64,000 bases of DNA from Sulfurospirillum sp. (GTDB lineage Bacteria; Campylobacterota; Campylobacteria; Campylobacterales; Sulfurospirillaceae), in the NCBI GenBank assembly GCA_014859685.1, contig JACUTU010000004.1:62001-126000 (forward strand). Reading direction: 5' to 3'. The notes below the pieces were generated by a model, which was given only the letters and a program-made list of their open reading frames with translations, was not told the origin of the DNA and did no database searches. Made by a program: the position numbers and the translations under genes. Every line of letters begins with the position of its first letter. Position 1 is the first letter of the stretch. Shown here in pieces: positions 1 through 64,000 of this stretch.

Positions 1-33
1 ATCTTAGGCATGTATATTATTATATTTTTGATG

Positions 34-53
34 AGTTTATATAAACTATTTTT
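34..53. promoter_or_regulatory. 14-bp palindrome followed by a T-run upstream of uvrA
   Basis: Positions 34-47 form a perfect palindrome (AGTTTATATAAACT), followed by a short T-run. It could be the end of a terminator for a gene left of the window or an operator for uvrA. With no loop and only A/T-rich arms, neither reading is strong. Confidence 0.25.
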
Positions 54-66
54 TTAAGGTTGCATA

Positions 67-2907
67 TTGGATAATATAAAAATTTTTGGCGCAAGTGAAA
101 ATAATCTCAAAAATATCGATCTCGTTATACCAAAAAATAAATTAGTTGTTTTTACAGGCTTAAGTGGAAGCGGTAAATCGACTCTCGCTTTTGATACGCT
201 CTATGCAGAGGGTCAAAGAAGATACATAGAATCACTTTCAAGCTATGCAAGGCAATTTTTGGATCGCATTGGGAAACCAGCAGTTGAACGAATTGAGGGG
301 CTAACCCCTGCTATTGCAATAGATCAAAAAACAACTAGCAAAAATCCTCGATCTACCGTGGGTACTATAACAGAGATTTATGATTACTTGCGACTTTTAT
401 TTGCGCGAGTTGGCAAGCAGCATTGTCATCTGTGCGGCAAACCTATCTCACAAATGTCCAGCGCAGATATCATCGAACAAGTTTTAAAACTACCAGATGA
501 GAGCAAGATTATCATCCTTGCGCCTATGATTAATGAAAAAAAGGGTTCATTTGCGGATATGCTTGAATCTTTGCGTCATCAAGGTTTTGTGCGAGCATAT
601 ATAGATGGCGTGATCGTACGACTTGATGAGGATATAGAGCTTGCAAAAACGAAAAAGCACACTATCAAGGCGGTTATAGATAGAGTTACATGTAAGCTTG
701 AAAACACAGAGAGAATAGCAAGTGCTATCGAAAAAGCACTTTTGCAAAGTTACGGTGAAGTGGAAATCGATATTTTGAACAAAGAAGAGATAGGGCTAGA
801 TTTCTCACATGTACACTACAGTGAGCATCTAGCGTGTTTTGATTGTAAGATCAGTTTTGAACCACTTGAACCGCTTTCTTTTTCTTTCAACTCACCTAAA
901 GGGGCCTGTGCTACATGTGATGGTTTAGGTATCCGTTATAGTCTTGATCTCTCCAAAATTATAGATGAGAGTTTGAGTATCGATAAGGGTGCTATAAAGC
1001 TTTTTTATGGTTTTAATAAAGGATATTACGCGAAGTTGTTGCATGGATTTTGTGAAAATGCAAAGATAGATACAAACATTGCTTTTGAAGAGCTTGAAGA
1101 TTATCAACAAAAAGCCATTTTACATGGAAGCGTAGAAGAATCACATTTTATTTGGAAGCGGCATAAGTTGGTTCGAAAATGGGAAGGTGTTATCAAATTA
1201 GCGTATGATATGCTTAAAGATGAACGAGATATCAGCGATCATATGGGTGAAAAAGTATGTGATACATGTGGCGGACATCGACTCAAACTTGAGGGTTTGA
1301 GTGTCAAAGTGAGTGATAAAAATATCGCCGACATTTTAGATATGCCAATCGAGCAAGCCCTAATATTTTTTCAAAATGAGCAAAATTTTGCTTATTTGAG
1401 TCCACAGCAACAAATTATCGCGAGTTCTGTGCTTAAAGAGATTAGGGAAAGACTTTTTTTCTTATCTGATGTAGGCTTAGGCTACATAACACTTGGAAGA
1501 GATGCAAGAACCATCAGTGGCGGTGAGGCACAACGCATCCGTATAGCTTCACAAATCGGTAGCGGACTGAGTGGCGTGATGTATGTGTTGGATGAACCAA
1601 GTATTGGTTTACATGAGCGTGATACACTCAAACTAATCCGCACTCTAAGAAATCTCCAACAAAAAGGCAATAGTGTCATTGTGGTGGAACATGATAAAAA
1701 AACAATCCAATCTGCTGATTTTATTGTCGATATTGGACCATTGGCTGGAAAATTTGGTGGTGAAATTGTTTTTGCAGGTACATTTGATGAGTTGCAAAAA
1801 AAAGATACACTCACAGCACAGTATCTCAATGGTATCAAAACGATAGATTACCGCCATGATCGTGTGCAAACAGATTGGCTTGCTATCAAAAATGTTACAA
1901 TTAACAATATAGAAAACTTAGATGTTGCTATCCCACTTCGCAATCTTGTCGCCATCACGGGCGTGAGTGGGTCAGGCAAGAGTTCACTCATCTTGCAAAC
2001 ACTTCTGCCAGTTGCCAAAGAGCTACTCAATCGTGCTAGAAAAGTGAAAAAAGTTGCAGGCGTTACATGTGAGGGATTGGAGTTGCTTGATAAAGTAATT
2101 TATCTTGATCAAAGCCCTATAGGACGAACCCCGAGAAGCAATCCAGCGACTTATACAGGGCTTATGGATGAGATTCGTTTGCTCTTTACCAAAACAAAAG
2201 AGGCGCAAATTCGTGGCTATAAAGTTGGAAGATTTTCTTTCAATGTTAAAGGCGGACGGTGTGAGAAATGCCAAGGCGAGGGAGAAATTAAGATAGAGAT
2301 GCACTTTTTGCCAGATGTGATGGTACAGTGTGATACATGTAAAGGAAAACGCTACAATGCACAAACCCTTGAGATAAAATACAAAGGCAAATCGATTTAC
2401 GATGTGCTTGGTATGAGTGTCGATGAAGCATTGGCATTCTATACCGCCATTCCAAAACTTCGTGCTATTTTAGAAACGCTGAGTGATGTTGGTTTGGGAT
2501 ATATCACGCTAGGACAAAATGCCATAACACTCAGCGGTGGCGAAGCACAACGCATTAAACTTGCAAAGGAATTAAGTAAAAGAGATACGGGCAATACACT
2601 CTATATTCTCGATGAACCAACGACTGGTTTGCATTTTGCAGATGTGGATAGGCTAGTAAAAGTTTTACACCATCTCACAGATTTGGGCAATTCTGTGCTG
2701 GTTATCGAACACAATATGGATGTCATTAAAAATAGTGATTATATCATCGATATGGGCCCTGATGGCGGTAGCGGTGGCGGTAAGATAGTAGCTGTTGGCA
2801 CGCCTATGCAGATTGCAAAAAACTTTCAAAAAACAGGTAGTTATACGGGGCAATTTCTTGCCGAAGAATCGTATGTAAACAAAAAAACAAAGGTTAAAGT
2901 ATGTTAG
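67..2907 (+). CDS. uvrA: UvrABC excinuclease subunit A
   Basis: UvrA is the damage-recognition ATPase of nucleotide excision repair; it loads UvrB at lesions in the cytoplasm. The 946-residue product has normal family length and both ABC modules. The first has a Walker A motif GLSGSGKST near residue 31 and a signature ISGGEAQR near 483; the second has GVSGSGKSS near 632 and LSGGEAQR near 822, followed by the Walker B stretch LYILDEPTTGLH. Zinc-binding cysteine pairs are seen at CFDC/CATC in the first half and at CEKC/CDTC near 737-768. The start is TTG, supported by an AAGG ribosome site about 7 bases upstream. The 3' end overlaps the next gene by 7 bases. uvrC lies elsewhere in the window (39.3-41.1 kb); uvrB is not present. 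Confidence 0.98.
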   Translation: MDNIKIFGASENNLKNIDLVIPKNKLVVFTGLSGSGKSTLAFDTLYAEGQRRYIESLSSYARQFLDRIGKPAVERIEGLTPAIAIDQKTTSKNPRSTVGTITEIYDYLRLLFARVGKQHCHLCGKPISQMSSADIIEQVLKLPDESKIIILAPMINEKKGSFADMLESLRHQGFVRAYIDGVIVRLDEDIELAKTKKHTIKAVIDRVTCKLENTERIASAIEKALLQSYGEVEIDILNKEEIGLDFSHVHYSEHLACFDCKISFEPLEPLSFSFNSPKGACATCDGLGIRYSLDLSKIIDESLSIDKGAIKLFYGFNKGYYAKLLHGFCENAKIDTNIAFEELEDYQQKAILHGSVEESHFIWKRHKLVRKWEGVIKLAYDMLKDERDISDHMGEKVCDTCGGHRLKLEGLSVKVSDKNIADILDMPIEQALIFFQNEQNFAYLSPQQQIIASSVLKEIRERLFFLSDVGLGYITLGRDARTISGGEAQRIRIASQIGSGLSGVMYVLDEPSIGLHERDTLKLIRTLRNLQQKGNSVIVVEHDKKTIQSADFIVDIGPLAGKFGGEIVFAGTFDELQKKDTLTAQYLNGIKTIDYRHDRVQTDWLAIKNVTINNIENLDVAIPLRNLVAITGVSGSGKSSLILQTLLPVAKELLNRARKVKKVAGVTCEGLELLDKVIYLDQSPIGRTPRSNPATYTGLMDEIRLLFTKTKEAQIRGYKVGRFSFNVKGGRCEKCQGEGEIKIEMHFLPDVMVQCDTCKGKRYNAQTLEIKYKGKSIYDVLGMSVDEALAFYTAIPKLRAILETLSDVGLGYITLGQNAITLSGGEAQRIKLAKELSKRDTGNTLYILDEPTTGLHFADVDRLVKVLHHLTDLGNSVLVIEHNMDVIKNSDYIIDMGPDGGSGGGKIVAVGTPMQIAKNFQKTGSYTGQFLAEESYVNKKTKVKVC

Positions 2908-3710
2908 AAACTATTGTTGAGCGGATAAAATCCTTACCTCCTTTACCAAAAAGTTTTGTACAAATTAATGCTATTTGTGCAGATGAAAACGGGACTATAG
3001 ATAAGCTTGCAAAGGTGATCGAAGCAGATCCAATGCTTGTTGCAAATTTGCTCAAAATTGCTAATTCACCGTTGTATAGTTTTACGCATGAGATTAAAAG
3101 CGTATTGCAAGCAGTTTCTTTATTTGGCATGTCGATGACGCGCTCATTGGTAGCAGATATATCTGTTAAAAAGCTTTTAAAAGTCGATATAGAACCTTAT
3201 GGCATAGCCCCTGAGGAGTTTGTTCGTGTTTGCACCATGCAAAGCGCACTCATAAAAGAATGGTATAAATTTATAGATAAAACAAAACTTGATATGCTTT
3301 TTTTGGCCGCTTTGTTGCAAGAAACAGGAAAGATTTTGATAGCCGATGAGATTGTTAAAAACGATGAGGTTACCCAATTTAAATCAGAAATTGCAAGCAC
3401 GGTGAACATCGCTTCGGTTGAGCGATCTTTTGTTGGCGTTACAACAGCCCAGATAACAGCCAAGATTTTTGAGCATTGGGGTTTTGATGAAACGATGGTG
3501 CAAGCTATCGCAAATGCAGATGATTATAATGCCGCACAAGATCCTATCCGTTCGTATTCACTTGCTTTACATGTAATCAAAACAGCTATTCCTATGAATG
3601 CCCCACTTGCTGATCGAAGTGTCAATATCGCTTTGCATATTTTAGAAAAAGAGGGGATGGAGCAAAGTCATTTTGCTACTGCAATTGAGAAAATCATCGA
3701 TACATTTTAG
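2901..3710 (+). CDS. HDOD domain protein
   Basis: This 269-residue protein consists almost wholly of an HDOD domain, a relative of HD phosphohydrolases found in signalling proteins. The N-terminal stretch (LPPLPKSF, then EADPMLVANLLKIANSPLY) is the typical HDOD opening. No GGDEF, EAL or receiver domain is attached. HDOD proteins commonly lack the metal-binding HD residues and act as regulators, so enzymatic activity should not be assumed. It overlaps uvrA by 7 bases and ends 8 bases before polA, so it is probably translated with them. A link to DNA repair is possible from position but not shown. Confidence 0.88.
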   Translation: MLETIVERIKSLPPLPKSFVQINAICADENGTIDKLAKVIEADPMLVANLLKIANSPLYSFTHEIKSVLQAVSLFGMSMTRSLVADISVKKLLKVDIEPYGIAPEEFVRVCTMQSALIKEWYKFIDKTKLDMLFLAALLQETGKILIADEIVKNDEVTQFKSEIASTVNIASVERSFVGVTTAQITAKIFEHWGFDETMVQAIANADDYNAAQDPIRSYSLALHVIKTAIPMNAPLADRSVNIALHILEKEGMEQSHFATAIEKIIDTF

Positions 3711-3718
3711 GAGCATTT

Positions 3719-6367
3719 TTGAAAACATTAACCATTATCGATACATTTGGATTTTTTTTTAGAAACTACTACGCTTTACCAAATTTACGCAATAAAGAGG
3801 GTTTTCCCACAGGACTTATCACGGGTTTTGCCAATTTTATCTATACTCTTAAAAGTGAATATCCAAGTGACTATATCTTTTTTGCTCTTGATAGCAAAGG
3901 TAAAACTTTTCGCCACGATATAGACCCAAATTATAAAGCAACAAGACAAACACCACCACAAGATCTTCTAGCGCAACTTCCAATCGCCATATCGTGGATA
4001 GAAAAGATGGGATTTCAATGTTTTTGCAAAGAGGGTTACGAGGCTGATGATGTGATAGCAAGTGCTGTGAGATTTGCCAAAACACACGACATAAAAACAA
4101 GCATTGTTACCCACGACAAAGATCTCTATCAACTTATAGATGCAGGTGTTGTGATTTACGATCCTGCTAAAAAAATCGAGATAGACAAAACGGGATGCTA
4201 TGAGAAATTTGGTGTCTATCCGCAAAATATCGGTGATTATCTCTCCTTGATAGGCGATAGTGCTGACAATATTCCCGGAGTTCGCGGAATTGGACCTAAG
4301 GGAGCGAAAAAACTTTTAGATGAGTTTAGGGATCTTGAGCATATCTATGAAAATTTGCAAGAGGTTCGTAATCCGCGTGCTAAAAAACTGCTAGAAGAGG
4401 GAAGAGAAAGTGCATTTTTAAGCAAGAAACTCGTTTTGTTAGATGATTCATTGCAAATTACAGAGAGTTTTGAGCATTTTTCATTTCCAAGTGGACAACC
4501 TTTGCTAAGCATTGCACAAGAGTTAGCAAAATATGAGTTGCGCTCACTTCTATCCCGCATCGGTTACGCACCAAAAGAGCCTGTAGAAAATGAACAAAAC
4601 GCTTTTGAAGCGATACTTTTAGATACTAAAGAAAAACTATTTACCATCATACATAAGCTTTGTGCCGATGATTTAGTGGCATTTGATACCGAAACAGATG
4701 GGCTTGATGTAAAAGTTGCTAAGATTGTTGGATTTTCCTTTGCACTCGATACGCATAAGGCTTACTATGTTCCTATTGCACACAATTATCTAGGTGTTGG
4801 GGAACAAGTAAGTTTACAAGACGCTAAAGAGGCGATTGCACAGATCTTTACATGCAAGCTTGTGGGACAAAATCTCAAATACGATTTTGCAATTGTAGCA
4901 AACAATTTTGGTTTGCATAAAAATGATAATTTTGCAGATACAATGGTGCTAGCATGGTTGCTTGATCCACAGGCTTCGCATGCACTCGATGCTATGGCAA
5001 AGCGGTATTTTGATCATGATATGGTGAAGTTTAAAGATGTGGTAAAAAAAGGAACAAACTTTTCACATGTAAGTCTTGAAGATGCGTGTGTGTATGCGAG
5101 TGAAGATGCGTGGATGACGCTTTTACTCTATGAAAAATTCCAAAAAATGGTTGAGCCTTCACTTCTTGTCTTAGCAAAAGAGGTAGAATATCCTTTTGTG
5201 CAAACACTTTTAGCGATGGAAGATGTGGGGATTTTGGTGGACAAAGCCTACTTTCAAAAGCTTGAAACCAAAAGTAAAAAAGAGATTGAGCGGCTTGAGA
5301 GTGAAATTTATGTTCTTTGTGGTTGTGAGTTCAATCTCAATTCGCCCAAGCAATTAGGTGTTGTGCTTTTTGAAACGCTTGCCTTACCAACTGCCAAAAA
5401 AACAAAAACAGGGTACAGTACTGATGAGAGTGTTTTGAGTGAACTTGTGGATGCACATCCTTGTGTTGCAAAAATTTTAGAGTATAGAGAGATTTATAAA
5501 CTCCAATCAACTTATATTAAACCGCTTTTAAAACTGTGTGAGCAAAAAAGTGATAATAGAGTCCATACTTCCTTTTTGCAAACAGGTACAAGCACAGGCC
5601 GTCTCAGTTCAAAAGATCCAAATTTGCAAAATATTCCAGTCAAAACAGAGCTTGGCAGAGAAATTCGCCATGGATTTATTGCAAAAGAGGGTTTTTTGCT
5701 CGTAGGCATCGACTATTCACAAATCGAATTGCGGCTGTTAGCACATTTTTCACAAGACAAAGACCTGCTCGAAGCATTCAATAATAACCTTGATATCCAC
5801 AGGCAAACTGCTCGCAAACTCTTTGGCGAGGCGTTAGCAGATAGTAAAAGAAATGTTGCAAAAAGCATCAACTTTGGCTTGCTTTATGGTATGGGTGCAA
5901 AGAAACTCTCACAAACGCTCGGTGTTTCACAAGCTGAAGCAAAAGGGTATATACAGAGTTATTTTGACTCTTTTGAAACGGTAAAATCCTATCTCCAAAG
6001 CATTGTAGCTGATGCAAAAAAGAGCGGATTTGTCCAGACTTTACTAGGCCGAAGGCGTTATTTTGATTTTGCAAATGCAAATGCTATGCAACTTGCGATG
6101 TACGAGCGAGAATCGGTCAATACGCTCTTTCAAGGCAGTGCAGCTGATCTTATAAAATTGGCCATGCTTCGTATTAATGGGAGTTTATGCCATGAAAACG
6201 CAAAGTTGCTTTTACAAATCCACGATGAGCTTATCTTTGAAGTTAAAGAGGAAGAAGCAGATATCTTTGCACAAATTGCCGCACAGACTATGGAAGATAT
6301 TTATATGCTGCAAGTAAAGCTCAAAGTGAGTGTCGCCATCGGGAAAAATTGGGGAGAACTGAAATAA
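3719..6367 (+). CDS. polA: DNA polymerase I with 5' nuclease and intact proofreading domain
   Basis: Family A DNA polymerase for gap filling, repair and removal of Okazaki primers. The 882-residue protein has the 5' nuclease domain (about 1-280), a 3'-5' exonuclease domain whose ExoI motif FDTETD (near 322), ExoII motif NLKYDF and ExoIII YASED are all intact, and a polymerase domain with motif A (VGIDYSQIELR, near 662), motif B (KSINFGLLYG, near 714) and motif C (QIHDELIFE, near 833). Some family A enzymes have lost the exonuclease residues; this one keeps them and should proofread. Start is TTG after a good AGGAG site at the end of the upstream gene. Confidence 0.98.
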   Translation: MKTLTIIDTFGFFFRNYYALPNLRNKEGFPTGLITGFANFIYTLKSEYPSDYIFFALDSKGKTFRHDIDPNYKATRQTPPQDLLAQLPIAISWIEKMGFQCFCKEGYEADDVIASAVRFAKTHDIKTSIVTHDKDLYQLIDAGVVIYDPAKKIEIDKTGCYEKFGVYPQNIGDYLSLIGDSADNIPGVRGIGPKGAKKLLDEFRDLEHIYENLQEVRNPRAKKLLEEGRESAFLSKKLVLLDDSLQITESFEHFSFPSGQPLLSIAQELAKYELRSLLSRIGYAPKEPVENEQNAFEAILLDTKEKLFTIIHKLCADDLVAFDTETDGLDVKVAKIVGFSFALDTHKAYYVPIAHNYLGVGEQVSLQDAKEAIAQIFTCKLVGQNLKYDFAIVANNFGLHKNDNFADTMVLAWLLDPQASHALDAMAKRYFDHDMVKFKDVVKKGTNFSHVSLEDACVYASEDAWMTLLLYEKFQKMVEPSLLVLAKEVEYPFVQTLLAMEDVGILVDKAYFQKLETKSKKEIERLESEIYVLCGCEFNLNSPKQLGVVLFETLALPTAKKTKTGYSTDESVLSELVDAHPCVAKILEYREIYKLQSTYIKPLLKLCEQKSDNRVHTSFLQTGTSTGRLSSKDPNLQNIPVKTELGREIRHGFIAKEGFLLVGIDYSQIELRLLAHFSQDKDLLEAFNNNLDIHRQTARKLFGEALADSKRNVAKSINFGLLYGMGAKKLSQTLGVSQAEAKGYIQSYFDSFETVKSYLQSIVADAKKSGFVQTLLGRRRYFDFANANAMQLAMYERESVNTLFQGSAADLIKLAMLRINGSLCHENAKLLLQIHDELIFEVKEEEADIFAQIAAQTMEDIYMLQVKLKVSVAIGKNWGELK

Positions 6368-6368
6368 A

Positions 6369-7514
6369 GTGAAGCCAAAGCCAGCATCAAATTTATGGCA
6401 GATAAACCATCTTGGTGATGAGATTTGCAAAATTAGTATTTATGGTGATTTGGATGTAACGAGTATCAAAAAGATTTATCCACATGTAAAGCAACTCAAA
6501 AGTCATCCTCTGCGTTCACTTATCATTGATTGTAGGCATGTAACGCATCTTGATTTTAGTGGAGCATTGTTGCTAGCAGAACTAGCAGCTTATTTTTCAA
6601 AACAAAAAGCTACTATATTTGTAGAAAATTTGGCTCAAGAGTATAAAACTCTTCTCTTTTTTGCTCGAAAAAATTTAGGAGAAGAGTTACATGTAGAACA
6701 GTATAAAGGTTTTTATTTTCAAAAATACTTACAAAATTTAGGGCAAAAAATCTTTGATATGTGGATAACTTTTCATCTTTTTCTCTCTTTTTTTGGACAA
6801 AGTGTTGTTCGTTTTACCTTGTTACTCTCCACGCCTTGGCGTTTTCGTTTTAGGTCTGTGTTTGCACATATAGAAAAATCGGGTGCTCATGCTTTGCCGA
6901 TAGTGGCACTTACCTCTTTTTTGGTAGGACTTGTTGTTGCGTATCAAGGTGCCGAACAGTTGGTAAAATTCGGGGCAAATATTTTTATTGTGGATATGGT
7001 TAGTATCTCTGTTTTTAGAGAATTAGCCCCACTTATAGCAGCTATCGTTATAGCAGGTCGAAGTTCTTCAGCATACACGGCTCAAATCGGTACCATGAAA
7101 ATCACAGAAGAGATCGATGCTTTGCGTTCGATGGGTTTTGATCCGATTGATTTTTTGGTTTTACCACGCATACTCGCACTCGTTTTTTCTATGCCACTTA
7201 TTGTATTTTTTGCAGATATTGTGGGTGTTTTTGGTGGTATGATTGTGGCAAAACACCATTTAGGAATCAGTTATGATGAATTTATCCAAAGAGGCAGAGA
7301 TGTACTTGAGATGAAACATATACTCATTGGGCTTTTCAAGGCACCTTTTTTTGGTTTACTCATCGCACTGATCGGCTGCTTCCGCGGGTTTCAAGTTACT
7401 GGAAGCACAGAAAGTATAGGTCATTACACTACGATAAGTGTAGTAAATGCTATCTTTTTAGTGATCGTTATCAATGCCGTTATCTCTGTTTTGCTTACTG
7501 AAGTTGGCATATGA
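6369..7514 (+). CDS. mlaE: MlaE-type lipid ABC permease with N-terminal STAS domain
   Basis: Inner-membrane permease of an Mla-like ABC system that moves phospholipids between the inner and outer membranes. Residues 1-110 form a STAS domain (central motif IIDCRHVTHLDFSGALLL), equivalent to the separate MlaB protein of E. coli; residues about 130-381 are the MlaE permease, with conserved stretches such as IAGRSSSAYTAQIGTMK and EEIDALRSMGFDP. Fusion of the STAS and permease parts is common outside enterobacteria. Start is GTG, one base after the polA stop. It overlaps mlaF by 4 bases. No separate mlaB or mlaC is seen nearby. Confidence 0.92.
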   Translation: MKPKPASNLWQINHLGDEICKISIYGDLDVTSIKKIYPHVKQLKSHPLRSLIIDCRHVTHLDFSGALLLAELAAYFSKQKATIFVENLAQEYKTLLFFARKNLGEELHVEQYKGFYFQKYLQNLGQKIFDMWITFHLFLSFFGQSVVRFTLLLSTPWRFRFRSVFAHIEKSGAHALPIVALTSFLVGLVVAYQGAEQLVKFGANIFIVDMVSISVFRELAPLIAAIVIAGRSSSAYTAQIGTMKITEEIDALRSMGFDPIDFLVLPRILALVFSMPLIVFFADIVGVFGGMIVAKHHLGISYDEFIQRGRDVLEMKHILIGLFKAPFFGLLIALIGCFRGFQVTGSTESIGHYTTISVVNAIFLVIVINAVISVLLTEVGI

Positions 7515-8269
7515 AAACGATTATCAAGGTTGATGATGTTTGTACAAAATTTGGCAACCATGTTGTGCATGATGGTGTGAGTATTCATATCAATGAGGGT
7601 GAAATCTATGGTATTTTGGGCGGTAGTGGTAGTGGCAAATCTACACTTATGCGTGAAATAATTATGTTACAGCCTTTTGATAGCGGCTCCATTGAAGTTT
7701 TGGGCAAATCGTTGCGTCACATTTCATATGAACAAAAAATGTGGCTAGTGAAAAAAACAGCAGTACTTTTTCAATTTGGTGCCTTATATTCTTCGCTCAA
7801 TGTGTTAGAAAATATAAGCGTGCCATTGCTTGAATATACTGATTTGCCTCAGGAATTTATCGAACATATCGTGATGAGTAAGCTTGTTATGGTTGGACTT
7901 AAAAAAGAAACTGCATATCTTTTTCCGAGTGAACTCAGTGGTGGTATGAAAAAAAGAGTTGCCCTTGCACGAGCGCTCGCTATGGAGCCAAAAATTCTTT
8001 TTTTGGATGAGCCAACAAGTGGACTTGACCCGCTGAGTGCTGAAAATTTTGATAGATTGATACGAGAATTAAGTGTTTTGATGCAGATGAGTGTTGTTAT
8101 GGTGACGCATGATTTGCATACGATTGAACATGTTCTTGATAGATTTTGTCTTATTTATGATAAAAAGATTCTTTTTGAGGGAACACTTGATGAAGCAAAA
8201 GCATTTGAACATTTTGCTTTACGAGAGTATTTTAGCGCAGGAGGTATGCGAGCATGGAAAAAAGAATAA
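7511..8269 (+). CDS. mlaF: MlaF-type ABC ATPase
   Basis: Cytoplasmic ATPase that powers the Mla lipid transporter. The 252-residue protein has a Walker A motif GGSGSGKST, a signature LSGGMKKRVALARA (the GGM form is typical of MlaF) and a Walker B motif ILFLDEPTSGLDP. It overlaps mlaE by 4 bases and mlaD by 16 bases, which points to translational coupling of equal amounts of the subunits. Confidence 0.95.
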   Translation: MKTIIKVDDVCTKFGNHVVHDGVSIHINEGEIYGILGGSGSGKSTLMREIIMLQPFDSGSIEVLGKSLRHISYEQKMWLVKKTAVLFQFGALYSSLNVLENISVPLLEYTDLPQEFIEHIVMSKLVMVGLKKETAYLFPSELSGGMKKRVALARALAMEPKILFLDEPTSGLDPLSAENFDRLIRELSVLMQMSVVMVTHDLHTIEHVLDRFCLIYDKKILFEGTLDEAKAFEHFALREYFSAGGMRAWKKE

Positions 8270-9240
8270 GTTATAGCGTAGTAGGGGCATTTGTACTCAT
8301 TCTCTCTTGTGCATTGGCATTGTTTCTTTTTTGGATGGGTAAGTATGGCGACAGCGCAAAAGAGTTTGATCTTTATAAAAGTTTTTTCAAAGAATCAGTT
8401 TCAGGTCTCAATGTGCAATCATCCGTGAAACTAAAGGGTGTAAATATAGGAAGCGTGAAAGAGATTCGCATCAACAAGCAAAACAGTGAAGAAGTAATGG
8501 TTTTGCTTGAGATTATCAAAGATACACCAATCAAAATTGATGATATCGCTGTTTTGGGTACGCAAGGAATTACGGGGCTAAAATATATTGAAATTCAAGG
8601 CGGTAGTAAAGATGCACCACGACTCGTAGGTACACAAAATGAGATTGCAATCATTGGCACAAAAAAATCACCACTTGAAACGCTCATTAGTAGCGGCGAA
8701 TCAATATTGCAAAAAGCAGATGAAACATTTGAAAAGATTCATATGCTACTAAATGATAAAAACAGCTTACATGTAGAAAAAATTCTTCAAAATCTAGAGC
8801 AAACTACAACGCACCTCAATGCAAACAAAGAACAATTTACTAATTTGATCGCAAATGTAAACTTTTTAGCGCTTGATATGAAAAAAAAATTAGATATTTT
8901 TAGCACTGATGGAAAACAATTTTTGCAACAATCTAGAATATTTGAAGATAAAATATCACAATCATTTGATGTACTTGCTCAAGCAGGCGTGAAAGTCTCA
9001 AGTGCTTCCGATGCGACGAGAATATTTTTTCAATCTATGCAAAGCAAGCTGCAATCAAAAGAATTTGATTTCTCAAGCATTGTAGATAAGAATTTAGAGC
9101 CTTTTAATGCCACGCTTTTCTCACTTGAACAGTTAAGTCAAAGTTTGCACAAAATATCCCAATCCCTCGAAGAGAATCCAAGTAGTATTTTGTATGAACG
9201 ACAGGAAAAAATTCTCGGACCAGGAGAAAGTCATGAGTAA
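8254..9240 (+). CDS. mlaD: MlaD-type MCE protein
   Basis: Membrane-anchored MCE protein expected to form the periplasmic ring of the Mla transporter. There is one N-terminal membrane helix (about residues 6-27), one MCE domain (about 38-120; motif VKLKGVNIGSVKEIRI), and then a long helical tail of roughly 200 residues, longer than that of E. coli MlaD. A longer helical tail is seen in other one-MCE proteins and could bridge part of the periplasm, which would fit with the absence of an mlaC gene here (inference). Confidence 0.92.
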   Translation: MEKRISYSVVGAFVLILSCALALFLFWMGKYGDSAKEFDLYKSFFKESVSGLNVQSSVKLKGVNIGSVKEIRINKQNSEEVMVLLEIIKDTPIKIDDIAVLGTQGITGLKYIEIQGGSKDAPRLVGTQNEIAIIGTKKSPLETLISSGESILQKADETFEKIHMLLNDKNSLHVEKILQNLEQTTTHLNANKEQFTNLIANVNFLALDMKKKLDIFSTDGKQFLQQSRIFEDKISQSFDVLAQAGVKVSSASDATRIFFQSMQSKLQSKEFDFSSIVDKNLEPFNATLFSLEQLSQSLHKISQSLEENPSSILYERQEKILGPGESHE

Positions 9241-9829
9241 AGTTTTTGTATTGATGGTGCTAATAGTTTTAAGTGGTTGCTCTTTCAAAGAAGTACAAAA
9301 AGCACCTACAAAATATACACTCGAGCGACAAACATTGGAAAAAGTAACCACAAAATATTCCTTTGGAGTGTTGAAAATACCACAGATAAAAGCCCCCCAG
9401 CATCTTAGAAGTGAGTATATTTGGTATAGCAATGATAGCTTATCGATGCACCATTATTTGTATGCAAAATGGAGTGAAAACTTTGGCACGCTTTTTTCAA
9501 GATCTTTAGGTGAGATTTTGTATGAAAGTGGCTTGTTTGGAACTGTATTTTATGAATCCTCAAAAATGAACGCCGATCTTTTGCTAGAGATGCAGATTTT
9601 AGAGGCAAAGCAAGTGGTGCAAGATAAACAAGCAAAAGTGCAATTTAGTGTTCGTTTACATATGATTGATCAAACAGATAATCACTTAATTGACTCACAA
9701 GTTTTTAGATACACGGTGCTGTGTGAAAGCATTGATGCAAAAGGTGCTGTGAGAGCTTATAATGTTATGATGCAAAAATTAGGGAGTGATGTACTATTAT
9801 GGATAAAAAAATTAGCGAAAGAAAGCTAA
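9233..9829 (+). CDS. ABC transport auxiliary lipoprotein of the Mla operon
   Basis: A 198-residue lipoprotein with a short signal peptide ending in the lipobox LSGC. The rest resembles the ABC-type transport auxiliary lipoprotein family (PqiC-like), which often closes mla/pqi-type operons and sits at the outer membrane. The ATG at 9233 is preferred over an in-frame ATG 39 bases upstream: it has an AGGAGAAAG ribosome site just before it and puts the signal peptide at the N-terminus. It overlaps mlaD by 8 bases. Family assignment rests on size, lipobox and position more than on sharp motifs. Confidence 0.8.
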   Translation: MSKVFVLMVLIVLSGCSFKEVQKAPTKYTLERQTLEKVTTKYSFGVLKIPQIKAPQHLRSEYIWYSNDSLSMHHYLYAKWSENFGTLFSRSLGEILYESGLFGTVFYESSKMNADLLLEMQILEAKQVVQDKQAKVQFSVRLHMIDQTDNHLIDSQVFRYTVLCESIDAKGAVRAYNVMMQKLGSDVLLWIKKLAKES

Positions 9830-10305
9830 ATAAACTTTTCGAACTCAATAAAAAAATCGTTTTAGAAGATGACTGTGCATCACGAGTGATCATCATCTCT
9901 GAGTGCATCAAAGATATACTCAAAGTGGATCGATGCACTATTTTCGCATATGATGAGGAGAATAATTCTTTGTGGTCTGTATATATTGACGGCTTAAGTT
10001 ATCTTGAATTACCCAATGAAAAGGGGATAGTTGCACAAGTTTTTCAAACCAAAAAAAGTATGATTGTTGATGATGTAAGTAGGAGCGAATTTTTTAACCC
10101 ACAGGTTGATAAAGCCAGTGGTTATGTTACAAGATCTATCCTCGCAGTGCCAATTCTTGGGTATAACAATAGAGTGCTTGGAGTTATGCAACTTATCAAC
10201 AAGATAGATGGTTCAAATAAATTTAATGATGAAGATGAGAGCGTACTTGCGTATGTGATAAGCCATATTAGCGCATATCTTGAACTTATCATGCAAGGGA
10301 AATAA
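9799..10305 (+). CDS. GAF domain protein
   Basis: A 168-residue protein that is essentially one GAF domain (CIKDILKVDRCTIFAYDEE, later EKGIVAQVFQT, then ILAVPILGYNNRVLGVMQLINK). GAF domains bind cyclic nucleotides or other small molecules. No output domain is attached, so it may act by protein contact. It overlaps the lipoprotein gene by 31 bases and is the last gene of the operon. Its link to lipid transport is unknown. Confidence 0.85.
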   Translation: MDKKISERKLNKLFELNKKIVLEDDCASRVIIISECIKDILKVDRCTIFAYDEENNSLWSVYIDGLSYLELPNEKGIVAQVFQTKKSMIVDDVSRSEFFNPQVDKASGYVTRSILAVPILGYNNRVLGVMQLINKIDGSNKFNDEDESVLAYVISHISAYLELIMQGK

Positions 10306-10330
10306 CCCCTTACATGTAAGCTTATTTTTT

Positions 10331-11941
10331 CTATGCTGTTTTAAATTGTGAGAGTGTGACGCTGAGCGTGCTTGCAAGTTTTGAGAGATGTTCAGCCGCA
10401 GCTGCTATCTCTTCAACGCTTCTTGCATTTGAACTTGAGAGTTGATTAATAATATCTATTTTAGCGATGACTGATGATTCTACGAGCGTTATATTTTCGT
10501 TTGATTTTATAACGACACTATCTATCGCACTAGCACTTTGTGCAAGTACACCTACCGCATCTTGTGTTTGTGTTGCAACTTTATTGGAATACTCACTCAG
10601 CTCATCAACTCTGAGGGCATTTTGGTTCATTTGCGTGCTGATGTCACCTATGGATTGTACGATGACATTGATGGTTGCATTTGTTTCTATAAGTGATTTT
10701 TGTGTTCTTTCAGCGAGTTTTCGCACTTCATCAGCAACAACTGCAAATCCCCTACCATGCTCGCCAGCTCTTGCTGCTTCAATGGCAGCATTGAGTGCCA
10801 AAAGGTTAGTTTGATCTGCTATATCGCTTATCACATCAAGGACAGTTCGTACCTGTTGCGCTTCATTTGCAAGGTGGTTGAGTCGATCATTGATTTGTGA
10901 TTCTGCGGATGCTGTTTGCTCAAGTTTCTCTAGCGTTTCATTAAGCAGTCCTTGTGCTGTAGCTAGGCTTTGTTGTGCTTGATTTGTCACTTCTTTTACT
11001 TGTGCGAACTCGTGTGCTGCATTGCGGATTTCGTTTGCTGCTTTTTTTGCTGAATCATTAGCATTTGCTACGATATTGGCTTCCTCTTCAGCCCTTTTTC
11101 CTATCTGTAAAGAAGTACTTGAGAGTTCCTCGGCGACAGAAGCATTTTCATTTGCATTGTTTTTTGCTTCCTTTAAACCTTGTGCGATAATGTTAAAGAA
11201 ACTATTTTGCTCTGTTGCAATATCGTGTATCTCATCTTTGGTTCCTGTGTGTATGCTTGTGCTGAGATCTTTTGTGCTTAACGCTAAAGAGATAGCATTT
11301 TTATAATTGTTAACGGATGTTTTGATAGAGTTGCTGATGATAAAGTATAAAATAAGCACGATTGTTGAGACGATGGCGATGAGCGCGAGAATAAAAATTT
11401 TATCTTGATTGAGTAGTGTAAAATTGGAATTTTGTATTTTTTCGTTCAAATCATCTACCTGCTTCATTGTTGTATCAAATGCTTGGGCAGAGCTTGCTCT
11501 TAATGCCATAAGTTTTTTAAATTCTTGCGGATATGCAATGCCAAAATCTTCATAGTTGAGTTTTTGACCAAATTGCTGAGAAAGTTCACTGAGTTGTGCT
11601 GTGATTTGATGCCATGCTTGCACATCTGTTTTGATTTTTATGATAGCAGTTTGATTATTTTTATCGACCAATAATTGAACAAGTGTATCGATATTTTGCA
11701 AAACTTCACCGTAACTTTTTTCAGCACTTTCAAGTTTTGATGGCGAAGCACTCAGATAATAAGCTCTAAACTCCATCATACTTTCAGCTAAAAAAGCATT
11801 GATATTTCCCATAGTTACAAGTCTTTGTGAAACTTTATTGGCATCATTGGCGAATTTAAAGGTTTCATAGCCTAAAGTAGCAAAACCCAAAACTAAGATA
11901 AGTAGAAGTAGGGCCAATTTTCCACGAATAGTTGTAAACAT
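10331..11941 (-). CDS. Methyl-accepting chemotaxis protein
   Basis: Chemoreceptor of 536 residues. A membrane helix (about 8-28) and a second one (about 180-202) flank a periplasmic helical sensing region of about 150 residues. The cytoplasmic half holds the highly conserved signalling tip ([20 protein letters not shown], then [15 protein letters not shown]), which docks CheA and CheW. I see no C-terminal pentapeptide for CheR/CheB binding. The region after the second membrane helix is HAMP-like at best. The ligand cannot be told. It is transcribed alone, convergent with the GAF gene. Confidence 0.95.
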
Positions 11942-11996
11942 AGTAGCTCCTGAAATTAAAATGTGATAATTATACTATTTTATTATAAAGTTCGTA

Positions 11997-12485
11997 TTAT
12001 CGTAAGAGTGTATCTAGCACATACTGTTCAAGATCTTTTTTGGCAATATCTTTTTTTAAGGCTTCTTGGTAGGCTTCTTCTACTTTTTTATTGTATTTTT
12101 CATACGCAAAAAATGGAAAATGCACTGCCCAAGCCTTTTTAATCTGCTTGCGTGCAATGCCATCCTTAAGGTATGATTTAAAAAAAGTAAAGCCTATAAA
12201 AACACACGAAGTTGTAAAGATAGAGCCAAGTACAGAGATGTGAAAATCAAGATTGGCAAAAAAATTGTGCGTGAGTAAAAAGATAGGTGTAATGATGATA
12301 AGACAAACCACAGCGTAAGCAGTATAAGCTTTGATTATATTGATGCGAAAGCCTAATTTTGCTCCATCTACATACATTCCTTCATTATAATACGCATTTG
12401 CTTGCAATAAATCTCTCAGCAAAATAGGCTGTTGTGAAACTTTAAAAACATAATCTATGACTTTATCTTTGATATTTTTTTTCAT
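11997..12485 (-). CDS. Small membrane protein with two predicted helices
   Basis: A 162-residue protein I do not recognise as a named family. Two hydrophobic stretches are visible (about 54-74, IIKAYTAYAVVCLIIITPIF region, and about 85-107), with a charged, helical C-terminal part rich in Lys, Glu and Ala. It lies between the peptidase/dnaJ pair and the chemoreceptor gene, all on the same strand. Likely a real gene because of its length and normal coding composition; function unknown. Confidence 0.7.
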   Translation of the reverse strand: MKKNIKDKVIDYVFKVSQQPILLRDLLQANAYYNEGMYVDGAKLGFRINIIKAYTAYAVVCLIIITPIFLLTHNFFANLDFHISVLGSIFTTSCVFIGFTFFKSYLKDGIARKQIKKAWAVHFPFFAYEKYNKKVEEAYQEALKKDIAKKDLEQYVLDTLLR

Positions 12486-12522
12486 AATCTCTCCAATTAT
12501 TCTTTTTGTATTTTAGCATAAA

Positions 12523-13170
12523 TTAGTCCAAAGCAGGCGTGTAATTCTTGATCATCGCTTCGCAATTTTGAAAATTTGGCATTGTTTCTGCTACAAGTTG
12601 CCAAAAAGCTTTTTGATGATTTTTATGTTTGATGTGCGCAAGTTCATGCACAACGATATATTCTATACATGTAAGCGGCAGTTGCGCGATAGAGATGTTG
12701 AAACTCAAACTATCAAGTCCGCTACAGCTTCCCCACCTCCTTTTTGCTTTGCGAAACCCTATTTTAGTGGGATATAAGTGCATAATGGCCGTGTATTTTT
12801 GTAAGGCAATATTTATGGCTTGTTGTGTTTGCATTTTGTAAAAATTTTCAAAATCGTGTACATGTAAGTCCTGCTTTTCTCCAAAAAGCAAAACTTTTTT
12901 CTCCTGTTCCCAGATCTCTTTTGGTGTTTTTCTTTGGGCTATATGTATTGATTTTTCATAGATCCAGCGAGCTTTTGATGTGATGAGTGATTCGACTTTT
13001 TGGAGCGAAAAATTGGGATTTTTAACGATAATTCCATCTTTATTGCTGATATAGATGTAAAAATTTTTGAGTTTTTTATCTGTGATGATAGTGTAGGGTA
13101 GCTTTGTGTCTTTGTAAAAAAGATGCCCTACACATTGGGTTTTATGAGAACCAGTTTTTAATTTTTTCAA
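12523..13170 (-). CDS. YgjP-type (DUF45) zinc metallopeptidase
   Basis: Protein of the YgjP/DUF45 metallopeptidase-like family. The zinc motif HELAH (in [20 protein letters not shown]) near the C-terminus supplies two His ligands and the catalytic Glu; the upstream RRWGSCS motif is also typical of this family. No signal peptide is seen, so it should be cytoplasmic. The start is uncertain. An ATG at 13215 would overlap dnaJ by 74 bases. I prefer the TTG at 13170, which has a GAGG site six bases upstream and overlaps dnaJ by 29 bases. Its substrate is unknown. Confidence 0.85.
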
Positions 13171-14272
13171 AGACACCCTCAAAACTACTTTCACATGGTG
13201 TGCTTTGCATCCCAAAACTCTTTTGCAATGAGCCTAAAAGCTCTTTTTGCTCCTTGCTCAGTTTCTTTGGATATTGGACTTTGATTTGGGCTATCATATT
13301 GCCTTTTGTATTGCTGTGGACATTTTTCACACCCTCGCCCTTAAATATAAATTGTTGTTTATCACTTGCGCCAATTGGCAATTCAAGCTTTGTTTCGCCT
13401 CTGAGTGTTGGAATCGTAATGCTTTCGCCAAGTGCAACTTGTGTGAAAAACACGGGAACTTCGATATAAATGTCATCATTGTGTCTCACAAAATGCTCAT
13501 CCGTTTCTACGCCTATTTGGATGTAAAGATCACCTCTGCTCCCATCTTCGTCGATATTGCCCCGTCTTGCTACGCGGATGCGATTACCATTGTCGATACC
13601 TTCTGGAATATCAACTTTAAAATTCTCTTTTATTTCTACGAAACCTTTGGCATTGCAACTTTTACAGGGTGTATCGATTTTTGCGCCTGTGCCGTTACAT
13701 GTAGGACAAGATTGTGAGTAAGTCATAAAACCTTGGCGAAAATAGATCTGTCCTCTACCTTGACATTCTTTACATGTAGATTTTTTTCCATCACTACTAC
13801 CAGTGCCATGACAGTCATCACACGGTTTTTTGTAGGTAAATTTGATCTCTTTAGAGCAACCAAAAATAGCCTCATTGAAAGCTACGGTTACATTAGTTTC
13901 GAGATCAAGCGGGTATTTTCTGTTTTTTCTGCGTGTTGTTCCACCAAATCCACCGCTGAAACCGCCACCAAAAACAGATTCGAAGATAGAACCTAAATCA
14001 CCCATTATATCTTCATAATTCATATCGCTAAAGTGTGAAAAGCCTTGTTGATCAAGTCCTGCTTTTCCATATCTATCATAAGTGGATTTTTTTTGTGGAT
14101 CACTTAAAACTTGATAAGCTTCGTTGATAATTTTGAACTTTTCTTCAGCTTCTTTGTCGCCCTCATTTCTATCTGGATGGAATTTAAGAGCCTGTTTTCT
14201 ATAAGCCTTTTTGATGGCACCTGTATCTGCATCTCGTGTAATTTCTAATATCTCGTAGTAATCTATATCCAA
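13142..14272 (-). CDS. dnaJ: Chaperone DnaJ
   Basis: Hsp40 co-chaperone that delivers unfolded clients to DnaK and stimulates its ATPase. The 376 residues show the J domain with the HPD motif at 32-34, a Gly/Phe-rich linker ([11 protein letters not shown]), four zinc-binding repeats ([32 protein letters not shown]) and the C-terminal client-binding domains. It is thus a full type I DnaJ. It is divergent from racR with about 150 bases between. No dnaK or grpE is in the window. Confidence 0.97.
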
Positions 14273-14389
14273 TTGTAAACTCTTTGTTGTAGTATTTTAA
14301 AGTCTGCAATTTTATCAAAAATCTGCTTTGATAGCAAATGAAATGGACGATAAAAATATCTTTTTCTTTTTAACTAATCTATAAAACGC

Positions 14390-14395
14390 TATAAT
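14390..14395 (+). promoter_or_regulatory. Predicted -10 element for racR
   Basis: TATAAT in the context GCTATAAT, 26 bases before the racR ATG, without a good -35 box. This is the usual form of sigma-70 promoters in Campylobacterota, which rely on an extended -10. Confidence 0.55.
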
Positions 14396-14421
14396 CTTCC
14401 AATTTTTTAGAGGATAGCAAA

Positions 14422-15093
14422 ATGATAAATGTTTTAATGATAGAAGATGATACAGAATTTGCAGAAATTCTCAGCGAATATTTAGCACAATACAATATAA
14501 AAGTAACCAACTATGAAGATCCTTATTTAGGTTTGAGTGCTGGAGTCAAAAAATACGATTTGCTTATCTTAGATCTTACGCTTCCTGGTATGGACGGGCT
14601 TGAAGTATGCAAAGAAATGGTAGAAAAATACAATATCCCGATCATAATCTCTTCAGCTCGTAGCGATGTGAGCGACAAGGTTATAGGGTTGCAACTTGGA
14701 GCAGATGATTATTTGCCAAAACCATATGATCCAAAAGAGATGTATGCAAGAATTCAAAGTCTTATCCGTAGAGTAAAAAAAACAAATGGAAATGAAGACG
14801 AAAGTACAACAAGTGATTTCCGCATCGATGAAAAACGCCATGAGATTTTTCTCAAAGAAGAGCCTATCAACCTCACGCCAGCGGAGTATGAGATCCTCTC
14901 TTATATGCTTAAGCAACACGGGTATTCGATCTCAAGAGAACAGCTTGTTTATAATTGTAATTCCCTTAAAGACAAGGGTTCAAAAAGCCTCGATGTGATT
15001 ATCGGAAGGCTTCGAACAAAGATAGGAGATAGCTCTAAAAATCCAAAATATATCCATTCTATACGAGGCATTGGATATAAACTCGTCGGATGA
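14422..15093 (+). CDS. racR: OmpR-family response regulator, RacR-like
   Basis: Response regulator of 223 residues with a receiver domain (phospho-acceptor Asp51 in YDLLILDLTLPG, conserved Lys in YLPKPYD) and a C-terminal winged-helix DNA-binding domain (LTPAEYEILSYML ... SLDVIIGRLRTKIG). It overlaps the kinase gene by 4 bases. The order dnaJ (divergent)/regulator/kinase/recR matches C. jejuni racRS as I recall it, which is the basis of the symbol. In C. jejuni RacRS is tied to temperature and electron-acceptor responses; the signal here is not known. Confidence 0.88.
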   Translation: MINVLMIEDDTEFAEILSEYLAQYNIKVTNYEDPYLGLSAGVKKYDLLILDLTLPGMDGLEVCKEMVEKYNIPIIISSARSDVSDKVIGLQLGADDYLPKPYDPKEMYARIQSLIRRVKKTNGNEDESTTSDFRIDEKRHEIFLKEEPINLTPAEYEILSYMLKQHGYSISREQLVYNCNSLKDKGSKSLDVIIGRLRTKIGDSSKNPKYIHSIRGIGYKLVG

Positions 15094-16325
15094 AAAATAA
15101 TTCACTCAGCAGCAAAGTAACGATCGTTTTTATCTTTTGTTTTGTCCTCTTGTGTATGTTTTTTTTCGTTTTGATGCGTTATCAGAGTGAAAAAAATCTA
15201 GAATTAATGAAGCAAAGACAACTTGAATCCATCAATTACATCTTTATACTGTATAGAAATAACCTCTCGCCACAAGGAATCAACGAGTATTTTGGCAATT
15301 TTGGGCTTAAACCTGTAAAAAATCAAAATCTTAAAAATGCTGTACTTGCAAAAGGCACAGTTATTTTTAAGCAAGCATCAAATTTGGGCGAATTTTCCTC
15401 GATTCGCTATAATGATCGATACTATCTGTACATTGATAATCTTGTTTCAAGTATGATGCTTGAAAGTATCTATTCGGCGAAGGCAAATGATATCCTTTGG
15501 TTTGTATTTGCTGCATCTATCTTGCTTTTAAGCTACATTTACATTTCAATTTTAAGAAGTATAGCTCCACTCAAACAACTCTCGATTGAGATCAAAAAAT
15601 TTGCATCAGGCGATATGGATATCAACTGCAAAAGTGATAAAAATGACGAGATAGCAGAAGTTGCCAATGAGTTTGACAAGGCAGCATCAAAGCTCAAAGA
15701 TCTTATCAGTTCACGACAACTTTTTTTACGCACAATCATGCATGAGCTTAAAACTCCCATCGGCAAAGGTCGAATTGTTGCTGAAATGTTGAGTGATGAA
15801 AAACCTCGCACAAGGCTCATAAGCATCTTTGAGCGGCTTGATCTTTTAATCAACGAATTCTCAAAACTTGAACAGATCGTTTCAAAAAATTATTCTATGC
15901 AAATACGCCAATACGCACTTTTGCATGTAATAGAATATGCCATTGATCTTTTGATGCTCGAAGATGAAAAAAAAGACTTACATGTAAGTCTGGATATAGA
16001 GTCTGATTTGATGGTACGGGTTGATTTTGATTCATTTGCCCTTGCATTGAAGAATCTTTTTGATAATGCCATCAAATATGCTAGCGATAAAAAAGTGTTT
16101 GTGAGTACTAAAGAGGGAAAACTTGTGATCGCCAACAATGGAAAGCCCTTCAGTGTTGATATCTCAGAGTATGAAAAGCCATTTGTATCAGGGAAAAATG
16201 AACTCAAACCAGGGCTTGGACTTGGTTTGTATATCGTGAAGAATATCCTCAAACTCAATGATTGCGAATTAGCTTACCGCTACTTTGAATCGCAACATCA
16301 ATTTATTATCGATCTCAAATTATGA
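15090..16325 (+). CDS. racS: Sensor histidine kinase, RacS-like
   Basis: Membrane histidine kinase of 411 residues partnering the upstream regulator. Membrane helices lie at about 10-28 and 134-152, enclosing a periplasmic sensor of about 105 residues. Then follow a HAMP domain, the phospho-acceptor His218 in IMHELKTPIGK, and the ATPase domain with N box (NLFDNAIKYA) and G box (KPGLGLGLYIV). Overlaps both neighbours by 4 bases. Confidence 0.9.
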   Translation: MKNNSLSSKVTIVFIFCFVLLCMFFFVLMRYQSEKNLELMKQRQLESINYIFILYRNNLSPQGINEYFGNFGLKPVKNQNLKNAVLAKGTVIFKQASNLGEFSSIRYNDRYYLYIDNLVSSMMLESIYSAKANDILWFVFAASILLLSYIYISILRSIAPLKQLSIEIKKFASGDMDINCKSDKNDEIAEVANEFDKAASKLKDLISSRQLFLRTIMHELKTPIGKGRIVAEMLSDEKPRTRLISIFERLDLLINEFSKLEQIVSKNYSMQIRQYALLHVIEYAIDLLMLEDEKKDLHVSLDIESDLMVRVDFDSFALALKNLFDNAIKYASDKKVFVSTKEGKLVIANNGKPFSVDISEYEKPFVSGKNELKPGLGLGLYIVKNILKLNDCELAYRYFESQHQFIIDLKL

Positions 16326-16897
16326 AAAAAACTAGAGGTTTGGAAAAATTTGATAATCTTGTTGAAGCTTTTAGTGTATTGCCAACTGTAGGTAAAAAAT
16401 CCGCTTTGCGATTTGCTTATCATCTTGTTTTGCACGACAACTTTGCAGCTATGAAACTTGCCAATGCTCTTGAAAGTGCCGTGAGAAATATCACAAAATG
16501 TGAGCGATGTGGCGGTTTGAGCGAACACGAACTGTGCGATATTTGTCTCGATGAAAACAGAGATGTAAGCACCTTGTGTATCGTAGAAAGTGCAAAAGAT
16601 ATTCTTATCTTGGAAGAAAACAATCTCTATGATGGCTTGTATTTTGTGTTAGACAATCTTGATGAAGCACATATACAAAAACTTAGAGAGTTGGTGCAAG
16701 AGGGCATAGAAGAGCTTATTTTTGCACTCACACCCTCCATTGCCAATGACGCTTTGATGTTATTTGTTGAAGATAAACTCGTAGATTATGCTATAAATTT
16801 CACTAAAATAGCCCAAGGCGTACCTACAGGCGTACACCTAGAAAATGTAGATATGCTCTCCCTCTCAAAAGCCCTAAGCCTACGAACAAAAGTTTAA
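16322..16897 (+). CDS. recR: Recombination mediator RecR
   Basis: RecR works with RecO (and RecF) to load RecA on SSB-coated gaps. The 191-residue protein has an N-terminal helix-hairpin-helix region (FSVLPTVGKKSALRFA), a four-cysteine zinc finger (CERCGGLSEHELCDIC) and a Toprim domain (LCIVESAKDILILEENN). Family length is about 200. Starts inside the end of racS (4-base overlap), so it is probably part of the racRS transcript. Confidence 0.95.
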   Translation: MKKTRGLEKFDNLVEAFSVLPTVGKKSALRFAYHLVLHDNFAAMKLANALESAVRNITKCERCGGLSEHELCDICLDENRDVSTLCIVESAKDILILEENNLYDGLYFVLDNLDEAHIQKLRELVQEGIEELIFALTPSIANDALMLFVEDKLVDYAINFTKIAQGVPTGVHLENVDMLSLSKALSLRTKV

Positions 16898-16908
16898 ATA
16901 AAAAAAAG

Positions 16909-18330
16909 TTACGGTATGTGAGGCAGTTTCACAACTACACGAAGTCCTTTTGGTTTTTTATTGTGCGCTGTTATCTCACCTAGATGTAGTTCTACAATTT
17001 GCTTGACAAGCGACAAGCCAAGTCCGTATCCTTTGATGTATTTTGAGCGTGACATATCGGCACGATAAAAACGCTCAAAAATATGCGGTAGCTTTTCTTC
17101 TTCAATGCCATTGCCTTGATCCTCAATACAAAAATAAGCATAATTTTCTTTTTTCTCTAAACTCAAAGTAATGGTTGTAGTTTCAGGTGAGTATTTGATA
17201 GCGTTTTCGATCAAGTTAGTAAAGACGGTTTTGAGTAAAATATCATCACATTTGAGGTAAATAATATCTAATTGAATAACCTTGAAGCTTATATTTTTCT
17301 GACTTGCTACCACCATTAATTCATCGAGTGAGCTTAAAAAAATATCATCCAAAGCTTGGAGCGTAAACTTATTTTTTAACGATTCTTTTTCAATATAAGT
17401 AAGCATGAGGAGATTTTTCACGATAGATTGGAGTTTGTCAACTTCTTCTAGGTTTGAAATTAAAACATTACGATACTCTTCCTTGCTTCTATTTTCTTTT
17501 AAGACAACCTCAATTTCCCCTTTCATCACAGTTAAAGGCGTTTTTAATTCATGTGAAACATCAGAGGAGAAGCGTTTGATTTGTCTGAGTGACTCGCGAA
17601 GCTTTAAATCAGTCTCATCACTAAAAATTTGCAAAGCCTTGATTGAGCATATGGTGATGACCAAAGCACAAATGGCTCTTAAAAATTGTACAGGCAGACC
17701 AAATGTTTCAAAAAACCAAACGGTATTGATAATATTTCCTGGAAAATATTGCGTTGGTGCAACAGCAATGCCAGCAAGTAGTGCATAAGCAATAAAAGCA
17801 ATGCCTGGAATTTTAAAATAAATTTTTAGACGGTCAATATATTCGACTTTTTTTAACGATTCTCCATAAAAATAAAGTCCAACACCAAGTAAAAAAGGAC
17901 CAAAAAATCCATAGGTATAGCGAATAGCCGCAATAGTTTCGTTGAGTGATGGGTGGATTAGAATAAGTATTAAGAGATTTGATAATCCAATAGTGTAAAT
18001 TGTAGGTCCTGCATAGAGGATGTGTAGAAAATGGAGTTTGGATTTTTTATTTTTGAAGCTTTCACGGACGATAAAGCGTGAAAACTCAAATAAAAAAAGA
18101 TAAGAAATAAATAATAAAACAGCTTTAGGAGGGTTTAATACACTTTCATATTGTGGGAAAATATACATGTATAAAAACATCCATTCTACAAGAGAATGAC
18201 AAAGAGCAAATGCCGCTAAAAGCCAAATTTTTTTAGCAAAAAAAATGTTACTATCTTTTGTTTTGACAAATAGAACCAATATTCCTAAAACAAAAAACGA
18301 AAGTCCATAGATAAAGAAAATAACTTCCAT
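16909..18330 (-). CDS. Sensor histidine kinase with multi-helix membrane domain
   Basis: Kinase of 473 residues. About seven hydrophobic segments in the first 240 residues replace a periplasmic sensor, so the signal is likely sensed in or at the membrane. His260 in DVSHELKTPLTVMK is the phospho-acceptor; the ATPase domain shows NLIENAIKYSP and GYGLGLSLVKQ. The regulator gene abuts it upstream (1-base overlap). The pair reads away from the heme protein gene at 19115, across a 116-base gap with an inverted repeat. It probably controls that gene (inference from position). Confidence 0.92.
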   Translation of the reverse strand: MEVIFFIYGLSFFVLGILVLFVKTKDSNIFFAKKIWLLAAFALCHSLVEWMFLYMYIFPQYESVLNPPKAVLLFISYLFLFEFSRFIVRESFKNKKSKLHFLHILYAGPTIYTIGLSNLLILILIHPSLNETIAAIRYTYGFFGPFLLGVGLYFYGESLKKVEYIDRLKIYFKIPGIAFIAYALLAGIAVAPTQYFPGNIINTVWFFETFGLPVQFLRAICALVITICSIKALQIFSDETDLKLRESLRQIKRFSSDVSHELKTPLTVMKGEIEVVLKENRSKEEYRNVLISNLEEVDKLQSIVKNLLMLTYIEKESLKNKFTLQALDDIFLSSLDELMVVASQKNISFKVIQLDIIYLKCDDILLKTVFTNLIENAIKYSPETTTITLSLEKKENYAYFCIEDQGNGIEEEKLPHIFERFYRADMSRSKYIKGYGLGLSLVKQIVELHLGEITAHNKKPKGLRVVVKLPHIP

Positions 18331-18998
18331 TAAATTTCGATCTTATACCCTGAACCCCGAATGGTTTTAATTAAGGGTTTTTCATTTTGTGTATCAATTT
18401 TTTGTCTGAGATGGTGAATAAAAACATTCACTACATTACTAGATACAGATTCGTTAATACCCCATAATTTTTCTTGAAATTGTGTGTAGGTGATTGTACT
18501 TCCTTGATTTGAGAGCATATAAACTAAAATATCAAACTCTTTAATAGTAAGAGTAATCGGTTTTCCTGATCGTGTGACGATGCGTTTTGTAAGATTAATT
18601 TCAAGGGTATCAAAAGAAATATTTTCATGGTATTGGTATAGGGAGCGACGCAAAAGCGAACGCACGCGTGCCAATAATTCTGAAAAAACAAAAGGTTTAC
18701 CCAAATAATCATCTGCCCCACATTCTAATCCTGTTATCCGGTCTTCAACATTATTGCGAGCAGTTAGCATTAAAATTGGAATGAGAATTCTTTTTTGACG
18801 CACATGCTCACAAATTTTGGTACCATCAATAGTGGGCAGCATCCAATCAACAATAAGCAAATCATACTTTTGATTTTCACAAAGATAAAGTCCATCAAAA
18901 CCATCGTTTGCTGTATCGACGATAAAACCTTCTTCTTGTAAGCCTTTTTGTACAAATGATGCTATTTTGGAGTCATCTTCAATAATAAGTATTCTCAT
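18330..18998 (-). CDS. OmpR-family response regulator
   Basis: Response regulator of 222 residues: receiver domain with Asp51 (YDLLIVDWMLPTIDG) and Lys in YLGKPFVF, then a winged-helix DNA-binding domain (LTIKEFDILVYMLS ... NVVNVFIHHLRQKID). The ATG at 18998 gives the standard start MRILIIEDD; a TTG six bases upstream is also in frame but less likely. Partner of the kinase gene just downstream, and divergent from the heme protein gene at 19115. Confidence 0.92.
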   Translation of the reverse strand: MRILIIEDDSKIASFVQKGLQEEGFIVDTANDGFDGLYLCENQKYDLLIVDWMLPTIDGTKICEHVRQKRILIPILMLTARNNVEDRITGLECGADDYLGKPFVFSELLARVRSLLRRSLYQYHENISFDTLEINLTKRIVTRSGKPITLTIKEFDILVYMLSNQGSTITYTQFQEKLWGINESVSSNVVNVFIHHLRQKIDTQNEKPLIKTIRGSGYKIEI

Positions 18999-19079
18999 AA
19001 ACAAATCTTAGCATACTTCCATAAAATAATTATTAAAAAAAAGAAAGAATTCATTAATGGTGAGGCAATAAATAAAGCG

Positions 19080-19094
19080 TATAGTGCGACTATA
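19080..19094. promoter_or_regulatory. Perfect inverted repeat between the response regulator and heme protein genes
   Basis: TATAGT-GCG-ACTATA: perfect 6-base arms around 3 bases, 20 bases before the start of the gene at 19115 and just ahead of its ribosome site (AAAAGGAG). The position suits an operator for the adjacent regulator or for a repressor. OmpR-type proteins usually bind direct repeats, so the binding protein is open. Confidence 0.4.
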
Positions 19095-19114
19095 TTTTTC
19101 AAAAGGAGTATTTT

Positions 19115-20143
19115 ATGAAAGTTTCAACTGTTTTGGCAGCCTGCCTTATCGCTGGATCAAGTTTGTTTGGTGCTGGTATCCTTGAGAGCTTCAAAGGCTC
19201 ACCAGCTTCAATGGATAGCAATGATGTTGCATGGGTGAAGGGAAAAACGCTGACTATTTTGGTGGATCAAAAACCATATCAACCAGCAAATTACAAAGGT
19301 ATTCAAGATACAAGTGTTGATCTTAAATCGCTTTATGATGCTGAAAATATTTATTTTAGAGTTGAGTATGCAGATCCAACGCAAAGTTTAGAGAGATATC
19401 CTTGGATTAAACAAGCTGATGGTACATGGAAAATGAAGAAAAATTATGATGAGACTGGACATGAAAATACCTATTATGAGGATAAATTTGCAATGTTTTG
19501 GAACATCAATACAAAAGGTTTTGATAAAAAAGGATGTGCAATTGCTTGCCACATAGCAAAAGACGGTAAGATCAATGGCTATTCTGAAAAAGCACCTGGT
19601 AGAAAATACACTCGTAATTTAAAAGAAACAATTGACATGTGGCACTGGATGTCTGTTAGAGGCGAGCCTGTTGGACATAACACGGACCAATTTGTTGATA
19701 GCACTGATAATGGTAAAACAAATAAAAACTGGGGACGAAAAGGCGATGAGATAATCTCAGGCGGCTATAAAGATAATGTAAACAAAGAAAAAACAGCACC
19801 TATTTTTATGAGCAAAAACAAAGATCATAAAGAGTTTTGGATTCTTGAGAGTGATAAAGTTCCTTTTGTAGATACTTTTAAAGCAGGCGATATGATTCCA
19901 AGTATGATCGTAGCTCCTATGGAAGGTTCTCGGGGTGATGTTGCCTCAAAAGCAAAATGGGAGAATGGCAAATGGACACTTGTGTTTAAACGAGCTTTGG
20001 TTACAAAACATCCAAAATCAGAAATACAAGATGTGCAATTCAATGATTTGAAAAAAGAATATTCATTTGGCGTTGCCGTATTTGACAATACAGCGCTTAA
20101 CCACCTTTATCATGATGGTGTTTTTAAGTTGTCATTTAAATAA
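19115..20143 (+). CDS. Periplasmic heme-binding protein of the ethylbenzene dehydrogenase gamma-subunit family
   Basis: A 342-residue secreted protein with a Sec signal peptide (about 1-19, ending SLFGA). It resembles the EB_dh/DMSO-reductase-like heme-binding family, whose members carry a heme b or c and pass electrons to or from periplasmic molybdoenzymes. A CX3CH motif (Cys141-Ala-Ile-Ala-Cys145-His146) lies in GCAIACH, with DMWHW near 175 and GDMIPSM further on as possible axial ligand regions. CX3CH has one residue more than the usual c-heme motif, so whether the heme is covalently bound is uncertain. No molybdoenzyme gene is nearby. The next gene encodes a membrane c-type cytochrome. 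Confidence 0.8.
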   Translation: MKVSTVLAACLIAGSSLFGAGILESFKGSPASMDSNDVAWVKGKTLTILVDQKPYQPANYKGIQDTSVDLKSLYDAENIYFRVEYADPTQSLERYPWIKQADGTWKMKKNYDETGHENTYYEDKFAMFWNINTKGFDKKGCAIACHIAKDGKINGYSEKAPGRKYTRNLKETIDMWHWMSVRGEPVGHNTDQFVDSTDNGKTNKNWGRKGDEIISGGYKDNVNKEKTAPIFMSKNKDHKEFWILESDKVPFVDTFKAGDMIPSMIVAPMEGSRGDVASKAKWENGKWTLVFKRALVTKHPKSEIQDVQFNDLKKEYSFGVAVFDNTALNHLYHDGVFKLSFK

Positions 20144-20152
20144 CTGTCATCA

Positions 20153-20289
20153 CGCACTTTTGAAAAAAGTTCGTAAATACCTCTAATTTTCTCGAAAAGT
20201 ACTTTTTTCATAGCTTTAGAGGCTTGTAGGGACATTTGTCCCTGCCATTAAAATGGACGCGTTCGTTTTAATGCGTAACATCAGTAAAT
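20153..20289 (+). repeat. Intergenic repeat, copy 1
   Basis: First of three related intergenic copies. Shared blocks include CGCACTTTTG, AAAAGTTCGTAAATAC, TTTTCTCGAAAAGTAC, TAGCTTTAG, TTTGTCCCTGCCA, GACGCGTT and ATCAGTAAA. Within it 20228-20243 is a perfect hairpin (AGGGACA-TT-TGTCCCT). Copy 2 is at 21159-21239 and copy 3, inverted, at 39137-39281. No open frame is kept. Copies 1 and 2 bracket the cytochrome gene. Confidence 0.7.
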
Positions 20290-20300
20290 AAAAAGGAGCA

Positions 20301-21011
20301 ATGGTGTCGATTCAACAACTTAATTTTCAAGCAAAAACAGCAATTTCTCTCTTTTTGCTTTTTGTGATTGTCGCAACGATTTCATCAATTATTCTATTGG
20401 GTTTAGAATTATCGGGCGAAAAAAAAGGGATAAATATCCCAACAATAGGACAGGTGCAGAATAAATACACTATGCCAACATTAGTTGCCGCCATGAAAGG
20501 TGGCATGTATGAGTATGTGAGTGACGATGCAGATATCAATACCGTAAATCAATGGATTAAAGAAGGTGCTAAAAAAGAAGGAGAGCTTTATGGAGATGCG
20601 TGGAAAATTATTCAACAAGATTGCGCTAATTGCCATAGTAAGAGTTCAAAAATGAGTAAAGCCATGCCCTCTATCTCTTTTGAAACCTACGAACAAGTCT
20701 TGACGCATACGCAAGCAGGATATTCGTGGTTAAAAATGTCAAAACAAGCACATATTCATATGTTTGGAATTACAACATTTTTAATCCTCACAGGATTAAT
20801 GTTTGCATACACAAGCTATCATCCGATATTGCGTACTGGACTTATATTGACATCGTTTGGAGGAGCATTTTTAGATATCTTCTCATGGTGGTTTTCAAAA
20901 TTTATCCCCGAACTTGTGTATCTCATCTTTGCAATGGGAGGCTTAATGGTAAGCTCGATCTTGCTGATGTGTTTACTCATTTTAGCAGATATTTGGAAGA
21001 CAAGAGACTAA
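20301..21011 (+). CDS. Membrane-bound c-type cytochrome
   Basis: A 236-residue membrane protein. One N-terminal helix (about 13-35) is followed by a periplasmic loop with one CXXCH heme c site (Cys108-Ala-Asn-Cys111-His112) and then about four membrane helices from residue 145 on. The stretch KQAHIHMFG at the second helix offers His residues that could ligate further heme. It probably links the quinone pool or membrane electron carriers to the secreted heme protein encoded upstream (inference). Start is ATG at 20301 with an AAAAGGAG site. I do not recognise a named family. It is flanked on both sides by copies of the same intergenic repeat. Confidence 0.75.
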   Translation: MVSIQQLNFQAKTAISLFLLFVIVATISSIILLGLELSGEKKGINIPTIGQVQNKYTMPTLVAAMKGGMYEYVSDDADINTVNQWIKEGAKKEGELYGDAWKIIQQDCANCHSKSSKMSKAMPSISFETYEQVLTHTQAGYSWLKMSKQAHIHMFGITTFLILTGLMFAYTSYHPILRTGLILTSFGGAFLDIFSWWFSKFIPELVYLIFAMGGLMVSSILLMCLLILADIWKTRD

Positions 21012-21012
21012 T

Positions 21013-21028
21013 CCCCAATAAAATGGGG
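21013..21028 (+). terminator. Hairpin after the cytochrome gene
   Basis: CCCCA-ATAAAA-TGGGG directly after the stop codon of the cytochrome gene. There is no T-run, so it may stabilise the 3' end instead of acting as a full terminator. Confidence 0.35.
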
Positions 21029-21158
21029 ACAGGCTAGAATGGCACTTACTTAAGCAAAAAGTACACTAAAAAAGTGGAATAAAACTGGCTTTAAAGGAAG
21101 TATCGTAACCAAACAAAATACTCCATAAAGCCAGCAATATGAATCATAACTGATCTTA

Positions 21159-21239
21159 CGCACTTTTGTAAAAAAGTTCGTAAATACTTCTCATTTTCTC
21201 GAAAAGTACCCTTTTCGTAGCTTTAGTGGGTAACATCAG
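21159..21239 (+). repeat. Intergenic repeat, copy 2 (partial)
   Basis: Closely matches copy 1 from CGCACTTTTG to TAGCTTTAG and then jumps to the GTAACATCAG end. The middle hairpin segment (GGGACA/TGTCCC) present in copy 1 is missing here. Same orientation as copy 1. Confidence 0.7.
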
Positions 21240-21320
21240 ATCTTAATAAAAAAAGAGTATTAGCATTGTTTCTAACGATATAATTTTCTTTTTCTAAGCC
21301 TATGCACAAAAGTTTAAAAA

Positions 21321-22112
21321 TTAGAGTAGAAAGACTTTTTGCATCGATCTTTCTATCTCTGCTAAATTGAAGCGGTTGTCAAAAAAGAGATTGAACGCTA
21401 AGATTCCTTGGTGCAAAAGCATATCGCTTCCATCTTTACATGTAAGTGCATTTTGTTGAGCTAGTTTTAGAAAAGGTGTTTGTTTATTGTAGATAACATC
21501 AAAAGCAAAATGGGCATTTTTCATTAAATTAGCTAGTAGATTTTGCTCTAAAGGCAGTTTTTCATCGCTAAGACCTGCTGAGGTTGTGTTGATAATGAGG
21601 TCGTATGAACTAGCTTGAAAATTTTGCCAATCGTAGGCTTCAAAACCATTTACTATAAAAAATTCCAGTCTTTTGGCTGAACGATTGAGGAGCGTGACTT
21701 GGATATTGTTTTCTCGTAAAACCATCGCAATTGCTCTAGCGGTGCCACCTGCTCCTAAAATGAGAGCATTTTTTATCTTGCCAAATGATGTGATTGCCTT
21801 GTAAAATCCTGGCGCGTCTGTATTGTAGCCTATGATTGTGTTATTTTTTTTCACAAGCGTATTGACAGCACCAAGCATTTGAGCAAAACTATCGAGTTTG
21901 TCGCACTGTGCAAGGGCAACTTCTTTGTGAGGAACTGTTACATTAGCGCCATCGAGTTTGAGTTGGTGAAAAGTTTGCATAAGTGTTTTTGGATCTTGAA
22001 TACATGTACGAATGTAGCATGCTTTGAGGTTAAAATCACGGATAACTTGATTGTGCATTTTGGGTGAGATTGAGTGTGAAACTGGATTGCCAAAAATCGA
22101 AAAAAGTTTCAT
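21321..22112 (-). CDS. aroE: Shikimate dehydrogenase
   Basis: NADPH-dependent reduction of 3-dehydroshikimate to shikimate in aromatic amino acid synthesis. The 263-residue protein has the substrate site SHSISPKMHN, the catalytic Lys in NVTVPHKEVA, the nucleotide-binding loop GAGGTARAI and the NTTSAGLSD motif. It is the last gene of a long minus-strand array. A 132-base gap separates it from trpE, in which I see no gene. Confidence 0.95.
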   Translation of the reverse strand: MKLFSIFGNPVSHSISPKMHNQVIRDFNLKACYIRTCIQDPKTLMQTFHQLKLDGANVTVPHKEVALAQCDKLDSFAQMLGAVNTLVKKNNTIIGYNTDAPGFYKAITSFGKIKNALILGAGGTARAIAMVLRENNIQVTLLNRSAKRLEFFIVNGFEAYDWQNFQASSYDLIINTTSAGLSDEKLPLEQNLLANLMKNAHFAFDVIYNKQTPFLKLAQQNALTCKDGSDMLLHQGILAFNLFFDNRFNLAEIERSMQKVFLL

Positions 22113-22244
22113 CTGTTAAATCTCCTTTGCATCTTACAAAAACCAAGATGAAAATTCCGTTCACTAAAACTTTGTCTAGAAACAAGAATGAAACCCTGAT
22201 TTTTATCTTTTTGTATAGCAACTTGTTGGAATGAGAGTTTCATG

Positions 22245-23657
22245 CTAGAGTGCTAAATCTTCTAGTGAGCTCTGCATTGCAGCCAATTTGTTAGTTACTT
22301 CGAGGTATTCAAGTTCTGGTTTACTGTCGGCAACTACTCCAGCACCTGCTTGAAAAACGATCTTTTCGTCATCAAGATAAGCAGTGCGAATCATGATCGC
22401 ACTATCCATATTACCATCAAATCCAAAATAACCAACAGCACCACTGTAGAAACTACGCTTTAATCCCTCAAATTCACTGATAAGCTCCATCGCTCGAATT
22501 TTCGGGGTTCCACTCATAGTTCCAGCTGTAAAAGTAGCTCCAAAAAGATCAAAAGCATCATACTTTTCATCCAAAATGGCTTCCACATCACTTACAAGAT
22601 GCATAACATGTGAATATCGTTCAACACGCATCATATCGCTTACTTTGACACTGCCTGTTTTTGCAACTTTACTTACATCGTTGCGACCTAGATCAATAAG
22701 CATCAGATGTTCCGCTCTCTCTTTTTCATCGCCCAATAGCTCAGCCTCATAGGCTTTGTCTTTTGCTACACTATTGCCTCTTTTGCGTGTACCAGCGATT
22801 GGTCGTAGAATGATTTGCCTATCTTTGAGTCCAACCATCACTTCAGGGGAACTACCAATGATGGAAAACTTTCCATAATCCAACAAAAACATATAAGGAG
22901 ATGGATTTTTATTCCGTAAAATTCTGTAAAAACTGAGTTTATCTATGCTTGCAAATTGAGTGAAGCGATTTGACATAAGGATTTGAAAAACTTCACCATC
23001 ACGGATCATCTCTTTTGATTTAGCCACCATTTTAAAAAAATGCTCTTTGTTAAACGCAAAACAACCTTTTGTTTTGTCTATGTGGCTTTTTTTGATTTCT
23101 ATATATTTTTGTGGTTGTTTCAAAAGTGTTTCGATGAGGTTCAGCTCCTTTTGCAAGTCTTTTTGAAAGGTGTGGATGGTGAGTGTATTTGATTTATGTG
23201 AAAAAGTGAAAACTATTTTTGGACGCATAAGATCAACATCTGCAATATCAAATTCATCCGTGAGATGTTCCATCTTTTTTGAGAGTTTAGGCTCAAATAC
23301 TTTTACACTATCGTATCCAATATATCCTATAAAACCATCAACAAATCCAACTTGTAACTCTTTTTGATACGCAATGTATTTTTGTGCATCAGAAGTTTTG
23401 TATCTTTGTTTTAAATAAGTAAAAGGATTGGTGCCGATATTGGTTGTTTGATTTTTTTCATCTACATGTAGGGCGATACCATCTTTAAGAATGACCCTCT
23501 CAAGAGCGCCTACAAATAAAAAACTATAATTGCCAGCTTCTGAGTTGATCGCACTTTCAAATAAAAAAGAAAGTTCTCCCTCAAAATATTCCTTAATTTG
23601 TGCATATATAGTTATAGGGGTGCGTTGATCAAAAAGAATTTTTTTAGAGTAAAGCAC
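22245..23657 (-). CDS. trpE: Anthranilate synthase component I
   Basis: Chorismate-binding enzyme making anthranilate, the first step of tryptophan synthesis. The 470-residue protein has the typical C-terminal motifs: PSPYMFLLDYG, GSSPEVMVGL, RPIAGTRKRG, LIDLGRNDVSKV and FTAGTMSGTPKIRAMELI. PabB is the main alternative, but the length and motif set favour TrpE. It follows the SPOR gene by 2 bases. No trpG or other trp gene is near, so it is separated from any trp operon. An inserted trpE at this place is not what I recall for C. jejuni. Confidence 0.88.
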   Translation of the reverse strand: MLYSKKILFDQRTPITIYAQIKEYFEGELSFLFESAINSEAGNYSFLFVGALERVILKDGIALHVDEKNQTTNIGTNPFTYLKQRYKTSDAQKYIAYQKELQVGFVDGFIGYIGYDSVKVFEPKLSKKMEHLTDEFDIADVDLMRPKIVFTFSHKSNTLTIHTFQKDLQKELNLIETLLKQPQKYIEIKKSHIDKTKGCFAFNKEHFFKMVAKSKEMIRDGEVFQILMSNRFTQFASIDKLSFYRILRNKNPSPYMFLLDYGKFSIIGSSPEVMVGLKDRQIILRPIAGTRKRGNSVAKDKAYEAELLGDEKERAEHLMLIDLGRNDVSKVAKTGSVKVSDMMRVERYSHVMHLVSDVEAILDEKYDAFDLFGATFTAGTMSGTPKIRAMELISEFEGLKRSFYSGAVGYFGFDGNMDSAIMIRTAYLDDEKIVFQAGAGVVADSKPELEYLEVTNKLAAMQSSLEDLAL

Positions 23658-23659
23658 GG

Positions 23660-24379
23660 CTACTTCACTCTAAAAATAAAGGCATCTTTATTTATACTCT
23701 CTTTGATTTGCACAAGAGCATTTTTTGCATCATTACTATTGGCATATGGACCTATGAGAATTTTAGTTACTTTTTTACCAGAAACATTGATTGGTAGAAG
23801 TCTGTATTGGTATTTTTGTGCTTCAAGAGAATTCAAAAATTTCTTGTCAGGACTTGCTTTGCTTGTTGCACCAACTTGAACATAATAGCCATTTTCAGCA
23901 GTTAAATCCGCAGGTATTTCTACTTTTTTGGTAAGTTCTTGCTTGGGTATTTCTACTTTTTGTGCAACTTTCGGTATGATCGGTTTTGTCACAACTTCGG
24001 CTTTAACTTCTTGTTTTTCCTCTTTTGCTTGCTGGATTACTTGTGCTGTTTCCTCTTTTGCAATCTCTTTTTCTTTCAAGCTTTTAACCATCTCTTCAAA
24101 ACTTTCTTTTTTCTTTTCCTCTTCTATAATTGGAACTTGCTTGAAAAGTTGCTCATCTTTGGCTGTTTCAATAGTTTTTTGTGTTGGCTGCGGAGGTAGT
24201 ATAATTTTTTGCACTTGTTCGTTTTGTTGCGGTTTATTGATCACTCGCATCACAACCAAAACAAGTAAAAACACTACAATGCCAAGCGCGGCAATCAGTA
24301 AAAGTCGCTTCATCTTCATAGACTTGTTGTCATCTTTTTCTAAGATTATATCACTTAATTCATTTTTATCTTCCATCAT
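23660..24379 (-). CDS. SPOR domain membrane protein
   Basis: Single-span inner-membrane protein of 239 residues. A short cytoplasmic N-terminus, one membrane helix (about 25-46), a long charged linker rich in Lys, Glu and Gln (about 50-160), and a C-terminal SPOR domain (GYYVQVGATSKASPDKKF ... KILIGPYANSNDAKNAL). SPOR domains bind denuded septal peptidoglycan, so a role at the division site is likely. Two ATG codons in tandem begin the frame; the second (24376) is better spaced from the GGGAG site. Confidence 0.88.
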   Translation of the reverse strand: MMEDKNELSDIILEKDDNKSMKMKRLLLIAALGIVVFLLVLVVMRVINKPQQNEQVQKIILPPQPTQKTIETAKDEQLFKQVPIIEEEKKKESFEEMVKSLKEKEIAKEETAQVIQQAKEEKQEVKAEVVTKPIIPKVAQKVEIPKQELTKKVEIPADLTAENGYYVQVGATSKASPDKKFLNSLEAQKYQYRLLPINVSGKKVTKILIGPYANSNDAKNALVQIKESINKDAFIFRVK

Positions 24380-24436
24380 AACTCCCTTGTAGCTTGTATC
24401 TCATTTTGTGAAAGCATTATTTATACCATCAAGTTT

Positions 24437-24979
24437 CTACATGTGCTTTGACCAAGAAGCACCCCGTTCTTTATTGTACATTCCATATGGCAAAGTTAGG
24501 ATGTTGAACTCTTTTGGGATATCTGGATCTGGAAACATTTTCCACTCTCGTGGTAATTTTTGTGCAAGTTTCATGGAGAGCATTTTTGCTATTTGATATC
24601 CCTCTTGCAAAGTTGTGTGTCCCTTGTGCACATACAGATGCAGATGCCCCGGCGTTTTGGAATTGTATGCTGTAAAATTGATAAAACCCTCTTCACGCAA
24701 GAGTAATTGCGCACGGTGCCAGAATCTATCTGTATTGATACCGTTATAATCAAAAACAATATTTTCTACTTTTGAAAAACGATTGATGAGTGAATGTGCA
24801 ACAGTAATCTCACCCTTTCTGTGCTGGTTGATGATACTGTTTGTAAGTGTTGCATTAACGCGTTCAAATTTATCAAAAAAAGTACGACCATTGTGAATTC
24901 TTTTTTCAACAATGCTATCGCGTTTTATCCAGTAGTGATCTGTAATTATTTTGATGAGGGAAGTATCTATATTGTACAT
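24437..24979 (-). CDS. DUF1882-type conserved protein
   Basis: A 180-residue soluble protein found next to glyA in Campylobacterota and, as I recall, named DUF1882. Conserved-looking parts are [20 protein letters not shown] at the start and [19 protein letters not shown] and [19 protein letters not shown] toward the end. No signal peptide or membrane helix. It starts 8 bases after glyA. Function unknown; the family label is from memory and gene order. Confidence 0.7.
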
Positions 24980-24987
24980 ATAAGCCC

Positions 24988-26235
24988 CTAATAGGTTGGT
25001 TGATTGTAGATAACAAAATGGCTTGCAAGTTCACGCATCTCTTCTTTAATGCTTACATGTAAGGCTTCATCGTTGATATTATCCAAAACATCTGCTATTT
25101 TATTTGCGATGATTTCAAACTCTTTTACACCCATACCGCGTGCTGTAAGTGCTGGTGTGCCGATGCGGACGCCACTTGTCACAAAAGGACTTCGAGTTTC
25201 ACCTGGAACGGTGTTTTTATTGACTGTTATACCAGCTTTTCCTAAGGCAAGATCGGCATCTTTTCCGCTAAAATCTTTATTGAGAAATGAAACTAGGACA
25301 AGGTGATTGTCTGTGCCGCCACTCACGATATCGTAGCCTCTTTTGATAAGCACTTCAGCTAAGACTTTTGCATTTGATTTGATATTTGCTGCGTATGTTT
25401 TCCACTCTGGCTTAAGGTTTTGAGCAAATCCGACGGCTTTTGCAGCGATCACATGTACAAGTGGCCCACCTTGAATACCTGGAAAAATGGCACTGTTTAT
25501 TTTTTTTGCAAGCTCTTCATCGTTAGTTAATATAAGTCCGCCTCTAGGTCCACGGAGTGTTTTGTGTGTTGTAGTTGCTACGATGTGACAATGTGGAAAT
25601 GGATTTGGATGCTCGCCTGCTGCAACAAGTCCAGCGATATGTGCTATATCTGCAAAAAGATATGCACCTACTGCATCAGCTATTTCTCTAAACTTAGCAA
25701 AATCTATCTCCCGCGGATATGCACTTGCACCACAGATGATGAGTTTTGGTTTGACGATGTTTGCTATTTCTCTAACTTTTTCATAATTGATGCGACCATC
25801 AAGCTCAACACCATAAAAAAAACTCTCATAAGTTTTTCCAGAACTGCTTACTTTTGAACCATGTGTTAAGTGACCACCATGGCTCAAATCCATGCCAAGA
25901 ATTTTATCAAATGGCTTCAGTAAGGCTTGATAAACACCTTGATTTGCTTGACTTCCAGAGTTTGGTTGGACATTTGCAAACTTGCAACCAAAAAGCTCAC
26001 AAGCCCGATCAATCGCAAGTTGCTCTACTTGATCAGCAAATTCACAACCACCATAGTAGCGTTTATTTGGATATCCTTCTGCGTATTTGTTTGTAAACAC
26101 ACTTCCCATAGCTTCCATTACGGCTGGATAAGTGAAGTTTTCACTTGCAATCATTTCAAGATGATCAGTTTGTCTTTGGAGTTCTTTTTGTGCCAATTCA
26201 TAAATAATTGGGTCAACATTTTTTAAATTATTCAT
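24988..26235 (-). CDS. glyA: Serine hydroxymethyltransferase
   Basis: PLP enzyme converting serine and tetrahydrofolate into glycine and methylene-tetrahydrofolate. The 415-residue protein has the usual N-terminal motif [17 protein letters not shown], the [13 protein letters not shown] substrate loop, and the PLP lysine in [15 protein letters not shown]. It abuts lysS with a 1-base overlap at 26235. Confidence 0.98.
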
Positions 26236-27752
26236 TATAATTCATCCTTTTGTTTATTTGTTTCGTCATTCAAAGGTTTCATAGCTGGAAATAAGATCAC
26301 ATCTCTTATGGATGATTCATTGGCCAATAGCATGGTAAGTCTATCGATACCAAGTCCCTCGCCAGCTGTTGGCGGCAAGCCATAACCAAGCGCTCTCACA
26401 AAGTCTTCATCCATCTCGTGTGCCTCATCGTCACCAGCATTTTTTGCATCTATTTGCGCTTTGAATCTGTTGTATTGATCAATTGGATCATTGAGCTCAT
26501 TGAAACCATTTGCTACTTCACGACCAGCGATAAAAAGCTCAAATCGTTCAGCTATATCTGGATTTTCTTCGTTTCTTCTTGCAAGTGGACTGATTTGTAT
26601 CGGATAATCAATGATAAAAGTGGGATCGATAAGTTTTTCTTCTACGAAAAGATCAAAGAGTTCTTCGTATAATTGTCCGATATTCATTCCATCTTTTACT
26701 GCCTCACCTTTTGTATGCAAATAATCATAAATGCTTGCTGCACTTTTGAGTGCCTCTTGTGGAACGCCACCAATTTGTATCAGTGCATCTTTGAAAGAGA
26801 TTTTGCGAAATTCTTTGGAAAAATCTATCTCAATTGCACCATAAGGTAACTTGAGTGGAAGATTTAGTTTTTTGAGTAATACATTAAACATCTCTTCAGT
26901 GAGTTTCATAAGATCATGATAGGTGTGGTATGCCCAGTAAAATTCTATCATCGTAAATTCTGGATTGTGTGTTTGATCCATTCCCTCATTTCTGAAGTTG
27001 CGGTTGATTTCAAATACTGCTTCAAAGCCACCCACAACAAGTCTTTTAAGGTAAAGCTCAGGTGCAATACGCAAGTATCGATCTACGCCTAAAGCATTAT
27101 GATAGGTGACAAAAGGTTTTGCATTTGCACCACCAGCGATTGGGTGCATCATAGGAGTTTCAACTTCTAAAAAGCTTCTCTCCTCAAAAAAATGTCGGAT
27201 AGTACTCACTATCTTTGAACGGAGTTTAAATGTTTCTTTTACACTTGGATTCATAATCATATCAAGGTAGCGTTTTCTGTAGCGTTGTTCTATGTCAGTA
27301 AGCCCATGAAATTTTTCAGGCAAAGGAGTGATTGACTTCGTAGCAAGCTCAAGTGTGTTTACATGTAAGGAGAGTTCGCCTGTTTTTGTAACAAAAGGAA
27401 AACCTTTAACGCAAATAATATCACCAACTTCGATGAGTTTTTTGACATTGTCAAACCAATCTGCACCAATACTTTCTTTGCTAAAGTAGATCTGTAAAAT
27501 GCCATCTTCATCTTCTATCTTTGCAAAAGCAGCTTTTCCCATGTGTCGTAAAAATTTGATACGACCGATAAGTGTTGTTTCCTTGCTTTCATCTCTTTGT
27601 GGCTCATTTTTGGCAACATATGCGTATGCTTTTAAAAATTCTGCTGTGCTTGTTTCTTTGGTAAGATTGTGCTGGTATGGATTTTTGCCGATACTTCGCA
27701 GTGTGTCAGCTTTTTGAATTCTCTGTAATTCGTATGGGGTATCAAATATCAA
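26235..27752 (-). CDS. lysS: Lysyl-tRNA synthetase (class II)
   Basis: Charges tRNA-Lys. The 505-residue protein has an N-terminal OB-fold anticodon-binding domain (about 55-160) and a class II catalytic domain with motif 1 ([17 protein letters not shown]), motif 2 ([15 protein letters not shown]) and motif 3 ([11 protein letters not shown]). Normal length. Sits between fur and glyA, as in C. jejuni. Confidence 0.98.
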
Positions 27753-27770
27753 AATATGTCCTCTTTCTCG

Positions 27771-28241
27771 TTATAAATTTACATTTTCGTGTTGGCAATT
27801 TTTACAAATGCCGTAAAGTTGCATAGTGTGTGCGGTAAGGTGAAAACCATTTTTAAAAGCAATCTCTTCTTGCATAAACTCAATTTCGCTGTTTTCAAAC
27901 TCTACTATTTCACCACAAATAGTGCAGATAAGATGATCATGGTGTGGTTTATTTGCAAGTTCATATTTTTTGCCCGCACTTCCAAAAGAAAGTGAAGTTG
28001 CTATGCCTGATTCTTCTAGTAAATTGAGTGTTCTATAGATCGTAGCGATACCAACATTGAGTTTCGCATGGTTTTTTTTGATATACAAATAGAGTTTTTC
28101 GGGTGTAAAATGCTTATGGTTGTTGTAAAGTGTTTTGAGTACAACTTCGCGTTGTTTTGTGTATTTTAAATTATTATGCTTGAGTATATCTTTAAAACGG
28201 ATCAATAAAGAATCATATTGCATATTTTCAATATCTGCCAT
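27771..28241 (-). CDS. fur: Ferric uptake regulator Fur
   Basis: Metal-responsive repressor of iron uptake genes. The 156-residue protein has an N-terminal winged helix ([15 protein letters not shown] ... [17 protein letters not shown]) and a C-terminal dimer domain with the His cluster KPHHDHLIC, a CTIC pair and a second pair CKNC for structural zinc. PerR would be the alternative; position before lysS, as in C. jejuni fur, supports Fur. Confidence 0.93.
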
Positions 28242-28247
28242 TGCGTG

Positions 28248-28757
28248 TTACTCTTGCAAGGTTGGTTTTGGTGCTTCTTTAAGGATATATTCACCAACTT
28301 CCAAAAATACAGGATATACAAAACTTTTTTCCATCACGCTATCCATCTTTGTTTTAACAAATTCTATGTGTGAAAGCGTAGCCACTAGGATGGAAAACAT
28401 AAAGAAAATTTTTGAGCCACCTACAAAAAAACCAGCAATTTTATCTAAGCCGCCTAAGGCGCTAATTTTTAGCATATGTGTTATGATGAAACCAATAAAA
28501 AGGCTGAGTATCCAAAAGCCAATCAAAGTCACTATAAAACCTACGATATAGAGTGAAGCTGCATTTTGTATCTTATAGATATTTGTATCAATGAAAGCTC
28601 CTGCTACATGAGCGTATCGTGAGGCTATAAATATTCCTCCTACAAGCCCAACTAGTCCTGCTACTTCTTTAATAAAGCCATTGATGACGCCTTTGATCGC
28701 AAGGATAAGTATCAAAGCGATGGAAACTATGTCAAATATTGAGATATCTTGTGGCAT
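28248..28757 (-). CDS. cvpA: CvpA family inner-membrane protein
   Basis: A 169-residue membrane protein with about four hydrophobic helices, matching the CvpA family (opening FDIVSIALILILAIKGVINGF). CvpA homologues affect envelope stress and biofilm traits in other bacteria; the molecular function is unknown. The ATG at 28757 forms a TAATG junction with the upstream GGDEF gene and has AAAGGTAGG before it, so I prefer it over the in-frame start 21 bases upstream. Confidence 0.85.
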   Translation of the reverse strand: MPQDISIFDIVSIALILILAIKGVINGFIKEVAGLVGLVGGIFIASRYAHVAGAFIDTNIYKIQNAASLYIVGFIVTLIGFWILSLFIGFIITHMLKISALGGLDKIAGFFVGGSKIFFMFSILVATLSHIEFVKTKMDSVMEKSFVYPVFLEVGEYILKEAPKPTLQE

Positions 28758-29692
28758 TAGAAGCCTACCTTTAAGCAATTTTTTCCGCTTTGTTTTGCCT
28801 CATACAACGCTTTATCAGCCCGCTCGATGAGCATATCCGCACTATCACCTTTTTGTAGTTGTGTTAAGCCAGCACTGAGCGTTACATGTAGGGCATCACC
28901 TTTGTATAAAAGTTTACTTTGATCAATCTCTTTTAAGATTACATTTATCAATGTTTGTGCTTCTGCTTGTGTGGTATTTTCTAAAATAATCACAAACTCT
29001 TCACCCCCATATCTATAGATTCGATGCGTATCTTTGAGTGCATTTTGCAAATTTTTAACGATAAAAATAAGGATTTTATCTCCTGCTACATGCCCAAAAG
29101 TATCATTGATATATTTAAAATCATCTGCATCAAACATGGCAACAAAAAGATTTTGTGTATCACATGTGATAAATTCTTCAAGATCTTTTGTGAGAATTCT
29201 TCTGTTGTAAGCTTTTGTAAGCGGGTCAATGTGTGCTTCTCTTTCCAGTCTTTCTACTTCAAGTTTCAATCTCGTGATAGTCTCATCAGCATTGAGCAAT
29301 TCGTTGCTGATCTTGTTTTGAAAAGTATCAAATGCATCAAGAATTTGTTTGAAATGGATGCCATCATATTCTTTTTTAAGCCCCGCAATATCAATGATAT
29401 TTTCATTTGAAATATTTTTAAGATTAAGATTTGTTGTTTCAAATTCTTGCAAAGTTGTTTTGGCAATATCAAAAGGTATAGGGCTTGGTGGCGTATTGAA
29501 AATACTTTGAAAAAGATTTGGATGTTTCGTATCAAGATCAGTAAGTGATGGATCTTTACTATTGATAAGATTTTCTATAAAGGTATCATGATAATATCTA
29601 GGATAAGGAGGCACGCTTAAACTTTGTAGTTTTGAAAACGACTCTTCACCAATGCGTGCTATTTTTTTAGCAAAATCTTTATTTTTATCCAT
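28757..29692 (-). CDS. Diguanylate cyclase (GGDEF)
   Basis: A 311-residue soluble protein with a helical, partly coiled N-terminal region (1-150) of unknown sensory role and a C-terminal GGDEF domain. The active-site signature is RYGGEEF, with the substrate and metal motifs LFVAMFDADDFKYINDTFGH intact, so it should make cyclic di-GMP. The allosteric RxxD inhibitory site that normally sits five residues before the signature is absent (KDTH in its place), so product inhibition through that site is not expected. Confidence 0.92.
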   Translation of the reverse strand: MDKNKDFAKKIARIGEESFSKLQSLSVPPYPRYYHDTFIENLINSKDPSLTDLDTKHPNLFQSIFNTPPSPIPFDIAKTTLQEFETTNLNLKNISNENIIDIAGLKKEYDGIHFKQILDAFDTFQNKISNELLNADETITRLKLEVERLEREAHIDPLTKAYNRRILTKDLEEFITCDTQNLFVAMFDADDFKYINDTFGHVAGDKILIFIVKNLQNALKDTHRIYRYGGEEFVIILENTTQAEAQTLINVILKEIDQSKLLYKGDALHVTLSAGLTQLQKGDSADMLIERADKALYEAKQSGKNCLKVGF

Positions 29693-29777
29693 CGTGTATC
29701 CGCACCTTTAAGAAATTTATATAAATTCAATAGAAAACAATTCTAGCAAAGGTTTGCTGTAATTTTGGTAAAACTCT

Positions 29778-30845
29778 TTATATGCCAATATTGTTGATAA
29801 GCTCTTGAGGTTGCGTTGAGTATCGAATCGCATCATCCTTGGTTATCATATTTAATTTTAAAAATTTAATCATAGCTTGTGTTTGTGTGAGCATACTTGT
29901 TTTTGCTTGATTGAGTTGCATTTGCGAATAGATCTGGTGGATTTTATTTTCACGAATAAGATTTGCAGTTGCGGCATTGTTGATGAGAATTTCATGTATA
30001 GCAACTCTTCCACCTCCTATTTTTGGTAACAAACTCTGCGAGATAACTGCATAAAGTGAAGTTGAGAGCATATTTCGCACCTGTACTTGCTCTGGACCAT
30101 CAAAACTATCTACTATACGATTGATTGTCTGAACAGCTGAATTTGTGTGTAAAGTTGCAAATACCAAGTGTCCAGTTTCAGCCGCTGTGATAGCGGTACT
30201 GATTGTTTCACGATCACGCATCTCGCCTACAAGTATGACATCTGGATCTTCCCGTAAAGAAAACTTTAATCCTTTTGAAAAACTTTTTGTATCCTCGCCA
30301 ACATTTCTATGAGAAAAAAGCGATTTATTGTTTTCGTGCACAAATTCCACTGGATCTTCTATGGTAATGATGTGTTTATGCTCTGTTTTGTTGATCTCAT
30401 TAAGCATGGCCGCGAGCGTTGTTGATTTACCACTCCCTGTTGGCCCTGTAACAAGAATAAGCCCTTTTTCTCTTTTGGTGATATCTTTAAAAATTTCAGG
30501 AGCCTTGAGTTCATCCAATGAGGGAATTTGAATAGGAATGATTCTAAAAGCAGCAGCAACTTCATTATTCATGGTATAGTAATAGTTCACACGAAAACGA
30601 CCAATGTCGTTAAACATAATCGCAAAATCAAGCTCTTTGTTTTCTTCAAGTTCCTTTTTTTGACGATCAGTAATTAGCGTATAACATATCTCCTCGATAT
30701 CTTTACCGTCAAGTTTTTCCATATCAAGTGCAACAAGTTTGCCATCGATGCGAATCTGTGGTTCGCTTCTACTAACAAGATGTAGATCAGAAGCCTTATA
30801 GGCAATGATATTTTTGAGTAATGACTTGATGTTAATATTTGCCAT
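29778..30845 (-). CDS. pilT: PilT-type retraction ATPase
   Basis: Hexameric secretion ATPase of the PilT/PilU family, which retracts type IV pili. The 355 residues show the Walker A motif VTGPTGSGKSTTLAAM, the Asp box (IITIEDPVEFVH), Walker B (LREDPDVILVGEMRD) and the His box (TGHLVFATLHTNSA). The PilT-type motif AIHEILINNAATANLIRE is present. No other pilus genes are in the window. It lies between gatC and the GGDEF gene. Confidence 0.88.
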   Translation of the reverse strand: MANINIKSLLKNIIAYKASDLHLVSRSEPQIRIDGKLVALDMEKLDGKDIEEICYTLITDRQKKELEENKELDFAIMFNDIGRFRVNYYYTMNNEVAAAFRIIPIQIPSLDELKAPEIFKDITKREKGLILVTGPTGSGKSTTLAAMLNEINKTEHKHIITIEDPVEFVHENNKSLFSHRNVGEDTKSFSKGLKFSLREDPDVILVGEMRDRETISTAITAAETGHLVFATLHTNSAVQTINRIVDSFDGPEQVQVRNMLSTSLYAVISQSLLPKIGGGRVAIHEILINNAATANLIRENKIHQIYSQMQLNQAKTSMLTQTQAMIKFLKLNMITKDDAIRYSTQPQELINNIGI

Positions 30846-30866
30846 GAAAATTTCCTTTTTTGGATT

Positions 30867-31157
30867 TTATTCTATGATTTTTGGAACTACAAAATAGCCA
30901 TTATCTCGTTTAGGAGCGTGTTCTAAGATAGTATCTCTTACATGTAAGTCTGTACTTGGTATGTCTTTTCTTAAGGGTGTGCCACCTGCTAGTATTGTAA
31001 AAGTAGGTTCTTGCAAATCCAAATCAAGTTCATTGAGATTTTCCACAAAAGCAACTATTTCACTCAATTGCTCAATAACCCCAGCTCTTTTATCTTTTGC
31101 TATTTGCAAAGCCGCAAGATTTTCAAGTTTGCAAAGCAAATCATTATCAATTTTCAT
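30867..31157 (-). CDS. gatC: Aspartyl/glutamyl-tRNA amidotransferase subunit C
   Basis: Small subunit of GatCAB, which converts mischarged Asp-tRNA-Asn and Glu-tRNA-Gln to the correct amide forms. About 96 residues, normal size, with the conserved VEFV-like stretch IVAFVENLNELDLDL and the C-terminal LREDxP-like stretch PLRKDIPS. The ATG at 31157 has AAGGA upstream; a TTG nine bases further upstream is also in frame. gatA and gatB are elsewhere. Confidence 0.93.
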   Translation of the reverse strand: MKIDNDLLCKLENLAALQIAKDKRAGVIEQLSEIVAFVENLNELDLDLQEPTFTILAGGTPLRKDIPSTDLHVRDTILEHAPKRDNGYFVVPKIIE

Positions 31158-31187
31158 AAGTCCCAATCCTTGATTTTAATACAAAAA

Positions 31188-31193
31188 ATTATA
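31188..31193 (-). promoter_or_regulatory. Predicted -10 element for the gatC array
   Basis: On the minus strand the sequence reads GCTATAAT, about 30 bases before the gatC ATG. It is the likely start of the long minus-strand array from gatC toward aroE; further internal promoters are likely. Confidence 0.5.
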
Positions 31194-31300
31194 GCAAAAT
31201 ATAAATGGAGCTTGGCTGAAAACTAATGGAATAGTTTATTTTTATTTTTCTTATGATAAAATGACACCCATTTTTAAGCAATAAATATAAAGGATACAAT

Positions 31301-31879
31301 TTGGGATTAAAAGAAAATATAAGTGCTATAAAACAAGAAATTGGCGCTGAAGAACAGTTCTTGGAAAGTATGATCAAAGGTGAAAGATTTATAAAAAAAT
31401 ACAAAAAAATTATCCTTGCGATCCTTATAGCTTTGGCGATATTTGGCGTTGTGTACGCTGTTGTTAACTTTGTTCATGAGCGAAGATTGCAAGCTGGTAA
31501 TGAAGCATATCTTACACTTATGAGTGATGCAAAAGATGTAAAAGCTTTAGAATCTCTCGCATCAAATAATCCACAATTACATAATCTTTTTATGCTCACA
31601 ACAGCCTTGCAAAATGAAGATAAAATAGCTTTGCAAAAACTTTCACAATTCAAAGATGATGTTATCATAGCAGATTTTGCGGCATATCAGTTGGCAAGTT
31701 TTGAGGGAAAAACGATACAAACATCTGAACTTTTCGAAGGTCTTGTGCAATTGCAAAAAGGATATGCATTAATGCTCAAGGGCAAAGTAGCCGAGGCTAG
31801 ATTGGAATTTGCCTTGATCAATGACAATTCTCCTCTAAAAAATATTGCTCGAAGCCTTGAGCATTATCAAGGAAAATAA
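31301..31879 (+). CDS. Membrane-anchored TPR-like protein, YfgM-like
   Basis: A 192-residue protein with a cytoplasmic N-terminus, one membrane helix (about 37-58) and a helical domain of TPR type outside. It resembles the YfgM group (tetratricopeptide-like, linked with the SecYEG/BamB neighbourhood). It is followed directly by a BamB-like lipoprotein, an arrangement reminiscent of the yfgM-bamB order in other proteobacteria. No -35 box, but TATGATAAAAT lies about 45 bases upstream. TTG is the start codon. Confidence 0.65.
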   Translation: MGLKENISAIKQEIGAEEQFLESMIKGERFIKKYKKIILAILIALAIFGVVYAVVNFVHERRLQAGNEAYLTLMSDAKDVKALESLASNNPQLHNLFMLTTALQNEDKIALQKLSQFKDDVIIADFAAYQLASFEGKTIQTSELFEGLVQLQKGYALMLKGKVAEARLEFALINDNSPLKNIARSLEHYQGK

Positions 31880-31880
31880 A

Positions 31881-32888
31881 GTGAGAAAAATTTTACTACC
31901 TTTAAGTCTCGTTTTTTTGATACTCATAGTGAGCGGATGCAGTACGAAAAGAGAATATTTTGAGCCACTTAATCCAGCCGGAAAGATACGATATGATGGC
32001 TCGCTTCCCGATAAAATAATCGATGCAAGTAGAAACGGTGCAACGCTGCAAAATGGACAAGTTATCACCTCTACCGGTTTACAAAGCGTGCAATTACCGG
32101 AGGGATTTTTATTTGTAAATAGTGAAAATGATAGATACATCGGCGTTAATGCTTGTGGCGGATTGATTATTGTAGATGCAAACGGTACTCGATTGTACGA
32201 GAAAAAATTTGATTCCACCGTAGCAAGTGCTAATATAAAAGACAATATTTTAGCCTTAGTTTTTGCAGATAATTCTCTTGCCATCGTCGATATACTTAGC
32301 ACCAAAGAACTTTTTTCATTGCGAGGAGATATGGTGTATGCGCATGATTCAAAGATTGCATTGCCTTATTTTCTCAAAGGACTTGTTGTTTTTCCAACAC
32401 TTGATGGGAAGATTATCATTGTAGATACAAATACGCATCAAGTTGTAAGAGATATAGTTGTAAAAAGTGAAAAGTTTTTCTCAAATATTATCTATCTTGA
32501 TGTTCTAGATGATAGACTCGTTGCCGCTACAAAAAATAGAGTAATTTCAATCAATCCAACAAGTATGGCATACCTAGATGAAGAAATCAAGGATGTGATA
32601 ATTCTCAAAGATAGGGTGCTTATTTTTACAAAAGATGGCAAAATTTTACTTACAAATGCGGATCTTAAAGTGCTTAAAGAGAGAAAATTTAAATTTGCCG
32701 TGTTTGCTGGGATGATTTATGGTGAATTTATTTATGTGGTTGAAAGAGGCGGATACCTAATTGCTACTGATCTTGATCTTGTGAGTGTCAATATATATGA
32801 ATTGCCAGATGCAATTGATACATTTTTATTTACAACAAAAGATCAATTCTTTTATGGTGATAAATATTTTAAATTAGCAAAAAAATAG
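31881..32888 (+). CDS. BamB-like beta-propeller lipoprotein
   Basis: A 335-residue lipoprotein: signal peptide of about 20 residues with lipobox VSGC, then repeated beta-strand units typical of PQQ-like propellers (for example GGLIIVDANGTRLYEK, NSLAIVDILSTKEL, GKIIIVDTNTHQVV). It may be the BamB-like part of the outer-membrane protein assembly machine, but a canonical BamB motif set is not clear. The GTG at 31881 fits the signal peptide and has AAGGA upstream; an in-frame ATG at 31845 would put a hydrophilic stretch ahead of the signal peptide. Confidence 0.75.
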   Translation: MRKILLPLSLVFLILIVSGCSTKREYFEPLNPAGKIRYDGSLPDKIIDASRNGATLQNGQVITSTGLQSVQLPEGFLFVNSENDRYIGVNACGGLIIVDANGTRLYEKKFDSTVASANIKDNILALVFADNSLAIVDILSTKELFSLRGDMVYAHDSKIALPYFLKGLVVFPTLDGKIIIVDTNTHQVVRDIVVKSEKFFSNIIYLDVLDDRLVAATKNRVISINPTSMAYLDEEIKDVIILKDRVLIFTKDGKILLTNADLKVLKERKFKFAVFAGMIYGEFIYVVERGGYLIATDLDLVSVNIYELPDAIDTFLFTTKDQFFYGDKYFKLAKK

Positions 32889-32904
32889 CTAACTATTTGT
32901 GGAT

Positions 32905-33246
32905 ATGTTTTTATACAAACAGATAAGTGACCTTGCTATCAAGCGAAATCTTGTATTGGTAAAGCTTCAAGTTTTTGATAAAAAAAAATTAGGTACACGA
33001 AAGAAACTTACAGTTTTTATTGGCTTAGATACGAAAGATTTTTATCATACTTTTTTTATTTTTGAGCAAAAAAGTAGATTTGTTTTGCAGCATGCACACG
33101 AATTATCGCAACTGCAAGTGACTTTAGATGAGCTACGAAAAAGACGAAGCAGGTTTAAACATCTATGCCTTTGTTGCGCCGTATGTCAAAAAGCAAAAGT
33201 ATTTTTAGAAAATGAGGGTTGGAGAATACACGATGATTTTATGTGA
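32905..33246 (+). CDS. Small conserved-type hypothetical protein
   Basis: About 113 residues, basic, with a cysteine cluster (HLCLCCAVCQ) near the C-terminus that could bind a metal. I do not recognise the family. Position between the propeller lipoprotein and coaX matches a small unknown gene in C. jejuni as I recall. ATG at 32905 or GTG at 32899 could be the start. The end overlaps coaX by 14 bases. Confidence 0.6.
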   Translation: MFLYKQISDLAIKRNLVLVKLQVFDKKKLGTRKKLTVFIGLDTKDFYHTFFIFEQKSRFVLQHAHELSQLQVTLDELRKRRSRFKHLCLCCAVCQKAKVFLENEGWRIHDDFM

Positions 33247-33859
33247 TATTGGAAACTCAACTGTGGGTATGTATCATGATGGAAAAATATGGACTTTAAG
33301 TCATAATGAATTCAAAAACTATTCTAATAAAGAAAATATTTTTTATATTAGTGTCAATGATGCAATGTCAAACTATCTTCAAGATAAAAAAAACTTTAAG
33401 AATTTAGAGCCATTTTTTATTTTTGATACCATTTATCAAGGTATTGGTATCGATAGAATTGCCGCTTGCAGCACTGTGAAAGATGGTATAGTCATAGATG
33501 CTGGTAGTGCAATTACCGTGGATATTATGTCCAATGGTATGCACCTTGGTGGGTATATATTGCCAGGATTGAGTGCCTATCAAAAATCTTATGAGATGAT
33601 ATCTGCAAGACTTGCAGTAAGACTCAATCCAAATATTATACTTGATGCTTTGCCACAAAAAACAGAAGATGCCATATCTTATGGGATATGTAAATCGATT
33701 TTTTTGATGCTACAAGATACATGTAAAGAAAAAACAATCTATTTTACCGGTGGTGATGGAAAGTTTTTTTCAAAATTTTTTAAAAATGCTATTTATGATC
33801 GCACGCTTATCTTCCGTGGAATGTTAGCAGTGATACAAAAAGAAAAATTGAAGGAATAA
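33233..33859 (+). CDS. coaX: Type III pantothenate kinase
   Basis: First enzyme of coenzyme A synthesis, phosphorylating pantothenate. The ATG at 33233 gives the standard opening MILCDIGNST, the phosphate-binding loop of the CoaX fold; an upstream in-frame start would add seven residues before it. DAGSAITVD and GGYILPG are the other hallmark motifs. About 208 residues, short but in the range known for Campylobacterota. Confidence 0.93.
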   Translation: MILCDIGNSTVGMYHDGKIWTLSHNEFKNYSNKENIFYISVNDAMSNYLQDKKNFKNLEPFFIFDTIYQGIGIDRIAACSTVKDGIVIDAGSAITVDIMSNGMHLGGYILPGLSAYQKSYEMISARLAVRLNPNIILDALPQKTEDAISYGICKSIFLMLQDTCKEKTIYFTGGDGKFFSKFFKNAIYDRTLIFRGMLAVIQKEKLKE

Positions 33860-33862
33860 GCC

Positions 33863-34471
33863 ATGATAAGTATAGCGCTCCCAAAAGGTCGTATTGCTGA
33901 GGAAACTTTAGAGATATTTAGTTCTATTTTTGGAGACAGTTTTGTATTTGATGATCGAAAATTGATCTTAGAGGTTGGTGATTTTAAGTTTTTACTTGTG
34001 AGAAATCAAGATGTGCCTGCTTATGTCTTGCATCAAGCTGCTGATATTGGTGTTGTTGGTTTAGATGTACTTGAAGAAAAAGATGAGGATCTTATCCGTC
34101 TTTTAGATTTAGGTATTGGTAAGTGTAAAATTTGCGTTGGTTTGCAAGAGGGAAAAGAGTTAAATTATGATCTCCCAGAGATTAAAATTGCTACAAAAAT
34201 GAGCAATATCACTAAAAAATATTTTTCACAAAAAGCAGTAGCTGTTGAAATCATACATCTTTATGGCTCTATCGAGCTTGCCCCATTGGTAGGTTTATGT
34301 GATGCTATCGTAGATATTGTTGAAACTGGAGATACAATGCGGCAAAACGGGCTCAAAGTAGTAGAAACTATTATGGAGTCCTCTGCCTATTTGATTGCAA
34401 ATAAAAATAGTTTTATTCAAAAAAAAGCAGAGATTCTTTCACTATATGAAAAGATCTCACAGAAAATTTAA
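33863..34471 (+). CDS. hisG: ATP phosphoribosyltransferase, short form
   Basis: First step of histidine synthesis, joining ATP and PRPP. At 202 residues this is the short HisG form, without the C-terminal regulatory domain; short HisG works in complex with HisZ. Motifs: ALPKGRIAEE at the start, GVVGLDVLEE, and the PRPP loop DAIVDIVETGDTMRQNGL. hisZ is not in this window. It ends with a 4-base overlap with the convergent receiver gene. Confidence 0.95.
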   Translation: MISIALPKGRIAEETLEIFSSIFGDSFVFDDRKLILEVGDFKFLLVRNQDVPAYVLHQAADIGVVGLDVLEEKDEDLIRLLDLGIGKCKICVGLQEGKELNYDLPEIKIATKMSNITKKYFSQKAVAVEIIHLYGSIELAPLVGLCDAIVDIVETGDTMRQNGLKVVETIMESSAYLIANKNSFIQKKAEILSLYEKISQKI

Positions 34472-34848
34472 AGTAATTGTGCTATCTTCTCTATTTTGAG
34501 GGAGAGTTGTGCTTCTCTGATAGGTTTTACTAAAAAATCAAATGCACCATTGTTGAAAGCTTCTGTTTTTCTTGTTTCATCAGTGGTAAGAACAATCACG
34601 GGAATTTTATGAAGTTCTGGTATAGATTGGATGGTATCTAAAAACTCTATACCATCCATGATTGGCATTTTAATATCCAATAAAATAAGATCAATATCTC
34701 CAACTTCTTGAAGAAGATTGATCGCTTCAAGTCCATTTTTTGCCTCGCAAATTTCTCCTACAAGTGAATTTTTGTTGAGTATAGAATGCAATAATTTTAA
34801 GTTAATAAAATCATCATCCACTGTTAAAATTTTCATTTTTTTAGTCAT
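34468..34848 (-). CDS. Single-domain response regulator
   Basis: A 126-residue receiver domain without output domain. Acidic pair in ILTVDDDF, phospho-acceptor Asp in LILLDIKMPIMDG and Lys in DFLVKPIRE are all present. It lies 14 bases after the hybrid kinase gene on the same strand and is probably a relay or output partner of it. Confidence 0.9.
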   Translation of the reverse strand: MTKKMKILTVDDDFINLKLLHSILNKNSLVGEICEAKNGLEAINLLQEVGDIDLILLDIKMPIMDGIEFLDTIQSIPELHKIPVIVLTTDETRKTEAFNNGAFDFLVKPIREAQLSLKIEKIAQLL

Positions 34849-34862
34849 TCGCTAGCCTTTGA

Positions 34863-37800
34863 TTATAAGTATGTGCAAATAAGCTCTTCGAGTTGCTGTT
34901 TGCTGATGATATTTGGTTTTACTGCATCAAAAAGCATAGTTATATGCTCAGAAATTTCTTGTGATGGATCGTGAAACATAATGCTGTGTATTCCTTTGTT
35001 TTGTAATGTTATGGCGATAGTTTCTGGATCTAAACCCGATATCTCTTTGTCAAAGATTGCTATCTTATAGCTATTTTTAGCTATAAAATCTAAAAATTCC
35101 TCCAAAGAACTCGCTCTATCAATTTTATCTATAGTTTTTGAAAGTATAGAGGTGTAAATTTTTGTTTCAATTGGGCTTTTTTTCATGATAAGGATATTGT
35201 GTGTGTCAGTATCTCCATCTTCAACTAAATTTGCAATTTTTTGTGGAGATGAAGCCTCTATTGTAAGGTCTTGTATTTCAGATACTTCAGATACTTCGCT
35301 CTTCTCTTGTACTTGTACTATTGCTTTTGGCTGATCCTCAACAATTTTTTCAGGTATGAACATATTAAGAATGTTTAAAATTGCCTCTTGTTTAATAGGT
35401 TTTGTTATATATTCATCCAATCCCTCTTGCATAAATCTTTCCCTATCCCCCTTGAGTGCATTAGCTGTGACTGCAACTATAGGTATATGTTTGATATCAT
35501 TTTCTTTTTCATATTCTAGGATTTTATGTGTAGCCTGAATGCCATCCATTACAGGCATTGCTATATCCATAAATATCATATCATAATTATCACTCAGCCT
35601 TTTTTCGTAAGCAATTTTACCATTTGGCACGATGATAGGCTCAAGCCCTAAGTTCTCTAGCGTTCTTTTGATGAGTTTTTGGTTGATTTCATTGTCTTCG
35701 GCAACAAGTACTTTTGCATCAAACTTATGTCCATATTTGTGAACACTTTTTGTTGCAACTGTCTGCTCTACAACTTTTAATTCTTCTTCTTGTTTTGGCA
35801 AGATATCTTTAAATTGCTCGAGAGTTTTTGTTAATTTTGTGAGATTTATAGGCTCATAGAGCGGTGCGATAAATTGAGAGCGTATTTTTTCAAACATCCC
35901 ATGTTGCGAAGATTTCATAATGAGTATCATCGGAATGTGAGTTTTTTTGTATTCTTCAAGCTCGCCAGCTACAAGCGTGTCATAATGCACAATCATTGTA
36001 TTGACACCCGCTTTATAGATAAGATTTTTTAAATCAACAAAATCTTCATAATATCTTACATTTGAGCCAAAATATTTCATATATGCATATAAAAATTGAG
36101 AAGATATTTTTGGATTTTTATCTTGCTCGTAGATTGCTACGCTAAATTGACTGAAGCTGTTTTTTAAATCAGCTTCACTTGATGGAGATTCATCAAAATC
36201 AAGTGTGAAGTAAAATTTACTTCCCGCCCCACTTGTGCTTTCAACTTTTAATTCTCCGCCCATAAGACTGATAAATTTTGAAGAGATGGTGAGTCCAAGC
36301 CCAGTACCTCCAAATTTTCTTGTAATGGTAGAATCTGCTTGTGAAAAAGCATCAAAAATTCCGACTATTTTATCTTCACTAATCCCTATCCCACTGTCCT
36401 GAACGCTAAAAAGTAATCTTGCTTTGCCCGACGGAGTATTTTCTGTGCGTTTTATTTCTGTTGTGATATTTCCATCTTGTGGTGTAAATTTCACCGCATT
36501 ACTCATTAGGTTGATGAGAACTTCTTTGATTTTTGTGATATCACCTTTTAGGAAATTACTGAGACTAGGATCAATAAAAAGTGAGAGGCAAATATTTTTT
36601 TCAGCAGCTTTTGGTCCGTACACTTCTACGGCATTTTCAAATTCTTCAATTGGCGAAAAGAGGATTTCATCAATTTCTATTTTGTTGCTTTCAACTTTAG
36701 AGAGATCAAGAATGTTATTAATAATGTACAGAAGATTTTCAGAGCTTTTTTCTATAACATCTACAAACTCTTTTTTTTCATCATCAAGGTCGGTATTTTT
36801 CAAAAGCTCAGTAAAGCCGATAATGCCATTGAGCGGTGTTCTAATTTCATGTGACATATTTGCTAAAAATATACTTTTTGCAGCACTTGCTTCTTGTGCA
36901 TTATTTTTTTGTTGCGCAATATTTTCGATAGCTCTATCTATAACAACATAAGCAGCGTCCATTCCAGCAGCTGTATTAAAATCAACGATTGCATCTGTTT
37001 CTGCTAGTTCGCCAACTTTTTTAAAAATATTCTCTAGCCCTTTAATGTTTTTGCGAAACTGTCTTGACATAAAATACCCAACAATTAAGAGAATAATAGA
37101 TATAACCCAGATACCTCCAGCGCCCCCGAGCCGCTTGTAGGCTTCTTCATAATACTCCTCAACCTCTTCTTGCAAATCCTCATTAATTGCATCCGATGCT
37201 TTTTCTAGAAAAGCAATATTTTCAGATGCAAGTTCAAACCAAAGTGTAGGATCCATAAGATATTCACCACTTTGTGCTGCTCGAATAATTTCAGATTTTG
37301 CATTTTTTAGTTCATCTGAGAGTCTAAGTCTTTCATCTGAAGTTTTCAAATTTTTAATGATATTTGTTGCTTTACCATTAAAATCTATTCCATAATAAAA
37401 AGTGTTCGATCTTCCAAAAAGTTCAATCCAAGTAGCTAAATCTTCATCACTAAAAGGTGCATATTCACTGATAATTTTAGAGATAAAATCTCTCTCTTGC
37501 CCTGAATATTCTATGTCTTGATATATGGAAACAGCAGATGACGAAAGCGAAACAAGATCTGATTTAGTTGCAATTTTTGTAATGGATTTGAGTTCAAATA
37601 ATATTTTCGCATTTATTTGTGAATAATAATCAAAAAAGATGTCATTAAAATTATCTTTATCAAGTGAGTCAACTTTTTTTCTTGCTTCATCAATTTTATT
37701 GAGCATCGTTATGATTTGTGTGATTGTTAAATTTCTATTGCGTGTATTGTAAAAATCAGCAAACTCTTTTATGCTAAGATTGCTTGTTTGTCTTTGTTGC

Positions 37801-38048
37801 TTGAGTGTATCTTCAGCGACTGCACCGTCGCTTGCAAGGAAGGTTGCACTCAATCCCCTTTCTTTAGCAAGATTGATTGAGAGAGCATTTAAGACTTCAT
37901 TTTCTTTGAGTTTTTTTTCAAAATTTTCTATTTGAGTATATTGTGTGTATGACTGCCATAAAAAAAATGAAGAAAAAAGAAAAAGAATAAGAAGTGGATA
38001 AAAACTAATTAATCTTAGCGTATCTTGCGTTTTAAATTTCATACTCAT
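34863..38048 (-). CDS. Hybrid histidine kinase with NIT sensor and three receiver-like domains
   Basis: A 1061-residue sensor. A membrane helix (about 13-32) and another (about 308-326) enclose a large periplasmic NIT-type domain (motif LAKERGLSATFLAS), a family proposed to sense nitrate or nitrite. The kinase core has the His in FLANMSHEIRTPLNGI and ATPase motifs NLMSNAVKFTP and GGTGLGLTIS. Three receiver-like domains follow: a degenerate one (about 640-760) without a clear phospho-acceptor, a canonical one (KVLVAEDNEINQKL, MIFMDIAMPVMDG) and a C-terminal diverged one (KIAIFDKEISGLDP). No Hpt domain is seen in the chain. The ATG at 38048 has AGGAG seven bases upstream. Confidence 0.9.
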   Translation of the reverse strand: MSMKFKTQDTLRLISFYPLLILFLFSSFFLWQSYTQYTQIENFEKKLKENEVLNALSINLAKERGLSATFLASDGAVAEDTLKQQRQTSNLSIKEFADFYNTRNRNLTITQIITMLNKIDEARKKVDSLDKDNFNDIFFDYYSQINAKILFELKSITKIATKSDLVSLSSSAVSIYQDIEYSGQERDFISKIISEYAPFSDEDLATWIELFGRSNTFYYGIDFNGKATNIIKNLKTSDERLRLSDELKNAKSEIIRAAQSGEYLMDPTLWFELASENIAFLEKASDAINEDLQEEVEEYYEEAYKRLGGAGGIWVISIILLIVGYFMSRQFRKNIKGLENIFKKVGELAETDAIVDFNTAAGMDAAYVVIDRAIENIAQQKNNAQEASAAKSIFLANMSHEIRTPLNGIIGFTELLKNTDLDDEKKEFVDVIEKSSENLLYIINNILDLSKVESNKIEIDEILFSPIEEFENAVEVYGPKAAEKNICLSLFIDPSLSNFLKGDITKIKEVLINLMSNAVKFTPQDGNITTEIKRTENTPSGKARLLFSVQDSGIGISEDKIVGIFDAFSQADSTITRKFGGTGLGLTISSKFISLMGGELKVESTSGAGSKFYFTLDFDESPSSEADLKNSFSQFSVAIYEQDKNPKISSQFLYAYMKYFGSNVRYYEDFVDLKNLIYKAGVNTMIVHYDTLVAGELEEYKKTHIPMILIMKSSQHGMFEKIRSQFIAPLYEPINLTKLTKTLEQFKDILPKQEEELKVVEQTVATKSVHKYGHKFDAKVLVAEDNEINQKLIKRTLENLGLEPIIVPNGKIAYEKRLSDNYDMIFMDIAMPVMDGIQATHKILEYEKENDIKHIPIVAVTANALKGDRERFMQEGLDEYITKPIKQEAILNILNMFIPEKIVEDQPKAIVQVQEKSEVSEVSEIQDLTIEASSPQKIANLVEDGDTDTHNILIMKKSPIETKIYTSILSKTIDKIDRASSLEEFLDFIAKNSYKIAIFDKEISGLDPETIAITLQNKGIHSIMFHDPSQEISEHITMLFDAVKPNIISKQQLEELICTYL

Positions 38049-38063
38049 ATCGTTACTCCTAAT

Positions 38064-39050
38064 TTATAGTAAGTTGTTTTTAAATTGTGTAAAAAGCTGT
38101 TCAAAAATTGCCAATTGTTTTGAACGCTCAATTGTATCTTTTGCTTGCGTGATATCATACAGTTGTGTTGCAAATTGTTCTACATGTAAGGAATCAGCAA
38201 TACCTTTGAGCTTTGTAATCATAGCATTTATCTCATCTGTTGCATCATTTTGAATATATTCACGCAATGCGGGGAGATTTTTCTCTATATCGCTCACATA
38301 ATCATCGATAATCTCTGCTATGGTACTTATATCAAGACCAAGTTCTTGAGCGCACTCAACTATATCAAATGTTAATAAAATAGGCTCTTGAATTTCACTT
38401 GCTTGTATAGAATTATTTGCGTGATCATCTAGATCTATTTTAAGTTTTACATCGCCAAAATTTACATCGGTAGTTTTTGGAGCTTCTTCTGTAAAATCTT
38501 CTTCAAAATTGATATGAAAAACGCTCTTATTTTCATCTATGTGAGTGTCTGCATCCATTTTGATAACAAAATCTTCTTCAGCCACAAAATCATCATCCAA
38601 AGAGAAATCTTCTTGAACAGAAGGCTTCTCTATAGGAATTTGAGGCTCATTTTGAGGTATTTGAAGTTCTGAATTTTGAGTAGTCTGTGCATAATAAAAC
38701 TCGGTATTTTGTTGCGTGTTGATGGCTTGTAGTTCTATTGCATAGTATAGGGTGTTTTTATTATTTACATCGAAATTTGTAAGAAATATCTCCGTAATTT
38801 TAAAATTTGTTTCGATCTCTTGACCATTTTTTAGTTTTAACACAATGCTTTTTTTTGGAGCCCCACTATGCAAGGCATAATCAATCCATGAAAAGTTTTT
38901 AAATTTAAAAATGAAACCTGGTTTATTGCAAAAAAGATCAGCAAAATCTTTGCATTGGCTTGTAAATTCTTCTAAATCTTCAAAGCCTAAAAAAGAGAGT
39001 TCACTTTTGCTAAGGCCTAAAAAATTACCACTTTTGTCATAAAGTATCAT
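38064..39050 (-). CDS. Hpt-like signalling protein lacking the phospho-histidine
   Basis: A 328-residue soluble protein at the head of the hybrid-kinase operon. Residues 1-110 look PAS-like (MILYDKSGNFLGLSKSELSFLG, later IVLKLKNGQEIETNFKI). A very acidic linker follows. The last about 110 residues resemble a four-helix Hpt domain, but where Hpt proteins have HxLKG this one reads TKLKG, so the phospho-acceptor His appears replaced by Thr. It may be a binding rather than a phosphotransfer partner. The domain calls are by eye. Confidence 0.6.
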   Translation of the reverse strand: MILYDKSGNFLGLSKSELSFLGFEDLEEFTSQCKDFADLFCNKPGFIFKFKNFSWIDYALHSGAPKKSIVLKLKNGQEIETNFKITEIFLTNFDVNNKNTLYYAIELQAINTQQNTEFYYAQTTQNSELQIPQNEPQIPIEKPSVQEDFSLDDDFVAEEDFVIKMDADTHIDENKSVFHINFEEDFTEEAPKTTDVNFGDVKLKIDLDDHANNSIQASEIQEPILLTFDIVECAQELGLDISTIAEIIDDYVSDIEKNLPALREYIQNDATDEINAMITKLKGIADSLHVEQFATQLYDITQAKDTIERSKQLAIFEQLFTQFKNNLL

Positions 39051-39102
39051 GCAAATCCTTATAAAAATGAGAGAAATTCTCAGAAAATTAAGCCAACATT
39101 CA

Positions 39103-39108
39103 ATTATA
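39103..39108 (-). promoter_or_regulatory. Predicted -10 element for the hybrid-kinase operon
   Basis: Minus strand reads GTTATAATTG, about 55 bases before the start at 39050, with an imperfect inverted repeat just upstream (AAAGTGTTT/AAATACTTT on the plus strand at 39111-39132). Confidence 0.45.
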
Positions 39109-39136
39109 ACAAAGTGTTTCTTAAAATACTTTGTTG

Positions 39137-39281
39137 TTTACTGATATTCAGCTTTAAAACAAACGCGTCAGTTTTTAGTGGCAGGGACAAATTCCTCCGC
39201 CAAACACTAAAGCTACGAGAAACAAGTTTTTAGAAAACTACCAAATGTTTAAAACTTTTTTTATAGATTTTACAAAAGAGC
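39137..39281 (-). repeat. Intergenic repeat, copy 3 (inverted)
   Basis: Reverse complement of the repeat found at 20153 and 21159. Shared blocks in order on the minus strand: TAGCTTTAG, TTTGTCCCTGCCA, ACGCGTT, GTTTTAA, ATCAGTAAA. It has diverged more than the other two. It fills most of the 241-base gap between uvrC and the Hpt-like gene; no gene is seen in that gap. Confidence 0.6.
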
Positions 39282-39291
39282 TTAAGGTCAA

Positions 39292-41091
39292 TTATGTATT
39301 TAAAAATTTATAAAAATTATCACCATTTTTTTCACCTAAAAGTTTTTGTAACTCATATAGATGTGCATTGTAAATATTCTCAAAGGTTCCAAAATATAAA
39401 AGTAGTTTTTTGATGCTAGCTTCACCAATCCCTGAAGCATATTTTAAACCCAATTCTAGATCTTTATTTTGTTTTCTTGTGCGAAAAGAGGAGATGGCAA
39501 AACGGTGTGATTCGTCTCGAATTTTTTGTAAAAAAAGTAACATTTTGTCACTTGTTTCAAGTTTTATCGCTCCGCTCAATAAGTAAAGCAAATCACTTGC
39601 TTTGCTTTTTGCTCTGTAAGCTTTGGCATCCCTTTTTTCTTTCGCAATACCTATGATATCTATATCATATCCTTTTATGTCAAGTAGTTTTTTGGCAAGA
39701 TTAACAAGTGCTTGACCCCCATCTAAGAGCCATAAATCTGGAGTTGGTTCGTGAACGAAATGTTCTATTCTTCTTTTGAGCATCTCTTGCATTTGTGCAT
39801 ATTCATCTCTACCAAGCAAATTAAATTTTCTATAAGCTTCTTTAATGAAACCATCTTCATACACAACCATGCAACCAACAGGAGAATCCCCGCTAATGTG
39901 AGAATTATCAAATGCCTCAATGCGTAAAGGAGTTTTTTTGAGATGAAAATATTCTTGTAATTGTTCGTGAATATCTGTCATTTTTTCTTTTTTATATTTT
40001 TCTAAGTCTTCTCTTGCATTATGCAAAGCTCGTTTACATAATGCAGATTTATCTCCAATTTTTGGGTGCAATATATGCGTTGTTATGCCAAATTTATTGA
40101 TGATAAATGAAGTGATATCATTTTTGTACTCAAAATCGTGGGCAGTATAAATTTTATGAGGAATACTTTGTGGATTGGTGTTGTAAAATTGAAGCATAAC
40201 TCTTTTATAAAACTCATCTAAATCAAATTCTGTAGCATTTTTTAGTGTTTTATTGATGGTTGATACGAGTTTGCCATCTCGTATGAAAAGAATCATAATC
40301 GCCGCAAGGTTATTCTCGTTTACAATCGCAAAAAGATCAAAATTTTCAGCTTTTGCAAGATCAAGCTCTATTACATGTAAGCTTTTTTCAATAGCTTTTG
40401 TGACATCTCGTAAAAGTGCGGCTTCTTCAAAACGCAATGTGTCTACTGCTTCTTGCATCATCTCTTGCATTTTTTTGATGAGTTTTCTACGATCTATGAG
40501 GGCATCTTTGGCTTGTAAGAGTATCTGCATATAATCTTCTTTTGTGATTTTACCCTCGCATGGTCCATGGCATTTTTGAATTTGATAAAAAAGACAGGTT
40601 TTTTTGCCTTTGATGCAACTTTTTTTTTGCACTAATTTATAGGAGAGATACAAGGCTTGCAATATCTCTTTGGCACCACTTGAAAAAGGTCCGAAGTATT
40701 TTATCTTTGCAATATCTTCTACTTTTCTTGTGATTTCAAAACGAGGAAAATCAGTTCGCATATCAAGAGAAATATAGGGATAAGTTTTATCGTCTCGCAA
40801 AAGTATATTGTATTTTGGCTTCAATTCTTTGATGAGAGAATTTTCTAAAATAAGTGCATCATATTCGTGTGCACAAAGAATATATTCAAGATCATATGCT
40901 TCACTTATCATCTTGGCTATGCGAGCTGAAAGGGTAGATGAGCCTGCGAGTGAGGGTGTAAAGCGAAAATAACTTTTAACGCGTCTTTTGAGAAACTTTG
41001 CTTTACCTATATATAAAAGTGAGCCTGATTGGTTAAAAAACTTATAAACGCCCGCACTATCTGGCAGATCCTTTAATTTTTTTTCGAGCAA
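39292..41091 (-). CDS. uvrC: UvrABC excinuclease subunit C
   Basis: Dual-incision nuclease of nucleotide excision repair. The 599 residues include the GIY-YIG nuclease (SAGVYKFFNQSGSLLYIGKA), a cysteine cluster (CLFYQIQKCHGPCEG), the UVR helical hairpin that binds UvrB (FEEAALLRDVTKAIE), the RNase H-like second nuclease (IEAFDNSHISGDSPVG, DLWLLDGGQALVN) and a C-terminal helix-hairpin-helix (ASGIGEASIKKLLLYFGTF). All key motifs are present. It overlaps the upstream gene by 19 bases. Confidence 0.97.
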   Translation of the reverse strand: MLEKKLKDLPDSAGVYKFFNQSGSLLYIGKAKFLKRRVKSYFRFTPSLAGSSTLSARIAKMISEAYDLEYILCAHEYDALILENSLIKELKPKYNILLRDDKTYPYISLDMRTDFPRFEITRKVEDIAKIKYFGPFSSGAKEILQALYLSYKLVQKKSCIKGKKTCLFYQIQKCHGPCEGKITKEDYMQILLQAKDALIDRRKLIKKMQEMMQEAVDTLRFEEAALLRDVTKAIEKSLHVIELDLAKAENFDLFAIVNENNLAAIMILFIRDGKLVSTINKTLKNATEFDLDEFYKRVMLQFYNTNPQSIPHKIYTAHDFEYKNDITSFIINKFGITTHILHPKIGDKSALCKRALHNAREDLEKYKKEKMTDIHEQLQEYFHLKKTPLRIEAFDNSHISGDSPVGCMVVYEDGFIKEAYRKFNLLGRDEYAQMQEMLKRRIEHFVHEPTPDLWLLDGGQALVNLAKKLLDIKGYDIDIIGIAKEKRDAKAYRAKSKASDLLYLLSGAIKLETSDKMLLFLQKIRDESHRFAISSFRTRKQNKDLELGLKYASGIGEASIKKLLLYFGTFENIYNAHLYELQKLLGEKNGDNFYKFLNT

Positions 41092-41519
41092 AGGATTTCT
41101 TCTCTTATTTTTTCAAAAAGTACATACAGCTTTGGGTCATTTGAAAGGTTTTTAAACGCTCCATCGGCTCTTTCTGGGTAGAAAATAGTAGTTTGCGTTT
41201 CATGAAGTTTTGGCATTTCTTTGTTTGAAATAAACGATTTAACCTCTTTTATATGGGAAAAATCACACGATACATGCAAATTTGTGATCTGCTTTAATAG
41301 ACCCTTTATCAAATTGCGTTTATAATTGAATTCCATTTTTGCACTTTGGTGTGAAAGCACAAAAAATAGGGTATCATTTTTGACATACAAAAATTTTACA
41401 TGTATGGCAAAATTTTTTGGAAGCAATCCCAAAAGAAGTGAAAAGCACTCTTTTTTTTGGAGATTATTTAATAAAGGATTTTTTTTTAAATGAGAAATAA
41501 TCGTTTTAGCATCTTTCAT
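41073..41519 (-). CDS. DUF721 (DciA-like) protein
   Basis: A 148-residue basic protein upstream of uvrC. The fold-like pattern (LHVSCDF, IKEVKSFI) and small size fit the DUF721 family, some members of which (DciA) help load the replicative helicase. The match is weak by eye; gene order (unknown gene before uvrC in C. jejuni) supports a conserved gene. Its first 30 bases overlap, head to head, the start of the small lipoprotein gene on the other strand. No clear ribosome site precedes the ATG. Confidence 0.6.
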   Translation of the reverse strand: MKDAKTIISHLKKNPLLNNLQKKECFSLLLGLLPKNFAIHVKFLYVKNDTLFFVLSHQSAKMEFNYKRNLIKGLLKQITNLHVSCDFSHIKEVKSFISNKEMPKLHETQTTIFYPERADGAFKNLSNDPKLYVLFEKIREEILCSKKN

Positions 41520-41624
41520 TTGGTAATTATAACATCTCTTTTCTTTTTTTTAAGTGGTTGTGGTTATAAAGACGCTCCAGTTTATAGTGGCAAGAAAACT
41601 GTGCAGCAGAGTGAAGATAAGTAA
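41490..41624 (+). CDS. Very small lipoprotein (44 residues), LptM-like
   Basis: Translation from ATG 41490 gives a signal peptide with a hydrophobic core (LVIITSLFFFL) and a perfect lipobox LSGC at residues 21-24, followed by GYKDAPVYSGKK. Tiny lipoproteins with a CG-x-K-x-x-P-x-Y pattern (LptM/YifL group) help LptD maturation in E. coli; the pattern here (CGYKDAPVY) is similar. An AAAGGA site lies about 11 bases upstream. The gene ends 16 bases before nadB and probably shares its transcript. It overlaps the start of the opposite-strand gene by 30 bases. lptD itself is at 48.7 kb. Confidence 0.75.
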   Translation: MRNNRFSIFHLVIITSLFFFLSGCGYKDAPVYSGKKTVQQSEDK

Positions 41625-41640
41625 ATTTTAGGTTAGCATT

Positions 41641-43098
41641 TTGAAAAATTATTATGATGTGATCATTATTGGCTCTGGCGTTGCTGGCTTGCATACGGCT
41701 TTAAAATTGTCGCAAGGCATAGATGCGTTAGTTTTGAGTAAAGATTATGCGTGGGAATGCAATACTTTTTATGCACAAGGTGGCGTTGCAGTTGCAAAAG
41801 ATACAGCAGATGTAACCTTACATGTAGCCGATACACTTGCCGCCGGTGCTGGACATTGCGATGAGGATGCAGTGAATTTGCTCTGTTCGATGGGTAAAAC
41901 TGTGATTGATTCTTTTATACAAGAGGGTTTTGTATTTGATACCGATAGTGATGGCAATCTACTCTATACACAAGAAGCAGCACACAGCACCAATAGAATC
42001 TTACATGCAAGCGGTGATGCTACAGGAAGGGCAATACACCATTTTTTAATGGAGAAATTAAAATTTCCAATTCTTTACAATACGCAAGTAACTGATCTGC
42101 TCATTGATGAGGGAGTCTGTTATGGTGTAAAAGTGTATCATGCGAATAAAAAATTTAATCTCTATGCAAAAAAAGTGGTGATAGCAAGTGGTGGTGTCGG
42201 GTCTTTGTATGCGTACCATACAAATGCACGAACTATTAGTGCAGATATGCATGGTATCTGCTTGCGTCATGGGATAGCGCTTAGAGATATGGAGATGATG
42301 CAGTTTCATCCAACCGTTTTTGTCAAAAGCGATGCTGTACGCAAGCAACTTTTGAGCGAAGCATTGCGGGGTGAGGGTGCGATGATCGTGGATAGTGATG
42401 GGAAGCGATTTTTGTTTGATTATGACTCGCGGGGTGAATTGAGCCCTAGAAACCTAGTTTCGCAAGCAATTTTTGACCACGCGCAAAAGACAAAAAAAGA
42501 GATTTTTTTAGATTTACGGTCTTTTGATTGTGAACATTTTAAGAAAAGATTTCCTAGTATCTACTTCAATATGAAAAATGTAGGCTATGATCTGCCGCAA
42601 ACGCTCGTGCCAATATCTCCTGCGTTTCATTATGCTATGGGCGGCATCAAAACAGATCTTGATGGAAAAATAGCAGGTGTTGCCGATCTGTATGCAATCG
42701 GTGAAGTAGCTTGTACGGGCGTGCATGGTGCTAATAGACTTGCAAGCAACTCATTGCTCGAGGGATTCGTGTTTTCAACACGAGTTGCTAGCAATATCGA
42801 AGAAACGCTAGGAGATAAAAAAAGAGTTGTATTTGCACAAAATAATGAAAAACTCATAAGAGATGGTGATAAATTATTGAAAAACGAACTCAGAGCTATC
42901 ATGTGGCAAGATGCTGGGATAGTACGGGAGAAAAAAAGATTAAAAAAAGCTTTGAATAGAGTTGAAGAAATGTTAGAATTACAAATTGGCAAACTTATAG
43001 GTTTGCGATTGCTAGCCTCTAGGGCAATTATACAAAGCGCACTCGCAAGAGAACACTCACTTGGTGCACACTACATTTTAGGAGAAGAAAAAATATGA
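41641..43098 (+). CDS. nadB: L-aspartate oxidase
   Basis: FAD enzyme oxidising aspartate to iminoaspartate, the first step of de novo NAD synthesis. The 485-residue protein has the FAD-binding opening VIIIGSGVAGLHTAL, the HSTNRILHASGDATGRAIH substrate loop, and the conserved GVHGANRLASNSLLEG. A little shorter than E. coli NadB (about 540), with the loss in the C-terminal helical domain. Start is TTG. Overlaps nhaD by 4 bases. Confidence 0.95.
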   Translation: MKNYYDVIIIGSGVAGLHTALKLSQGIDALVLSKDYAWECNTFYAQGGVAVAKDTADVTLHVADTLAAGAGHCDEDAVNLLCSMGKTVIDSFIQEGFVFDTDSDGNLLYTQEAAHSTNRILHASGDATGRAIHHFLMEKLKFPILYNTQVTDLLIDEGVCYGVKVYHANKKFNLYAKKVVIASGGVGSLYAYHTNARTISADMHGICLRHGIALRDMEMMQFHPTVFVKSDAVRKQLLSEALRGEGAMIVDSDGKRFLFDYDSRGELSPRNLVSQAIFDHAQKTKKEIFLDLRSFDCEHFKKRFPSIYFNMKNVGYDLPQTLVPISPAFHYAMGGIKTDLDGKIAGVADLYAIGEVACTGVHGANRLASNSLLEGFVFSTRVASNIEETLGDKKRVVFAQNNEKLIRDGDKLLKNELRAIMWQDAGIVREKKRLKKALNRVEEMLELQIGKLIGLRLLASRAIIQSALAREHSLGAHYILGEEKI

Positions 43099-44459
43099 CA
43101 AAATACTTGGCATTGCTATCATTGCTAGCAAATATGGCATGGGCATCGCAAGAGGCTACATTGACATTTACTTGGGTGGGTATTGCAGCACTTATTATCT
43201 TTGTGCTTGGGTACTATTTTATTGCTGCAGAAGAAAAATACCACATAAACAAAGCCAAACCCGCTTTATTTATTGGTACTTTTTTGTTTATGCTTATAGG
43301 TTTTTATGATGTAACACATGGCATTGCTGTAGAAGATTTGCATCATGAAGTAAAGCTTTTGATACTTGAAATTGCAGAGATTTTCTTTTTCTTATTCGTG
43401 GCGATGACTTATATCGAAGCCTTGATAGAGAGAAGGGTTTTTGACACGCTCAAGTACAATCTTGTTTCAAAAGGTTACAGTTATAAAAAACTCTATTGGC
43501 TTACAGGTTTAATCGCTTTTTTCTTAAGCCCAGTTGCTGATAACCTTACAACGGCACTTATTCTCTCAACTGTTTTGATTACAATTGAGCGAAAAAACAA
43601 AAAATTTCTTGTTCCTGGTGCGATAAATATCGTCGTAGCAGCTAATGCTGGCGGTGCGTGGAGTCCTTTTGGAGATATCACAACCCTTATGGCATGGACT
43701 GCCAACAAGGGGCATTTTGGTGATTTTATGTATCTTTTTCCAGCTTCAGTCGTAGGTTGGATTACAACTGCTTGGCTCTTGTCCTTGTATGTTCCAAAAG
43801 ATAAACCAGTTTTTGATGTGTCTACTGAACCAAGGGTAAATATCCTTAAAGGCGGCAAAGTCATCATTGGCTTGGGAATTTTTACAATTTCTTCCGCAGT
43901 TTTGTCACACCAGATATTTAATTTACCAGCGATGTGGGGGATGATGTTTGGTTTGTCTTTGCTCAAACTTTATTCATACCAACTCAAAACAAGACATCAA
44001 GAAGATATCGGTGTTTTCAAATCCATAAGTAAGATAGAAAATGACACGCTACTTTTCTTTTTTGGTATTTTAGCTGCGGTTGGCGCGTTACACTTTTTGG
44101 GATTTTTGGATCTTGCTGCCAAACTTTATGAATCAGCAGGCGCCACAACGGTCAATATAGGCGTTGGATTTCTCTCAGCTATTGTTGATAATGTTCCTGT
44201 TATGAGTGCGGTTTTAAAATCAAATCCACAAATGGGGCTTGACCAATGGTTGCTTGTGACGCTTACAGCTGGAATTGGTGGTAGTTTGATTAGTTTTGGA
44301 AGTGCTGCTGGTGTTGGTGTTATGGGAAAATTAAGAGGGATCTATACTTTTTCAGCACACATGAAATATGCTTGGACAATTCTAGTGGGCTACATCCTTT
44401 CAGTTGCGATTTGGTTCATACAGTTTGAGATACTCAATTTTTATCCACATTGGAAGTAG
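43095..44459 (+). CDS. nhaD: NhaD-type sodium/proton antiporter
   Basis: Inner-membrane ion transporter superfamily antiporter of 454 residues with about 12 membrane helices. The NhaD motifs are seen: FLSPVADNLTTALI, NAGGAWSPFGDITTLMAW, AIVDNVPVMSAVL and GSAAGVGVMG. It would export sodium for salt and pH balance, in line with a marine or brackish habitat (inference). Confidence 0.9.
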   Translation: MTKYLALLSLLANMAWASQEATLTFTWVGIAALIIFVLGYYFIAAEEKYHINKAKPALFIGTFLFMLIGFYDVTHGIAVEDLHHEVKLLILEIAEIFFFLFVAMTYIEALIERRVFDTLKYNLVSKGYSYKKLYWLTGLIAFFLSPVADNLTTALILSTVLITIERKNKKFLVPGAINIVVAANAGGAWSPFGDITTLMAWTANKGHFGDFMYLFPASVVGWITTAWLLSLYVPKDKPVFDVSTEPRVNILKGGKVIIGLGIFTISSAVLSHQIFNLPAMWGMMFGLSLLKLYSYQLKTRHQEDIGVFKSISKIENDTLLFFFGILAAVGALHFLGFLDLAAKLYESAGATTVNIGVGFLSAIVDNVPVMSAVLKSNPQMGLDQWLLVTLTAGIGGSLISFGSAAGVGVMGKLRGIYTFSAHMKYAWTILVGYILSVAIWFIQFEILNFYPHWK

Positions 44460-44493
44460 TCGCTATGCAAATCCCTAAAAAATGGAGTTATAA

Positions 44494-46032
44494 ATGAAGC
44501 AAGTCCCTATAATAGTATTGGATTTTGGATCCCAATATACGCAACTTATCGCAAGAAAATTACGAGAAGAGGGCGTGTACTGTGAAATAGTACCTTACAA
44601 TGAAAAAATCCAGATTATTCAACAGAAAAATCCAAAAGGTTTGATCCTTAGTGGTGGTCCTGCTTCTGTTTATGCTAAAGATGCATATAATCTTGATGAA
44701 GCGATATTCCAACTCAATTTGCCAATGCTTGGTATCTGTTATGGTATGCAATTGATTGTTGATCATTTTGGTGGCAGTGTTGTTCCTGCAAGTCATCACG
44801 AATATGGTAAAGCAAAGTTGTTTTTTGAAGGAAATCATCAAATTTTTAGTGATACTCCAGATGAGCAAACAGTATGGATGAGTCACGGTGATAGAGTTGC
44901 ACAACTTCCTGCTGGTTTTGACAAGATTGGTTTTAGTGAAAACTCACCTTACGCTGCAATAGCAGATGAGGAGAGAGGCATTTATGCTTTTCAGTTCCAT
45001 CCTGAAGTGTACCATTCTACATGTGGTTCAAAGTTACTCAAAAATTTTGCAAAATATATCTGCAATTGCGAAAGTACTTGGAATATGGGCTCATTCGCAA
45101 AAGAAAAAATAGAGGCTATCCAAAAACAAGTTGGCAATAAAAAAGTTCTTTGTGCCGTGAGTGGCGGGGTTGATAGTTCTGTAGTGGCTGCATTGTTGCA
45201 TGAAGCTATAGGCGATAAACTTGTTCCTGTTTTTGTGGATAATGGACTGTTGCGATCAGGTGAGCGTGAGCAAGTTGAGGCCATGTTTAAAACCAGACTT
45301 GGAGTCGAGCTTATCACCATTGATGCAAGTGAAATCTTTTTGAGCAAACTAGCTGGCGTGGTTGATCCTGAGAGAAAACGAAAGATTATTGGCGAAACTT
45401 TTATAGAGGTATTTGACGCTGAAGCTAAAAAACATGATGGTATAGAGTTTTTAGCACAAGGCACACTCTATACAGATGTGATTGAGTCAGTAAGTGTCAA
45501 AGGACCTTCTAAAACGATCAAATCACACCATAATGTTGGTGGTTTGCCAGATTGGATGTCTTTTGAGCTTGTGGAACCACTCAATGAGATTTTTAAAGAT
45601 GAAGTGAGGAAACTTGGGCTAGAGCTTGGATTGCCTAAAGATATGATCTCCAGACACCCTTTTCCAGGGCCTGGTCTTGGCATTCGTATCATGGGAGCAG
45701 TTTGCAGTGAGGATCTTGCTATCTTGAGAGCCGCTGATAGCATTATGCTCGAAGAACTTCGTGTTAGCGGGTATTATGAGAAAACTTGGCAAGCATTTAC
45801 AGTTTTGCTCAATGTTAAAAGTGTTGGGGTTATGGGAGATAATAGAACTTATGAAAATACCGCATGTATCCGAATCGTGGATGCTACAGATGGTATGACG
45901 GCAACTTTTTCACATATTCCTCATACGATACTTGAAAATATGTCTCGAAGAATTATCAATGAAGTTAATGGCATTAATCGCGTTGTTTATGACATCAGTT
46001 CCAAGCCGCCAGCAACTATAGAGTGGGAATAA
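44494..46032 (+). CDS. guaA: GMP synthase (glutamine-hydrolysing)
   Basis: Last step of GMP synthesis. The 512 residues comprise an N-terminal class I glutaminase (nucleophile Cys in [10 protein letters not shown], His and Glu in FQFHPEV), an ATP pyrophosphatase domain ([13 protein letters not shown]) and the C-terminal dimer domain ([25 protein letters not shown]). Complete and normal in length. hemD begins at the base after its stop codon. Confidence 0.98.
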
Positions 46033-46674
46033 TTGCCTATTTATTTGCTTTCAAACACAAAACACGAGGAGGCGATAAGCCTCCCACTGTTGCAGATAAA
46101 ATCCTTACATGTAAGCCTTGATCTTTCAAAATTTGATGCTTTGATATTTACTTCAAAAAATGCAGTGTATGCAATGCAACAGATAGATGAAAATTGGAAA
46201 GAAATTCCCGCATATAGCATCGGAGAAGCCACAAGTAAAGCCATACAAAAACATAGCGGCAAATTAGTATACACAGCTAATGATTCGTATGGTGACGCTT
46301 TTGCAAGAGAGATATCACCAATGCTGAGAGGTAAAAAAGTAGCTTTTTTACGAGCCAAAGAAATTGCTTCAAGTCTTGAGGATATTTTGCTAAATGCCGG
46401 TGTTTTTTTGAGTTCATTCATAGTATATGAGAGTACATGTAAGCCTTGTAATTCTTCTTTGAGCTTTCCGGTAGATTCGGTTTTTATTTTTACTTCTCCA
46501 TCAAGCGTGCGATGTTTTTTTCACTGCTATACTTGGCGTGAGAGTTATCAAGCTGTTTTTATCGGAGCGATAAGTGCTCAAGCTTTTACTCTCAAAACAA
46601 CCCTACATGTAAGCACAACTCAAAGCATAGATGCCTGTGTCAGTCTTGCTAAAACATTAATTAAGCAAAATTAA
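46033..46674 (+). CDS. hemD: Uroporphyrinogen-III synthase
   Basis: HemD cyclises hydroxymethylbilane to uroporphyrinogen III for heme and siroheme. HemD sequences vary widely; here the 213-residue length, the two-domain pattern (FDALIFTSKNAVYAM, IGEATSKAI, FTSPSSVRCFF, IGAISAQAFTL) and position next to guaA as in C. jejuni support the call. Start is TTG with no gap after guaA. Confidence 0.85.
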   Translation: MPIYLLSNTKHEEAISLPLLQIKSLHVSLDLSKFDALIFTSKNAVYAMQQIDENWKEIPAYSIGEATSKAIQKHSGKLVYTANDSYGDAFAREISPMLRGKKVAFLRAKEIASSLEDILLNAGVFLSSFIVYESTCKPCNSSLSFPVDSVFIFTSPSSVRCFFHCYTWRESYQAVFIGAISAQAFTLKTTLHVSTTQSIDACVSLAKTLIKQN

Positions 46675-46676
46675 CT

Positions 46677-46682
46677 TATAAT
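46677..46682 (+). promoter_or_regulatory. Predicted -10 element for 6S RNA/purD
   Basis: TATAAT just after the hemD stop codon, no clear -35 box. It would start a transcript near 46689, at the 5' end of the predicted 6S RNA. Confidence 0.55.
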
Positions 46683-46689
46683 AGTTTTA

Positions 46690-46896
46690 CGGTATTATCA
46701 ATGCCTGGGTGTAGCGCTAAGCGTTTTTATGAGGGTCCAACATATATATTTGTGTGGAGTTTGTATCTTTTTGGTGCGTCTGTGATTTTGTTTGAGTGTG
46801 CTTGGCATATGAGAAATTGTAGCCTAAAGAGAAGATCGACTCTGCGTTGTTGGCATTATTAGGGCCAATACTTAATCGCAACGTCCACTTGGGTTT
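46690..46896 (+). ncRNA. ssrS: 6S RNA in the purD leader
   Basis: 6S RNA is a long hairpin that mimics an open promoter and binds sigma-70 RNA polymerase. The candidate has the expected shape. The 5' end (46704-46711, CCTGGGTG) pairs along its full length, allowing G-U, with the 3' end (46886-46893, CACTTGGG). Further in, 46734-46738 (GGTCC) pairs with 46862-46866 (GGGCC). Length near 200 bases fits. As I recall, 6S RNA in epsilonproteobacteria such as Helicobacter lies just upstream of purD, which is exactly the case here. No covariance model was run. Ends are approximate. Confidence 0.82.
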
Positions 46897-46898
46897 AA

Positions 46899-46928
46899 AG
46901 CAGCGGATTTTATTCGCTGCTATTTTTT
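46899..46928 (+). terminator. Rho-independent terminator between 6S RNA and purD
   Basis: Perfect 7-base stem AGCAGCG/CGCTGCT (46899-46905 and 46915-46921) with a 9-base loop, followed by a T-rich run. It would end the 6S RNA; read-through would provide purD mRNA, since the purD ribosome site (GGAG) begins directly after the T-run. Confidence 0.8.
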
Positions 46929-46942
46929 TGGAGAATTTATTG

Positions 46943-48214
46943 ATGCAAATTTTAATTATAGGAAGTGGTGGTAGAGAGTATTCTATCGCTTTAGCGCTCA
47001 AACAAGATCCACAAGTTTCAAAGATATATTTTGCTCCTGGCAATGGTGCAACCGATGATTTAGGTGAAAATATTGCTATAAAAGACTATGATAAGCTTGC
47101 TGATTTTGCAAAAGAAAATGCAATTGATTTAACCATAGTAGGCCCAGAAGATCCTCTAAGTGCTGGTGTGGTTGATATATTTAAATCCCGCGGTCTTGTA
47201 ATTTTTGGGCCTAGCAAACAAGCCGCTCAGCTTGAGAGTTCAAAAGTGTTTATGAAAAACTTTTTAGCAAGACATGCAATTCCAACGGCCGCTTATATAC
47301 AAAGTGATGATTTTTCAAAAGCAAATGCTTTCATAGATTCATTGCAAACACCTATAGTGATCAAGGCTGATGGCTTATGTGCTGGAAAGGGCGTCATCAT
47401 AGCTCAAAGTTGTGATGAAGCAAAAGAGGCGGCGAGAGAGATGCTCAGTGGTGAGCGTTTTGGTGAGGCTGGCAAACATATCGTTGTTGAAGAGTTTTTG
47501 GATGGTTACGAGCTTTCAGTTTTTGCCCTATGTGATGGAAAAGATTTTATAGTGTTGCCAGCTGCACAAGATCATAAAAAACTCCTTGATCACGATGCTG
47601 GTCCAAACACAGGAGGCATGGGTGCATACGCTCCAACCCCACTCATCGATACTACTTTGTACGAGAAGATTAAAAATAGAGTCATAATCCCAACACTTCA
47701 AGGTATGCAAGAGGAAAATAACCCTTTTGAGGGTGTTTTGTTCATCGGACTGATGATTGTAAATGGCGAGCCTATTGTGCTTGAGTACAATGTTCGTTTT
47801 GGTGATCCAGAATGTGAGATATTGATGCCACTTATCAAATCATCAGTGAGTGAACTTTTTTATAGTGCCGCAACACAAAATTTAAAAAATTATACACTCC
47901 AATTGTTTCATAAATACGCCGTTTGCGTTGTGATGGCGAGTGAAAATTATCCTTATAAAAGTTCAAAACCCTCAGAAATTCTTCTTAATGAACCCCTAGA
48001 TACACAAATTAACGCCAATACACACATCTGTTTTGCGGGAGTGAGTCGGGAAGATGAAAAACTTTTTGCAACTGGCGGGCGTGTACTTGCTTGTGTAGGA
48101 CTTGGTGATAGTATACAAGAGGCTAGAAATAGGGCGTATGAGCGATGTGGCGATGTTCATTTTGCTGGAAAACAGTATAGAAGCGATATTGCGTATCAGG
48201 CTTTGCAATCATGA
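46943..48214 (+). CDS. purD: Phosphoribosylamine-glycine ligase
   Basis: GAR synthetase, second step of purine synthesis. The start at 46943 gives the standard opening [19 protein letters not shown] and has GGAG upstream; a longer frame upstream would run through the 6S RNA and its terminator and is rejected. 423 residues with ATP-grasp motifs [27 protein letters not shown]-like stretch [14 protein letters not shown] and [12 protein letters not shown]. Overlaps the RDD gene by 4 bases. Confidence 0.96.
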
Positions 48215-48666
48215 GTGATGCAGAGATTATTGAAAAATTTGAGCGAGAAAATATCACACTTGCTTCATTGACAAAAAGATCATATGCGTATTTTATAGAC
48301 GAAGTGTTAGTTTCATTACTTTTTATTTTCATTTATCTTGATTATCTTCCTGATGATGCTAGCGTAGAAGAAACTATTTTGATGATCAATAGTATGTTTT
48401 TGTATGTTGTTTTGCTCAAAATTGCATATCAAAGTATTTTTGTTACACTTTATGGTGCGACACTCGGAAAGATATTTTTAAAGATCAAAGTTGTGTCCGT
48501 TGCAGATTTGGAAAATCCACCATTTGTTTATGCTTTTTTGCGAGCTTTGGTGCGTGTGCTCAGTGAAAGTTTGTTTTATATTGGGTTTATTTGGGCTTAT
48601 TTCAATTCAAAAAAAGAAACTTGGCATGACAAGATAGGCAAAACATTGGTTGTAAATGCTTTTTAA
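48211..48666 (+). CDS. RDD family membrane protein
   Basis: A 151-residue membrane protein with an RDD domain: three or four membrane helices, opening [17 protein letters not shown] (the R...D pair) and the motif [14 protein letters not shown]. The last part, [12 protein letters not shown], is the typical family ending. Family members include Na+/H+ antiporters and many unknowns. Located between purD and lptD as in C. jejuni. Confidence 0.85.
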
Positions 48667-50716
48667 AAATCTATTTTTTATTTTTTTATCATTAAATTCT
48701 ATCCTTATGGCGACACAAGATGTAGAGATTCTTGCTAAAAATATTTCTAAAGATGGGGATTTGATTCATGCAAAAGAGGAAGTGGTTCTTTACTCACAAA
48801 AATATATTCTTTCAAGCGATAGCGGCACCTACAATATAATCAGCAAAGATGTTAGTCTTGTTGGTAATGTAACTTTTTTCGAAGGGACAGATTTTGTTTC
48901 ACATGCCTCTAAGCTTGAGATGAATTTAGAAAATGATAGTGGTAATATGCAGCCATTTTTTGTTTTCAATCCAACAACTAGTATGTGGATGAAATGTGAA
49001 GATGGGAATTTCAATGCCCAATCGTATCTAGCAAAAAAAGCAATTACCTCTACATGTGAAGTGCAAGATCCTGATTGGAAGATCGGATTTCAGACAGGTG
49101 AATACAATAAGCAAACTAAGTTTATGCAGCTTTATAACACTCTTTTTTACATCAAAGATGTGCCAGTTTTTTATCTTCCATATTTTGCATATTCAATGGA
49201 TAAAAGCCGACGCACAGGACTTTTGCGTCCTGAATTTGGTTATGGTAAAGATGAAGGATTTTATTATCTCCAACCACTTTTTATAGCTCCTGCGAAAAAT
49301 TGGGATTTAGAATTTGATCCACAGATTCGAACCCTCAGAGGTTATGGGCTAGATGCAACGATGCGATTTGTGGATTCGCCCTATTCGCAAGGTAAATTCT
49401 CTTTGGGAGAGTTCAAAGAGTACTCCTCTTATGCTTTAGAAAATAAACTTAAAAATGAAAAACATAGAGGCTATTCTTTGTACTATGATCGCAACAATAT
49501 TTTTTCAGACACAAAAGAAGCACAGAGTGAAGATGGACTTTTGTTTGATTTTCAGTACCTAAATGATATCGATTATCTCAATACCCTTAAAGGTGAAAGT
49601 ATTTCTTATGATAAGCTTGTGACTTCAAGAGCAAATTATTTTTACAAAAGAGACAAAGATTACTTCGGTGCTTATGCTAAGTATTATATAGATACGGATA
49701 AAGTAAACAATAAAGATACACTTCAAGAGTTGCCAACTTTACAATACCATCGTTTCACAGATAATCTATTTGCCGATAATATCTACTATTCTTTGGATTA
49801 TAAAACAACAAATTATACAAGAAATGAGGGCTCAACTGCTTTTCAAAATGAGCTTAATATTCCAGTTGGTATCCATTTTCCACTTTTTAAAGAGTATCTC
49901 AATTTTTCATTTAGTGAAAATTTCTATCTCACAAGGGTTAATTACGGCAACGCTTCCTTGTCTCACAACTTTGGGCAATACAGCAAAAATACACACATTT
50001 TTTCACTGTATAGTGATCTAGCAAAAGCGTATCCAGATTTTTTTCACACGATTTATCTTGGTGCAAACTATACACTTCCAGGATATTCAAACTCAAAAGG
50101 ATATTTTGAAACTTTTATTCCTACGAGTGATGATAAGGAAAATCTCAGTCTAAACCTTGTACAGTTTTTTTACAATAGTGCTGGTGAAAAAAAAGTTTCA
50201 CATGTACTCAGACAAGTCATTTATCTGAGCGATTATGATTATAAGTATGGGGATTTAGAAAATACACTTAAACTGTATCTCTCAAGCAATGTAAATATCA
50301 CAACTATTCTTAATTATTCACATCAGTATGCAAAAACAACAAAATTGCAAACAGTTATCACCTATAAAAACGAACAGTATGATGCTTCACTAATTTATAC
50401 ACATGAAAATGAGAAAGAAATTGAAAAGACGAACTTTATCAGTCTTGATTTTAAAACAAATTATGTAAAAAATTACAATCTTTTCTCAGGTGCTGATTAT
50501 GATATACAAAATGCCTTTTTTAAAGCATGGAAAATAGGTTGGAAATTTGATAGAAAATGTTGGGATTATTCGATCATTTATAGAGAAGATCGTACGCCTA
50601 AACTTACTGGCGCAGGAAGTGATGTTGTGAAAAGAAAAGGGATTTATCTTACATTTAATTTAGCACAAATTGGTGCTGTTAATTATGATTTTATAAAAGA
50701 ATCTGGAGTGCAATGA
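48656..50716 (+). CDS. lptD: LPS assembly outer-membrane protein LptD
   Basis: Outer-membrane beta-barrel that inserts lipopolysaccharide into the outer leaflet. The 686 residues have a signal peptide (about 1-19), an N-terminal OstA/jellyroll domain (VEILAKNISKDGDLIHAKEE ... GNVTFFEG) and an LptD barrel (FYIKDVPVFYLPYFAYSMDKSRRTGLLRPEFGY). Cysteines are few, so the E. coli disulfide pattern is not conserved. Overlaps its neighbours by 11 and 4 bases. Confidence 0.93.
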   Translation: MLFKNLFFIFLSLNSILMATQDVEILAKNISKDGDLIHAKEEVVLYSQKYILSSDSGTYNIISKDVSLVGNVTFFEGTDFVSHASKLEMNLENDSGNMQPFFVFNPTTSMWMKCEDGNFNAQSYLAKKAITSTCEVQDPDWKIGFQTGEYNKQTKFMQLYNTLFYIKDVPVFYLPYFAYSMDKSRRTGLLRPEFGYGKDEGFYYLQPLFIAPAKNWDLEFDPQIRTLRGYGLDATMRFVDSPYSQGKFSLGEFKEYSSYALENKLKNEKHRGYSLYYDRNNIFSDTKEAQSEDGLLFDFQYLNDIDYLNTLKGESISYDKLVTSRANYFYKRDKDYFGAYAKYYIDTDKVNNKDTLQELPTLQYHRFTDNLFADNIYYSLDYKTTNYTRNEGSTAFQNELNIPVGIHFPLFKEYLNFSFSENFYLTRVNYGNASLSHNFGQYSKNTHIFSLYSDLAKAYPDFFHTIYLGANYTLPGYSNSKGYFETFIPTSDDKENLSLNLVQFFYNSAGEKKVSHVLRQVIYLSDYDYKYGDLENTLKLYLSSNVNITTILNYSHQYAKTTKLQTVITYKNEQYDASLIYTHENEKEIEKTNFISLDFKTNYVKNYNLFSGADYDIQNAFFKAWKIGWKFDRKCWDYSIIYREDRTPKLTGAGSDVVKRKGIYLTFNLAQIGAVNYDFIKESGVQ

Positions 50717-51411
50717 TGGCGCAAGAGAAAACTGAGACTTTTTTTCAAGATGATTTAGATGCTGCAAAACAACTGTATGAAATTTTGTCTACACAAAATA
50801 TCCACTCTGATGATTGGTTGTTAGTAGCAATCAATGCAGAAGCTTTGCGTATTGTAGATGATCTTGCTAAAAGGCTACATGTAAAATATGATCTTTTATT
50901 TATTGAACCTATATATGCTCCAAATAATAACGAATGTGCTGTAGCTATGGTAAGCGAAACAGAAGAGATTGTTTTGCACCAAGCGCTAGTAGATGCCTTT
51001 GATATAAGTTTGGATTTTGTCTATGCGCAAGCACATAGACAGTATGAGGAGAAGATTTTAAAGAAAATATACCAGTACAGAAGAGGAGATTTGATCAGCA
51101 CACTTGCGGATAAGAATGTGCTTCTAGTAGATTTGGGTTGTGAAACAGGTATGAGCGCACTTATAGCTACAAAAACAGCCATAGGGTTGCATGCAAAATC
51201 GGTAGCATATGCAACACCAGTGATAGCTAGCAATGTTTTAGCCGTGCTTGATCCAATCATTGATGAGATATTTACATCGTATAAGGTTTCAAACTTTGTT
51301 GATGCTGGATTTTACTATGCCGTATCAAATAAAATGAGTTCAGAAGATGAGATAGAAATAATCAAAAATGCAAAAAATTATTTGCCATTTCAAAAAATAG
51401 GAGAAAAATAG
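50713..51411 (+). CDS. Phosphoribosyltransferase-like protein
   Basis: A 232-residue cytoplasmic protein with a type I phosphoribosyltransferase-like core: the PRPP-loop region reads KNVLLVDLGCETGMSALIA, where active enzymes have a VDDxxxTG pattern, so the second acidic residue is changed. A regulatory or altered-substrate role is possible. It lies between lptD and pnp as in C. jejuni. Two tandem ATG codons (50713 and 50716) could start it. Confidence 0.75.
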   Translation: MMAQEKTETFFQDDLDAAKQLYEILSTQNIHSDDWLLVAINAEALRIVDDLAKRLHVKYDLLFIEPIYAPNNNECAVAMVSETEEIVLHQALVDAFDISLDFVYAQAHRQYEEKILKKIYQYRRGDLISTLADKNVLLVDLGCETGMSALIATKTAIGLHAKSVAYATPVIASNVLAVLDPIIDEIFTSYKVSNFVDAGFYYAVSNKMSSEDEIEIIKNAKNYLPFQKIGEK

Positions 51412-53652
51412 ATGCAATACAAGATAGAAGTAAATAATCAAGAAGAGATCTTTGATGTTGATAAAGTAGCAAAACAAGCAGCGGGCTCTGTTTTATTGCG
51501 GATAAAAAATACAGTAATACTTGCAGCCGTGGCTAGAGATGACAATCAGGTTGATGGAAATTTTGTACCACTTACGGTGCAATATGTTGAAAAAATGTAT
51601 GCCGCAGGAAGATTTCCAGGGGGTTACATCAAGAGAGAAACCAAGCCAAGTGATTTTGAAACGCTCACTTCACGAGTCATCGATAGAAGCTTGCGTCCAC
51701 TATTTCCAAAAGGGTATGCATATCCAACACAGATAACCGTTTTCGTACTTAGTTGTGATCCGGAAGTTGATTTGCAAGTTGCTGCACTCAATGCCGCAAG
51801 TACTGCTTTATATCTTTCAGATATACCGGTCAATAAAAATGTTTCAGGTGTAAGAGTTGGTTATATCGATGGAAAATATGTCCTCAATCCTAGCAATAGT
51901 GATTTAAAACAAAGTACACTAGATCTGTATGTTGCTGGTACAAAAGAGGAACTCTTGATGATAGAAATGCGTTCATCATCCACACAAAGCACATTTTCTT
52001 TACCAATGGCAGCAATTGATCCTATGCTTGATCCTGCTTTGAGCGAGAGTTTTATGGAGTCACAAAATGCAAATGAATTTAGTGAAGACGCAATTTTAGA
52101 AGCGATAAATATAGCACAAAATGCGATCACAAATGCAACAACCGCATATGAATCTACATTTGCCCCACTTAAAAAAGAAGATGCGAAGTTACAGTACAAA
52201 GAAGATTTGAAAAACGACTCTATTTTTACTTATGTTGATGAATTCTATAAAGATGCAATAAAAAATGCTGTTGCAAAAATGGCAAAAAGTGAAAGAGCAA
52301 CAGAGTTAAATGAAGTTGTGAGAACTATACTTGCGGATGATGTTGCAGTAGCAGAAGCGTGGAGTTTCGATATCGTTAATGCTGTTGTTAATGAGTATAA
52401 AAAGAAAATGGTTAGAGAAATGATCGTTCATGAGCAAAGAAGAGCTGATGGTAGAAGTTTGCGAGAGATTCGACCGATAAGTATTGAAACTAACATCCTT
52501 CCAAATGCACACGGCTCTTGTCTTTTCACAAGAGGACAAACGCAAGCACTTGCTATTGTGACACTTGGTGGTGATAAAGATGGTCAAATGTATGATATGC
52601 TCACCGAGCGAGGTGGTGTTACAGATACTTTCATGGTCAATTACAATTTTCCTGGCTTTTCAGTTGGCGAAGCAACGCCATTGCGAGCTCCTGGCAGAAG
52701 AGAATTAGGGCATGGTAACTTGGCAAGAAGAGCATTAGAGCCATTTTTACAGATGGATAGATTGCAAACTATTAGACTTGTTTCGGAAATTTTAGAATCA
52801 AATGGCTCATCATCAATGGCAACTATCTGTGGCGGGTCTTTAGCACTAAGAGCAGCTGGTGTAAAAACTGAAAAACTTGTAGCCGGTATCGCTATGGGGC
52901 TTGTTTTTGAAGGCGATAAACATGCAGTATTGAGCGATATCATGGGGCTTGAAGATCATGACGGCGATATGGATTTTAAAGTTGCTGGAAGTATCGATGG
53001 AATTACAGCATTGCAAATGGATATAAAACTAGGTGGGATTTCACAAGAGGTACTTAAAGAAGCGTTATATCAAGCAAAAGAGGGCAGAGAACATATATTG
53101 GGTTTAATGGAAACAGCAGATAAAGAGATAAAAATCAACAATGAAGTATTGCCAAAACTTGAACTTTTTAGCGTAGATCCATCAAAAATAGTTGATATCA
53201 TTGGTCAGGGTGGAAAAGTAATCCGTGAATTGATAGAAAAATTTGAAGTTTCTATCGACCTTGTGCGAGATAAGGGTGAAGTAAAAATTGCAGGTGACAA
53301 TAAAACAAAAGTTGAAGCCGCAAAAAGCCAAATCATGGAAATTGTGAATAAACCAGCCTTTGGAGGCAGAGGTGGCGGAAGAGATAGCAGAAACTCAAGA
53401 GGACCAAGAAGAGACGAAGCTCCAGCCCCATCTTTTGTAAAAGATGAAATCGTTGAGGGGAAAGTTGCACGAATAGTTGATTTTGGAGCATTTATTACAC
53501 TGCCAGGTGACATTGATGGACTCTTACATGTAAGTAAAATTGCCGATCATCGTGTTGAGCGAGTGAGTGATTATCTTGAGATAGATCAAATAGTAAAAGT
53601 TCGGATTTTGAAACAAGATGGTCGAAAAATAGAATTAGGACTTGAAAAATAG
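51412..53652 (+). CDS. pnp: Polyribonucleotide nucleotidyltransferase (PNPase)
   Basis: 3'-5' phosphorolytic exoribonuclease of RNA decay. The 746 residues include two RNase PH domains with a helical linker (FFRGQT-like [50 protein letters not shown]), a KH domain ([17 protein letters not shown]) and a C-terminal S1 domain ([31 protein letters not shown]). A Gly/Arg-rich linker ([15 protein letters not shown]) separates KH and S1, an addition that is not typical of E. coli PNPase and may bind RNA. Confidence 0.97.
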
Positions 53653-53684
53653 TCTAATTAAAGATTTTTTAACATAAATCTCGC

Positions 53685-53690
53685 TAAAAT
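53685..53690 (+). promoter_or_regulatory. Possible -10 element for atpE
   Basis: GCTAAAAT, about 65 bases before the atpE start, with no clear -35 box. The 103-base gap also has a small inverted repeat (CCTAC/GTAGG). Confidence 0.35.
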
Positions 53691-53755
53691 CACGCCTACA
53701 AAGTGATAAGTAGGGGTATATGAGCCGAACAGACTTTGAAAATTAGGAGAATTCT

Positions 53756-54055
53756 ATGAAAAAATTTCTTTTTCTTATGATTGCATTTGCAACATTTGCT
53801 TTTGCTGGTGATGGTGAAATGCTGAAAGCATATTCAGTAATTGCAGCATCTTTAGGTCTTGGTATAGCCGCTCTTGGTGGCGCTATTGGTATGGGAAATA
53901 CAGCAGCAGCTACAATAGCTGGAACTGCAAGAAACCCAGGAATTGGTGCAAAGTTAATGACAACTATGTTTATCGCATTAGCGATGATCGAAGCGCAAGT
54001 TATTTACGCTCTTGTTGTATCTTTGCTTGTACTTTACGCAAACCCTTTTATGTAA
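53756..54055 (+). CDS. atpE: ATP synthase F0 subunit c
   Basis: Forms the rotating proton ring of ATP synthase. The 99-residue protein has an N-terminal extension of about 20 residues that looks like a signal peptide (KKFLFLMIAFATFAFA), then two membrane helices with a Gly/Ala-rich first helix and the ion-binding Glu in MIEAQVIYALV. Such extended c subunits and an atpE apart from the other atp genes are usual in Campylobacterota. AGGAG precedes the start; a terminator follows. A Gln or other Na+ ligand next to the Glu is not obvious, so protons are the likely ion. Confidence 0.95.
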   Translation: MKKFLFLMIAFATFAFAGDGEMLKAYSVIAASLGLGIAALGGAIGMGNTAAATIAGTARNPGIGAKLMTTMFIALAMIEAQVIYALVVSLLVLYANPFM

Positions 54056-54061
54056 TAATCA

Positions 54062-54097
54062 GGGGCTATTTTATCATAGCCCCATCCTCATTTTTTT
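54062..54097 (+). terminator. Rho-independent terminator after atpE
   Basis: Perfect stem GGGGCTA/TAGCCCC (54062-54068 and 54077-54083) with an 8-base loop and a T7 run at 54091-54097. It closes the core region before the tRNA genes. Confidence 0.85.
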
Positions 54098-54099
54098 GT

Positions 54100-54151
54100 G
54101 CGACGGTGGTGGAATTGGTAGACACGCTATCTTGAGGGAACAAATCAAGAT
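54100..54151 (+). pseudogene. Truncated tRNA-Leu (5' half)
   Basis: GCGACGG acceptor 5' strand, the D arm (GGTGGAATTGGTAGACAC) and the anticodon 5' stem and loop (CTATC-TTGAGGG) are present, but no matching 3' half: no T arm and no CCGTCGC acceptor strand before the next tRNA. Instead a hairpin (ATCTTGA/TCAAGAT, 54129-54151) forms from the break on. It is a different Leu tRNA from the intact one 32 bases further on. It probably lost its 3' half in an integration or deletion. Confidence 0.75.
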
Positions 54152-54182
54152 AAATGGTCGTTGAAAGAGTTTTTTATATTTA

Positions 54183-54266
54183 GCGGACGTGGTGGAATGG
54201 TAGACACGCGGGCTTGAGGGGCTCGTGCTTCACGGCGTGGGGGTTCAAATCCCCCCGTCCGCACCA
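54183..54266 (+). tRNA. tRNA-Leu (GAG)
   Basis: Complete class II tRNA of 84 bases with encoded CCA. Acceptor strands GCGGACG and CGTCCGC pair fully; anticodon stem CGGGC/GCTCG with loop TTGAGGG gives anticodon GAG (reads CUC/CUU); a long variable arm and the T arm (GGGGGTTCAAATCCCCC) follow. It marks the boundary between core and accessory genes. Confidence 0.95.
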
Positions 54267-54596
54267 TAAAAAATTTCAAAATCAACAAAAATCTAGCAGT
54301 AGTTCTTGACTCATTTTACGCTTTTGACAACATTTTGGTAACTAAATTTTCTCGGTCTTTTCTCGGTAAACCCAAAAATCTTCAATATTCTTAACATAAA
54401 CTTAATATCATCTTCAAAACATCGATAAATAGGGACTTTGCAAGCCATCAAACTGTGTTTTTATAGCTTTGTTTGATAAGTTTCGCAAGATTTTCAAGTT
54501 ATGCAAGTTTTCTAATTTTTATAGCTCTTGTTGACAATTTTATTGTTTTGTACTAGAATACAAAATATATACTAATTTATATGTATTGGAATAAAA
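54267..54596. other. Gap after tRNA-Leu with promoter for the ATPase gene
   Basis: 330 bases without a gene. It holds a tandem 10-base repeat TTTTCTCGGT (54347-54356 and 54358-54367) of unknown role and, at the right end, the promoter described separately. No integrase frame is seen, and the 3' end of the tRNA is not repeated anywhere in the rest of the window that I can find. Confidence 0.5.
54531..54565 (+). promoter_or_regulatory. Consensus sigma-70 promoter with operator-like inverted repeat
   Basis: TTGACA (54531-54536), 17-base spacer, TAGAAT (54554-54559): a near-perfect sigma-70 promoter with a -35 box, unlike the core promoters here. An inverted repeat TTTTGTA/TACAAAA (54546-54552 and 54559-54565) spans the -10 and would suit a repressor. 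Confidence 0.7.
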
Positions 54597-55787
54597 ATGA
54601 TAGAACAACTACAACTACTTTCAAACCAAATCTTAGCTCAAAAGGTACCTGATTATAAAAGGTTTCTTTTTTCTGAGATAGATTTTAATGAACGGCTTAT
54701 TGGAGTTTTAGGCTCACGAGGTGTGGGTAAAACAACTATTTTACTCCAATATCTTCATGAGATATATAAAAATAAAAAAACACTTTACATTATGGCAGAT
54801 CATCCCATTGTAGTCCAACTTGGATTGTTCGCTATTGCCGATGAGTTTCAGAAAAAAGGGGGAGAGGTTTTAATAATTGATGAAATTCATAAAATTAAAA
54901 GTTTTGAGGTAGATCTCAAACTTATATACGATAGCTTTTTTAGTTTGAATGTAGTGTTCACAGGTTCCAATGCGGTCGCAATTGACAATGCAAAAGCAGA
55001 TTTAAGCAGGCGAGCAGTGATCTATAAACTACCGGTGCTCTCATTTAGAGAGTTCTTGGAGTTAGAAACTAATGAAAAGTTTGAACCTTTTTCTTTGGAA
55101 GATCTATTGAAAAATCATACTTTACTAGCTACAGAAATTCTATTAAAAGTAAAACCATTTGTGTATTTTGAGGAGTATTTAAAAAATGGTGCATACCCGT
55201 TTTATACAACTAGTAAAACGAGCTACATACAAAAATTACTGAGTGCCTCTATGCAGATATTAGAAACCGATCTACCTATGATCTATACTATTGATCACGA
55301 CAAGATAAACGCACTCAAAAAAATTATGATAATGCTTTGCCAAAGCGAACCATATGACATAAACATCTCTAAACTTTGTGCTGCAGTTGAACTTAACCAA
55401 AGAACACTCTATAAATACTTAGGAATATTACAAGCAGCAGGACTCATCAGAATACTCGGTGCAAAGTCAAGCGGTGTGAGCATAATTTCTAAACCTGAGA
55501 AGCTATACTTGGACAATACAAACCTTTTTTCAATATTTTGTGACAGTGCAAAAATAGGGACTATAAGAGAAACTTTCTTTGCTTCGCCTGTTTCATATAA
55601 ACATAATATAAACTATCCTAAAAGCGGAGACTTCATACTTGATGACAAATATACATTTGAGATCGGTGGAAAAGATAAAAATATCAAACAGATTAAAAAT
55701 CTAGAAGATGCTTATATTGTTGCAGATGATATAGAGATTGGTATTGATAATAAAATTCCTCTTTGGCTATTTGGATTTATCTATTAA
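54597..55787 (+). CDS. AAA-type ATPase with DUF4143-like C-terminus
   Basis: A 396-residue protein of the AAA_14/DUF4143 type: Walker A GSRGVGKTT (about 39-47), Walker B VLIIDEIHKI (about 92-101), a sensor-like FTGSNAV, a helix-turn-helix-like region (NISKLCAAVELNQRTLYKYLGIL) and a C-terminal nuclease-like stretch (YTFEIGGKDKNIKQIKNL). Such ATPases are very common in mobile and defence regions but their role is unclear. It stands alone with its own strong promoter. Confidence 0.85.
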   Translation: MIEQLQLLSNQILAQKVPDYKRFLFSEIDFNERLIGVLGSRGVGKTTILLQYLHEIYKNKKTLYIMADHPIVVQLGLFAIADEFQKKGGEVLIIDEIHKIKSFEVDLKLIYDSFFSLNVVFTGSNAVAIDNAKADLSRRAVIYKLPVLSFREFLELETNEKFEPFSLEDLLKNHTLLATEILLKVKPFVYFEEYLKNGAYPFYTTSKTSYIQKLLSASMQILETDLPMIYTIDHDKINALKKIMIMLCQSEPYDINISKLCAAVELNQRTLYKYLGILQAAGLIRILGAKSSGVSIISKPEKLYLDNTNLFSIFCDSAKIGTIRETFFASPVSYKHNINYPKSGDFILDDKYTFEIGGKDKNIKQIKNLEDAYIVADDIEIGIDNKIPLWLFGFIY

Positions 55788-55930
55788 GCTTACATCTATC
55801 GTATTTTAAAACTTTGTATCTTTTTGAAACATAGAAAAATATTTACTGTGTCAGCATATATCACTATGTATCAATCAAAATTTACCCCTAGAATTGGCTT
55901 GTTTTTTCAAATATACTCTTAATAGATAGC

Positions 55931-55940
55931 GATTTTGTCC
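55931..55940. repeat. GATTTTGTCC element, copy 1
   Basis: Ten-base element 28 bases before the orphan gene at 55969. Its reverse complement GGACAAAATC occurs twice downstream of the gene at 56684-56693 and 56728-56737. Confidence 0.4.
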
Positions 55941-55968
55941 TATCAAATAAAGGTTATTAAGGAAAAAA

Positions 55969-56577
55969 ATGCCACGAATTAAATCAAAAGAAAAATCTTC
56001 ACTCTTAGATATATATCCGTATTCAAAAGATGCTTTTCGATATCTGTATGATAAATTAACAGATAAAGATTTTAAGCGACCGTATATTTATTATGACAAA
56101 GCCATAAATGCAGTGCCTGGAATAATTTGGGATATTACACAAGGTGAGCCAGAAATTACCGAGATTATTTCCACTATGGATAAAATGGTTGGCATCCGCT
56201 CAGAGAAAACAAAATCACGACTTGAGAAGATCGTAGATACTTGGCTTAAAAAAGCGTACTATTTGAAACTCAAAAAAGGTTATGTAATTCATCGTTCATT
56301 TTTACTAAAGTTTGTAAAAACAATATATCAAAATTATGATGAAAACATCAAACGAGCAGCTATTTATCATTTTGACAAATACAATGATAAAAACAAAAAA
56401 AAGATCAAAAGAGTCTATGAAAATATTCGCTTAAATAATCTGCAAGAAAGGTATCCAGAGTTTAATATTTTCGATGCGTATGCCTATGCACTTGTGACTG
56501 AAAAGTTCAAAATAAAAGAAGATGATCTTATAGAGTTTGAGAATATTGTCGCCCTCTTAAAGTCTCCAAATGAGTAA
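55969..56577 (+). CDS. Orphan protein of unknown function
   Basis: A 202-residue, strongly charged (Lys/Asp/Glu-rich), largely helical soluble protein with no motif I recognise. No signal peptide or membrane helix. The start MPRIKSKEKSS is preceded by AAGGAAAAA. It lies between the ATPase gene and an XRE regulator on the other strand and is flanked by three copies of a 10-base element. Could be a defence or phage-derived protein; no evidence favours any function. Confidence 0.65.
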   Translation: MPRIKSKEKSSLLDIYPYSKDAFRYLYDKLTDKDFKRPYIYYDKAINAVPGIIWDITQGEPEITEIISTMDKMVGIRSEKTKSRLEKIVDTWLKKAYYLKLKKGYVIHRSFLLKFVKTIYQNYDENIKRAAIYHFDKYNDKNKKKIKRVYENIRLNNLQERYPEFNIFDAYAYALVTEKFKIKEDDLIEFENIVALLKSPNE

Positions 56578-56683
56578 AAGGGACGAAAAATTCAACCTAG
56601 TAACGATTTTTTCTGACACTATGCTAGAAAGTACTTAATATAGGGCTTTCTCAGTATCGTTTTAGTAAGCATTTTATTTTAGG

Positions 56684-56737
56684 GGACAAAATCAAGTATA
56701 TAAATACTTCTTTTTGTCCTTTTTCAAGGACAAAATC
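56684..56737. repeat. Two GGACAAAATC elements with inverted partner
   Basis: GGACAAAATC at 56684-56693 and 56728-56737, with the opposite-strand form TTTTGTCCT at 56712-56720 between them. 56712-56720 and 56727-56735 form a hairpin (TTTTGTCC/GGACAAAA). Could end transcription of the orphan gene or be operators for the XRE regulator encoded next to them on the minus strand. Confidence 0.45.
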
Positions 56738-56776
56738 ACGCTTATTATGAACGACAGTGAATAGCGACGGACTAAA

Positions 56777-57034
56777 TTATGTTTGGAGTATAAAAAAATC
56801 TCTAATATCTACTTGAAGTACATTAGCAATTTTATAGAGTTGTTCTATGTTGTAGTGTTTGTTTTCATGCCCAGCTTCAATTTTTGCAATTGTACTTACA
56901 GTTTTATGACCGATAGAATGAGCTAAATTTAATTGAGATATATTTTTTTGTTTGCGTATAGCTTTAACATTATCAGCAATTTTTCGATGCAGTTCTTGTA
57001 TATCATCCTGTGAGATTTCCTGTAAATTTTCTAT
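56777..57034 (-). CDS. XRE-family HTH regulator without a normal start codon
   Basis: Reading the minus strand gives an unbroken stretch with a clear Cro/CI helix-turn-helix: RKIADNVKAIRKQKNISQLN, then LAHSIGHKTVSTIAKIEAG and LYKIANVLQVDIRDFF, ending in TAA at 56777. From the upstream in-frame stop (near 57055) to the HTH there is no ATG, GTG or TTG in frame. ATA (57034), ATT or CTG could start it, or a frameshift links it to an ATG (near 57051) in another frame. The 5' limit given is the ATA. Likely a regulator of the nearby accessory genes, or a recently broken one. Confidence 0.6.
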   Translation of the reverse strand: MENLQEISQDDIQELHRKIADNVKAIRKQKNISQLNLAHSIGHKTVSTIAKIEAGHENKHYNIEQLYKIANVLQVDIRDFFILQT

Positions 57035-57167
57035 GTAAAAAATCCTGTAACATTTTTACTTGATTATATAGAATCACACAAATTAATAAAATTCCCTATA
57101 GTGAAATATTTTTTAAGCTAAATCTTTTTATAATAAACCTATAAAATAAATATTTCAGGAGCAAAAC

Positions 57168-57452
57168 ATGGCAGAGTATTTCGCACATGTACTAGCAAGA
57201 CTGATTGTTAGCTATTTAACTTTATTGGTAATATCATTGGCTATTTTGGCAGGTTACTGGGTTATCGCAGATTATAGCTCTATGCTAGCGTTTATACACA
57301 GTGTAAGTGACAATGCTTTTGCAGAGTTTGTTGTATGGATGCCATTTATATTTGCTTGGTTTAAGCCAGATAAGAAAGGTAATGCAAATGCTTACTATCA
57401 CAGACAAGCAAATTTTTGGGCGATGTATGACACTACTGGAGGAAGATGGTAG
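57168..57452 (+). CDS. Small membrane protein (94 residues)
   Basis: Two hydrophobic helices (about 14-35 and 49-65) followed by a polar tail rich in Asn, Tyr and His (NANAYYHRQANFWAMYD). AGGAG lies before the ATG and TATAAT about 40 bases upstream. No known family. It overlaps the next gene by 7 bases, suggesting the two products work together. Confidence 0.6.
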   Translation: MAEYFAHVLARLIVSYLTLLVISLAILAGYWVIADYSSMLAFIHSVSDNAFAEFVVWMPFIFAWFKPDKKGNANAYYHRQANFWAMYDTTGGRW

Positions 57453-57850
57453 TGTCGAAAGTTTATCTCTTTTTTCTATTGACATATTTTTTTGGAAATT
57501 CCCATCTATATGCTGATGATATAGGGAGAATAATCGATTGTGAAACTTCAACTATGACTTATGAATATGTAAAATGCAAACCAAGCAATAAGGTCTTTGA
57601 AGTTATAGACATTTTACAAGATGGTTGGATTGCAGTTAATAAACATTCATTTTATGTGACTTTTAAAAAGGTAAAAAACTCTCAAAAGGTCATGAGGTGT
57701 CTTAAGTCAAATAGATTCCCAAACTATTTAGGAAATTGCAAGAGTGATGATTTTGTTAAACCAAAAACTTGGCTGAGAGAAGATGCTATAAAAAACGGTT
57801 GGAAATTTACATTAGCCATAGGCGATACTGTTTATTATGTTCAAGAATAG
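57446..57850 (+). CDS. Small secreted cysteine-containing protein
   Basis: A 134-residue protein with a Sec signal peptide (about 1-22, hydrophobic VYLFFLLTYFF, ending near SHLYA). The mature part has four cysteines (IIDCETS, VKCKPSN, MRCLKSN, GNCKSDD) that could make two disulfides in the periplasm. No recognised family. Overlaps the membrane protein gene by 7 bases. Confidence 0.6.
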   Translation: MVVSKVYLFFLLTYFFGNSHLYADDIGRIIDCETSTMTYEYVKCKPSNKVFEVIDILQDGWIAVNKHSFYVTFKKVKNSQKVMRCLKSNRFPNYLGNCKSDDFVKPKTWLREDAIKNGWKFTLAIGDTVYYVQE

Positions 57851-57894
57851 TGTTATAATATTAAGCAATTGTTAGCTTACAAAAGGATGTTTTG

Positions 57895-58524
57895 ATGCCA
57901 TTACAAAATAGGGTTAACCCAAAAGGTGAAATTAAAGCTGTAAAATCAAGAGGTGCATTTCTTGGAAATCGTGGCATTATCCATAACGAGGAAAAAGAAA
58001 TTATTTCACCTTTTAAAATAAAAGGTTGGGTGACTTGTCAATTAGAATTCAAAGGTAGAAAACGAGAGTTAATGGCAAAAGGTAAGTATACTGAGCTATT
58101 TTTTTTAGATGAAGCAACAGCATTTTCAGCAGGGCATCGTCCTTGTGCTGAATGCAGAAGAACAAGATACAATGAATTTAAAACTAAATGGCTAGAAGCA
58201 AATCAAAGTTTACTAAATGATAATTCAACGAGTATAGCTAATATTGATAAAATTATTCATCGAGATAGAATCAACAAGAAACAAAAAGTTACATATCAAG
58301 ATAAAATGCATTTATTGCCAAATGGTACAATGGTTCAGATTAATAATATTGAATATTTAATTTGGAACCATAAAATTTTCAAATGGACATTTCAAGGCTA
58401 TGAATCTACAAATATAAACATTACTCATAGTGATGTAACAATTTTAACACCAAAATCATATGTTGAAATGTTTAAGAAAGGGTTTATTCCTGCGGTTCAT
58501 ATCAGTTTACAAGCAGAAAGCTAA
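57895..58524 (+). CDS. Ada-like metal-binding domain protein
   Basis: A 209-residue protein. The central stretch LFFLDEATAFSAGHRPCAECRR resembles the N-terminal metal-binding part of Ada and a widespread family of unknown proteins with the HRPCAECRR motif. Only one CxxC pair is clear; no methyltransferase or AraC part is attached. The ATG at 57895, eight bases after AGGA, is preferred over the TTG just upstream. Role in DNA alkylation sensing is possible but unproved. Confidence 0.65.
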   Translation: MPLQNRVNPKGEIKAVKSRGAFLGNRGIIHNEEKEIISPFKIKGWVTCQLEFKGRKRELMAKGKYTELFFLDEATAFSAGHRPCAECRRTRYNEFKTKWLEANQSLLNDNSTSIANIDKIIHRDRINKKQKVTYQDKMHLLPNGTMVQINNIEYLIWNHKIFKWTFQGYESTNINITHSDVTILTPKSYVEMFKKGFIPAVHISLQAES

Positions 58525-58596
58525 CGAGATATTGGAAAGAAATATGAAACCAACTGATACTTGAGTGTATTAAATTGCTTCATTTAGGAGGTTTTT

Positions 58597-58749
58597 ATGC
58601 CGTTTTTATTGCTTTTAATTGCACTGTTTCTTTTTGCATTACTTCGTGGCGAGCATGATGCGTCGTTTGTTATTTTGATGATGATTGTAGCTGCACTGCT
58701 CGTAACATACCACAAACCATTTAGAGACTCTTTGAGAGATTTTTTTTAA
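58597..58749 (+). CDS. Very small membrane protein (50 residues)
   Basis: Preceded by a full AGGAGG ribosome site, the ATG at 58597 opens 50 codons: helix 1 (FLLLLIALFLFALL), a short loop RGEHDA, helix 2 (FVILMMIVAALLV), and a charged tail (HKPFRDSLRDFF). A hairpin of two helices with a strong ribosome site suggests a real small protein, in the style of small membrane toxins or regulators. No family known. Confidence 0.6.
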   Translation: MPFLLLLIALFLFALLRGEHDASFVILMMIVAALLVTYHKPFRDSLRDFF

Positions 58750-58860
58750 AGGGTATTTATTTCAGTTTTATAAATCGTTCTTCTTTCTAATGGAATGAAA
58801 AGATTTATTTTACATACCACTTTATGGAACGAAAATATTGATTTTTCACTCCACTTTAGC

Positions 58861-58866
58861 TATACT
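58861..58866 (+). promoter_or_regulatory. Possible -10 element for the Fic gene
   Basis: TATACT ends seven bases before the Fic ATG at 58873, where transcription would start. There is no ribosome site, so the mRNA may be leaderless. Confidence 0.35.
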
Positions 58867-58872
58867 CACTCT

Positions 58873-60009
58873 ATGAAAAAACAAAAATGGATATGGGAAT
58901 ATGATGAGTATCCCAATTTTAGATACGATAAAGCCAAACTAGAACCACTGTTAAGAGATATTGCTTATGAACAAGGCAAACTAAAATCTTTTATGCTATT
59001 GATGGATAAAGAGAGCACAAACTATTCATTAGCTCAAACTTTAGAAAATGAGATCATAGCAAGTTGTGAAATAGAGGGTGAAATATTGAATCGCCAAAGT
59101 GTTCGCTCATCTATAAAACAAAAATTGGGCTTAGAATCAAAGCAGCACTATAAGGCTCTAAGAAAAGAGGATAACTATGTAGACATTCTTATAGATGCTA
59201 ATACAAACTATGATGAGGATTTAACTTTAGAAAAACTTTTTGGTTGGCATCATGCTATGTTTGAAAAAGGGTATAGTGGATTTTCAAAGATTAAAGTAGC
59301 CCAGTTTAGAGGAGAAGGTGCTATGCAAGTAGTTTCTGGTGATTATGGTAAAGAGAGAATCCATTACGAAGCACCGCCTTATGATACTCTTAATGATGAA
59401 ATGAATAGTTTTATAAAATGGTTCAATGATGCTCCTACAACTCTTGAAAAAGCAGCTATTACTCACCTTTGGTTTGTAATTATCCATCCATTTGACGATG
59501 GCAATGGAAGAATCACAAGAGCATTAACTGATAGAGTATTATCAAAATTAGAACAATCTACTTTTTCAAAAATATATACCATGTCAAAGAGTATCTATGA
59601 AGACAGAATTGGTTATTATGAAGCTTTGGATAAAACAACTGGAAGATTTGCTAAAGATGATCCGCTAGATATTACTTACTGGATGGAGTGGTTTTTTAAA
59701 ACCTTGCACCATGCACTGTTAGATGCCGGGAAACAGCTAAACTATGTTGTGGAAAAAACGAAGTTTTGGGATGCACATAGAGAAGATGAACTAAATATAA
59801 GACAAATAAAAGTACTTAATAGACTTCTTGATATTGGAAGTGAAAACTTTAAAGGTGATCTTACAAAAGCAAAATATGTAAAAATTGCTGATACTGCTGA
59901 AACTAATGCTTCAAGGGATATATCAGATTTATTGGCAAAAGGGTGTATTAAACAAGTAGAGGGTACGATAGGTAGAGGAACTAGATATACTATTAATCAT
60001 ATTCCTTAG
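58873..60009 (+). CDS. Fic protein with DUF4172 domain and built-in inhibitory helix
   Basis: A 378-residue Fic enzyme. Fic proteins usually AMPylate target proteins. The N-terminus (WIWEYDEYPNFRYD) is of the DUF4172 type. The active-site motif HPFDDGNGR (about 205-213) is complete. A (S/T)xxxE(G/N) inhibitory motif is present as Ser64-Cys-Glu-Ile-Glu68-Gly69, so this is a self-inhibited (class II) Fic. A C-terminal winged-helix-like region (RQIKVLNRLLDIG ... ASRDISDLLAKGCI) may bind DNA. An in-frame ATG at 58795 would add 26 residues before the domain; the later ATG is preferred. Confidence 0.88.
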   Translation: MKKQKWIWEYDEYPNFRYDKAKLEPLLRDIAYEQGKLKSFMLLMDKESTNYSLAQTLENEIIASCEIEGEILNRQSVRSSIKQKLGLESKQHYKALRKEDNYVDILIDANTNYDEDLTLEKLFGWHHAMFEKGYSGFSKIKVAQFRGEGAMQVVSGDYGKERIHYEAPPYDTLNDEMNSFIKWFNDAPTTLEKAAITHLWFVIIHPFDDGNGRITRALTDRVLSKLEQSTFSKIYTMSKSIYEDRIGYYEALDKTTGRFAKDDPLDITYWMEWFFKTLHHALLDAGKQLNYVVEKTKFWDAHREDELNIRQIKVLNRLLDIGSENFKGDLTKAKYVKIADTAETNASRDISDLLAKGCIKQVEGTIGRGTRYTINHIP

Positions 60010-60135
60010 TACTCTTTACCATTGTGGTTGCCATAGGAAAATTTAGATACGAAAACGGTTACTCAGAATATAGCCCTTACTATAAATACAAATAAAATAC
60101 ACTATTTAGTATAGAAAGTATATAATTATTGGATT

Positions 60136-60168
60136 ATCTATATAAAATTATAGATTTTATGCTATAAT
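60136..60168 (+). promoter_or_regulatory. Promoter with inverted repeat for the AbiE operon
   Basis: Inverted repeat ATCTATA-(6)-TATAGAT (60136-60142 and 60149-60155) directly ahead of GCTATAAT (-10 at 60163-60168). AbiEi antitoxins are known to repress their own promoter by binding inverted repeats. The ATG follows seven bases after the -10 with no ribosome site, so the transcript may be leaderless. Confidence 0.65.
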
Positions 60169-60175
60169 CTTTCTT

Positions 60176-60814
60176 ATGAAAACTATCGAGATTAAAAACG
60201 CCTTGCCACTGTCAGTTTTTTCCCATGAGATGCTTTATGCACTGCTGGAAAAATCAGTGAGCAATGTAAACGATAAGATCTCAAACCTCGTAAAAAGTGG
60301 TGAACTTGTACGACTCAAAAAAGGTTTTTATACTTTTTCTAAAGCCTACCTTACAAAACCGATAGATCTCATCAGTGTTGCAAACACTCTTTATACTCCT
60401 TCTTATGTCTCTTTTGACTATGCTCTGAGCTACTACAGGATGATACCTGAGAGGGTAAGTGAAATCACATCTGCTACAAGTAAAAACGAAAAACTTTTTG
60501 AAACTCCCGTAGGAAGATTTAGCTATAAAAAAGTATCTCTCAAAGTTTACTCTTTAGGGATTGACTGGCTTTATGATGATGTTGAAGGCGGAAGATTTAT
60601 AGCAACTCCAGAAAAAGCTCTGTGCGATAAGATACGCTACGATAGAGGTATCGGTACTCTTACTCAAGGTGCGATGGTAGATTACCTCAAATATGATCTG
60701 CGACTTGAGATCGCAAAGCCGTTGGATGCTGGGCTTATAGAAGAGATAGCCATCGCATATAGATCACGAAATCTCAAAACGCTCTCTCAAGTAGTTGAAA
60801 AAGGAAAGCTATGA
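60176..60814 (+). CDS. abiEi: AbiEi-type antitoxin/transcription regulator
   Basis: Antitoxin of a type IV toxin-antitoxin system. The 212-residue protein has an N-terminal winged helix (about 10-60; VNDKISNLVKSGELVRLKKGFYTF) and an AbiEi-like middle and C-terminal part (PSYVSFDYALSYYRMIPE, IATPEKALCDKIRYDR). It should both repress its own operon and counter the toxin indirectly. It overlaps the toxin gene by 4 bases. Confidence 0.88.
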   Translation: MKTIEIKNALPLSVFSHEMLYALLEKSVSNVNDKISNLVKSGELVRLKKGFYTFSKAYLTKPIDLISVANTLYTPSYVSFDYALSYYRMIPERVSEITSATSKNEKLFETPVGRFSYKKVSLKVYSLGIDWLYDDVEGGRFIATPEKALCDKIRYDRGIGTLTQGAMVDYLKYDLRLEIAKPLDAGLIEEIAIAYRSRNLKTLSQVVEKGKL

Positions 60815-61698
60815 AACATCCAGCACTTATAAAAATGCTCGAAAAATATGACCTCTCAAATCCTAATGCCAGCTTTGATGCTCTTAGAGAGATACTGCAA
60901 GAGATAGTACTGTTAGGTCTTTATGATGCTGGATTTTTTAAACATGCTGCTTTTTATGGCGGAACAGCTCTTAGAATACTGCACAATCTTCCAAGATTTT
61001 CAGAAGATTTGGATTTTTCACTTCTTGAGTCAAACCAAAAGTTTAACCTAAAACCTTATGAAGATGCGATTATCTCAACTTTAAAAGCTTTTGGCTTTGA
61101 TGTAACCATAGAGATAAAAGAGAAAAACAATAGCAGTGCCATAGCCTCAGCTTTTGTAAAAGGCAACACGATTGAGCATCTCATAAATATAAATGCCCCA
61201 AAAGATATAACGAGTAAAATCCATAGAGATCAAGCTGTAAAGATAAAACTTGAAGTAGATACAAACCCACCGCTGGAGTTTGAAACACAAAACATTATAA
61301 GACTAACTCCACGACCGTTTTCTATAAATGCTTTTACTTTGCCGTCTCTTTATGCAGGAAAAATGCATGCCATACTTTGCCGTGCATGGAGTAGCAGACC
61401 AAAAGGGCGTGACTGGTATGACTTGGTTTGGTACATAGCAAACGATGTAGAACTTGATGTAAAACACTTAAAAGCGAGACTCTCTCAAAGCTGTAAATAC
61501 CTAGAAGCAAATGAGATAAATATACCAGATAAACTTACAAAGCAAAACATAAAAGAGCTGCTTTTACAAAGGATAGAAAGCCTTGATGTAGCAAAAGCAA
61601 AAAATGATGTACAGCCGTTCATAAAAGATATGAGAGAAATTGAACTTTGGTCAAAAGAGTTTTTTGTAGCAATAATTGAGAATATAAAAGTGAAGTAG
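60811..61698 (+). CDS. abiEii: AbiEii-type nucleotidyltransferase toxin
   Basis: Toxin of the AbiE pair, a DNA polymerase beta-type nucleotidyltransferase that modifies a cell target such as tRNA. The 295 residues carry the signature FYGGTALR (GGT at 50-52) and the catalytic acids Asp66 and Asp68 in SEDLDFS, with KIKLEVDTN and PKGRDWYDLVWYI further on. All active-site residues look intact. Starts inside the antitoxin gene. Confidence 0.9.
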   Translation: MKHPALIKMLEKYDLSNPNASFDALREILQEIVLLGLYDAGFFKHAAFYGGTALRILHNLPRFSEDLDFSLLESNQKFNLKPYEDAIISTLKAFGFDVTIEIKEKNNSSAIASAFVKGNTIEHLININAPKDITSKIHRDQAVKIKLEVDTNPPLEFETQNIIRLTPRPFSINAFTLPSLYAGKMHAILCRAWSSRPKGRDWYDLVWYIANDVELDVKHLKARLSQSCKYLEANEINIPDKLTKQNIKELLLQRIESLDVAKAKNDVQPFIKDMREIELWSKEFFVAIIENIKVK

Positions 61699-61705
61699 CT
61701 TAATT

Positions 61706-63904
61706 ATGACACTTCAACACCTCCATCAAAAATTACAATATTTAGAATCTGAAAAATCAAAACTTGAAAATGAGATTCTTCAAATAAAAAAGCAAATAGA
61801 ACAACTCTCACCTTTTACAAAAGAGCAGAAAATCGAACTTTTTAAATCGCTTTTTATAGGTAGAGGTGATGTGTTTGCAAAATATTGGCTTAGCCGTGAT
61901 GGACTTAAAAAAGGATATTCTCCAGCAACTTACACTTTTAAAGGAAGTGATTATATCCCTGTGTCAAATGAGATTATCCAGCAACACCTTGAAGGCAAAA
62001 TCAGACTTGGTACTTATGTTGTTGTAAATCAGACGATGGCAAAGTTTTTAGTGATTGATTTAGATAAAGCAAGTTTTACAGAGGATGTAAGAGCAATCAA
62101 ACAAATATCATTATCTCTTGGACTAAAGCCACTTTTTGAGCTTTCAAAATCTGGTAACGGTATTCATATATGGTATTTCTTTGAACTTCCAATAAAAGCT
62201 AAAGATGCAAGAAAACTAGGTGATATTATTATCACAAAAGCTATGGATGCAAGTAGTGGAATCGACATGACAAGCTATGATAGGATGTTTCCAAATCAAG
62301 ATTTTGTAGCTCCCGATGCACTTGGCAATCTTGTAGCATTTCCACTGCATTATGGCTCAAGAAATGAAAATAAAACGGTTTTTATAGATATAGATACCAT
62401 GCAGCCATTTCCAAATCAATGGGAAGTCTTACAAAACATTTATAAAATATCAATCTACCAAGTTGCAGCGATTTTAAGGGAGCATTTACTGGGTTCAAAT
62501 AATGATGAAAATCTAATGCCATGGGAAATTAAGCAAGATAAGCCTCTGAATTTCTGCAAAACTACAAAAGCAGTACTATATGATGCTTTGTATATTGAAA
62601 AACAAAACCTCTCTAAAGGTGTGTTAAATCACCTTCAAAGACTCTCAAGCTTTTCAAACCCAGAGTTTTTTGTATTGCAAAATTTACGAAAGTCAACCTT
62701 TAACACTCCAAGAATCATCACATCATTTGATAACAATGAAAGATATATCATAGTTCTAAGAGGGCTTACAAGCAAAGTTTTAAACCTTTTCAATTCTCAT
62801 AAAGCAAAACTTTTTATTGAAGATAAGCGATTTGTAAAACCTATAGATAAACTAAATTTCACTCTTATTTTAAAAGATGAGCAGCAAATAGCACTTGAGA
62901 AAATTTTAAATCAAGACTATTCAGTTTTAATAGCACCTCCAGGATTTGGAAAAACAGCAGTTGCCGCAGCTGTTATTGAAAAAAGAGGTGTCAATACACT
63001 GATATTAGTAAATAAAAGCAATCTTCTTGATCAATGGGTTGAGCGACTTTGTGAATATTTTCAACTTGATATTAAAACTATTGGAAAACTTGGCAATGGA
63101 AAGAAAAAGTTAAACTCAAATTTAGATATAGCTACTTTGCAATCGCTAAAAAATAGACCTGAACTCATTGAAGAGTATTCACAAATCATCATCGATGAAG
63201 TGCATCATATTCCAGCCGTTTCATTTGAGATACCTCTTAGAAAATTCAAAGGCAAATATGTTTTGGGACTTAGTGCAACGCCTGCTAGACAAGATGGAAT
63301 GCATCCGATTATGTTTATGCAGTGTGGTGAAATTGCATATGAGTCAAAAAAAGAGATTAGAAAAATTCATACTTTAAAAACTGTTGTATCGCCATTTGAA
63401 GCAATCAGCAATGATTTTGGGCTTATTTTAAATGAGATGGTGGAAGACTTTGACAAAAACAATCTGATTATCTCTGAAATAGAGAAGCTCAAAGATAGAA
63501 ATATCTTGGTGCTTAGTGAGAGAATCGAGCATTTGAATATTCTGTATCATCTACTTGATGCCAAAGGTTTAAAATCTATTCTTATACATGGTGGACTCAA
63601 ATCAAAAATGAAAAAAGAGTTTTTAAAAGAAGCAAATAATTCATCAATTATCTTATCTACAAGCAGTTTTATTGGAGAAGGAATCGATTTTTCTCATCTT
63701 GATACTATTGTGCTTACTATGCCAGTATCATATTGGGGAAGAATAGTTCAATATCTTGGACGAATTGGAAGAAATGGACAGGAATGCATTGCGGTTGATT
63801 TTTTTGATGAGAACACTCCTATGCTTAGGTCAAGTTTTCATAAACAGCAAAGAGGGTATAAAAAGATGGGTTATGTGCCGTTAGATGAGAAGGGATTATT
63901 TTAA
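61706..63904 (+). CDS. TOTE-type primase-helicase
   Basis: A 732-residue fusion. Residues 1-40 are a coiled coil. About 45-260 match the archaeo-eukaryotic primase-like domain of TOTE conflict systems (LFKSLFIGRGDVFAKYW, catalytic Asp118-Leu-Asp120, then SGNGIHIW with His154, and SYDRMFPNQDF). About 395-730 form a superfamily 2 helicase: Walker A APPGFGKT (about 410), DEVH at 497-500, and motif VI QYLGRIGR. It begins 8 bases after the AbiEii stop with no good ribosome site, so it is probably co-translated with the AbiE pair. Known TOTE systems combine such proteins with nucleases; none is adjacent here. It likely acts against invading DNA (inference). Confidence 0.85.
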   Translation: MTLQHLHQKLQYLESEKSKLENEILQIKKQIEQLSPFTKEQKIELFKSLFIGRGDVFAKYWLSRDGLKKGYSPATYTFKGSDYIPVSNEIIQQHLEGKIRLGTYVVVNQTMAKFLVIDLDKASFTEDVRAIKQISLSLGLKPLFELSKSGNGIHIWYFFELPIKAKDARKLGDIIITKAMDASSGIDMTSYDRMFPNQDFVAPDALGNLVAFPLHYGSRNENKTVFIDIDTMQPFPNQWEVLQNIYKISIYQVAAILREHLLGSNNDENLMPWEIKQDKPLNFCKTTKAVLYDALYIEKQNLSKGVLNHLQRLSSFSNPEFFVLQNLRKSTFNTPRIITSFDNNERYIIVLRGLTSKVLNLFNSHKAKLFIEDKRFVKPIDKLNFTLILKDEQQIALEKILNQDYSVLIAPPGFGKTAVAAAVIEKRGVNTLILVNKSNLLDQWVERLCEYFQLDIKTIGKLGNGKKKLNSNLDIATLQSLKNRPELIEEYSQIIIDEVHHIPAVSFEIPLRKFKGKYVLGLSATPARQDGMHPIMFMQCGEIAYESKKEIRKIHTLKTVVSPFEAISNDFGLILNEMVEDFDKNNLIISEIEKLKDRNILVLSERIEHLNILYHLLDAKGLKSILIHGGLKSKMKKEFLKEANNSSIILSTSSFIGEGIDFSHLDTIVLTMPVSYWGRIVQYLGRIGRNGQECIAVDFFDENTPMLRSSFHKQQRGYKKMGYVPLDEKGLF

Positions 63905-64000
63905 CTATCCCTCCTCAAACTATCAATTAAAGTGCTTCTTTTAACATCAAAAGTTCTGCAAATTACAGCTTTATTCATGCCACTTGACAATGTGATATAG
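63901..64000 (-). CDS. C-terminus of a serine recombinase (partial)
   Basis: The minus strand from the right edge reads in one open frame LSSGMNKAVICRTFDVKRST-LIDSLRRDS and stops at 63901-63903. This is the typical DNA-binding helix-turn-helix end of resolvases and invertases (G-M-xK-xxIxR-x-x-x-V-xR-S-T-L). The catalytic domain would lie beyond the window. Converges with the primase-helicase gene with a 3-base overlap. Confidence 0.7.
   Translation of the reverse strand, partial: YITLSSGMNKAVICRTFDVKRSTLIDSLRRDS

Follow-up and report, generated by a model that had tools for sequence, protein, structure and literature searches.

A conserved four-gene cassette of Sulfurospirillum and relatives: an exported EB_dh-family heme protein and a membrane cytochrome, probably under their own two-component system

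A sensor kinase and a response regulator facing two heme protein genes recur as a self-contained four-gene cassette in Sulfurospirillum and its relatives, and the two heme proteins, which would carry respiratory electrons, are probably switched on by their own sensor pair. The cassette was analysed in a stretch of 64,000 nucleotides, referred to here as the window, from a Sulfurospirillum genome assembly of 2.1 Mb in 23 contigs. The explanation regarded as best, and judged reasonably probable, is a menaquinol-linked respiratory module in which electrons pass from the membrane cytochrome to the heme of the EB_dh-family protein, and which is switched on by a respiratory signal and can be exchanged for an operon encoding a multiheme reductase. 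The two-component system is of an ordinary type with an unnamed membrane sensor, and the cytochrome is an unnamed protein of quinol-linked appearance. The EB_dh protein looks like a member of its family that has been turned into a stand-alone cytochrome.

The kinase and regulator genes lie on the minus strand. The sensor histidine kinase (473 aa, positions 16909..18330) combines HisKA and HATPase_c domains, as recognized by Pfam, with a multi-helix membrane N-terminus, and its conserved partner is a response regulator (222 aa, 18330..18998) with Response_reg and Trans_reg_C domains; a receiver and winged-helix regulator next to a HisKA/HATPase kinase is the composition of an OmpR-type two-component system. 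All remaining features are on the plus strand. A putative regulator site of TTAA direct repeats with about 11-nt spacing (19032..19058), derived from the footprint of 15 loci and a pattern search, is followed by a putative -10 element of the EB_dh promoter, TATAGT (19080..19085), proposed from the sequence and the 15-locus alignment. The exported EB_dh-family heme protein (342 aa, 19115..20143), identified by PF09459 and by structure-model matches, carries the codons for CAIACH, a CX3CH motif at residues 141-146, at 19535..19552. The membrane monoheme cytochrome (236 aa, 20301..21011), recognized from conservation, a helix model and a distant homologue in genome G418, has its CANCH codons (CXXCH, residues 108-112) at 20622..20636. 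The preliminary description of this DNA had reported an exported CX3CH protein of the EB_dh type, a membrane c-type cytochrome and a kinase/regulator pair divergent from both, and each was found again: the first by its PF09459 match, Sec-like N-terminal segment and CAIACH site, the second by its one CANCH motif and hydrophobic segments, and the third by its Response_reg/Trans_reg_C and HisKA/HATPase_c domains.

The two heme genes are separated by 157 nt in the window, compared with -1 to about 60 nt in relatives. Copies of an imperfect intergenic repeat, detected by sequence comparison, flank the cytochrome gene on both sides, copy 1 between the heme genes (20140..20222) and copy 2 downstream of the cytochrome gene (21146..21229), with a main 65-nt block that is 88% identical. 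It could represent a REP-like sequence or a mobile element of small size.

Of the 44 genomes of the family, 12 encode an EB_dh orthologue. Together with L010 and L011, from records titled Campylobacteraceae and Halarcobacter, and with G361, a genome from another family within the same order, they provide 15 loci, all of which show the order kinase-regulator, divergent, EB_dh-cytochrome. Because the same four-gene order recurs in 15/15 loci, the arrangement goes beyond chance. The neighbourhood is shared in most loci of one genus, and other flanks, likewise read by eye, surround the cassette in the window, G033, G034, G035, G042, the L010/L011 pair and G361. Among the 276 ORFs of the 15 loci, heme motifs are confined to the cassette pair and to one window ORF with CDDCH, read by eye as a DnaJ zinc motif. 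In a tblastn search of the window and 14 related loci, five molybdoenzymes encoded in the window genome gave no match, nor did a type II beta-like query, the octaheme protein or NrfD, while the positive control was found. The earlier statement that no molybdoenzyme adjoins the heme pair is thereby upheld, and the description of a small regulated pair without an adjacent oxidoreductase extends across the 15 loci, with CX3CH in every one. The PF09459 match is strong in 10/10 genomes with a full-length cytochrome in a 397-genome sample (distant G418 homologue excluded). No relative appeared in viral contigs scanned with the EB_dh alignment or in a plasmid search with the cytochrome, and the titles and abstract openings listed by searches of open-licence literature contained no description of this cassette.

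The divergent promoter is also conserved. Alignment of the 15 intergenic regions revealed conserved TTAA repeats with a period of about 11 nt, followed by a -10-like box. A pattern built from this footprint was searched in 12 genomes with two mismatches allowed. Perfect matches fell at EB_dh promoters in 10/10 cases, each being the only perfect copy in its genome, and the EB_dh promoter of G042 carries the site with one mismatch. Four other matches were obtained, namely one within an ORF of G021:C1, the same sequence in G029:C4, one in G042:C109 and a one-mismatch site in the window genome; the reversed control pattern produced a single match in total. The EB_dh promoter of the window was missed by the search because its copy has three mismatches, all in the middle repeat (hand count). 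The best copy in the window genome stands before an octaheme operon (locus L109), not before the cassette.

The membrane cytochrome carries a single CXXCH, the CANCH at residue 108, in which C108, C111 and H112 are invariant in a 9-row alignment. Its layout comprises a first transmembrane helix, a periplasmic CXXCH domain and three further helices with HIHxFGI and DIFSWW motifs; a low-confidence model (pLDDT 58.6) has four long helices, and three segments exceed 1.5 on the Kyte-Doolittle scale. Pfam and NCBIfam returned no named family above cut-off, no PDB relative was detected (Foldseek of the model, best E 0.97), and the window genome holds no paralogue. The protein does not belong with NapC/NirT-type quinol dehydrogenases, given that it has no Pfam match and one CXXCH. 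The 9-row profile, run over 397 genomes, recovered 11 proteins, from 10 cassette genomes and the distant G418, whose homologue scores E 3.7e-19 at 26% identity. The cassette and G418 cytochromes share HIHxFGI, where a helix begins, and D-I-x-S-W-W, where the following helix ends; the latter motif reads DISSWW in G418. The HIH and DIFSWW motifs may thus mark a site of reaction with quinone close to the periplasmic face. The G418 gene (L044/L092 on G418:C6; 8631-9392 of L092) sits, by eye, between genes for hydrogenase large and small subunits. A G130 match from a single-sequence search (E 9.6e-4) was dropped, as it lies inside an unrelated ORF.

The assignment of the exported protein to the EB_dh family is secure, with a PF09459 score of 151.4 bits (cut-off 33.3) and coverage of profile positions 2-235 of 236. 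Its N-terminus contains one hydrophobic segment resembling a Sec signal. Canonical CXXCH is absent from the protein, CX3CH is kept in 15/15 orthologues, and the only invariant histidines in these 15 sequences are His 146, 177, 330 and 333. Foldseek and VIA-align both place the model on NXR-C and the gamma subunit of ethylbenzene dehydrogenase (EbDH), with Z 14.6 and rmsd 3.8 over 188 residues for 2ivf_C and Z 14.0 and rmsd 4.0 over 204 residues for 7b04_C; the model (pLDDT 49.9) is poor outside its core, and the CX3CH region falls in the poorly modelled part. The heme b ligands of NXR-C are given as Met155 and Lys305 in PMC8387239. In a weak alignment, placed by hand from HMMER output, the position of Met155 corresponds to the vicinity of EB_dh residue 166, with no Met in 160-173, and that of Lys305 to about His333. 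Most likely, the heme would be bound covalently at CX3CH, with His146 as one ligand and His333 or His330 as the second. A Bradyrhizobium relative lacks CX3CH and retains His330 and His333. The window genome also encodes a second, weak EB_dh-like protein (L002 on G000:C3, 1327-2454; 25.6 bits, below the cut-off) with a C-terminal CXXCH domain and an unrelated neighbourhood.

The unusual heme motif had led to the proposal of either the normal or a special maturation path. The special path found no favour. Matches to PF01578, the cytochrome c synthase family, average 2.78 in 9 cassette-positive and 2.78 in 9 cassette-negative g4 genomes (hand count; genomes at least 94% complete, those under 94% dropped), and two are present both in the cassette-bearing window genome (G000) and in its congener G043, in which no EB_dh orthologue was found. 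No heme lyase gene lies in the cassette or nearby. A dedicated heme lyase was consequently rejected on the equal PF01578 counts with and without the cassette. An atypical CX3CH is moreover reported beside the membrane domain of ImcH homologues in PMC6295460. Because synthase counts are equal and no lyase gene is nearby, the ordinary path is the simplest reading. Of the earlier account of a regulated electron-transfer branch, the small, regulated pair without an adjacent oxidoreductase has stood, and the special maturation path has not.

A hint at function comes from a paralogous regulator/kinase pair elsewhere in the window genome (L109, G000:C17:10400-24400), whose two members are 58% and 43% identical to their counterparts in the window. 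The one-mismatch TTAA site lies between this pair and an operon (genes at 2122-9084 of the locus) encoding a diheme cytochrome c, a tetraheme cytochrome c, an iron-sulfur protein, NrfD and an octaheme cytochrome resembling hydroxylamine oxidoreductase (HAO). The octaheme protein has eight CXXCH motifs, and its best PDB relatives are 4qo5 (E 1.8e-36), an octaheme protein from Ignicoccus, and HAO (E 2.9e-12). In G042, of the same genus, a syntenic locus whose flanking genes match on either side has EB_dh-cytochrome in place of the octaheme operon; its pair is orthologous to that of L109 (81% and 72% identity), and no octaheme match was detected in this genome. Since G042 is a metagenome-assembled genome (81% completeness, 6% contamination) and its regulator and kinase ORFs look frameshifted, the functional state of the locus is uncertain and its gene order is clear. 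With the same pair and different genes at a syntenic position, the outputs therefore appear to have been swapped at one regulatory locus. Co-location with a known oxidoreductase in related genomes had been named as an observation that would refute the earlier account: inside the cassette none was seen, and at one remove the pair orthologous to that of G042 faces a multiheme, reductase-type operon in the window genome. The same octaheme operon occurs in G039 and G011 without this kinase, near Crp/Fnr-like regulators, and in G010 a similar but shorter octaheme protein adjoins a NapA-like gene (all by eye). PMC13209400 discusses nitrite reduction as the role of HAO-like octaheme proteins in Sulfurospirillum. 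By way of this swap, nitrite, hydroxylamine or NO-level nitrogen compounds become the leading, weakly supported guess for the acceptor, nitrogen oxides being reached through two steps of inference. The swap also provides a handle on physiology, as an inducer of the octaheme operon should induce the EB_dh/cytochrome pair as well.

Electrons could instead run the other way, the EB_dh protein taking them from a periplasmic donor such as reduced sulfur and the cytochrome feeding the quinone pool. According to PMC8840923, the EB_dh heme of EbDH is the exit for substrate electrons and has a high potential of +256 mV. A gene for a TauE/SafE-type exporter, of a family confirmed by Pfam for L025 and L028, stands directly behind the cytochrome in 5/15 loci (L025, L028, L029, L031, L032). 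Ten loci, including the window, lack it at that place, and because of this limited occurrence the sulfite link is a weak rival only, its hint being weaker than that for nitrogen oxides. The Met/Lys pair credited with the high potential is, in the weak alignment, not apparently conserved, and the pair orthologous to that of G042 faces a reductase-type operon. Reverse flow is accordingly considered unlikely.

The kinase bears on a further alternative. It is present in all cassette loci. The preliminary description credited it with a seven-helix membrane sensor, which is plausible: six hydrophobic segments of its N-terminus pass the threshold, and a predicted seventh (about 140-158) stays below it. 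The N-terminal 235 aa alone gave no Pfam match. A link to heavy metals, suggested by the best NCBIfam names of the regulator, was set aside since scores were below cut-off. In the 44 family genomes, the N-terminus has 21 matches in 18 genomes. Eighteen belong to close kinases (at least 47% identity), and 18/18 face an exported heme gene, which is EB_dh in 12 cases, a monoheme cytochrome c of about 165 aa in 5 and the octaheme operon in 1. The five kinases facing the small cytochrome c belong to a third genus, and all five promoters of these cytochrome genes carry TTAA repeats too. The small cytochrome c ORFs (L133-L137) are highly conserved and have a C-terminal CNxCH; one member scanned matched no Pfam family, and a PDB search with their alignment returned ribosomal proteins at best (E 0.23). 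The remaining three matches are two at 31-33% identity and one 46-aa remnant. Beside the two relatives at 31-33% identity lie weakly cytochrome P460-like proteins with CIACH (L138 6163-6699, L139 1820-2371). The two relatives themselves combine the membrane sensor domain with outputs of another type; in L138, the one of the two that was checked, this output is GGDEF. Outside the family, distant matches in the 397-genome sample comprise 7 loci and one fragment (26-33% identity), with no heme gene within 3.6 kb in 7/7 loci; facing a heme gene is therefore a trait of this kinase branch and not of the sensor domain at large.

Such strict pairing in 18/18 close relatives, together with an N-terminus that lacks a Pfam sensor-domain match, could mean that the heme pair is itself part of the sensor, the EB_dh protein binding a ligand or sensing redox state and signalling to the membrane kinase. 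The partner heme proteins are, however, mutually unrelated (EB_dh, small cytochrome c, octaheme operon), so regulated outputs fit better than a fixed sensor part, and the repeat site is present in the divergent promoters. A sensory role for the pair is thus thought slightly less likely still than reverse electron flow. What stands out in either case is a multi-helix sensor that matches no named family, and exported heme proteins are what its close relatives within the Sulfurospirillum family face.

The pair might also supply the heme subunits for a molybdoenzyme whose genes lie elsewhere, in the manner of type II DMSO-reductase gamma subunits. The EB_dh fold is that of the gamma subunits of EbDH and NXR (as described in PMC8840923 and PMC8387239), and the protein has a weak match to TIGR03477. 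That score is 23.7 against a cut-off of 169.85, however, which argues against a type II DMSO-reductase heme b subunit, and the type II alpha model reached at best 195.1 and 117.5 against 984.75 in the window genome (five scanned of six PF00384 matches). No alpha or beta genes lie near the cassette in the 15 loci. A gamma subunit of a local molybdoenzyme was rejected on these below-cut-off scores and the empty tblastn search. PF09459 occurs in 58 of 397 genomes of the phylum, where type II gamma-like proteins are of different build: the 20 other PF09459 proteins extracted are 398-407-aa fusions, cytochrome c-like with a C-terminal CXXCH, and the fusion-type loci, among the matches listed, adjoin a type II beta-like gene. 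In a profile comparison with these fusions only the N-terminal part of the cassette EB_dh protein aligned, so heme ligands cannot be mapped from it. Service to a distant molybdoenzyme is rated a little below a sensory role. The annotation of an EB_dh relative as 'ethylbenzene dehydrogenase-related protein' could wrongly imply hydrocarbon oxidation. Finally, that the cassette is decaying or unregulated in the window's species is highly improbable, because, despite the three mismatches and lost middle repeat of its TTAA site and the repeat element separating the two heme genes, none of the four reading frames is disrupted and the invariant residues are retained.

The preferred reading, a signal-switched, menaquinol-linked module, would operate as follows. 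The kinase/regulator pair would sense a respiratory condition or an acceptor, and the regulator would activate the divergent operon through the TTAA direct repeats, a site and arrangement that are conserved. The membrane cytochrome would oxidize menaquinol near the periplasmic face, at the HIH/DIFSWW motifs, and its heme c would relay the electrons to the heme carried by the exported EB_dh protein, which would hand them to a periplasmic acceptor. The module would then be a small alternative to the octaheme/NrfCD-type reductase operon that an orthologous pair controls in a sister species. For the cassette, we infer the acceptor, the direction of the electrons and the covalent heme. A bolder version, which is tentative and a good deal less likely than the module as such, holds that EB_dh left the molybdoenzymes to become a covalent, stand-alone redox protein, that it forms with the HIH/DIFSWW cytochrome a new minimal two-protein respiratory branch in which the EB_dh heme is possibly the terminal reductase, and that this branch is exchanged with an octaheme operon of the same job under one kinase/regulator pair and promoter site.

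Several known systems share single features with the cassette. The fold of its EB_dh protein is common to 2ivf_C (EbDH gamma) and 7b04_C (Kuenenia NXR-C), likewise single-heme soluble proteins. According to PMC8387239, these bind a non-covalent heme b through Met/Lys ligands within a molybdoenzyme complex, whereas the cassette protein has CX3CH, no molybdoenzyme nearby and, in the weak alignment, no aligned Met and a His near the Lys position. EB_dh proteins of solved structure are molybdoenzyme subunits, and the cassette thus shows the fold employed apart from such an enzyme and with its heme site altered. A comparable combination, likened by description, is alt_NxrC of Nitrospina gracilis, which joins a DMSO-reductase-like heme b domain to c-type heme sites; according to PMC3578206, some alt_NxrC are soluble and suggested to be electron carriers, but they have 1-3 cytochrome c sites and a setting of nitrite oxidation. 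The only plasmid-borne EB_dh relative found, Bradyrhizobium WP_283043587.1 (L075; 26.3% identity), also joins a membrane heme domain to EB_dh, here as a fusion, but differs in lacking CX3CH, in its b561-type membrane part (PF01292) and in its 2Fe-2S protein neighbour.

On the regulatory side, the closest parallel is PceS/PceP of Sulfurospirillum, compared here by its description in PMC7755780, which likewise consists of a kinase with seven predicted helices and an OmpR-type regulator acting on direct repeats as a respiratory switch. PceS differs in an extra periplasmic domain at its N-terminus, and the repeats bound by its partner regulator are CTATW at a spacing of 17 bp, in contrast to the TTAA repeats about 11 nt apart of the cassette. 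ImcH homologues share the atypical CX3CH and, in PMC6295460, ImcH is discussed as a quinol oxidase; they are multiheme proteins with CX3CH beside membrane helices, whereas the CX3CH of the cassette is located in a soluble EB_dh domain.
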